The notes beneath the pieces are model-generated. The model worked only from the letters and a program-made list of their open reading frames with translations. It made no database searches and was not told the DNA's origin. A DNA stretch of 26,442 bases from a virus. The first letter of the stretch is position 1. The number at the start of each line of letters is the position of its first letter. The DNA is taken from IMG/VR virus record IMGVR_UViG_3300023284_000065, positions 1 to 26,442 of that record. One strand, given 5' to 3'. Position numbers and translations under genes: made by a program. Of the stretch, positions 1-26,442 are shown one piece after another.

Positions 1-569
1 ATAGAATCATCAACATATTTTTTATTAGATATATCTTGATCTGCCGTAGGAGCCGCGCTTGTAGCTAATTGAGATGAATCTCCTAGCGTTGTTACGCCGA
101 ATGTAGGAGCTCCGCTAGTTGTTACATCCTGATTTATAAATGTATGATCTGAGCCATCGCTACTTCTATGAGTGTTGTTCAAAACTACATCAGAATGGTC
201 TTTACCGTCAGAAGTTCTGTGTGTAGTGTTTAAAGCTATGTCCGATTGTATGCCTAGCACCTGCCCAAATTCTAAACCTGTTTCCCCAGAATTTACCTGA
301 GTTACTTTCCCCGCTTCCCCAGAGTAACTAGATGGAGTGTCTGTTAATTCTATCCATTGGTCGTTTACACTACTACCAATACTCTCCCATGTTGGAGCAG
401 TAGATACTAAAATGTAATAGGCTAAAGGAGTATCTACACGAACTGTCTTATCAACATTCGTGCTGGTAGTATTAAAATCACTATCTGCATCCCTAGCAGC
501 TATATCAGCATAAGTTCTCGCTATTAATGCGTGAATATCATCAAGCACTTGGTCTTTATGTAAACTCAT
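1..569 (-). CDS. tail fibre-like protein, cut by window edge
   Basis: The frame stays open from an ATG at 569 to position 1, so at least 189 residues are encoded and the C-terminus is missing. The start overlaps the stop of the upstream gene as TAATG, which implies translational coupling. The protein is rich in Thr, Ser, Asp and Gly. About residues 112-143 hold two copies of a 16-residue unit of the form LN(T/N)THR(T/S)SDGxDH. Near the end is DQDISNKKYVDD, a pattern often seen in phage fibre shafts. Both patterns suggest a trimeric fibre or baseplate appendage. It lies beyond the lysis-like genes, away from the other structural genes. The receptor-binding end cannot be seen. Confidence 0.75.
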   Translation of the reverse strand, partial: MSLHKDQVLDDIHALIARTYADIAARDADSDFNTTSTNVDKTVRVDTPLAYYILVSTAPTWESIGSSVNDQWIELTDTPSSYSGEAGKVTQVNSGETGLEFGQVLGIQSDIALNTTHRTSDGKDHSDVVLNNTHRSSDGSDHTFINQDVTTSGAPTFGVTTLGDSSQLATSAAPTADQDISNKKYVDDS

Positions 570-1549
570 TACGCCGCATTCCTTATTATTAGATCGCCAG
601 AATTATCAGCAATGGAATTACCATCAACCGAGTTTAATATTCTATCGAATCCTTGTATTGATATAAGTTTGTCCCATTTGTCAAGGTTATCAGTAAAGAT
701 TCCGGTCTGAATGCCTGTCTCATTGGCTTCGTAAACAAAGCGATCTTGAGTTGTCAAGACACCTTGGGTAAAACTATCACCGCTAATCCATTCGTCAGTT
801 TGTAGCAGGTCATCATTTTTGACCGCTGAGAAATCAATCGCCAGCCACCATGTAGAGGCAGGGACATCAGTTCTCAATGAGAAATTAGCATCACTGGTGA
901 TTCGTGTGAAGGTTGTATCTCCAATATTAAATTCTAAAAAACCTTCTAATTCTAATCTAATTTCTGTGTTGGCGGGAAAATCTGAGGCTGGATATGTTTG
1001 ATCGAATATTAGTAAGCCTGTGTCGTCGGTGCCTTGCCATGCTTGAATGCGTACAGCTTCCGAAGCAGCGACCGCATCTGTTTTAAAATAAAAGGCCTCA
1101 GTTATTAAATGCGTTGCGCTATTTACATCAATTGTACTTATGGACGTCCCTGTAAAGGAGCCCGATTCATCTGGTCTAAATATAACCCTCTCTTCAAATG
1201 AGAGAGCGTTTATTATGTTTGATAAACGGGTTGTGACACCATCTTTAAAATCAGAATGAGCATGGAAAATAGTATTACCACTATCATCAGTTGTAATTAA
1301 ATGACTACCAGCAGCACTCAATTTGATTAATGTCCCAACAAGAACCGACTCGGCCCCTGTTTTAAAAGATGTGGGTTGCCATAATCCATCTATTCGCTTT
1401 TGAATCTCAGTAACGATCTCAGAATTAAAGATGACTGTTTCATAGCGCAAACTGTCATCGGTCGATTCATTGCCGGTAATATAAACCGTTGTCCCCGGAT
1501 TATTTACACCAACATTGACTCCACTTGGGCGGGATACTTGTTGAGTCAT
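569..1549 (-). CDS. putative tail/fibre-associated structural protein (326 aa)
   Basis: The ATG at 1549 (MTQQVSRPSG) is chosen because GGAGG lies 11 nt upstream; a TTG at 1567 would put the Shine-Dalgarno inside the gene. The product has no signal peptide or membrane segment. It is a beta-rich, Thr/Ser/Asp-rich sequence with a stretch (about residues 100-260) that reads like a carbohydrate-binding or jelly-roll module, but I do not recognise the family. It is coupled by TAATG to the fibre gene at 569. The two are probably partners in one appendage. Function is inferred from position and composition only. Confidence 0.65.
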   Translation of the reverse strand: MTQQVSRPSGVNVGVNNPGTTVYITGNESTDDSLRYETVIFNSEIVTEIQKRIDGLWQPTSFKTGAESVLVGTLIKLSAAGSHLITTDDSGNTIFHAHSDFKDGVTTRLSNIINALSFEERVIFRPDESGSFTGTSISTIDVNSATHLITEAFYFKTDAVAASEAVRIQAWQGTDDTGLLIFDQTYPASDFPANTEIRLELEGFLEFNIGDTTFTRITSDANFSLRTDVPASTWWLAIDFSAVKNDDLLQTDEWISGDSFTQGVLTTQDRFVYEANETGIQTGIFTDNLDKWDKLISIQGFDRILNSVDGNSIADNSGDLIIRNAA

Positions 1550-1675
1550 TATTTTATATACCTCCAATTGGCAGAGGCATTAGTGGTGGGATAGGTGATT
1601 ACATGGAGGATGGAGCGCTTATTTGCTCTCGCTACATCAAGCCCCCCTCCGGGTCTTTGTATTGAGATGGTCATT

Positions 1676-1906
1676 TTATTTTATACTAGGTTTTATTATA
1701 TCCTTTATAGTTCCTGTTATAGCCTGCTGTCCTTGAAACGCTTTGACTTTACCTACTTTTACTGTCAAATCACCTTTTATATAAGAGGCTTCGCAAGACT
1801 CACATTCCTTTGTGCTAAGGTAAGTAAAGTCTTTTGTTTCAGCATTGTATTTAATATAAGTGCATCCTATTAAGAATACAAATAATATAATTATTAAATT
1901 TTTCAT
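1676..1906 (-). CDS. small lipoprotein (76 aa)
   Basis: The N-terminus has a short charged start, a hydrophobic run and a lipobox ending LIGC, with Cys15 the predicted lipidated residue. The following Thr does not signal inner-membrane retention, so the mature form would probably go to the outer membrane. The mature part has a CESC pair near residues 35-38. The start ATG overlaps the DUF1353 gene stop (ATGA). Because it follows a putative endolysin gene, an outer-membrane spanin (Rz1-like) role is possible. However, the proline-rich composition typical of Rz1 is missing, so this is only a suggestion. Confidence 0.7.
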   Translation of the reverse strand: MKNLIIILFVFLIGCTYIKYNAETKDFTYLSTKECESCEASYIKGDLTVKVGKVKAFQGQQAITGTIKDIIKPSIK

Positions 1907-2337
1907 GGGGCTTCGTATATCTTACGTGGTTTGGAGCCTTTAGGGTTACCTAGTCTTGTAACAGCCCTATAGACATAAGACCGTCTAAGAGCCCACATCT
2001 TGTCTTCCTTGCATAGTTTTATTAAAAACTTATCAGCCCACGGCTTCCAGGGGTCAGCAGGTAATAGCCCTAAACCAATCATTTCCAAAAGGGCATCATG
2101 CGCCGCCGAACCTCTTCTAAAGTTCTTTGAGTCAAGCGCCCATGTAGCACCATCCCAACCATAATATTCTTCACAAATTAAAAAACATCTATTATCTTCT
2201 CTTTTCTCGATGTAAGCAAATGGCATTGAGATTTTTTCATACTTCTCAATAAAAAGAAAAGGGCAATCAACTAACTCAACCTCAAAGGTCTTAGCGACCC
2301 TGTATTTATACCCAATAGTATAAAAAATTTTATCCAT
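1903..2337 (-). CDS. DUF1353 family protein (144 aa)
   Basis: The sequence matches my memory of DUF1353: a YYGWDGAT segment, then SAAHDALLE and a WKPWADKFL segment in the C-terminal half. The function of this family is not known. It is common in phages, often near lysis or tail genes. Here it starts 13 nt after the M15 peptidase gene and overlaps the lipoprotein gene by ATGA. The Shine-Dalgarno is weak, so expression may rely on coupling. Family assignment is fairly firm; role is unknown. Confidence 0.7.
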   Translation of the reverse strand: MDKIFYTIGYKYRVAKTFEVELVDCPFLFIEKYEKISMPFAYIEKREDNRCFLICEEYYGWDGATWALDSKNFRRGSAAHDALLEMIGLGLLPADPWKPWADKFLIKLCKEDKMWALRRSYVYRAVTRLGNPKGSKPRKIYEAP

Positions 2338-2349
2338 TTCGGGGCCTAT

Positions 2350-2727
2350 TTAATACGTCCATATTACATCTTGATCCTTTGACCCATCAACATCTACATG
2401 GATAAAGCTATTAGAAATCCCTATGCGCCTGAATATTCTACAGACAGTAGGAATGATTCGCATTCTATCAGGGCTGTTAGAGCAGGCAATGTCAACGGCA
2501 AACCCGCTAAGATGGGCAGATTCGGAGGCCCCTCCTACTTCACGGTTAAGTGAAGCGCATCTGCACCCACTAGTAATCTTAACGGGCCTACCTAATTCTT
2601 CCCTTAAATCTTGGAGTTTTTCTACTAGAAGGATGGAAATATCATCGAATCCACAATTACAGGAACAAGCGAATTCTTCACGGGTAAAATTAGGCGAGAG
2701 TTGTTCTGACATAGAAAGTGACCTCAT
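2350..2727 (-). CDS. M15-family peptidase, candidate endolysin (125 aa)
   Basis: This is a zinc D,D-/L,D-carboxypeptidase-like protein of the peptidase M15 family, which cuts peptidoglycan stem peptides. Visible zinc ligands are His72 and Asp79 in the AHLSGFAVDI segment and His110 in IHVDVD. ITSGCRC (51-57) matches the conserved strand before the site. Length is typical of single-domain phage or M15A-like members. There is no signal peptide, so export would need a holin. The start at 2727 is supported by GGGAGAG 6 nt upstream. It is the best lysis enzyme in the window, although no convincing holin is adjacent; the small membrane proteins at 3093 and 4410 are possible partners. Confidence 0.85.
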   Translation of the reverse strand: MRSLSMSEQLSPNFTREEFACSCNCGFDDISILLVEKLQDLREELGRPVKITSGCRCASLNREVGGASESAHLSGFAVDIACSNSPDRMRIIPTVCRIFRRIGISNSFIHVDVDGSKDQDVIWTY

Positions 2728-2790
2728 AAGCTACTCTCCCTATATCATACATGTAAACAATGGCATATTACAAAGTTATTATTTTCTATT

Positions 2791-2874
2791 TCACCTTTCT
2801 TCCCATTTTTTACATCTTCGATTAATATAATCGTACTCTAAATAATATCGATAGAACAATTCGTAAAGGCTCAT
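2791..2874 (-). CDS. possible 27-aa coupled small protein
   Basis: A 27-codon ORF (MSLYELFYRY...) begins in an ATGA overlap with the stop of the gene at 2871-3077, with GGGAG upstream inside that gene. The product is Tyr- and Arg-rich and ends in charged residues. It fills most of the otherwise empty 143-nt gap before the peptidase gene. ATGA coupling is the rule in this genome, which favours a real gene. Its size means chance cannot be excluded. Confidence 0.4.
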   Translation of the reverse strand: MSLYELFYRYYLEYDYINRRCKKWEER

Positions 2875-3077
2875 TCTTTCTTCTCCCAGTAAGAAGTACA
2901 GCCAAATGTTTGTTTATCTATAGAGGGTACAGCCGCATCAAATAACTTTTCAGTTGGACAATAATCAACATCACTCCAATGCTTACATTCATTACAAGTT
3001 CCTATAACGTTGAGTCCTTTTGGATCGGAACAACTTTGAGGTATTGTATTATCCTTTATCCAGTCTTCAAGTTTCAT
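2871..3077 (-). CDS. small Cys-rich protein, possible zinc-binding (68 aa)
   Basis: The product carries a CNECKHW motif (about 29-35), then YC and FGC, a spacing seen in many small phage proteins thought to bind one zinc. No membrane segment is present. It lies in a run of small genes of unknown function, 15 nt after a membrane-protein gene and coupled to a 27-codon ORF. No specific function is claimed. Confidence 0.65.
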   Translation of the reverse strand: MKLEDWIKDNTIPQSCSDPKGLNVIGTCNECKHWSDVDYCPTEKLFDAAVPSIDKQTFGCTSYWEKKE

Positions 3078-3092
3078 CTTCTACCTCAATTC

Positions 3093-3314
3093 CTAGTTGT
3101 TAGATATTACTCTGTGATAAATCTCATTTGAAAACATTATAGTAAAAATCAAATCCCCCAATAAAAACCCAAATTGTCCTGTGTAGTACCACCAACCTAG
3201 CACTGTCAGGTTACAAGAGGCTCCCAAATAAAGACCACACTTTATCCCCCTATTCATCAAGGCCACAGATACAGCCGCCCATACTGCTATAGATAGTTCT
3301 ACCCAGAACATCAT
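3093..3314 (-). CDS. small membrane protein (73 aa)
   Basis: Hydrophobic segments at about residues 4-20, 26-46 and 48-63 predict two or three membrane helices. The start overlaps the upstream stop (GAATGATG), with M1 and M2 both possible. It is two small genes upstream of the M15 peptidase, so a holin role is conceivable, but the sequence gives no family evidence. Nutrient-transport-like or host-membrane-modifying roles are equally open. Confidence 0.65.
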   Translation of the reverse strand: MMFWVELSIAVWAAVSVALMNRGIKCGLYLGASCNLTVLGWWYYTGQFGFLLGDLIFTIMFSNEIYHRVISNN

Positions 3315-3688
3315 TCCACCTCGATCCCTAGAGCCTTACACCCGGCTATGAGTTGGGCGAGGGCTTTTGTAGGGGCTTTGGCGGTTTCGCTCACTACCAT
3401 TCCCTGAATTCTGCACCTGTAAAGTTTTTCCTGGGGCCAATAATCCATATCTAATATGTATATCTCTTTCTTAAATAACGCAGGCCAAAGATATTTCTCT
3501 TGCAAGCCAAGGCCCTCTAATTCGTGGTGGAGGGGAGGGAGTAGTAAGTGGTATTTGTCATCTTTAGTGACCCAACGCCACTTATATTCATCCATTTCAG
3601 GTGAGTAGTCATCATCTTCAAGTATTCGTTTGTGTTCCCACCCCAAAAACTTAAAAAAAGCTTCTGTGTATTTTCCTGGGGGAGTCAT
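3311..3688 (-). CDS. hypothetical protein (125 aa)
   Basis: A soluble, Trp/Tyr/Glu-rich protein coupled by ATGA to both neighbours. The N-terminal part resembles small phage proteins whose text runs LGWxHKRIL...WRWVTKDD, but I cannot place the family. The C-terminal segment APTKALAQLIAGCKALGIEVE is amphipathic. No catalytic motif is visible. Confidence 0.65.
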   Translation of the reverse strand: MTPPGKYTEAFFKFLGWEHKRILEDDDYSPEMDEYKWRWVTKDDKYHLLLPPLHHELEGLGLQEKYLWPALFKKEIYILDMDYWPQEKLYRCRIQGMVVSETAKAPTKALAQLIAGCKALGIEVE

Positions 3689-4068
3689 CTTCGCCTCAAC
3701 TTTCCCTTGTTTAATGAGTTCATTTTCCCATTTATCTTTCCTTTTGTGTATCCTTTGCTGTAACCATCAGAATATTTTTGAGCCAACTCCTCTTTGAGCT
3801 TGGCGTTTTCTTCTTTAAATCTTTGTCTATCCATAAAATATTGATTTCTAGCTATTGCATGGTCAAGCTTAACTTCGCGTTCCTCCGCAATCTCTTCCTT
3901 CAAGCTCTCCACCATTTTGATGAGGCGGCACCCTTCACTGTACCGAGATTCAGAGGAAGGCCATCCTCTTTTAATTCCCTCAAACTCTTCACCGTTATAT
4001 GGTTTAGTTTTTTCCTTGCCGTCTTCCATGAAATTCTCGGGGCCTTTTCCATTGTCGTAGGGTTGCAT
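3685..4068 (-). CDS. hypothetical coiled-coil protein (127 aa)
   Basis: The frame is open back to 4158, but AAAGGAG sits directly before ATGATG at 4071/4068. The second ATG (MQPYDNGKG) has the better spacing, so 4068 is chosen. The product is strongly charged; residues 45-105 look like a coiled coil, and the tail is basic and rich in Gly and Lys (KGYTKGKINGK). It overlaps the next gene by ATGA. A 183-nt untranslated stretch with a strong hairpin precedes it, unusual in this compact genome. Confidence 0.6.
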   Translation of the reverse strand: MQPYDNGKGPENFMEDGKEKTKPYNGEEFEGIKRGWPSSESRYSEGCRLIKMVESLKEEIAEEREVKLDHAIARNQYFMDRQRFKEENAKLKEELAQKYSDGYSKGYTKGKINGKMNSLNKGKLRRR

Positions 4069-4216
4069 CATTTCTCCTTTAAGTGAGGCAAGGGGGTTGG
4101 TGGCCTTTGAGCATGATATTTGGCCACTCCATAGTGAGACCAAACCACTATGCAACATTGTAGAGGTCTGACGATAGTAACCATGCGAAGGCTTCTACCA
4201 AAGGACCAACCCCTAA

Positions 4217-4241
4217 CCGTTTGCTTACCGTAAACAAACGG
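4217..4241 (-). other. perfect hairpin in a 183-nt leader
   Basis: Arms CCGTTTG and CAAACGG pair over 7 bp, and a G-U pair plus three more pairs extend the stem to about 11 bp with a tiny loop. No U tract follows on either strand, so a simple intrinsic terminator is unlikely. A second weaker hairpin (arms TTTGG/CCAAA, about 4115-4140) lies nearer the gene at 4068. The near-perfect dyad could be an operator or an RNA element. Confidence 0.5.
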
Positions 4242-4251
4242 CCTTGCCTAT

Positions 4252-4413
4252 TTATTCTTTTTGCCTGCACTCATGGATATATCCAAGGTTAAAATCCTCT
4301 TTGCTCCAAGTAATCTTACATTTATCACAGGAAAAATCATCTTCCATCGCACGGTCGAATTTTTCTTTTCTGATCTGCTCAATTCGCTTGTTAACTTGCT
4401 CACTGTCAGTCAT
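4252..4413 (-). CDS. small zinc-finger-like protein (53 aa)
   Basis: An ORF starting MTDSEQVNKRIEQ begins in an ATGA overlap with the 24-codon ORF upstream. After a basic N-terminal helix it has CDKC (29-32) and HEC (47-49), a possible CCHC zinc site. It is the last member of a four-gene overlapping chain. The coupling and the paired Cys/His residues argue that it is real. Confidence 0.6.
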   Translation of the reverse strand: MTDSEQVNKRIEQIRKEKFDRAMEDDFSCDKCKITWSKEDFNLGYIHECRQKE

Positions 4414-4484
4414 TTTCCCAACCAAAAGAATGTTGATGCTAAAAGTAGGATTACGAATATAACTATTTTTTCAAGTAGTATCAT
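4410..4484 (-). CDS. 24-aa single-span membrane peptide
   Basis: The tiny ORF overlaps both neighbours by ATGA (4481-4484 and 4410-4413). It encodes almost nothing but a hydrophobic helix (residues 6-22) ending in Gly-Lys. Double translational coupling makes a chance ORF less likely. Small membrane peptides in phages can be lysis regulators, inhibitors of host proteins or holin-like; nothing in the sequence decides between these. Confidence 0.5.
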   Translation of the reverse strand: MILLEKIVIFVILLLASTFFWLGK

Positions 4485-4651
4485 TTCTTTACCCTCAAAC
4501 AATTTTTGCAACGATCTTCTTTTTTAGTTCCACGCCACGTTGCAACCACGTTCTTGTTTCCAGTGCTAGGGTGATAGTTCCAACATCCACAGGAAGTTCT
4601 ATTGGAATGAGCCTCTTTTGAGTTCCACCAATCGTATTTATGAACTTTCAT
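4481..4651 (-). CDS. small Cys-rich protein, zinc-ribbon-like (56 aa)
   Basis: The ATG at 4651 lies inside the end of the upstream gene (14-nt overlap). The product has a CGC pair (21-23) and a CKNC pair (48-51) separated by a Trp- and Thr-containing strand region, a layout consistent with one zinc ribbon. It ends in ATGA coupled to the 24-codon membrane ORF. Confidence 0.6.
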   Translation of the reverse strand: MKVHKYDWWNSKEAHSNRTSCGCWNYHPSTGNKNVVATWRGTKKEDRCKNCLRVKK

Positions 4652-4820
4652 CTTTCATCGCCTCAGTTTTTACAGCTAAGAATTTTCCCCGTTTATCTAT
4701 TAATCCATTTATTCCATGCCTCTTAGTAAAAGCATAAATTCTTTCCGTGGCCTCTTCGTTGGTGTGTGGGTGTAATTCCTCCAAAGCCCTCTGCTCTGAT
4801 TTATCATTCCACGGTTTCAT
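4638..4820 (-). CDS. hypothetical protein (60 aa)
   Basis: A small charged soluble protein beginning MKPWNDKSEQRALE. The region HTNEEATERIYAFTKRHG looks helical and is followed by GLIDKRGKFLAV, a short strand pair. I do not recognise it. It follows the ASCH-like gene after 16 nt and overlaps the next gene by 14 nt, making it the first of a chain of four. Confidence 0.6.
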   Translation of the reverse strand: MKPWNDKSEQRALEELHPHTNEEATERIYAFTKRHGINGLIDKRGKFLAVKTEAMKDESS

Positions 4821-4836
4821 TCACACCACCTTAAAG

Positions 4837-5109
4837 TTAGAGCCTTATAGCAAAGACTTTCGTTGGCACGTTGTCCCATTCTTCATGCGTTATCGTTTTA
4901 ATTTCGTATCCCTGCCAGGGAAGCTCTATCCGTGTTTTGGTATAGCCACGCATTAACACAAGCCTTTTGTATTGATGGTGGTGAAAACGAGCCTTCCAAT
5001 ATGAGTTGAATAAACGATAATCAAATTTCTTCTCGCCGGACTTTACCTGATCGAACCATTTAAACTTTAAGACCAGATATAAGATTGCTGGCATTGGCTT
5101 AGGGGTCAT
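4837..5109 (-). CDS. ASCH-domain-like protein (90 aa)
   Basis: The N-terminal half follows the ASCH/PUA-like pattern: LVLKFKWFDQVKSGEKKFDY is a match to the conserved strand, helix and GEK-x-x-(E/D)-YR element, followed by YWKAR and a second strand with a GY turn. ASCH proteins bind RNA or modified nucleotides, and some act as nucleases. Length is close to the minimal domain. The gene is coupled by ATGA to its upstream neighbour. Fold is likely; substrate is unknown. Confidence 0.65.
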   Translation of the reverse strand: MTPKPMPAILYLVLKFKWFDQVKSGEKKFDYRLFNSYWKARFHHHQYKRLVLMRGYTKTRIELPWQGYEIKTITHEEWDNVPTKVFAIRL

Positions 5110-5474
5110 TTGGCCACTGCTTCGATTTGTTTATTAATTTGTCGCCATGCCTTGTTGAACTGGCCTGCGGTGATTTGCTCGTACTCGATATTTGCGCCAA
5201 CCCTAATTAGCTCTTTTGTTTCTATGTTGATTTTTCCCTGCTTATCATTTTGAAAAGAGTAACCGTTTAACCAGCCTGTTGAACTAATCCCTGTTATTTT
5301 TAGATACAGCCACCATTTGTCCTTTTCTTTGTCCGGGCCACCATAAGTATTTCTATATCTAAAATGCTTGCCCACATACTTTTCATTTTCTGCAATATCC
5401 TCGGACGCTTCAATTTTATAGAGCTTGGCGCGTGCTTTGTTGACGATTGTTTGCAACTCTTTCTTAGTTTCCAT
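5106..5474 (-). CDS. hypothetical protein (122 aa)
   Basis: A soluble protein with a helical N-terminus, a central beta-like segment around KYVGKHFRYRNTYGG and WWLYLKITGI, and a helical C-terminus. This resembles small phage proteins with an SH3-like core, but no family can be named. It sits 27 nt after the MazG-like gene and overlaps the ASCH-like gene by ATGA. Confidence 0.6.
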   Translation of the reverse strand: METKKELQTIVNKARAKLYKIEASEDIAENEKYVGKHFRYRNTYGGPDKEKDKWWLYLKITGISSTGWLNGYSFQNDKQGKINIETKELIRVGANIEYEQITAGQFNKAWRQINKQIEAVAK

Positions 5475-5501
5475 CCCACTATTCCCCCTGTGATTTAGTT
5501 T

Positions 5502-5798
5502 TTAACAATTTTTGTTTGCTCCCTTAGTTCCGCCCTCCGACCGACACATAACACCATGTTGCTCCATACAGGCAACGCCTACGGCAACAAGCTGTAGTAT
5601 TTCATTAAGAGTTTTGCCCGGAGGACTTGCGGTGTGCCATGTCTTTTTTACGTCAGCAAGGTTCTTTTCCAATACCAAAATAAATTCGCCAACTGTGTGG
5701 GTGTGAGTCGATGGGTCGCCCCATTTCAAATCCTGATATTTTCTTTCCGCCATAATTTCATTATGTATTTCTAAATCCATCATTCGCTTTTCATCCAT
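5502..5798 (-). CDS. MazG-like phage protein (98 aa)
   Basis: The segment AERKYQDLKWGDP (17-29) followed by a helix HTHTVGEFILVLEKNLADV and a second helix EILQLVAVGVACMEQHG has the layout of small phage MazG-like proteins, an all-alpha NTP pyrophosphatase fold. The acidic metal-binding residues of true MazG are only partly visible, so activity is uncertain. The start at 5798 follows GGGAGAG. Its leader carries the structured region at 5822-5925. Confidence 0.55.
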   Translation of the reverse strand: MDEKRMMDLEIHNEIMAERKYQDLKWGDPSTHTHTVGEFILVLEKNLADVKKTWHTASPPGKTLNEILQLVAVGVACMEQHGVMCRSEGGTKGANKNC

Positions 5799-5810
5799 GC
5801 TACTCTCCCT

Positions 5811-5861
5811 TCAAAAGTTATCCCCGGCGACCCGACTCATACCTAGTGTTAAACCATTCAT
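5811..5861 (-). CDS. possible leader ORF (16 aa)
   Basis: An ORF MNGLTLGMSRVAGDNF starts by overlapping the stop of a 7-codon ORF (5881-5858, MIAIRRE), which has a strong AAGGAGG site. Both lie inside the hairpin-rich leader of the gene at 5798, and the second ends 12 nt before that start. They may be leader peptides that control the fold of the RNA or pass ribosomes to the gene at 5798. Small size keeps confidence low. Confidence 0.25.
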   Translation of the reverse strand: MNGLTLGMSRVAGDNF

Positions 5862-5925
5862 TCTCGTCTGATTGCGATCATGGCTACCTCCTTTGTTGAA
5901 GGTTTGGTGCTACGAATCGCCGGGG
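5822..5925 (-). ncRNA. GC-clamped structured leader RNA
   Basis: CCCCGGCGA at 5925-5917 pairs perfectly over 9 bp with TCGCCGGGG at 5830-5822, enclosing about 86 nt. Inside, AAACC/GGTTT pair across the interior, and CCTT/AAGG form a small hairpin that would cover the AAGGAGG of a 7-codon ORF. The element starts 2 nt after the stop of the 42-aa ORF and ends 23 nt before the start of the MazG-like gene. The long clamp is direct evidence. The inner fold and any ligand are inference. It has no tRNA features. Confidence 0.45.
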
Positions 5926-5927
5926 CG

Positions 5928-6056
5928 TTAAAACATATTAAAAATACAAGTCTTTTGCTTCCAGGACATACCGCTTAACACTTCTTCATAGGTGCATTTG
6001 GCGTTGTATAAAGTTATTTTTAAAGCCCATGCGTTGGTAGGTAGGAATAGGTTCAT
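5928..6056 (-). CDS. small protein (42 aa)
   Basis: ATG at 6056 has GGAG at a 6-nt spacing and lies 18 nt after the stop of the HNH gene. The product begins MNLFLPTNAWALKITLYNAK, includes a CTYEEV segment and ends CIFNMF. No family is recognised. The good ribosome binding site and the exact fit between the endonuclease gene and the structured leader support it as a real gene. Confidence 0.5.
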   Translation of the reverse strand: MNLFLPTNAWALKITLYNAKCTYEEVLSGMSWKQKTCIFNMF

Positions 6057-6074
6057 TGGTTTCTCCATAGCAGT

Positions 6075-6578
6075 TTAATCAAAGTTTATTCTTGCAAATT
6101 CTCCAAAAAACTCCACAGCTTTCCTGTCATAAGCTTTGGCCGCTTCACTAGCAGAATTAAAATAACCTAGATGCATTTGTTTCCCAGAGACTTGAATTTG
6201 GGCTTGCCATTTTTTGGTGCTCTTATGCCATCCGACTCCTTTATAGCCGGAAGTATTAGTTTTAATCTTATTAGCATTTTGCATATTTTGCGAACGTGTA
6301 GCACTTCGCAGATTAGACTTTATATTATTTATCCTATTACCATCAATATGATCTGTGTCAAAGCCTTCTAGCGTATTATTTATGACTCGATGCATGGTAA
6401 TCATTGCTGGTTTTGCAAAGACCGCAGAACTTTTTCTAACGGCATAACCATGATTATTTAAATGCCAATTATATTTTCCAATTTCTTCAGCATCTTCAAC
6501 GTCAATGATTGCGAATTTATCTTGAGACAAAGGCACAAGGGCATGACCACGCTTGAATATTAAAGGTTTTGGCATCAT
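6075..6578 (-). CDS. HNH homing endonuclease with AP2 domain (167 aa)
   Basis: A free-standing endonuclease of the HNH/AP2 type common in phages. The HNH core shows His63, then TDHIDG with Asp76-His77, and Asn84 before an NLR segment. The C-terminal AP2-like DNA-binding domain (about 108-166) starts SGYKGVGWHKSTKKW and ends in the EAAKAYD helix. The start is set at 6578 (ATGATG) because GGAG lies 7 nt upstream and because a longer start at 6620 would place the promoter at 6603-6631 inside the gene. It interrupts no visible gene. It is probably mobile, cutting homologous sites that lack it. Confidence 0.85.
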   Translation of the reverse strand: MMPKPLIFKRGHALVPLSQDKFAIIDVEDAEEIGKYNWHLNNHGYAVRKSSAVFAKPAMITMHRVINNTLEGFDTDHIDGNRINNIKSNLRSATRSQNMQNANKIKTNTSGYKGVGWHKSTKKWQAQIQVSGKQMHLGYFNSASEAAKAYDRKAVEFFGEFARINFD

Positions 6579-6602
6579 TTCTTTTCTCCCATAAGTCCAT
6601 AT

Positions 6603-6631
6603 ACTATACCATTTTGGCATTGTACTGTCAA
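6603..6631 (-). promoter_or_regulatory. near-perfect sigma-70 promoter before HNH gene
   Basis: On the minus strand TTGACA (6631-6626) is followed by a 17-nt spacer and TATAGT (6608-6603); the spacer ends in TGG, giving an extended -10. Transcription would start near 6596, about 18 nt before the HNH start codon. It would serve the endonuclease and probably the whole run of small genes to the left. Confidence 0.8.
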
Positions 6632-6657
6632 GTGTTATTTTTTACTATAGTCATGCT

Positions 6658-6825
6658 TCACTTCAAGTGTTTTTTTACTTCCACAACTTTCATTTTATCG
6701 CCGTATAATTCTATCTCCCAATGATCGCCCTTTTTCCTAATTAGCATTTCAACATATTGCCATTCATCACTAGGAACATGTTCAATTAACGAGTCAAGGA
6801 ATTTGTATATTTCTATTTTTTCCAT
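6658..6825 (-). CDS. hypothetical protein (55 aa)
   Basis: The ATG at 6825 (MEKIEIYKFL) overlaps the upstream stop as TAATG; the in-frame ATG at 6849 lies deeper in the upstream gene and is less likely. The product is small and charged, with alternating strand-like segments (DHWEIELYGDKMKVVEV). No known family is recognised. It ends just upstream of the 6631 promoter, so it is the last gene before a new transcription start. Confidence 0.6.
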   Translation of the reverse strand: MEKIEIYKFLDSLIEHVPSDEWQYVEMLIRKKGDHWEIELYGDKMKVVEVKKHLK

Positions 6826-7133
6826 TAAAGTTCTTGAATCTCCACACAAGGGAAATGAATAGTCATCATTCTTTTTTTAAGTTTGTAAGTGGCGGTCTTG
6901 AAGCCTTTAACATCCTCAACCGTTACCGTTCCGTCAGACCAGAACGGTATGAAGTCAGCATAATAAATTGTTCCAGGCATCCTAAAAGGCACTTCATGAA
7001 GAAAAAATAAGCAGTCACCAGATTTAACCAAAAGTTTAAGCTCATCATACCGCCGAGCCTGTTTCTTTGATTTCATCTTAAAACCGTCACGCTCTACCAT
7101 GACTGCGCCGTATTTATGGCCGAGGGCTCTCAT
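6825..7133 (-). CDS. DUF1064 nuclease-like protein (102 aa)
   Basis: The pattern DGFKMKSKKQARRYDELKLL, then YYADFIPF and TVEDVKGFKT matches DUF1064, a phage family with a PD-(D/E)XK nuclease-like core. Candidate catalytic residues are Asp60, Glu73 and Lys76 (with Asp74). Length fits the family (about 100-130 aa). The place in the replication cluster suggests a role in processing recombination or replication intermediates; this is inference. Confidence 0.8.
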   Translation of the reverse strand: MRALGHKYGAVMVERDGFKMKSKKQARRYDELKLLVKSGDCLFFLHEVPFRMPGTIYYADFIPFWSDGTVTVEDVKGFKTATYKLKKRMMTIHFPCVEIQEL

Positions 7134-7318
7134 TCTGCTTTCCTCCTCTCAACAACTTCACGGCAAACCCCATCCCGATCATAGAAACAAGTTTCTTCCT
7201 CGATTCTTCTATCTTTGATAACAAAAAGGTCTTCAGGGGAAACACCCCGCTTATATTCAATAACCAAATATTCAGTATCTATAAAAGTATTCTTGTCAAG
7301 AAATTCATTAAGTTTCAT
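7130..7318 (-). CDS. hypothetical protein (62 aa)
   Basis: A small acidic/basic protein coupled by ATGA to both neighbours in the replication cluster. It is strand-rich (YLVIEYKRG, DLFVIKDRRI). No motif is recognised, and no function can be given beyond association with replication genes. Confidence 0.6.
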   Translation of the reverse strand: MKLNEFLDKNTFIDTEYLVIEYKRGVSPEDLFVIKDRRIEEETCFYDRDGVCREVVERRKAE

Positions 7319-7866
7319 TTCTCAATCCCCCTTCTTCTCGTTGCTTTTTCAATTTTCCATTTCTCACGCCGTAGAATATTCTGTTTTTCTACTTTTTCCT
7401 GTTCCTGCTCTCGCATCTTGAGAGCCCGCTGAGTCCAATATTCTCCGTTGCCGATGTCTGACATCTCTCGCCTAAGAACATTGCCACAGCGGCTAATCGC
7501 ATCCTCTGAGCATGCTCCACAGTTACCAACAAGGCTGTAATCCATAAATCCGCTTTTTGCATCACCTTTCCGGGTATAAATATAATCAACGTAAAATACC
7601 CGGCCGTTATGGCAATCTGCGCAGCCGGGACTGTCTTTCTTCTGTAGTTCCTGTGGAAGTATTGGCCTGTAAGTATCCCAGACCATAGCCCATGTTGGAA
7701 ACCTCTCTCCCTTGGTTAATCGCTCAATAGTCTTACAAAAGGTTCGGTAATCACAATCTTCAAACTCAATAAGCCATTGATCTTTAATGGCCCCGGACTT
7801 TTTAACTGAAAACGCACCCTCCAGCCTTGCAAACAATTCATCAAATTGGGTATCAAGGATTGGCAT
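7315..7866 (-). CDS. zinc-ribbon protein, possible helicase loader/replisome partner (183 aa)
   Basis: The N-terminal 70 residues (helices ending FPTWAMVWDTYRP) resemble small phage helicase-loader or helicase-inhibitor N-domains. CADC (82-85) and CGAC (116-119) form a probable zinc ribbon. The C-terminus is a long basic helix. GGAGG at 6-nt spacing fixes the start. It follows and overlaps by 14 nt the initiator-like gene, the usual place of a loader (compare lambda O-P order). No Walker motif is present, so it is not a DnaC-type ATPase. Confidence 0.6.
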   Translation of the reverse strand: MPILDTQFDELFARLEGAFSVKKSGAIKDQWLIEFEDCDYRTFCKTIERLTKGERFPTWAMVWDTYRPILPQELQKKDSPGCADCHNGRVFYVDYIYTRKGDAKSGFMDYSLVGNCGACSEDAISRCGNVLRREMSDIGNGEYWTQRALKMREQEQEKVEKQNILRREKWKIEKATRRRGIEK

Positions 7867-8671
7867 CCCAAGCCTCCTGTCTTTGTTGCTTTATTATTTT
7901 AGCCCGTTCCCCTAAGCTCAATTCCTCTTTAACCTCAAGATTTATATAGTCTTTCCAGTTATGGTTGAACCATGTAGCGCCATTCTGAAACTGTCTATCG
8001 GGGTGCCCATTAGCTTGAATGGACTTCACATCGGCTATGTAATTAACTAATGCTGTCTGGATATTAATCCAATCTTCCGAGCTTTTAACTTGAGATTTGA
8101 ATTTCAGAAACGCTTTCTCTTTCCCCTTTTTCATTTCGTTTGGTAATGTTTCCCAAAGAAGATCAAAATTCTTTCTTGCGATTAGTTCAGATTTCCCTTT
8201 CTGAACAATTGGTTTTATATGTTTAGGATTAGGATTAGGATTAGGATTAGGATTCAAGCACTCACCTGAATTCACTTGTTTACAGTTGTTATCAGTAGTT
8301 GAAATACTTGTTTTATTGTTTAAGATAGCTTCTGGCGGGATTGGTGTTTTACGCTTATGCAATGATCTAACTATTTGATGGTCTGAGAAATTAGGAAAAA
8401 GACCAAAACGGACGTTATTATCTGTATGCACCCACATACGAATGCAATCAACTGCTTGCAACTCTAATAACCAATCATCAATATCATTTTCGCTTACCCT
8501 TTCCATCATTAAAGGGAAAATACCACCCCTGATAATCTTTGTCCGGGCATCAAAACAGCCATGATCGTCTGCCTTTGTTGTGAGTCTGTGAAAAAGCAAA
8601 TTAGCCCCTATTGAGATATTTGAAAGGGTTTGGCTTGTGCATATAGATTCCTTAATTATTCTATTGCTCAT
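7853..8671 (-). CDS. phage replication initiator-like protein (272 aa)
   Basis: The N-terminal domain begins MSNRIIKESICTS and contains FHRLTTKADDHGCFDAR, a pattern typical of phage replication/replisome-organiser proteins with a winged-helix fold. The middle (about 140-149) is five Asn-Pro pairs encoded by a TTAGGA hexamer array. The C-terminal part is helical (NFDLLWETLPN, FNHNWKDYI), as in DnaD/DnaB-like or loader-binding regions. It overlaps neighbours on both sides. It probably recognises the phage origin, which may lie within its own gene. Confidence 0.75.
   Translation of the reverse strand: MSNRIIKESICTSQTLSNISIGANLLFHRLTTKADDHGCFDARTKIIRGGIFPLMMERVSENDIDDWLLELQAVDCIRMWVHTDNNVRFGLFPNFSDHQIVRSLHKRKTPIPPEAILNNKTSISTTDNNCKQVNSGECLNPNPNPNPNPKHIKPIVQKGKSELIARKNFDLLWETLPNEMKKGKEKAFLKFKSQVKSSEDWINIQTALVNYIADVKSIQANGHPDRQFQNGATWFNHNWKDYINLEVKEELSLGERAKIIKQQRQEAWDANP
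8223..8254. repeat. TTAGGA hexamer tandem array
   Basis: Five perfect copies of TTAGGA plus TT on the plus strand (AATCCT on the coding strand). The array lies inside the initiator-like gene and encodes Asn-Pro repeats. Copy-number change keeps the frame. Iterons inside initiator genes are a known form of phage origin (lambda O), so an origin role is possible; slippage alone could also create it. Confidence 0.9.
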
Positions 8672-8982
8672 GATTCCGGTATCTCAATGAAGCCAAGGGC
8701 ACAGGATTTGTGGTAGCCATAGCCCGCATAAGTAAATAAACTTGTAAAATCACCTTCTTTTTGGAATGAACAACCCATGCCGTTACTACAAAATAGCCAC
8801 CCCATTTCCGCGGCCTTCTCAACCATCAAGCCAAAGACTTGCCATGATTCTAGACGGTGATAAGATAACAAATCATCTTCATCAGCAAGCACCCACACCC
8901 ACCGATCCGACTTGTTTCCGAGCAACCATGCAACTTTACCCAACTTCAAAGCCACCTTTTCAGCTAGTTCTTTGTCATCCAT
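8668..8982 (-). CDS. hypothetical early protein (104 aa)
   Basis: A soluble alpha/beta protein. WVWVLADEDD, a helix SWQVFGLMVEKAAEMGW, and a C-terminal YHKSCALGFIEI recall small phage proteins with an ABA-sandwich fold, but this is a weak resemblance. The start at 8982 has GGAGG 6 nt upstream, and that site is only a few bases from the U tract of the strong hairpin at 8998-9083. It overlaps the initiator-like gene by ATGA and is the first gene after the hairpin. Confidence 0.65.
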   Translation of the reverse strand: MDDKELAEKVALKLGKVAWLLGNKSDRWVWVLADEDDLLSYHRLESWQVFGLMVEKAAEMGWLFCSNGMGCSFQKEGDFTSLFTYAGYGYHKSCALGFIEIPES

Positions 8983-8997
8983 AAGCTACCTCCAAAC

Positions 8998-9083
8998 AAA
9001 AAAAGCCCTTATTCAAATACCGACCGAGTTAGGTTTGCGAGAACCTGCGGGTCTTAACCGCTTCGGTACTTGAATAAAGGCTT
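8998..9083 (-). ncRNA. 21-bp-stem three-way-junction RNA with U tract
   Basis: In the minus-strand RNA the arm 9083-9063 pairs with 9023-9003 over 21 consecutive pairs if G-U pairs are allowed; the DNA arms differ at only two positions, both giving G-U. The 39-nt interior holds two abutting hairpins (GCGG/CCGC with a 7-nt loop, 9061-9047; AGGUU/AACCU with a 6-nt loop, 9046-9031) and a 7-nt single strand. Seven U residues follow (9004-8998), then the GGAGG of the gene at 8982. It can be a terminator/attenuator, an RNase III site, or a stable small RNA. Confidence 0.75.
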
Positions 9084-9148
9084 GTTTGATTTTTCATTTA
9101 ATATCTCGCAGTTTAAATATACTCATATATAACTTAACACATTTTAGT

Positions 9149-9391
9149 TTATTTGCAAGCGTTATTTATTAAATATTTTATCTCTTCAATCAGAGCAACC
9201 ATTTGCATATAGTCCTGGTCACTCATACATCTATAAGCGTTGTCACAAGAACATGGGTAAAGTTCAGGCATTTCAATTATTGGCACAACAGGTTTAACAA
9301 TACATTTTGGTAATTCATTATTTTTACTACCTGAATTACTAGGAATTAAAAGAAATATTGAAACAATTAAAGATGAAATAAAAGGTTTCAT
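9149..9391 (-). CDS. small exported Cys-containing protein (80 aa)
   Basis: Residues 1-22 form a signal-peptide-like segment (Lys2, then a hydrophobic run to IPSNSGS). The mature part has several cysteines (C30, CSC 48-50, C56, near-terminal C79) that could form disulfides in the periplasm. No lipobox is seen. The gene is last in its unit, followed by the strong hairpin at 9083-8998. Function unknown; a periplasmic or envelope role is inferred. Confidence 0.6.
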   Translation of the reverse strand: MKPFISSLIVSIFLLIPSNSGSKNNELPKCIVKPVVPIIEMPELYPCSCDNAYRCMSDQDYMQMVALIEEIKYLINNACK

Positions 9392-9418
9392 TTTATTTGT
9401 CCATGGGAATAAAAACCC

Positions 9419-9613
9419 TTATGCGTCCTGGTAGGATTCTTTAATCTCACCAACTAGGCAGTTCGCGCAAATATCAATTTCCTTATCATCCTTGATTACG
9501 TTCTTAATCACTACAACCATATCACCGCATTTAATGATATGGGTGATGCCTCGTTTGTCGTTTCGTTTGTACAAAGTCCCGCATTCGTCACATTCAAATG
9601 CTACCATTTTCAT
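9419..9613 (-). CDS. zinc-ribbon-like protein (64 aa)
   Basis: ATG at 9613 is chosen because GGAG is 6 nt upstream; a TTG at 9625 would include the ribosome site. CDEC near the start (residues 8-11) and CANC near residues 49-52 flank a strand-rich middle with another Cys, a typical one-zinc ribbon. Such small proteins can bind DNA or RNA polymerase, but no target is suggested by the sequence. Confidence 0.6.
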   Translation of the reverse strand: MKMVAFECDECGTLYKRNDKRGITHIIKCGDMVVVIKNVIKDDKEIDICANCLVGEIKESYQDA

Positions 9614-9628
9614 TTTTAACTCCAAAGT

Positions 9629-9940
9629 TTAAATTTTTGAATTACTCTTTTCTAATGCATCGGCAATTCTTGCTACTGAATTGACAAATGCTTGGTTTTG
9701 ATCGGCAACGATAAGCAGATGTTTGTCGAAGTTTTTAACGTGTTCTTCCCATTGCTTGAAATGCTCATCCCATCGTTTTCTGTGTTCGATTAGTGATTTT
9801 TGGTCTGCTTCTCTTAACCGCACTGTTTCTTCCGCATGATCCGGGCGTTTAGATATAAACTCTGTCCGCTTTAAAATCTCATGGGTTTCAACTTTCTTTC
9901 TCATATTATAAAGTTCATCTGTTGAATATCCATCACTCAT
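9629..9940 (-). CDS. coiled-coil hypothetical protein (103 aa)
   Basis: Highly charged and helical; residues 45-75 contain spaced Trp and His residues (RKRWDEHFKQWEEHVKNFDKH) that fit a coiled coil. GGGAG 6 nt upstream supports the start. It stands just after the broken HNH gene. No membrane segment or known family is visible. Confidence 0.6.
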   Translation of the reverse strand: MSDGYSTDELYNMRKKVETHEILKRTEFISKRPDHAEETVRLREADQKSLIEHRKRWDEHFKQWEEHVKNFDKHLLIVADQNQAFVNSVARIADALEKSNSKI

Positions 9941-9999
9941 AAAATTCTCCCTTTAAATTATTATTAAATGTAATCAATTCCTTCTCCTTCTTTCTTTCC

Positions 10000-10147
10000 T
10001 CATTTCCTGACCCTGCACAAATGATCCAATTCCAACCCTTTAGGGATTTCCCCTCTTGCACATTCATACATCCAACGGTGAGCAAGTACATTCAGTTTTC
10101 CGATTTATATAGACCTTCTCGCTGAACCTTTCCAATGGTGTTTTCAT
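10000..10147 (-). pseudogene. broken HNH endonuclease gene
   Basis: Two overlapping frames carry pieces of a common phage HNH nuclease. From ATG at 10147 the first reads MKTPLERFSEKVYINRKTEC, the usual N-terminus, then soon stops. A second frame, shifted by one nt, reads AHRWMYECARGEIPKGLELD followed by HLCRVRK and stop at 10000; this is the His-containing core with the LDHLCR motif. The CWxW-type middle and the CVNPxHLEPV-type C-terminus are missing. A deletion plus frame change explains this better than a sequencing error. It directly follows the XRE gene stop. Confidence 0.7.
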
Positions 10148-10378
10148 CTACTGCTTCTTACCTTCCATCGTTTTCTTGGTGTCAAACCCTTTACATTTGT
10201 TATGAATAGAACACCAAGTTGTATAAGCAGGAAAAGATTTCCCCGTTTCGATGTCGCTCATAGAGCCTTGGGATACACCAATGATCCTTGCAAGCTCAAA
10301 GGATTTTAGCCCTTTGCCTTTGCGCCATTTCCTTATTTCATTGCCGACAAACTCTTTAGTGCTTATTTTTGGTTTCAT
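10148..10378 (-). CDS. XRE/Cro-type helix-turn-helix regulator (76 aa)
   Basis: A short DNA-binding protein of the XRE family. The HTH covers about residues 26-46 (SFELARIIGVSQGSMSDIET), with the conserved ELA...GVSQ and a following GKSFP turn. The ATG at 10378 follows AGAGG; a TTG at 10396 is less likely. It lies among early genes and probably binds operators near the phage promoters. There is no divergent partner repressor in the window, so it may be a Cro-like or auxiliary regulator. Confidence 0.8.
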   Translation of the reverse strand: MKPKISTKEFVGNEIRKWRKGKGLKSFELARIIGVSQGSMSDIETGKSFPAYTTWCSIHNKCKGFDTKKTMEGKKQ

Positions 10379-10414
10379 GGGGCCTCTTTTATTCAAACGG
10401 TTAAAGGGTAAAGA

Positions 10415-10774
10415 CTAAACTTCTTTATATCCAATAATCTTAGCAACTTGCCTCATTGTATCGGCTGTAATTTTTCTACCGATCCTAAAACAATCAGATA
10501 TTTTATAAGCATTATTGTGGAACCAAATATCATCTTCTTTCATTTTATCAGTGAATATTGCAGCGTTAAAATCTGGAAATGGGTTTTTCTTAGGAACCTT
10601 AAATTGTTCTCTATAACCACCAGCATACCCTATAATCCATGATCTTGATGTTTCACCTGTAACCTCAACCCTATAAAAATGATATTCATAGACACATCTT
10701 CTATCTTCATCATATTTACGTCTATTCCCATCAAAAGCCCAAAACAATGAGCCTATTTTAATTTCATCTTCCAT
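10415..10774 (-). CDS. hypothetical protein (119 aa)
   Basis: Start taken at MEDEIKIGSLFW (10774), preceded by AAGGTAAGAG; the frame is open to an ATG at 10840 that has no good ribosome site. The protein is soluble and Tyr/Arg-rich. The C-terminal RKITADTMRQVAKIIGYKEV looks like a small helical pair. Not recognised. Confidence 0.55.
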   Translation of the reverse strand: MEDEIKIGSLFWAFDGNRRKYDEDRRCVYEYHFYRVEVTGETSRSWIIGYAGGYREQFKVPKKNPFPDFNAAIFTDKMKEDDIWFHNNAYKISDCFRIGRKITADTMRQVAKIIGYKEV

Positions 10775-10806
10775 TCTCTTACCTTTCTTAAAGTTCGCTC
10801 GGCTGG

Positions 10807-10941
10807 CTAGTGCGCTCCTTGAATACCCGGCTTTCGCCATACCATTTTCTCAGCCGCTAAGCTGATACTTAATATAAGCATTGCTAAAAGCAGTGACAGT
10901 TTCTTCCGGGGAAGTTTACTAAACTGTAGTATTTCCCTCAA
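10807..10941 (-). CDS. possible 44-aa membrane protein with TTG start
   Basis: A TTG-initiated ORF reads MREILQFSKLPRKKLSLLLA then a hydrophobic run to about residue 30 and a short basic tail. The positively charged segment before one membrane helix is the expected pattern for a small inner-membrane protein or a signal anchor. There is no clear Shine-Dalgarno, and an imperfect hairpin (arms ACAGTTT/AAACTGT, 10896-10927) overlaps it, so it may be non-coding. An ATG at 10879 would give 24 codons. Confidence 0.35.
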   Translation of the reverse strand: MREILQFSKLPRKKLSLLLAMLILSISLAAEKMVWRKPGIQGAH

Positions 10942-10977
10942 TTCTCAAGGCTAACCAAACCGAGCTTAATATTCAAA

Positions 10978-11041
10978 CGGGCTTCCCCTAAGAGGAGGGA
11001 CAAAGGGGATACTGTAGGTAGTCACCACAGCCAAACGCCCG
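10978..11041 (-). ncRNA. possible three-way-junction RNA after erf
   Basis: Starting 3 nt after the erf stop, CGGGC (11041-11037) pairs with GCCCG (10982-10978). Between them are a hairpin with arms CTGT..GGT and ACC..ACAG (11030-11012) and one with arms TCCCCT/AGGGGA (11009-10984). No U tract follows. The closing stem is only 5 bp, so this is weaker than the element at 8998-9083, but the gap of about 200 nt after erf needs some explanation. Confidence 0.35.
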
Positions 11042-11044
11042 AAA

Positions 11045-11809
11045 TTATCCTGTTATTAAATCCTTAACTGCGTTGTAATCTTTGATAAGTATTTCCTCCA
11101 CCGTATCAACCATAAATTGGTCTAGGATAAACTTCTTATCCTGCTTATGCTTGTCAAATAACCTTTCTAATGCGGTTACCGCACCCTTAGAGATTCTTCC
11201 TATTGGCGCATCACCTAAAGGAATATCCCCGCCTTCACCTGCAATAGAACCTTGGACTTCTTTAGAATGAGGAATCAGACGCCCTTTTTCAAAATCAATT
11301 TGATTATCCTCTAAGTCCCTTTCTCCTGTTTCGAGAAGTAAAGTCTTTAAGATTATGTAACGCATGATGTAAGAGATAGCCATTCCTGGACCTTTATCGG
11401 TGCTATCGCATCCATAACCAGACCAATTTTGCTCAAATAAATCTTCAGGCTTGTCAATGTTGACCCACTTAAAAGTAGCGTCTATTCTGGTTCTGTGGAT
11501 CTGTGTTGTTTTCTGGTATTTCTCAACTTCCAATACCTCATGCTCCATGTTTTCAAAAGAAGGAATAATAATAATCCCATGTTTAACAAGTAATGGATGT
11601 ATGAGTTTAGTGACCGCATCATGCCCGGTTACGCTATACATAGCCTCACCCTTAGCGTTTTTAATTTCTTTGTCTTTCTTGACATAATTAACTTCATCCA
11701 TAATCTTGTTAATACGTTGATGGATGTTTAGCCCTTTGTTCCTTAGAAAGGGTATTAGCTCCGTTGTTTCTTGTTTCTTCTCTCCCTTGTCCGTTTCAGT
11801 CTTCGCCAT
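11045..11809 (-). CDS. erf: Erf-family single-strand annealing protein (254 aa)
   Basis: The N-terminal half matches the ERF superfamily (P22 Erf type), which anneals complementary single strands during phage recombination and circularisation. NIHQRINKIMDEVNYVKKDK, the TGHDAVTKLIHPLLVKHGI region, and SDKGPGMAISYIMRYIILKT-like helix (here STDKGPGMAISYIMRY) are characteristic. The C-terminal part (about 185-254) is linker plus helical tail. ATG at 11809 has GGGGAGAG just upstream; the ORF is open to 11869. It is third in the operon from the 12224 promoter and overlaps the upstream gene by 14 nt. Confidence 0.85.
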   Translation of the reverse strand: MAKTETDKGEKKQETTELIPFLRNKGLNIHQRINKIMDEVNYVKKDKEIKNAKGEAMYSVTGHDAVTKLIHPLLVKHGIIIIPSFENMEHEVLEVEKYQKTTQIHRTRIDATFKWVNIDKPEDLFEQNWSGYGCDSTDKGPGMAISYIMRYIILKTLLLETGERDLEDNQIDFEKGRLIPHSKEVQGSIAGEGGDIPLGDAPIGRISKGAVTALERLFDKHKQDKKFILDQFMVDTVEEILIKDYNAVKDLITG

Positions 11810-11951
11810 TGCTCTCTCCCCCCTGTTTTTTAATCTCTTTATAGAATGCAACCCAAACCCCAATAACACCTACAGCGCATAACGACATTAATTGGGCTGT
11901 GAATAGTTTGGGGTTTAATGCGATATACTCGAATAGGAAATCAGGAATCAT
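11796..11951 (-). CDS. single-span membrane protein (51 aa)
   Basis: ATG at 11951 (MIPDFLFEYI) is preferred, with GGAG 7 nt upstream; the open frame extends to 12002. A membrane helix covers about residues 18-37, followed by KEIKKQGGESNGED. It overlaps both neighbours. Function unknown; early membrane peptides in temperate phages can affect lysogeny decisions or exclusion. Confidence 0.6.
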   Translation of the reverse strand: MIPDFLFEYIALNPKLFTAQLMSLCAVGVIGVWVAFYKEIKKQGGESNGED

Positions 11952-12153
11952 TGGATGGCTCCAGTTTGTCGGGGCATTCAAGGCAATCATAAATATTATC
12001 AACTAATTCTCTAGCCTCCATAGCCTTAATGATTAAATGATTTAATTGCTCTGAAGGGTTTTCCCGTTCTGTCGTCCAATTATCTGTGAGCTGGCAAGCA
12101 ATATTAACAATATTTTCTAAGGCGGGTTCTATTAATAACTCTTTGCCATCCAT
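11941..12153 (-). CDS. hypothetical early protein (70 aa)
   Basis: First gene after the promoter at 12224-12196, with GGAGG 6 nt before the ATG. Mostly helical and acidic; a CLECPD segment is near the end. No family recognised. As the promoter-proximal gene of the recombination/replication unit it is likely expressed early. Confidence 0.65.
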   Translation of the reverse strand: MDGKELLIEPALENIVNIACQLTDNWTTERENPSEQLNHLIIKAMEARELVDNIYDCLECPDKLEPSNDS

Positions 12154-12195
12154 TACTAGCCTCCATTGCTATAGGTTTAACCAATTACTATAGTA

Positions 12196-12224
12196 AATAT
12201 AGACTATACTTTAATATCTGTCAA
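12196..12224 (-). promoter_or_regulatory. early sigma-70 promoter
   Basis: TTGACA (12224-12219), a 17-nt spacer and TATATT (12201-12196) on the minus strand. The start point would be near 12189, giving a leader of about 36 nt before the gene at 12153. A self-complementary ACTATAGT (12194-12187) lies over the start point and could be an operator. It is just after two terminators, marking a new transcription unit. Confidence 0.75.
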
Positions 12225-12272
12225 GCATTATTTTGTATTATTTTTATGAAGGTATTACAGGTAGGAATGGGC

Positions 12273-12316
12273 CACAAATAGAGAAAGCCCCGCATGATGG
12301 AGGCATACAGGGCTTC
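12273..12316 (-). terminator. intrinsic terminator (second of tandem pair)
   Basis: A stem of at least 12 bp (AAGCCCTGTATG with CATGCGGGGCTT, including G-U pairs) is followed by a U-rich tail TTTCTCTATTT in the minus-strand direction. It backs up the terminator at 12386-12358 and separates the structural unit from the early promoter. Confidence 0.7.
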
Positions 12317-12357
12317 CCGGAGATGAGGAGAACAGGCGGAGAAATTTAAACCCACCC

Positions 12358-12386
12358 AAAAATAATTATAGCATATTGGGCTATAA
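12358..12386 (-). terminator. intrinsic terminator (first of tandem pair)
   Basis: TTATAGC and GCTATAA form a 7-bp stem with a 7-nt loop, followed by TTATTTTT, 7 nt after the stop of the gene at 12393. The stem is AT-rich, so termination may be partial, consistent with a second stronger terminator behind it. Confidence 0.6.
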
Positions 12387-12392
12387 AGGCAA

Positions 12393-12719
12393 TTATTTTA
12401 TCTTCAAAAGAACTTCGGTCAACATTTTATGTGTTTCCTTGCTTTCTTGTTTGGCCTCTTTTCGCATTTCCTTTATATCGGTCTTTACCTCTTTGACCAC
12501 TTCCCTTAAAATCTGTATCTCTTGCTTGATATCTTGACGCATTGTCGCCACTTCATCTTTACTCGCCGCTTTAGGGTGCATCCTTTTTTCTGCCCCGTCA
12601 ATAGCCCATGCCCCGGCTGAAAATATAAGCACTATGCAGGTAAAAAGGGTAGACACAAAGCTTTTCCAGTTCACGAATCTTTCCCCGAAGTTATTGTTTT
12701 CCTTTTTGGTAGCTGTCAT
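12393..12719 (-). CDS. membrane-anchored coiled-coil protein (108 aa)
   Basis: ATG at 12719 (MTATKKENN) lies in an ATGA overlap with the tail fibre stop and has GGAG 9 nt upstream; 12734 is a poorer alternative. One membrane helix at about 21-40 is followed by a long charged coiled coil (52-107). This form is often found beside phage fibre or lysis genes and is sometimes called holin-like or hemolysin-XhlA-like, but the domain order differs from XhlA. It is the last gene of the structural unit, and the only membrane protein in it besides the opposite-strand gene. Confidence 0.65.
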   Translation of the reverse strand: MTATKKENNNFGERFVNWKSFVSTLFTCIVLIFSAGAWAIDGAEKRMHPKAASKDEVATMRQDIKQEIQILREVVKEVKTDIKEMRKEAKQESKETHKMLTEVLLKIK

Positions 12720-14278
12720 GGCGTGTTTCTCCATGTTGGCTTAACAACCATTACCGAATTATGAGGGGTTTTTCTTCCCTGCATATGTTCATTCCCAAAT
12801 CTAATATAGTCATTATGGAATAACTCTTCAAGGGCTAGTTCTCCGTCTTCTTTCATCTGTTCCGCTATCTCTACTATTCGATCATTGGGATCAATCAAAA
12901 CGATAGATTTATCTTGCATGTCATTCCCTAGAAAAGAATGCGGGATGATTGCCATATCAGAGTTTTTAAAATCGCTGGTGATTTCAATGGTTTTAATAAT
13001 TCTTCTGTCGGGGTCTTCAAAAGCTTTTGATTCATCAATTATGCAATGCTTCCTGTATTCTTTACCAGTTTTAAGGTCAATCCATTCAGAGTGAATACAG
13101 GTAGGGCCATTATTTGCCCATGGAGGGTCAGGGGCATGATAACCAGCTAATATTTTATCTTGACTATCTAGTAGTAAAAATATAAAAGAATGTACCTCCC
13201 CATCCCCAATATCATAAGGCGGACAAGCTTGGACAAATCTTGATCTAACTGTAAGTGCTCCTGTGGAACCAGGTACAGTACCAAGAGTAAATCTCTGAAG
13301 TAAAGTAGTGCCTATGTTTAAGCTATCTGTTGCATAAGTAGATGCCGAGGCAGTATTAACATGATTAACAGGTGATACTGATATTCTGGCAGCAGCCGCA
13401 CTAGACGTTTTAATAGTAGGCCAGAACCCGTAATCTCCACCGGCCCCAGTTATTAATACCAGGCTCGTAGAACTTGTGCTTACATCCCCGGTAGTCGTTT
13501 TTAAACTCTCTTGGTCGATACTACCGGCAAGTGGAAGGGTGTTTATTTTTGTAGTGACCGCAGATGAAGTCGGAACTTTTGTTGCACTACTTGAAAGCGT
13601 GGTTTCAAATGTTGTAATCACCGCACCACTCACACCCTGAAATGAGGTATCCGCTTTAATAATGGTGCCATCTATAGTGGATGGAGTGGTAGTGCCTATA
13701 GGCCCAGGACTAAGTAAATCAGTGGTCGGTGTTATGCCTAAAGTAAAAGCATCATTAGTTGTACTAAAATATAAAGATACCACCTGATTATTTACAATCG
13801 TTCCAGCAGCGCTTGTTCCGTCAATGGTCTTAGCCCCAACACCATCAATATCCATTGTCATGGTGCCGGTATTACTGCCTACAGCCGTAAAGACAAACTG
13901 CTGTAAATCCACATAGGCTATAATTGTGGTAGCGGCATCAGCCGTTACAGTGGTCGTGCCTTGGACATTGCTTAGCTTTGTGGTGCCTATCTGCGTATCT
14001 GTCCCATTATCAAGCTCTTGGAACTGTTGAACGTCTGACGAATTGTCTACTCTGACTGAATATTTATCAATGCCGATCCATATTTTATTAGTTGGCTTGC
14101 CTAATGTATCCAGGGTTTGTGGGTTGGCTAGGGCGATAGATAATGCACGATTCGAGAAGATATCAGTAGGATTGGCTACAGGCTCAAGATTTTGTATCCC
14201 TATGTATATCTTCCCGCCGACTAACGGTTTCCCGTTTGTCCCGATAAACTGGGTATTTTCGCTGATAAATGCGCCCAT
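12716..14278 (-). CDS. tail fibre/tailspike B with P22-like head-binding domain (520 aa)
   Basis: Residues 1-92 form a P22-tailspike-like head-binding domain: GGKIYIGIQNLEPV, then NPQTLDTLGKPTNKIWIG and VDNSSDVQQFQEL. It should trimerise and attach to the tail. The middle is a Thr/Ser/Ala-rich shaft. The last 160 residues are different, globular and charged, with Cys and Trp (PPYDIGDGEVHSF, PPWANNGPTCIHSEW), and are probably the receptor-binding tip; I do not recognise an enzyme motif. The N-terminus is clearly paralogous to fibre A at 19259-20773. Its position after the ejection genes matches P22 gene 9. Confidence 0.8.
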   Translation of the reverse strand: MGAFISENTQFIGTNGKPLVGGKIYIGIQNLEPVANPTDIFSNRALSIALANPQTLDTLGKPTNKIWIGIDKYSVRVDNSSDVQQFQELDNGTDTQIGTTKLSNVQGTTTVTADAATTIIAYVDLQQFVFTAVGSNTGTMTMDIDGVGAKTIDGTSAAGTIVNNQVVSLYFSTTNDAFTLGITPTTDLLSPGPIGTTTPSTIDGTIIKADTSFQGVSGAVITTFETTLSSSATKVPTSSAVTTKINTLPLAGSIDQESLKTTTGDVSTSSTSLVLITGAGGDYGFWPTIKTSSAAAARISVSPVNHVNTASASTYATDSLNIGTTLLQRFTLGTVPGSTGALTVRSRFVQACPPYDIGDGEVHSFIFLLLDSQDKILAGYHAPDPPWANNGPTCIHSEWIDLKTGKEYRKHCIIDESKAFEDPDRRIIKTIEITSDFKNSDMAIIPHSFLGNDMQDKSIVLIDPNDRIVEIAEQMKEDGELALEELFHNDYIRFGNEHMQGRKTPHNSVMVVKPTWRNTP

Positions 14279-14308
14279 AAATAAGCCTTTTTAGGTTATC
14301 CTAATTTA

Positions 14309-14317
14309 TGCTATAGT
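14309..14317 (+). promoter_or_regulatory. extended -10 promoter for plus-strand gene
   Basis: TGC-TATAGT gives an extended -10 on the plus strand; the -35 (near 14289-14294) is poor. Transcription would start near 14324, only about 17 nt before the ATG at 14341, with AGGAGGAGG filling that short leader. Similar TATAGT boxes occur in the other promoters of this window. Confidence 0.5.
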
Positions 14318-14340
14318 ATTGGGATAGGAGGAGGCCCCCT

Positions 14341-14502
14341 ATGTCGGTATTTAAATTTATTATGAAAAGCATTGCTCTATTAACTTCTTGTGTTGTCATT
14401 GTCAAAACAGTGGAAATATTTTTCGGCGTATTACCCGCTTATGGCACCGCCTTGTTTTTAGCTATGTATGTTGTTCCTCAGCTGGTTGAAAACCATTTTT
14501 AA
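14341..14502 (+). CDS. plus-strand small membrane protein, moron/exclusion candidate (53 aa)
   Basis: The only gene on the plus strand. ATG has AGGAGGAGG at 6-nt spacing. The product begins MSVFKFIMKSIALLTSCVVI and has two membrane-helix-length segments (about 9-28 and 29-46). It is cut into the structural operon between the last ejection-protein gene and a tailspike-like gene. In P22 this is exactly where the immI/sieA module sits, with sieA (superinfection exclusion, inner membrane) read against the late genes. The analogy is positional; no SieA similarity is claimed. It has its own promoter-like box but no visible terminator. Confidence 0.7.
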   Translation: MSVFKFIMKSIALLTSCVVIVKTVEIFFGVLPAYGTALFLAMYVVPQLVENHF

Positions 14503-14520
14503 ATACCATCCAATAAATCA

Positions 14521-16203
14521 TTAATTTCTACGCCTTAGCTGTTCTGTGCTTACTTCAATATCAATAGTATCTCCATTATCAGTTCCCTGCGCCCCTGTAA
14601 CTACTGCTGCTATTCCTGCCAACCTGTTTTCTTTTGCGATTTCACCCGCTAATTTAGCAACAGCATTATCAGGTAATTGCGTAAGGTCTATATCTTTCTT
14701 CATTAGCAATTCTGCTAACTCAGAAGCGCTACGTTGTGCTTTAGGCGTATTCTTAAAATAAATTGATGTGATTTTTTTGGCATCTTTACCCGCTCTCACA
14801 ATTTGGTCCGCAAATTGTGCATTCCTGGCAGTTAATCTCTGAGCTAATTTTCTTGATATCGTGCCAATGGCAGGAACTAAAATAGCACCAGGAGTACCAC
14901 CTATAAGACCACCAGCACCAACGCCTAAAGCACCACCTACAATATTGGTGGCTTGTCCTTCTGAGAAACCAAATCGACCAATTAATTTAAAAAGATTTTC
15001 TGCTTTACCCCCTTTAACAACTTTCTGCATTGCTGCTTTTTCTTGTGCATTAAAGAACCGGCTTTGCCTTTTGTTATTTAGTATGCTGCGGAATTGGACT
15101 CTTATTCCATTCTCGAATCCACTAGCTTGCAATCGAGCTTTTTCAAATGCCTCCTGTAATAATTCAGAGCGTCTAGCTCTACCCCATAACTCCCTGGCAA
15201 CCTTGTATCTTTTACTAATATCAGTTGTAAGCCCTGCTGGCTTATCAAATACATTAGACCCTGCACTATCTAAGAATGAATCAATTTCATCAATCATCTT
15301 AACCCCTAGAGCCTTATCAGCGGGGTCAATAGATTTAGCTGCATTTTGAGCCACTTTCCTTAAAGTATCTAAATCTGTTAATGAAATATCTTCCCCCACC
15401 CTTTCATTTAAACGCTGCAACGCCTTATTTGCCTTAGGTGTGATATCAGGGTCTAGTCCTGCTTCTCTTGTCGATTTATTCAACCGATCAACTAAAGTTT
15501 TAAATGCATCAGCTTTAACTGATACCCCTAAATCATCTATTTCCTTAAATACTGCCCTTGAAGCATCAAACAATTGTTCTTTAGATGGGGCTGATTCTTG
15601 TACAGCCTTGGTAAATAGGTCATCGGCCTTGGCCTCTCTAAGTCCTTTTTTAAACTTAATCACTGATTTAACGCCCTGAAACCCTGCCAATTCTGCTAAT
15701 GCCGTTGGTATAGTCGCTGCCGCCGCCGCTAATGCAGGGCTTTCTGTTTTCTCAAAAACCGCATCCCCTAAAGCTTTCTGGGCTTCCTGGAATTTCTCTC
15801 CAAAAGGCTCAAATACTTCTGCTACAGCTTGTACCTGCTCTTTACCTGCTTCTGTCCTTGGTTCAAAGGTTAAAGCCTCTCGAACCTGTTCTATAGTCTT
15901 GGTGGCCTCTTCAGGCCCAGCTGTGACGGCTCTAGCCATGCCGGCGATACCGCTAACAGCTTCTGCCCCCGCTGCTGTACCTAAGTTTAAAATAGCTTCT
16001 AACGTCCCTAGAGCCCTTTCTTGCAATCCTCTGCTTTCCGCTTGTGGCTGAGTGGGTTGCTCTTGGGGCGTTACTCCTTGCGCTTCTGGTAGGGTTATGG
16101 TGCCACGCCTTACCAATTCGTTAAATCGCTCCAATTTATCCGGGGGCAATTGGTCTTGAATGCCTCTATTTGCTATTTCCTGGACTTCCTCAAGCGTTGC
16201 CAT
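14521..16203 (-). CDS. ejection/internal virion protein, gp16-position (560 aa)
   Basis: Third and last of three large proteins between gp14-like and the tailspike-like gene, the place of P22 gene 16, whose product is ejected into the cell with the DNA. It starts MATLEEVQEIANRG and has an early segment RALGTLEAILNLGTAAGAEA seen in many phage internal virion proteins, a long helical middle, and a Gly/Ala-rich hydrophobic stretch (about 420-450) that could cross a membrane. No transglycosylase motif is evident. It overlaps the upstream gene by one base (stop/start at 16203). Confidence 0.75.
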   Translation of the reverse strand: MATLEEVQEIANRGIQDQLPPDKLERFNELVRRGTITLPEAQGVTPQEQPTQPQAESRGLQERALGTLEAILNLGTAAGAEAVSGIAGMARAVTAGPEEATKTIEQVREALTFEPRTEAGKEQVQAVAEVFEPFGEKFQEAQKALGDAVFEKTESPALAAAAATIPTALAELAGFQGVKSVIKFKKGLREAKADDLFTKAVQESAPSKEQLFDASRAVFKEIDDLGVSVKADAFKTLVDRLNKSTREAGLDPDITPKANKALQRLNERVGEDISLTDLDTLRKVAQNAAKSIDPADKALGVKMIDEIDSFLDSAGSNVFDKPAGLTTDISKRYKVARELWGRARRSELLQEAFEKARLQASGFENGIRVQFRSILNNKRQSRFFNAQEKAAMQKVVKGGKAENLFKLIGRFGFSEGQATNIVGGALGVGAGGLIGGTPGAILVPAIGTISRKLAQRLTARNAQFADQIVRAGKDAKKITSIYFKNTPKAQRSASELAELLMKKDIDLTQLPDNAVAKLAGEIAKENRLAGIAAVVTGAQGTDNGDTIDIEVSTEQLRRRN

Positions 16204-17759
16204 TAAAAGCCCTCAATTAGTTGTTTATCTGTCATTCCTGATAGATTTAAAGTTTTTTCACCTGTCCCTGTTGGCCTGAATTCACCTACAAAATCTATTA
16301 CAACATCTTCAGGTTTCATGCCTTGACTTGTAGCAAGAGTATTAAAGCTTTTCTCTAAAGCAATTTGAGAAGTCCTTTGGCCTTCAAATAACTGTTTTGA
16401 CCGATCAACAAAATCTTTTCTTTGTATGTCATCTAATCTCTCACCCCTCAATATTTTATTATATTGAGCCCTAATCCTAGAAGGAACACTCCCTGAATTT
16501 TGAGCGGTTGCAAATTCACTCTCTCTTACTACAGAGCCAGGATCAAGAATTTTCATAAAATTAAAGATTAGTGCTAAATCGCCAGCAGCAGTAGGGTCTG
16601 CGCCACTTCTTTGTACTTTCTTAAAAGCATCACGGATTTTAATAAAATCACCCGACAACTTAGTGAACTCCTTTCTAACTCCACCCACATCTGATAGCTT
16701 AGGCCCTTCTCCTTTAGAGTCTGATTCAATAGCTGCAGTGATAGCTTGAACTTGTTCGCTATCAGCGCCAAATTCCTCAATAGCTATTTGTCGATCACCA
16801 ATCAGCTTGCCAACGCTGGACTTAAATTCTTGAGGTGCTTTTTGTAAAGAATTAAAATCTTCTTGAGTTATATTACCCGCTTTCAAATCAGCTCTTGCTT
16901 TTCCTATAGTAGTAAAAGGAACAGGGGCTTTTCTTGCCGCTGCTCGTTCTTCTGTTCTTACAGTTCTAGCTTCTTCTGGGGCTCGGGTTCTAGTTAGAAA
17001 TTGATCTATTAAATCATTTCTATTACCCACTAATTCAGGATCGGTCGGAGCTTGCAGAATAGCATCGACTACCCTTGTGTCCTTGCCACGCCCTAAAAGA
17101 TTTTGCCTTATTCGATTCAACTTTTCATTCTGGATAGCAGGGACATCATTTCTTATACCTTCCAGTAAATTACGGGTTCCTTGCTGTATTTGTTGTTGTT
17201 CTGTTTGTTGTAGGGTTGTCGCATTTCTTAGAACTACATCTGTAGCCGTTCCAAGTATTTGCATTTTCTGAAGAGACAATCCCCGCTGTAATGGCGTTTC
17301 ATTCGCAATATCAACCCATTTCTTTATTCTTGCAGACTTTTCCTGGTCGCTGACATTCTCACGCTGTATGTTTTTAATATGATCCCCAATAGCCTTTATT
17401 GATTGCTGATTGTCTTCAATCCCAGAAATAAAAACCGCTGCTTTTGCTCCTGTTTCAACTATCCTTTGGGTATTTTTAATTTCTTGGTCATTTCTTCTAT
17501 CAGCAAGACCTTGTATATTCTTACCAAAAACAGGGTCGATTAAGAAAATCTGGCTTAATGCTTCTTCTGCCCCCCCATCGTCAGCCAAAACTTGTTTTGC
17601 AAGTTCGCCTTTTTGTTGCCGTTCTAACCCCTGTTTTTCTTCCTCTTGTTCTTTTTCACGTCTTGCTAAACCAATAGATATTCCTCTTGATAGAGCCTCA
17701 AAGCCTTGTGAAAAATCAGGCACTAAAGACCGTCCGCTAATTCCGCTTGTATGTGGCAT
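16203..17759 (-). CDS. ejection/internal virion protein, gp20-position (518 aa)
   Basis: A mostly helical, Gln/Glu/Arg-rich protein. A block near residues 390-460 (AAGDLALIFNFMKILDPGSV, then RESEFATAQNSG and a VPSRIRAQYNKIL run) is widely conserved in phage DNA-ejection proteins of the podovirus type. The N-terminus (SLVPDFSQGFEALSRGISIG) also fits. It lies between gp7-like and gp16-position genes with one-base overlaps, so all three are made together and probably form the ejected channel. Confidence 0.8.
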   Translation of the reverse strand: MPHTSGISGRSLVPDFSQGFEALSRGISIGLARREKEQEEEKQGLERQQKGELAKQVLADDGGAEEALSQIFLIDPVFGKNIQGLADRRNDQEIKNTQRIVETGAKAAVFISGIEDNQQSIKAIGDHIKNIQRENVSDQEKSARIKKWVDIANETPLQRGLSLQKMQILGTATDVVLRNATTLQQTEQQQIQQGTRNLLEGIRNDVPAIQNEKLNRIRQNLLGRGKDTRVVDAILQAPTDPELVGNRNDLIDQFLTRTRAPEEARTVRTEERAAARKAPVPFTTIGKARADLKAGNITQEDFNSLQKAPQEFKSSVGKLIGDRQIAIEEFGADSEQVQAITAAIESDSKGEGPKLSDVGGVRKEFTKLSGDFIKIRDAFKKVQRSGADPTAAGDLALIFNFMKILDPGSVVRESEFATAQNSGSVPSRIRAQYNKILRGERLDDIQRKDFVDRSKQLFEGQRTSQIALEKSFNTLATSQGMKPEDVVIDFVGEFRPTGTGEKTLNLSGMTDKQLIEGF

Positions 17760-18619
17760 TATATTTTAGCCTCTAGCTCATTAAGCAAATTCGGGATATC
17801 AATTACATCAAATCCACAAAATTCATAAACATGATGTGGATATTTTTCTCTAACTTCAGTAGAAAGAAAACCCATATTAGAACACTGTTCTATAATTGTT
17901 CCCTTGGCTTTTTCTATCCAGTCCCATTCGTGGATATTTAGATCGACAATCTTACCTATGACTTCCACATTTTCTTTTAATCTAGGATCAGAGAATTGGG
18001 CCGCTATTCCGAGTGCTGATAATAATGCCGCTGTTCTAAATTGTTCTTGCGCAACATCAGCCTGCCGATCAACAAGAATACCTTGACCTAAAGCTCTTCC
18101 AGTATCACGCTGGATATCAGATATCGCTGATGAAGTTCTTAAGCCAATGTCACCCAACCCTAAAGCGGCCTGCCTGCCACCGCCTATCAAGTCACCTAGC
18201 CCTGATTGTAAAACATTTGAGATGTCAAATCCTACAGTAGCGGGAATTTCTGCTATTTGTTGCAACCCGGCACCAGACCTTGTTAAACCACCAGCAGCTA
18301 GTTGATTCTGAATAATATCTTGTCTTTCTCCAACTAAGGAGCCAAAGGTTTGGGTACTAAATATATCAGATAATCTTTGCTCAAGACCTCCTACAGTGGT
18401 CCCTGCTTGAAATTCGGGAAGCGCACCAACGCCAGCTTGAACAAATGGCTGAACAATACCTTGCGTGATTTCAAATTGTCGGCGCTGTTCTGCTATAGCC
18501 TCTCTATTGGCTTCGGCTTCTATCTCTGCGGCTCTTGTTGCTGAATCATCCCCTCCCCCTCCTCCACCAAATATTCCAAAAGGGTTATATTTAATTAAGC
18601 GCTCTAATCTATCAAACAT
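17759..18619 (-). CDS. gp7-like ejection protein with S74-type C-terminal motif (286 aa)
   Basis: The N-terminus has a Gly-rich loop then a charged helix (EIEAEANREAIAEQRRQFE) followed by Ala/Gly/Gln-rich helices, typical of P22 gp7-like DNA-transfer proteins. At 211-218 is DPRLKENV, the start of the S74 intramolecular-chaperone-like region also common at the C-terminus of these proteins; the following 68 residues fit a short version. It lies after gp14-like, as in P22, and overlaps it by 8 nt. Confidence 0.8.
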   Translation of the reverse strand: MFDRLERLIKYNPFGIFGGGGGGDDSATRAAEIEAEANREAIAEQRRQFEITQGIVQPFVQAGVGALPEFQAGTTVGGLEQRLSDIFSTQTFGSLVGERQDIIQNQLAAGGLTRSGAGLQQIAEIPATVGFDISNVLQSGLGDLIGGGRQAALGLGDIGLRTSSAISDIQRDTGRALGQGILVDRQADVAQEQFRTAALLSALGIAAQFSDPRLKENVEVIGKIVDLNIHEWDWIEKAKGTIIEQCSNMGFLSTEVREKYPHHVYEFCGFDVIDIPNLLNELEAKI

Positions 18620-18986
18620 AGCTACACCTTTTTAATTTAAATATTCTCATATTATCTTTAGCCCCTAAGCTTTTCATGCCCGCAAAATGGGCCATATAAC
18701 ACACGTCTTTTCTTTCTCTGGATATCGAAGCAAAAATAAACTCTGCTCCCGTGTTATCAAATACCCACTTAAACGCTTTCTTTGCGCTTTGAATTGCTTT
18801 TTTACCTCTACAATCTACACCCATAGTAGCATGAATTTTAACGCCATTTTGTTCAGGCTCAAAAGACCAAAGACCTTGATCTATACCATTCTCGGATTGA
18901 ATCAAATAAATGATTTTAGTGGATACAATCAAAGGCCAGTTTATAAGTTTCTTAATGCGCCTGTAATTTAGTGAGCGTTCAATCAT
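18612..18986 (-). CDS. gp14-like GNAT-fold protein (124 aa)
   Basis: The centre reads HATMGVDCRGKKAIQSAKKA, then a strand EFIFASI and a segment ending HFAGMKSLG, the layout of GNAT acetyltransferases and of the P22 gp14-type head assembly family. The acetyl-CoA loop is reduced to CRGKKA, so catalysis is uncertain. Its place just before the gp7-like gene is that of P22 gene 14. Coupled by ATGA to the upstream gene. Confidence 0.65.
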   Translation of the reverse strand: MIERSLNYRRIKKLINWPLIVSTKIIYLIQSENGIDQGLWSFEPEQNGVKIHATMGVDCRGKKAIQSAKKAFKWVFDNTGAEFIFASISRERKDVCYMAHFAGMKSLGAKDNMRIFKLKRCSYV

Positions 18987-19246
18987 TGCGGCGCTTGACT
19001 TTCGGATGCGGCTTTAAAAGCAGCCCAATCAGATTTAACCTGAGCAGTATGAACAACAGCAGCGATATCCTGAACTCTCATATCTTCCTTAGTAATATCA
19101 GGACAATCAGGAGTACATACATGACGATGATATGTTCTACTTACTTCTTTTCCATCTTCTTCTATTATCGTATCAGTACGAATCTGTATCTGCCCCATAA
19201 TTAAAATTTCGATGCTACCTAATTCTTTTCTTTTTGTTAATGGCAT
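18983..19246 (-). CDS. small tail-region protein (87 aa)
   Basis: The text IEILIMGQIQIRTDTIIEEDG, then SRTYHRHVCTPD and a helical end (VVHTAQVKSDWAAFKAA) matches a small protein seen in many phage tail regions, of unknown role. It follows fibre A by 12 nt and overlaps the gp14-like gene. Confidence 0.65.
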   Translation of the reverse strand: MPLTKRKELGSIEILIMGQIQIRTDTIIEEDGKEVSRTYHRHVCTPDCPDITKEDMRVQDIAAVVHTAQVKSDWAAFKAASESQAPQ

Positions 19247-19258
19247 TTTAAATTTCCT

Positions 19259-20773
19259 TTAAGCTACTTGATACATTCCCTGAAAATCAACTCTTGCACT
19301 ATTACCAAAAATAGCTACAGAAGAAGTACCAGTCGCTCCGGCCGTTCTGCCTCGGACCCTTCCAGTTGTACCATTAGATGTGAAATCAAAATTAAACGAT
19401 ACTGGAGAAGCAGCTAAACTAGAACTAATACCACATACAGCGGTTCCCGAACTAAAAGCTGTATCAACCGTAAAAGGTAAACCGCCATATAATGATGTAC
19501 TGCCGTCCCCTAAACTATTTATAGTCAAAGTACAATTAATAAAAACCAACTTCCCTATCTTCACATAATGTCCAATTTGATTTGTGTAGGTGGTAGTAGT
19601 TGCTCCATCTAACACCGGCGTCCATGTTCCTTCTTCATAATCATCAAGATCATTAGCCCCAGATGATGCCACTTGGGTTGACGGGAATGTAACGTGACCT
19701 GCTGTTTTTAAAGTTGTCGCTCCAAGAATACCTACGTTGGAATCAAATGTTAAGTTACTCCCCGACTTTGGCGCTAAATCCCCAGTTGCGTCAATAACAA
19801 ACATTGGGAAACAAGTGGTATCAGTAGATTCATCAGCTACGGTTATTTGTGTTGGAACCCCACTAGAAGCCGCCGCACTTTCCCAATCCGTTCCATCAGA
19901 GGTTAATACATTTCCCGAAGTACCGGGGGCAATAGATGTAACAGCGTTCGTGCCTTCTCCTATCAATACATTATTTTCAGTATGGGTAACGGCTCCAGTC
20001 CCTCCATTAGCAACAGGTAGTGTTCCGGTAACATCGGCAGACATATCTACATTAGACAAACTATTGCCCGTGGCATTTGCGTCAAATGTTTTATTAGTGA
20101 GAACATCTGTTGTAGCCTTTCCCATAAGGGTATCTGTGGCATCTGGGAGCGTTATAGACCTTGCCGCCGTATGAGAAGTAATAAGAGTAAGCTTGGTGCC
20201 GGTTGTAGCCCCGCTTTGATCCAGTATAGTTTCCTTTGTAGAATCGACATCGTCTTGAAAGGTTAACTCACTCCCTGATACCGCTTTTAAGTTCAAATCT
20301 CCTGAAGTAGAAGAAACTGTATTCGCGTCAAGTTGTAAATTACCGGCTTTCACTATGGTGGCGGAGGTAGTATCACCTATAGCCCCCGGCTCTGACATTT
20401 TTGCCGTTATATTTGCCGGGGTAGTCGCTACATCCGTTGCAGTCCCAGTAACAGTCTGGAGGTCTGTTGCTAATTCAGCAGTAATGCCAATTCCATCGCC
20501 ATTATCAAGCTCTTGGAACTGTTGTGCATCACTTGAATTGTCAACACGCATTGAAAACTTATCAGCACTTATCCATATTTTATTAGTTGGTTTTCCTAGA
20601 GAGTCTAGGGTTTGCGGATTAGTTATAGGAACAGTTAATGCTCTATCAGAAAATAATCCTATCCCCGTTGTTACAGGGTCTTGATTCTGCACACCTATAT
20701 ATAACTTGCCACCTGTTAACGGTTTTCCGTTAGTACCTACAAATTGGGTGTTATCACTAATAAATGCAGACAT
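19259..20773 (-). CDS. tail fibre A with P22-like head-binding domain (504 aa)
   Basis: Residues 1-92 are the same head-binding domain as in fibre B (GGKLYIGVQNQDPV, NPQTLDSLGKPTNKIWIS, VDNSSDAQQFQEL). The shaft has typical fibre repeats (LTNKTFDAN, LPVANGGTGA, NVLTSDGTDWESA). The C-terminal domain starts DDYEEGTWTPVLDGA and continues with a GHYVKIGKLVFINC strand, a common phage tip domain. It occupies the place of the tail needle gene 26 of P22, and no separate needle gene is visible. It may do host recognition while fibre B does a second contact. Confidence 0.85.
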   Translation of the reverse strand: MSAFISDNTQFVGTNGKPLTGGKLYIGVQNQDPVTTGIGLFSDRALTVPITNPQTLDSLGKPTNKIWISADKFSMRVDNSSDAQQFQELDNGDGIGITAELATDLQTVTGTATDVATTPANITAKMSEPGAIGDTTSATIVKAGNLQLDANTVSSTSGDLNLKAVSGSELTFQDDVDSTKETILDQSGATTGTKLTLITSHTAARSITLPDATDTLMGKATTDVLTNKTFDANATGNSLSNVDMSADVTGTLPVANGGTGAVTHTENNVLIGEGTNAVTSIAPGTSGNVLTSDGTDWESAAASSGVPTQITVADESTDTTCFPMFVIDATGDLAPKSGSNLTFDSNVGILGATTLKTAGHVTFPSTQVASSGANDLDDYEEGTWTPVLDGATTTTYTNQIGHYVKIGKLVFINCTLTINSLGDGSTSLYGGLPFTVDTAFSSGTAVCGISSSLAASPVSFNFDFTSNGTTGRVRGRTAGATGTSSVAIFGNSARVDFQGMYQVA

Positions 20774-20775
20774 AA

Positions 20776-21081
20776 TTAACTCACAATGCTCCGGTCACTA
20801 ACTCTGCGCCAGTTTGATCCATCTGAAAAAGCAGGAATAGAACCACCTGTTTCATCACTCACAAATATAAGTCCTGGTGCTGTTACATCAGGGACAGCCG
20901 GTAAATTCGCCACTGTATAAGTATCCAAAGTTATTTGATTACCAAAGAGCTTAGAGTTTAACTTTTCAACCAAGTCATTAATAAAATTGATATAGGTAAT
21001 AGAAATAGTAACTTTCTTACTATCCCCATCTAAAAAACCTATCGCGTCTGCTTGGTCTGGCTGTGTAGTTATTTCAGCCAT
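20776..21081 (-). CDS. small tail/structural protein (101 aa)
   Basis: The C-terminal third reads GLIFVSDETGGSIPAFSDGS then NWRRVSDR, a motif common in phage structural proteins near fibres. The N-terminus is acidic, with one helix. It overlaps the gp10-like stop by one base and precedes fibre A by 2 nt, so it is probably made with the tail parts. It could be an adaptor between tail hub and fibre. Confidence 0.7.
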   Translation of the reverse strand: MAEITTQPDQADAIGFLDGDSKKVTISITYINFINDLVEKLNSKLFGNQITLDTYTVANLPAVPDVTAPGLIFVSDETGGSIPAFSDGSNWRRVSDRSIVS

Positions 21082-22917
21082 CAGGAAGCCTCAATATCAA
21101 TAAATTGTGAGCTAAAATCTATATTCTCTGAACTTTTAAATCGTATCCCCATAAACCCCTGAAACTTTCCTATTCCTCCCGCATATTTCCATATTAACCG
21201 TTTGTTGTATTCTCCGAGATTACCTAAATCTCTAAACACTTCATCGTCAAAGTTGACATTATCCCTGCTTGTTTGCAATGCAACTGAACCGCCAGAAATA
21301 TCCACAGGCACAAAACTACCGACTGTTTCACTTGTTCCAAAAGCAATGGAGCTTATTTGAAAATTTGACGTTCCACTTGTTGCCGTTATTATAAAAGAAC
21401 CATTATAATCTGTGTTGGTTACAAATCCTGAATTGGTTATCTGTTGTCCTATAGCTAAAGATACGAGTGGATTTGGAGTGAAGTTAAATTGAGCAACACC
21501 GCTTGAATTGGTAACACTTGTGATATTAAAAGAAAGATCTTCTTGAAATCCCTGAGATATGCCTAGCTCTATTTTTTTACAGCTAAACCATTTATTGTCT
21601 TCCTTTTCTAATACTGTTTCTATAAGCTTTGGCATGGGCTCACCATAATTGGTGCTAATTTTATCGAATACTCCAATGTTTGCGTTACTAGCAGAATAAT
21701 ATTTACCTTCAAACTGTGTAATATGTTCACCATCCCATACAACAGTGGTTCCATCAGAAGTCGTGGAAAGGATGAACCAATTCCCCTTATAAAATCCAAA
21801 TGAATCATTCACCACCCGGAATGTTGCCATATCATAGCCACGCCACTTAATACGCCCTGGAATACCTGTAGCTAATTGGGTGGGTGTATAAGTGGATAAT
21901 ATTAAATCTATCCTTTCATTAGAAATCTTAATGGCTATTCCTTCTGCCAGGGCATAAACGCCAAAATCTTGATCCTTTTCTTTTCCTACAAAAAGCCATG
22001 TTTGGAAATATTCAAGCTTTGCCCCTATGAAACCGTTATCAATTCTTGCTCCGGTTCTTCTTATAAATGGGTTAGGACTTGCTCCTGTATCCTTGAACGA
22101 TTCGATAGAATCAGTACCCATAATATAAAGCGTGTTCCTAAAGTTAAAAACTCCGTTGTTTTTATCGGGTAATTCTTCTGCATCGAAAAAGCTTAATGCA
22201 TTAACGGTTCCTGCTAATCCAACATCAGAGAAGAAAGCAGGATCACCGCTAAATGGGATATAAACAAACCTTCCGTTTATGTGGGTAACATCAGCGCATG
22301 AAACAAAGTTTGAATTCCCCTGTATCTCTGACAACACTAAAACAAAAACGCCTGCCTCATCTGTTCCAAAAGCAATGGAACTTATCTCAAATGTGGTAGC
22401 AGTTGAAGCCGTAACAATACCCGTCACATTATAAGCTGTGTTAGTGATAAACCCTGAATTGGTAACGGTATTTCCTACAGCCGGGGTGGTGCCTGCATGC
22501 GTGAATGAAGCAACCCCGCCTGAATCAGTGACTCCTGTTATGGTTATTTCATTGGCGGTATTTGAATTGCTTAGAGCATAAATATTCCCTGTGGATGAAT
22601 TAACAACTATCACGGCATCATTGAACCCGATAGCAACCCGTATATCATCGGTTCCCGCAATGGTTCCTATAGTGTCAAAGGCTCCTGTGCTGGTGTCTGT
22701 TATCTTTATAAGGTCGGTAGAAAACACCATATAAAGCTCATCATTCCAAACGAAATCGCCTCTGGCAACGCCACCCGATACAGTATTTAAAGATAGAATC
22801 CCAGGCATATTAATAACTACCCCCCCCACCATTATTAAAGCAGTTCTCTAACTTCCTGTTTGTTCTTGGCAGGTTCTCAGTTCCTAGAAAGCCTAATGGC
22901 ATTTCTACTCTAGGCAT
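21081..22917 (-). CDS. gp10-like packaged-DNA stabilisation protein, with a frame break at a G8 tract
   Basis: P22 gp10 homologues form part of the tail hub that plugs the portal. From ATG at 22917 the first frame reads MPRVEMPLGFLGTENLPRTN then CFNNGGGG and a stop at 22810. The long frame begins just there and continues INMPGILSLN, as family N-termini do. A +1 step (loss of one G from the G8 at 22827-22820) joins both into one protein of about 610 aa. C-terminal match: YNKRLIWKYAGGIGKFQGF, as in P22 YDKRVLWKRVG. It exceeds P22 gp10 (472 aa) mainly by two inserted copies of a domain. It overlaps the gp4-like gene by 8 nt. Confidence 0.85.
21309..21527 (-). repeat. inserted domain copy 2 in gp10-like protein
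   Basis: About residues 436-508 of the long frame. It has the sequence plan TSVTNSSGVAQF...NSGFVTNTDYNGSFIITA...FQISSIAFGTSE and is homologous to copy 1 at 22338-22550. The DNA is also alike (shared runs such as GTTCCAAAAGCAATGGA on the plus strand). The plan resembles E1-FCCH-like beta domains found in phage virion proteins. Confidence 0.75.
22338..22550 (-). repeat. inserted domain copy 1 in gp10-like protein
   Basis: About residues 95-165 of the long frame: ITGVTDSGGVASF...NSGFITNTAYNVTGIVTA...FEISSIAFGTDE. The paralogue is copy 2 at 21309-21527. Both copies end in SSIAFGT. P22 gp10 lacks such inserts. Confidence 0.75.
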
Positions 22918-23356
22918 CTACTACACCGCCTCTAGGTTTAAAAATTCTTGAATTAAATGCCTTGGTATTACCGGCCCCTAGAGGAGTGGTGCTAGATACC
23001 TTCCTAAGAGGAATATCTACTGTTTGATATATTCCTCTGACTTCTGCTTTACTTGCTGTTGCATTAGCTCGTAGAGTTTTAGAATCCAAGGGAGCAAGCG
23101 CACCAAATTCCATCTCCATCTTGACAGCTAGATTTTCTTCAATTGCATTGGTAGTGTCTTCAGGTTCGCTAACTTCATCCCCGACTGCATCAGCGGGTGT
23201 GATTTGGATATCTATGCCCTGGGAAACCCATGTCTGAAGCATCGAGTTAAGCTTTTTCTTGCCTATAACAATGGTTCCTGTAGAAGCAGAGCTTGCTTCA
23301 CTATGCGCTTGCAACAGCCTTAAAGCAGCTTGAACTAATTCTGTTCCGGTTGACAT
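22910..23356 (-). CDS. P22 gp4-like tail accessory factor (148 aa)
   Basis: Helical protein with the gp4 pattern: ELVQAALRLLQAHSE, LNSMLQTWVSQGIDI, EENLAVKMEMEFG and TLRANATASKAEVRG. In P22, gp4 binds below the portal as the first tail factor. The 148 aa length is near that of P22 gp4 (166 aa). Start at 23356 has AGGA 6 nt upstream and lies 22 nt inside the end of the preceding small gene. The stop overlaps the gp10-like start. Confidence 0.8.
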   Translation of the reverse strand: MSTGTELVQAALRLLQAHSEASSASTGTIVIGKKKLNSMLQTWVSQGIDIQITPADAVGDEVSEPEDTTNAIEENLAVKMEMEFGALAPLDSKTLRANATASKAEVRGIYQTVDIPLRKVSSTTPLGAGNTKAFNSRIFKPRGGVVDA

Positions 23357-23574
23357 TCTGTATCCTGGGTAATTGCCCCTGAAGTAGCGGCGTTGCTAGA
23401 GAATGAATCATCCTTTGATTCTTCTATTTCAGGCATGGCATCTACTGCTTCGGTTCCCGTTGGTTCTTCAGGCTCTTCAATTTCACATACCCACCCTAAT
23501 GACTCGCAATACTCAATAGTTGCTTTTTCGTTATTCGTTTCAATCTCTAATCCACTTGGTTTAATCCATTTCAT
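23335..23574 (-). CDS. small acidic structural-region protein (79 aa)
   Basis: Residues 1-34 (MKWIKPSGLEIETNNEKATI, then YCESLGWV) are a compact motif found in short phage proteins between capsid and tail genes; the rest is acidic and rich in Glu, Ser and Thr. Function unknown. It is the first gene after the terminator at 23705 and leads the gp4/gp10 run. Confidence 0.65.
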   Translation of the reverse strand: MKWIKPSGLEIETNNEKATIEYCESLGWVCEIEEPEEPTGTEAVDAMPEIEESKDDSFSSNAATSGAITQDTECQPEQN

Positions 23575-23676
23575 ATTAATCCCTCAAAGTATGTTTGGAT
23601 AACTCATAACCAAAACCATGCTATCGGCTTGGATAATATGGTTAGAGAAGTCACACTATTCCACTCAAAACCACAC

Positions 23677-23705
23677 TATAAAGAAGGAAGCCCCCGAAGG
23701 GGCTT
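23677..23705 (-). terminator. intrinsic terminator with UUCG loop
   Basis: AAGCCCC-UUCG-GGGGCTT forms a 7-bp GC-rich stem with a stable UUCG tetraloop, followed by CCTTCTTTAT, 13 nt after the stop of the gene at 23718. It would cut transcription after the capsid genes, setting a higher level for capsid than for tail genes. Confidence 0.75.
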
Positions 23706-23717
23706 AACCCGTTATTA

Positions 23718-24254
23718 TTATGCTGTCAATGGACCTGTACCAAGTCCACCTTGCCCAAGAAGTGCCCAACCACCAGTGCCAAATTTTAAGAGGATACTAT
23801 CCCCTGCATCGGCAAAGGTGCATGTTGACCACCCTAAAGCCGTGGTTGGTGTCAATACAGCATTCCCACCATCTACAACCAATACAACTTCCTTGACTTG
23901 ACCGACAGCCCCATCAATCAGGGTAAAGGCATCAGCCCCGGTAGTTGTCATATCTGTTCTACGGGCAATCGTATCAACGGCACCAGGGCCACTGATAGCT
24001 TGCACTGAATCAGCCATCTCAACGGTAACAGTTGCCGCTGTGGATAAAAGAACCTTTAAGTTATAGGCACCACCAAGCGTACTGACTTGGATAATGTCAT
24101 CAGGGCTCAATTCTCGAAACTTGAGAAGGAAATAATCAGCAGCTACCACGGTAGCCAACAAATCAGCAACGGCATCAAATGTCCAATACTGCTGTCCTTG
24201 AGCCCTTGCTCTCAAACTTGATCTTGCGTTAAAATTACCAGCTACAAAAGCCAT
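23718..24254 (-). CDS. putative head decoration/structural protein (178 aa)
   Basis: A beta-rich, Ala/Gly/Thr-rich protein without Cys-pair motifs. It has FDAVADLLATVVAADYFLLK, then SPDDIIQVST and a Gly-rich C-terminus (WALLGQGGLGTGPLTA). The position after the coat gene and the composition suggest a head decoration or head-fibre protein. GAGG 8 nt upstream supports the start. It was separated from the coat gene by the HNH insertion. Confidence 0.65.
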   Translation of the reverse strand: MAFVAGNFNARSSLRARAQGQQYWTFDAVADLLATVVAADYFLLKFRELSPDDIIQVSTLGGAYNLKVLLSTAATVTVEMADSVQAISGPGAVDTIARRTDMTTTGADAFTLIDGAVGQVKEVVLVVDGGNAVLTPTTALGWSTCTFADAGDSILLKFGTGGWALLGQGGLGTGPLTA

Positions 24255-24278
24255 TTTGTTACCTCGATGTTAAAGATA

Positions 24279-24788
24279 TTAATAAAATGATGTCTGGGCT
24301 TCTTTTCTTGCGTCAATTGCTTGTTGCTTGTCAATAAAAGTGCCCAAATTAATCATTTTTCCATTAACCACTATCCGCGCCCGCCATCTGCCGTTATCCT
24401 TTCTTTGTGTAACACCAGCAGTCCCGCTTGTGTTTGTGGCATGTAACTTTTGATTCTTACCATTAACACTATGGGGGACGCTTCTTAAGTTGCGCCATTT
24501 GTTATTAAGGCCATCACCGTCAATATGGTCTATTTCTTCTGGTTGCTGACCTGTCATCCAAACCCATATTATTCTATGAACATAAGCATTCCAAACAGGT
24601 TTCCCTATCCAAACCCTGAGATAAAGTCTTATACTATTTTTAACCCCACTTTCATCTACACGGCCGGCCGCATCACCTGCTTTAGATTTACTGCCCTGTC
24701 CCCTTTTGTGCTTATAAGACAATAAACCAGTTTCAGGGCAATAATTAAACATCCTTCTCACTTCTTCATAAAATATGATTTTAGCCAT
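24279..24788 (-). CDS. HNH homing endonuclease with AP2-like domain (169 aa)
   Basis: Second free-standing HNH/AP2 endonuclease. GGAGG 7 nt before ATG 24788 sets the start, although the frame is open to 24908 inside the coat gene end. An NUMOD4-like or tail-linked N-terminus (FNYCPETGLLSYKHKRG) is followed by the HNH core: His71, IDHIDGDG with Asp87-His88, and Asn95-Asn96 before NLR. Residues 120-160 (SGTAGVTQRKDNGRWRARI) are AP2-like. It lies between coat and decoration genes, a typical homing site near conserved genes. Confidence 0.85.
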   Translation of the reverse strand: MAKIIFYEEVRRMFNYCPETGLLSYKHKRGQGSKSKAGDAAGRVDESGVKNSIRLYLRVWIGKPVWNAYVHRIIWVWMTGQQPEEIDHIDGDGLNNKWRNLRSVPHSVNGKNQKLHATNTSGTAGVTQRKDNGRWRARIVVNGKMINLGTFIDKQQAIDARKEAQTSFY

Positions 24789-24830
24789 TTTGGAGCCTCC
24801 GGTAAATAAACATATACTATTAATATGCCC

Positions 24831-24836
24831 ATTATA
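24831..24836 (-). promoter_or_regulatory. possible -10 box before HNH gene
   Basis: A perfect TATAAT on the minus strand in the gap between coat and HNH genes, 42 nt upstream of the start codon. The -35 region is poor (TAGCTA or TTAGCT), so it is a candidate only. It would let the endonuclease be expressed apart from the late operon. Confidence 0.3.
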
Positions 24837-24888
24837 CCGGATAACTCTAAAGATAGCTAAACTTAACCATATTAACTTATGCCAACGG

Positions 24889-26160
24889 CTAGCCCCACCC
24901 TTGTCCACTAAAGAACGGATTCAGCACTGCATAAGCGGGGCGCAAATCGAACCTTACAGATTGTACATTGGTAATACCATCAGAGAACTTGGAAACACGG
25001 ATTTGTATCCCATCTTCCGTGGTTGCCAAGGTATCAGTAGAAAACAGTTTCTTAATCGGTACGGAACCGATAGAGAAAGCCTGTTTATGCCAGAACAAAT
25101 TAGGCTGGAACAAGGTAGCGTCCGCATTCAATAGAACTGCTACCGTGTTATTCAGGATGGCTGAAACCGTGGTGTTGTAAGACCCGCCTGATTCAAAGAT
25201 CGCCGGACCAGTTAGAATCAACGTACCCGCGCCACTTGTAAAGGTAGCATCCGCCGTTACGGTCGCAGTCCAGGTAACATTAGCACCAGAACCATTAATC
25301 ACCGCTGTTCTAGTTGAAAGGTTCAAACGATTAATTCCAGTGAAACTAACAACCTGACCGGCGAAAATGGTCCCAGTAAATGTACCAAATGCATCAAAGG
25401 TTACGCTCTGGGTCATGGTGTCCTTAGCCGTAACATAAGTTACATCAGGGGCACCATCAACAGCCCCATTCACATCACTGGTGGTGCCAGTCGTGAAACT
25501 CGCCAATGAAGTAGAAGTCATAACTTCCAAGCCCGCGAAATCAGTAGTAATAAGCGCTTTTTTATGGGCAGATTCAACCAATGATCCAGAAGTACCACCA
25601 GAACCAAGGGAACGCTGAATATCAGCCAGTGCAACCTGAGTGAAAGGATTCATAGCATAGCTCCACAGGTCGTCATCTGGTATGCCATTAGCTTTCATCA
25701 CGGCGCTGGCTTCTGCAACATCAGACCATGTAGTAACAGCAGTTCCCACCGTACCAGCTAAGAGCGCTGAGTTCTGCATCATGAATTGAGCAAAATCAAG
25801 CTCCATATCGGTTACAATACGAGTTGCCGCCGGTGAAAGTAATTGGTCAATTTGGTCCATTTTGATCGCTTCATCGGCTTCATCAAAATCAACCAATACC
25901 GTGAAATAATCCTGCACTATACCGCTGGCTTTACCTGTAATGATATCGTCAGCGATTCCAGTGGCATCACCTGTAGGACTTCGTGAACTGGTGTAATCGG
26001 TAGGTCTTTTAAAATCTACCGTATCACCAGACGAAGGGTTAAATTTTCCAGCAAGCAATTGAGTGTCTACATTCTTAGATAACACCCTTGCCGATTCAAA
26101 CTTTTCCAAAAACACTCTTGCGAGTTGCCTGGTTATATTACTGTCAAAATTGTTAGGCAT
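24889..26160 (-). CDS. P22-like major capsid (coat) protein (423 aa)
   Basis: Length (423 against 430 aa in P22) and plan fit the P22 coat family, an HK97-fold shell protein. The N-terminus DSNITRQLARVFLEKFESAR and VDFKRPTDYTS are typical. The middle has a beta-rich Thr/Gly stretch (about 270-350) that could be the insertion domain. The C-terminal segment LFWHKQAFSIGSVPIKKL ... DLRPAYAVLNP is characteristic. AAGGATG upstream sets the start, 11 nt after the scaffold-like stop. Confidence 0.85.
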   Translation of the reverse strand: MPNNFDSNITRQLARVFLEKFESARVLSKNVDTQLLAGKFNPSSGDTVDFKRPTDYTSSRSPTGDATGIADDIITGKASGIVQDYFTVLVDFDEADEAIKMDQIDQLLSPAATRIVTDMELDFAQFMMQNSALLAGTVGTAVTTWSDVAEASAVMKANGIPDDDLWSYAMNPFTQVALADIQRSLGSGGTSGSLVESAHKKALITTDFAGLEVMTSTSLASFTTGTTSDVNGAVDGAPDVTYVTAKDTMTQSVTFDAFGTFTGTIFAGQVVSFTGINRLNLSTRTAVINGSGANVTWTATVTADATFTSGAGTLILTGPAIFESGGSYNTTVSAILNNTVAVLLNADATLFQPNLFWHKQAFSIGSVPIKKLFSTDTLATTEDGIQIRVSKFSDGITNVQSVRFDLRPAYAVLNPFFSGQGWG

Positions 26161-26171
26161 AATTTACATCC

Positions 26172-26442
26172 TTATGAATATGATGCTCCTTTCGGCCCTC
26201 TTTTCCCGCTTTTGCGGGGCATGGCCCCCTCTAATTCTTCATCAGGGTTAGGAACAATAGTTTTTGATTTAGGTTTGATCTTAATTTCAGACCTTAACCT
26301 GCCTATTTCAGCAACTCCCTGGATTGGATTGCACTTAATCAAGTCTGCTAAAACTTCGGCTTCGGCAGGGTTCTTACCCAAATAATAAAGAATGTTTTGA
26401 GAGTCATCGAAGTTACTAATAATATGATTAACATTCTCTAAC
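26172..26442 (-). CDS. C-terminus of a scaffold-like protein, cut by window edge
   Basis: Open from the right edge of the window through 89 residues. The segment ILYYLGKNPAEAEVLADLIK followed by CNPIQGVAEIGRLRSEIK is frequent near the C-terminus of phage scaffolding or head-assembly proteins, then a basic tail (MPRKSGKRGPKG). It directly precedes the coat gene, as P22 gene 8 does. The N-terminus is not in the window. Confidence 0.7.
   Translation of the reverse strand, partial: LENVNHIISNFDDSQNILYYLGKNPAEAEVLADLIKCNPIQGVAEIGRLRSEIKIKPKSKTIVPNPDEELEGAMPRKSGKRGPKGASYS

Follow-up and report, generated by a model that had tools for sequence, protein, structure and literature searches.

A leader RNA with complementary loops ahead of phage replication genes, a candidate conditional terminator

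In the plasmids ColIb-P9, IncB, and IncL/M, the loop of an upstream hairpin is complementary to a hairpin beside rep, a leader open reading frame (ORF) is present, and the pseudoknot opens the rep ribosome site. The CI RNA of phage P4 is related in design to the C4 RNA of phages P1 and P7 (Rfam RF01695). In P4, the primary transcript is untranslated and is processed to an RNA that pairs with two segments, seqA on its upstream side and seqC on its downstream side, and halts transcription of the replication genes (according to excerpts of PMC4825925). For phages that have no well-studied relative, the timing and limiting of initiator expression are mostly unknown.

The locus described here comes from a 26,442-base linear virus record, the whole of which was analysed and is called the window, and it resembles each of these systems in part. 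With P4 CI RNA it shares an untranslated transcript, an association with phage replication genes, same-strand complementary segments, and a proposed premature termination (excerpts of PMC4825925); a feature like seqA is present, since the window loop L2 is complementary to the upstream leader segment L1, and the comparison covers that upstream segment. Unlike in P4, the complementary loop lies within the terminator-like hairpin itself (SL2), directly before the first AUG, and there is no C4 covariance match. Like pT181 and pIP501, the locus has a terminator-like hairpin and a T tract directly 5' of the initiator gene or operon (excerpts of PMC5703833), whereas those plasmids use a counter-transcript and a pre-emptor acting on the terminator arm; here it is the loop that pairs, with the same strand, and the arm does not. 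The loop complementarity beside rep and a leader ORF, here putative, recall ColIb-P9, IncB, and IncL/M, but the U tract at the present locus points to transcription termination. P4 CI thus shares the logic of the element and pT181/pIP501 share its position, and neither agrees with it in all tested features. The layout is also similar to that of cis-regulatory leader RNA families in Rfam. A literature search, carried out mostly at the level of search results and including PMC4825925, PMC2864571, PMC5703833, and PMC10724649, returned no description in phages of the arrangement reported here, a leader hairpin (SL1), a linker, and SL2.

The hairpin and its setting in the window

The head genes of the window are P22-like, with a capsid protein akin to those of HK620, Sf6, and Pseudoalteromonas phage H6/1, and an Erf protein is also encoded. 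Genes with an assignment are on the minus strand; a search for tRNA in the window found none. The first gene of the operon under study is an ORFan with no PHROG or Pfam family and no relative in phages or viral contigs; it is followed by the gene for a replication initiation protein (rep), which matches a PHROG (Table 1) but no Pfam family, and a DUF1064 protein is encoded further downstream. Purine-rich, Shine-Dalgarno-like sequences precede 21 of the 30 window genes examined, so the host probably uses such sites.

Table 1. Features of the replication-operon leader and the genes that follow it (window coordinates)
Feature	Position	Strand	Remarks
SL1, weak A-U hairpin (AUUUAA / UUAAAU) with L1 in its loop	9096..9118	-	Predicted leader fold
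L1, UGCGAGA, complementary to L2	9104..9110	-	3' end 20 nt from SL2 base
Possible 22-codon leader ORF, MKNQTSLYSSTEAVKTRRFSQT then stop	9029..9097	-	Starts at linker AUG
SL2, 21-pair stem around two hairpins, proposed conditional terminator	9003..9083	-	Fold; minimum free energy against shuffles
Inner hairpin 1 (GCGG-UUAAGAC-CCGC)	9047..9061	-	Predicted fold
Inner hairpin 2 (AGGUU-CUCGCA-AACCU), presents L2	9031..9046	-	Predicted fold
L2, UCUCGCA, loop of inner hairpin 2	9036..9042	-	7 Watson-Crick pairs with L1; 6 of 7 bases unpaired in SL2
U tract, 7 U, first two within stem	8998..9004	-	Sequence
GGAGG Shine-Dalgarno of first operon gene	8989..8993	-	4 nt past U tract
First operon gene, 104-aa ORFan	8668..8982	-	ATG at 8982
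Replication initiation protein (rep)	7853..8671	-	phrog_1408, E 6.3e-16; 4-nt overlap with 104-aa ORFan gene

In the outer stem of SL2, bases 9083-9063 pair with 9023-9003; all 21 pairs hold, two of them as G-U in the minus-strand RNA. Of the inverted repeats with loops of <80 nt detected on the window's minus strand, this stem is the longest. The minus-strand RNA from 9083 to 8998 has a minimum free energy of -38.1 kcal/mol, and none of 200 shuffles was as stable (z = -6.91); the plus strand across the element is likewise predicted to fold strongly (z = -6.6). Taken alone, the two inner hairpins are about as stable as shuffles (z = -0.05), and the three-way junction is a predicted one to which the energy gives no support. 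The stem is followed by the U tract, the combination that marks an intrinsic terminator, and then on the same strand by GTTT, the GGAGG, and the ATG. An earlier note on this DNA had described the same structure, from the 21 outer pairs with two G-U and the two abutting hairpins to the 7-U tract and the GGAGG 4 nt on, and all of it is present. That note had also placed the element ahead of the replication gene run, which is right for the head of the operon, with the correction that the next gene is the ORFan and the initiator comes second. It had recognised no known family in the element, and Rfam 15 bears this out, as none of its families reached the gathering score, either in the window or in 19 loci of relatives.

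Other stretches of the window, all on the minus strand, deserve a record of their own. The strongest 110-nt minus-strand fold (-48.0 kcal/mol, with a 17-pair stem) is found at 2493-2602 in coding sequence, within a 125-aa ORF at 2350-2727. Between 12318 and 12196, a 15-pair terminator-like hairpin (12318-12282) is followed by a sigma-70-type promoter-like site with 11 of 12 matches (TTGACA-17-TATATT, 12224-12196), which precedes the gene at 11941-12153; this is possibly where the late genes end and the early genes start. The genes at 12716-14278 and 19259-20773 have nearly identical N-termini (MGAFISENTQFIGTNGKPL and MSAFISDNTQFVGTNGKPL) and probably encode two tail proteins with one head-binding domain in common. 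There are two HNH endonuclease genes, at 6075-6620 and 24279-24908, one of which overlaps the end of the capsid gene.

Hairpins and leaders in relatives of the initiator

Searches for the element as DNA found no homologue by blastn among 50,697 phage records, nor among 50 P22-like records. A pattern with the stem fixed had no match in the viral contigs and one in the genome contigs, in a GC-rich part of a Sulfitobacter contig, apparently by chance. Relatives of the window sought through Erf numbered none; through the major capsid protein, 80 of 347 loci were kept, the best at 72%, and none closely shared the early region. Because the element DNA had no homologue, the relatives of the initiator protein were examined instead, in overlapping sets of 6, then 13, 35, and 64 loci from viral contigs (individual loci are given L numbers below). 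Plasmids yielded none.

A long hairpin with a U tract stands immediately ahead of an AUG in many of these initiator relatives, though by no means in all. In five loci (L006, L188, L189, L147, and L226) the hairpin precedes a gene leading to rep, not rep itself. Such a hairpin is absent before rep in many relatives, including those of phages Tyrion and ST512-KPC3phi13.3, and from the deposited phage records L115-L119; a rep relative was present in 1 of 398 Pseudomonadota genomes, with no SL2 of this kind upstream. Closest in form to the window is L226, with a 20-pair SL2 that has the same AAGCC start and with a small gene before rep. A second hairpin of like layout (UUGCCC:GGGCAA, a U tract, then a 106-aa gene) occurs at L193 4857-4903, downstream on a contig that also has the element before rep.

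The near-perfect 21-bp duplex of the window would suit RNase III, whose cleavage of a polycistronic transcript there would free the ribosome site of the 104-aa gene. The relatives, however, keep the U tract while most of their stems are shorter, at 8 to 15 scored pairs (L226, with 20, excepted), and processing leaves the L1:L2 complementarity described below unexplained, which makes a processing site very unlikely.

Upstream of SL2, the sense strand carries TAnnTTTG in 11 of 19 families (shuffles: mean 1.1, maximum 5), the window not being one of them. We take this motif to be the Bacteroidota -7 box, and many carriers of the element may therefore infect Bacteroidota. Its orientation also bears on whether the sequence could act as single-stranded DNA, as a priming hairpin or origin beside the replication genes. 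The element does adjoin the initiator gene, but the motif and the U tract both point to the sense strand, and the two stem differences of the window, which give G-U in minus-strand RNA, would become A-C if the plus strand were the one folded; a DNA role is accordingly the least probable of the readings considered here, and we give it hardly any weight. The outer stems of all families together have 32 G-U against 7 A-C, a count biased by the fact that stems were sought on the sense strand. Strand asymmetry of L1:L2 in 15 families is not clear, the sense strand being better in 4 and A-C in 6.

Complementarity between leader and hairpin loop

In the relatives that have such a hairpin, a leader segment, L1, lying 12 to 30 nt upstream of SL2 is complementary to a loop of SL2, L2. 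The first set in which this was seen, the window and 10 loci in 9 families, had been selected with no criterion beyond hairpin, U tract, and AUG, and in 11 of 11 the best helix of the 100-nt leader with the hairpin interior lay 15 to 24 nt from the stem. When every leader was combined with every hairpin in 15 families, own combinations averaged 19.8, against 13.2 for the others, a difference reached in 0 of 200,000 permutations. Over 19 families the own L1:L2 pairing summed to 360.4 against 244.5 expected (0 of 100,000 permutations, also when the window was left out), and the best helix fell within the 12 to 30 nt band in 16 of 19 (shuffles: mean 3.8, maximum 10), the exceptions being L226, L201, and L183. 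The band was set after the members were known, and the 19-family set was not wholly blind: L188, L189, L147, and L226 were first noticed through pairing, and L179, L185, L186, and L201 were picked by eye with the pairing in view. Near copies were merged before counting (L151 into L136; L142 into L140; L141, L143, and L146 into L129), and L137 and L177, with too little leader, were left out. The 19 families include L183, which fails, and L230, which is doubtful; both were dropped for the controls, which used 17 families.

Those controls place the signal in the hairpin interior and in the band. No excess of leader pairing was found with the 3' arm of SL2, outside the 12 to 30 nt leader band, or with the 5' arm, where own pairing was 184.4 against 186.4 expected (window, 10.8), and most of L2 is free of pairs when SL2 is folded. 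By our reading of the folds, a predicted leader hairpin, SL1, holds L1 in its loop in 12 of 15 families. The sequences of L1 and L2 themselves vary from phage to phage. Between L145 and L147, 3 of 5 SL1 pairs, 3 of 10 outer SL2 pairs, and 1 of 3 inner SL2 pairs are changed on both sides and none is broken, while the loop pair GUGCAU:AUGCAC is kept despite these stem changes; between L136 and L151 there is one double change within L1:L2.

L128 (2593-2641) and L189 (1903-1948) have different SL2 stems and an identical L1/L2 pair (GCUUCGAC:GUCGAAGC), as though its two halves were retained together. The SL2 interiors of L145 and L147 have GAGUAG...GCGAAA around L2 in common, with similar sequences in L006 (GAGUAG, CGAAA) and L140 (AGUAG), perhaps a conserved internal loop.

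A scan by L1:L2 and SL1 thresholds alone was unspecific, with 24 matches against 18.5 in a re-pairing null, and position before the replication operon is therefore needed to call a member. SL2-type hairpins satisfied the thresholds in 13 of 22 cases upstream of rep and in 10 of 90 elsewhere (Fisher 7e-6); for both scan and count, the thresholds were set after the members had been seen.

For the window itself the evidence is moderate when taken alone. UCUCGCA occurs once and UGCGAGA twice on its minus strand. A 7-bp L1:L2 pairing at 20 nt, within the band, was matched by 0.26% of shuffled leaders, or by 0.075% when SL1 was also demanded, the loop strings having been chosen by hand; without a distance rule the probability is 0.091. 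In the 15-family swap matrix the window's own pair ranks second in its row and third in its column, and its SL1 is marginal (-0.4 kcal/mol, z = 0.51; p = 0.14 against shuffles). The putative 22-codon ORF spans the 5' arm of SL2 and has its stop in the junction. Its linker start, AUGAAAA, is common to L136, L179, L186, and L226, and AUGAA to L155 and L138; a count of ATGAA in the 30 nt that immediately precede SL2 gives 7 of 19 families (null mean 1.25, maximum 5), and several families have no AUG there. Altogether we think it quite likely that the window belongs to the class defined by L1:L2, SL2, and a rep operon.

The simplest alternative is that SL2 is a plain terminator ending an upstream transcript, with the window L1:L2 arising by chance. 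The stem, the U tract, and a pairing probability of 0.09 without the learned distance rule fit this, and such a terminator could insulate the operon from the genes upstream. Yet the ribosome site follows the U tract by 4 nt with no promoter-like site between, the loop complementarity of the class is far beyond chance, and the window conforms to a rule learned from others; we regard a plain terminator as rather unlikely. The earlier note had named random interiors in homologous loci as the mark of an ordinary terminator, and in the class the interiors are not random, one loop being complementary to the leader.

A proposed conditional terminator of the replication operon

By sequence comparison, SL2 with its U tract is present in the window, complementarity of L1 and L2 at a constrained distance is a property of the class, and the window conforms to it; that SL2 terminates transcription and that L1:L2 pairing alters the outcome is what we infer. 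The ribosome site closely follows the U tract, and a promoter-like site was not found in the stretch from SL2 to the 104-aa gene. Expression of the operon therefore needs either read-through of SL2 or an unseen start, and a need for read-through would make SL2 a conditional terminator. Our main reading, at a probability of roughly 0.55, takes the element for the 5' leader of this replication operon, acting as an intrinsic terminator of the conditional kind, or attenuator, with a loop-loop contact. The earlier note had listed several functions; attenuator-type control of the replication genes is the best supported of them, given the recurrent layout and the leader-complementary loop, whereas for a small-molecule riboswitch no sign was found.

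SL2 and its U tract would halt most transcripts just ahead of the ribosome-binding site, so that the ORFan and the replication initiator would be produced only through read-through. In the working model that we prefer, a ribosome starting at the linker AUG, just behind L1, would open SL2 and let the polymerase pass, and L1:L2 pairing would hide the linker start and favour termination. The 21-bp stem and inner hairpin 2 would be the window's way of presenting L2. The contact might be made within the same RNA (in cis), where it would hold or block the leader start codon, or with SL2 RNA that other copies of the phage had already released (in trans), and replication-gene expression would then fall as template number rises. 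No promoter was identified in the window leader. A classical antiterminator is ruled out, as the leader shows no pairing with the arms of SL2.

Two known designs offer other ways of using the same parts. As in P4 CI, excision or release of SL2 might yield a stable small RNA; its L2 would then pair in trans with the L1 of new leaders and cause premature termination, for immunity or copy control. The strand and the operon type are the same, the loop is complementary to an upstream leader segment, L1 and L2 differ between phages, and P4 provides the precedent of a processed RNA that stops replication-gene transcription (excerpts of PMC4825925). We nevertheless consider it unlikely, since the near-constant spacing of L1 and SL2 suggests contact in cis and the C4 family (RF01695) had no match in the window, in sets of 11 and 8 relative loci, or in a permissive search of 8900-9200. 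In attenuation of the pT181/pIP501 type, a plus-strand counter-transcript would bind the leader and make SL2 form. Inverted repeats and a poly-T tract lie immediately 5' of rep in pIP501-like plasmids (excerpts of PMC5703833), the plus strand of the window folds strongly, as noted above, and it has a promoter-like site at 8839-8866, a 9-of-12 match of a sort often expected by chance. Such matches, however, are near the chance level, if somewhat above it (30 against 22.3, sd 4.2), and in pT181 the partner of the pre-emptor is the terminator's 5' arm, for which the leaders show no excess here. This type of control seems to us quite improbable.

To return to the conditional terminator, a bolder form of it, which we hold to be doubtful, is that the terminated leader acts as its own sensor: the terminator loop would recognise the leader loop of other transcript copies, template number would throttle initiator expression, and the class would be a widespread, unnamed phage RNA. 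If that is true, the leader would be a sense-strand counterpart of plasmid copy control, and phage-specific loop pairs would define incompatibility or immunity groups.

That one layout recurs where the replication genes begin, in many phages only distantly related to each other, suggests a form of replication control that has yet to receive a name. A terminator-looking hairpin before a gene is worth checking for loop complementarity to its leader, and a recognisable leader with loop pairs that can be swapped makes a direct test of initiator control possible. Control of this kind would extend plasmid- and P4-like RNA regulation of replication to many uncultivated phages.

Follow-up and report, generated by a model that had tools for sequence, protein, structure and literature searches.

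A small gene for a predicted membrane protein at the moron site between the ejection and tailspike genes of an environmental P22-like phage

The region between genes 16 and 9 of P22-like phages, called the "ant moron", was characterised in sixteen phages and prophages of the enterobacterial type, several of which, Sf6 among them, were reported to lack it (PMC2629481). The morons known from this site (mnt/arc/ant, sieA, hkcB and hkcC) belong to temperate enterobacterial phages and are independently expressed. In P22 the site is occupied by sieA, which is inverted and has its own promoter. The SieA protein (PHROG 7745) has 164 aa, three predicted transmembrane segments and the motif FxRYPxEAxxFNK, and it acts in exclusion against the products of adjacent genes (PMC10883804). 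Mutants that escape it are altered towards the C-terminus of gp16 and gp20, which are encoded by the neighbouring genes, and two SieA types with only 24% identity exclude alike (PMC10883804).

We analysed the same site in a stretch of 26,442 bases from an IMG/VR virus record, a fragment of a P22-like podophage that is hereafter called the window. Between its last ejection gene and its tailspike/fibre gene (the slot) lies an inverted gene for a 53-aa protein. As in the ant moron, the content of the slot varies among related phages and is sometimes lacking. Independent expression, a property of the known members, may apply here as well: the gene is inverted and has an extended -10 and a strong Shine-Dalgarno sequence, and its promoter scores p 0.10 against shuffles when taken alone, with an enrichment of promoters across slots at p 2e-7. 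The known morons are larger, however, and are carried by temperate enterobacterial phages, whereas the slot of the window holds one 53-aa membrane protein and belongs to an environmental phage, most relatives of which are devoid of integrases.

The closest parallel is P22 SieA, with which the gene agrees in site and orientation; it too seems to have its own promoter, and its product is likewise a membrane protein encoded beside the ejection genes. The 53-aa protein is nevertheless only a third as long as SieA, has at most two transmembrane segments and lacks the SieA motif, and it falls outside the size and topology of the SieA family (160-200 aa, at least three transmembrane segments). Neither PHROG nor Pfam matched it to SieA types A, B or C, while P22 SieA itself matches PHROG 7745 at 9e-109, and PHROG, Pfam and PADLOC revealed no sequence similarity to SieA, Cor or known exclusion families. 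A protein that is SieA-like in its working, without being a member of the SieA family, is in our view the best explanation. The other inverted genes known from this position are also unrelated in sequence. HK620 HkcB (PHROG 5962), encoded directly after gene 16, resembles the 53-aa protein in its N-terminal hydrophobic segment but is 109 aa long with a long coiled-coil-like tail; gp20 of Sulfitobacter phage phiGT1 is a 71-aa protein with two transmembrane segments, and its depositors remarked on "small inverted frames at this position in closely related phages"; SUFP_017 of NYA-2014a and gp30 of EBPR podovirus 2 are Cys-rich lipoproteins of 104-109 aa.

The inverted gene and its surroundings

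The structural genes of the window all lie on the minus strand, in the order coat, head-closure Hc3, gp14-like, equivalents of ejection genes 7, 20 and 16, slot, and tailspike/fibre (Table 1). Identity of the coat protein is 57-60% with Pseudoalteromonas phage H6/1 and 39% with Sf6 and HK620, and by tblastn the gene-16-position protein has 41% identity to its counterpart in Vibrio phage 1.275.O. The tailspike/fibre product has an N-terminus of the GKIYIG..PV.. type that by eye resembles the head-binding segment of the P22 tailspike; a sequence search of the PDB matched it to no solved structure. This N-terminus is shared, at 62% identity over 111 aa, with the product of 19259-20773 (-), a gene lying between the Hc3 and gp14-like genes, which is the position of the P22 tail-needle gene 26. 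The Hc3 stabilisation protein (21081-22832, -) contains two diverged copies of an inserted segment of about 60 aa, beginning at about residues 98 and 437, that is missing from the five relatives aligned. Homing-like endonuclease genes of the HNH (and AP2) type are found at 6075-6620 and 24279-24908 (-), one of them adjoining the coat gene.

Table 1. Coordinates of features in the window and of Cys-rich lipoprotein loci in related slots
Feature	Position	Strand	Basis or remark
Small membrane-protein gene, 53 aa (moron)	14341..14502	+	ATG start; ORF, L136 homologue, codon usage
Shine-Dalgarno AGGAGGAGG	14326..14334	+	6 nt before ATG
Extended -10 TGCTATAGT	14309..14317	+	promoter element
Weak -35 TTTAGG	14290-14295	+	16-nt spacer to the -10
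Imperfect palindrome TTAGGTTATCCTAA	14291..14304	.	overlaps -35 region; adjoins fibre gene's ribosome-binding site
Tailspike/fibre gene	12716..14278	-	head-binding-type N-terminus (alignment); downstream flank of slot
Gene-16-position ejection (DNA-injection) protein	14521..16203	-	tblastn to annotated ejection/injection proteins; upstream flank of slot
Gene-20-position ejection protein	16203..17759	-	position, PHROG 13634, orthologues in relatives
Gene-7-like ejection protein	17759..18619	-	PHROG 598 "DNA ejection", E 5.5e-22
Endolysin	2350-2727		small neighbours; about 11 kb from slot
Cro/CI-like HTH protein	10148-10396		ORF
Cys-rich small lipoprotein loci	L113:6907-7199, L151:14327-14757, L141:16094-16420, L009:7074-7388, L003:11089-11418

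An earlier note, made from the letters of the window, had singled out a 53-codon plus-strand frame amid minus-strand genes, with a well-spaced Shine-Dalgarno sequence and an extended -10, at the site where P22 carries sieA and immI. These features are present as described. The frame lies inside a 242-bp gap, on the strand opposite to both flanking genes, and its 9-mer Shine-Dalgarno sequence occurs once in the window on either strand. We saw no other plausible plus-strand gene in the window, the other long plus-strand frames overlapping minus-strand genes. The palindrome at the -35 region may be an operator or a coincidence. It is the only perfect copy in the window, and a repeated operator was ruled out since near-matches were not in excess over shuffles. 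No terminator is predicted just after the stop codon at 14502, and a transcript would consequently run antisense into the ejection gene.

The frame is a real gene, new, at a known moron site. Judged on the window alone the case would be moderate, and comparison with relatives decides it. Three things raise it above a chance frame: a homologue found in a related contig (L136), its codon usage, and the repeated presence of comparable genes in the slot. The homologue, a 62-aa protein encoded in the same slot and likewise inverted, is 40% identical to the 53-aa protein (phmmer E 1.3e-4 in a search of all fetched loci translated in six frames), and the two have VEIFFG..P..G.ALF in common. The frame is thus conserved in a relative, a point on which the earlier note had made its proposal depend. 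The homologue was first recognised through the survey of slots described below, and scanning afterwards with both sequences recovered this contig alone. Differences between the two frames by codon position 1, 2 and 3 number 25, 17 and 36, which should be read as weak support since the alignment was made on protein. The codon log-odds of the frame is 0.04 per codon, against 0.26±0.10 for genes and -0.41±0.25 for antisense sequence, a value attained by 1.9% of antisense stretches, and its CAI-like index (0.728) is close to that of the window genes (0.723).

Other searches gave no relatives. The 53-aa protein had no match in PHROG or Pfam, PADLOC and Rfam returned nothing, and BLAST of the region against phage records gave no match. 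Single-sequence scans of viral contigs yielded nothing close to either the 53-aa protein or the ejection proteins, and when 30 relatives were searched directly with the 53-aa protein there was again no match. The 51-aa slot protein of L133 was rejected as a homologue (hhalign probability 3%); the 5' region of its gene reads like that of the window, CCTAATT..TGCTATA.T..AAGGAGGCCCC..ATG.

We infer from hydropathy (two hydrophobic stretches, best KD 2.1) that the product is a membrane protein with one or two passes. The AlphaFold model, built from only 2 sequences, is all-helical with one continuous helix (pLDDT 82, pTM 0.43).

Contents of the slot in related phages

Relatives were found through alignments of the coat and head-closure proteins, and those of their slots with a gap of 100-700 bp were surveyed for tiny ORFs encoding a transmembrane segment or a lipobox. 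In this comparison, which the earlier note had suggested, related phages carry different genes at this gap: such an ORF was present in 26 of 27 genomes with a gap of this size (window included), at least one being inverted in 18, and the contents were mostly unrelated in sequence and varied in orientation, sharing small size and envelope location. The lone exception, Vibrio phage 234P9, has an inverted hydrophobic ORF that extends out of the gap. In the first set 16 of 17 gaps were filled (again with the window), 12 with an inverted and 5 with a sense ORF, where dinucleotide shuffles predict 3.4 and 0.3. A second set was retrieved only once the criterion had been settled; all ten of its gaps were filled against a shuffle expectation of 3.0, and the product of the per-gap probabilities was 1e-6 (1e-5 once related pairs were collapsed). 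Elsewhere in the same operons, 10 of 50 gaps of 100-700 bp contained an ORF of this kind (Fisher 2e-11 versus the slot). The survey should be interpreted with some caution since its criterion is a hydropathy threshold and some matches are surely spurious; the claim is one of enrichment, not of each individual ORF. Four are probably spurious: in NYA a sense ORF of 52 aa, in L180 an inverted one of 142 aa, the ORF of L176, and in L113 the second of the inverted frames. The ejection/tailspike junction is closed in about half of the relatives, and the function of the slot is therefore dispensable.

The families recognised are the window/L136 protein, a lipoprotein in L179 and L180, the phiGT1 protein with its two transmembrane segments, and many single-TM peptides. 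A Cys-rich lipoprotein recurs in L113, L141 and L151, with similar-looking ones in NYA-2014a and EBPR podovirus 2. Its frames in L151 and L141 differ at 12, 10 and 36 sites by codon position, a third-position excess that is also seen (6, 3, 14) in a 34-aa transmembrane ORF following it in L113 and L151, the start of which overlaps or abuts the lipoprotein stop. A second ORF, also transmembrane, follows the lipoprotein in NYA and EBPR. Small size had been expected to make such genes easy to miss, and this is borne out by an unannotated inverted transmembrane ORF of 38 aa in the slot of Vibrio phage 1.275.O (L002, 19394-19510, -) and possibly by one of 25 aa in that of Sf6 (L117, 13546-13623, -), which is without promoter support and may be a chance product. 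In L105 the fibre gene (about 10131-10270 of the reverse complement) apparently starts at a non-standard ATC codon after AAGGAGGTGCCCC.

Upstream of the inverted slot ORFs, sigma70-like sequences score better than in shuffles (11 of 22 at p<0.1; Fisher combined 2e-7). On the inverted strand, 7 of 30 slots have the extended -10 TGnTATAnT (1.3 expected), as do none of 23 closed junctions; the broad motif TGnTAnnnT is not enriched over slots (12 versus 11.4 expected). The window gene is probably self-expressed, as the earlier note proposed; considered singly, its promoter does not differ significantly from shuffles (p about 0.10). In L113, L141, L151 and L108 the -10 ends only 6-7 nt before the ATG, a distance that suggests leaderless transcripts. 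Slot genes of seven relatives (L100, L121, L124, L128, L130, L162 and L179) are co-directional with the late operon, an arrangement that suits late expression better than early exclusion.

Possible functions of the slot proteins

Exclusion appears to us the likeliest function, since the gene has the place, the orientation, the apparent promoter and the membrane nature of SieA, and we tentatively propose that the 53-aa protein is a miniature superinfection-exclusion protein of the inner membrane directed against the ejection conduit. According to this proposal a sigma70-type promoter would drive the gene independently of the late operon, and the protein would be made soon after DNA entry (or from the prophage, if any) and insert into the host inner membrane. 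There it would disturb the conduit that related phages build from their ejection proteins, either as it is assembled or as it functions, and thereby keep their DNA out. The proposed target of slot-encoded exclusion proteins is the product of the adjacent gene-16-position gene, and linkage to the ejection genes would keep the protein with the alleles that it tolerates or targets. In a virulent phage, exclusion would take place inside the infected cell. The insertion into the membrane, the timing, the exclusion itself and the target are all inferred here. Against exclusion stand the missing similarity to known exclusion families, the short length with few membrane passes, the closed junction in about half of the relatives and the slot genes that run with the late operon.

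Many hydrophobic effector peptides are typically 25-70 aa long, and slot proteins of that size, mostly unrelated and alike only in smallness and envelope location, could also act early in infection in host takeover, in remodelling of the membrane potential or envelope, or as type-I-toxin-like peptides, and not in exclusion of kin. We consider such a role unlikely, as the only studied envelope protein from this site, P22 SieA, acts in exclusion (PMC10883804), and for a toxin-like peptide no antisense-RNA partner was identified in Rfam. That a holin, antiholin or spanin partner has lodged in the structural operon is improbable: lysis cassettes do consist of small transmembrane proteins and lipoproteins, and some slot lipoproteins match Rz-like spanins weakly (E 0.002-0.05, signal peptide only), but the window has a separate endolysin with its own small neighbours (Table 1), and slot genes are often inverted with promoters of their own, unlike late lysis genes. 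Two readings dispense with a functional protein or make it secondary. A plus-strand transcript tuning ejection-gene or tailspike expression in antisense is very unlikely; the missing terminator would suit it, but protein homology, gene-like codon usage and the third-position excess in related slot ORFs argue against it, and it is impossible where the slot gene has the sense orientation. That a hydrophobic ORF arose by chance in this AT-rich gap is scarcely credible. Shuffles give such an inverted ORF in this gap alone with probability 0.34, the promoter alone is no better than stated above, and the ORFs of about 25 aa in some relatives, Sf6 included, may be chance, but a homologue at the same place and orientation, a unique AGGAGGAGG and matching codon usage all speak for a gene.

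Lysogenic conversion, which the earlier note favoured, is not supported, and expression from a prophage is in our estimate improbable. P22 sieA works in this way, the window encodes a Cro/CI-like HTH protein and may yet come from a temperate phage, and a tyrosine integrase is present in four related records (G006, G037, EBPR podovirus 2 and NYA-2014a). However, none was found in the window (a 26 kb fragment), or in most near-complete relatives, such as G002, G005, G011, G018, G021, G029, G030, G031, G032, G036, Vibrio 1.275.O, H6/1 and phiGT1, and no resolvase-type (serine) recombinase was found in 25 relatives. Among some 85,000 bacterial and archaeal genomes the head-closure protein of the family occurs in only 2 contigs, both from metagenome-assembled genomes, and phiGT1, which bears a slot gene, has been described as lytic (PMC10386132).

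Exclusion thus remains our preferred reading for the window gene. With less assurance still, we advance as a possibility that the P22-like ejection/tailspike junction, mostly integrase-less environmental phages included, is a dedicated slot for transmembrane peptides and lipoproteins of 25-110 aa from many unrelated families, a large and unannotated reservoir of exclusion functions. Many of its genes would be leaderless or have their own promoter and would oppose the operon in direction, and its proteins would be matched to the adjacent ejection proteins and act in lytic infection.

In conclusion, the presented data extend the moron site to distant environmental P22-like phages, and the general rule suggested by the survey is of more interest than the single gene: what fills the slot, a tiny membrane protein or lipoprotein, can be predicted statistically despite mostly unrelated sequences. 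Should these proteins act in exclusion, many small candidates could be named by position alone, each paired with the ejection proteins it should act on, and how SieA recognises diverse ejection proteins would become testable with proteins of 50 residues.
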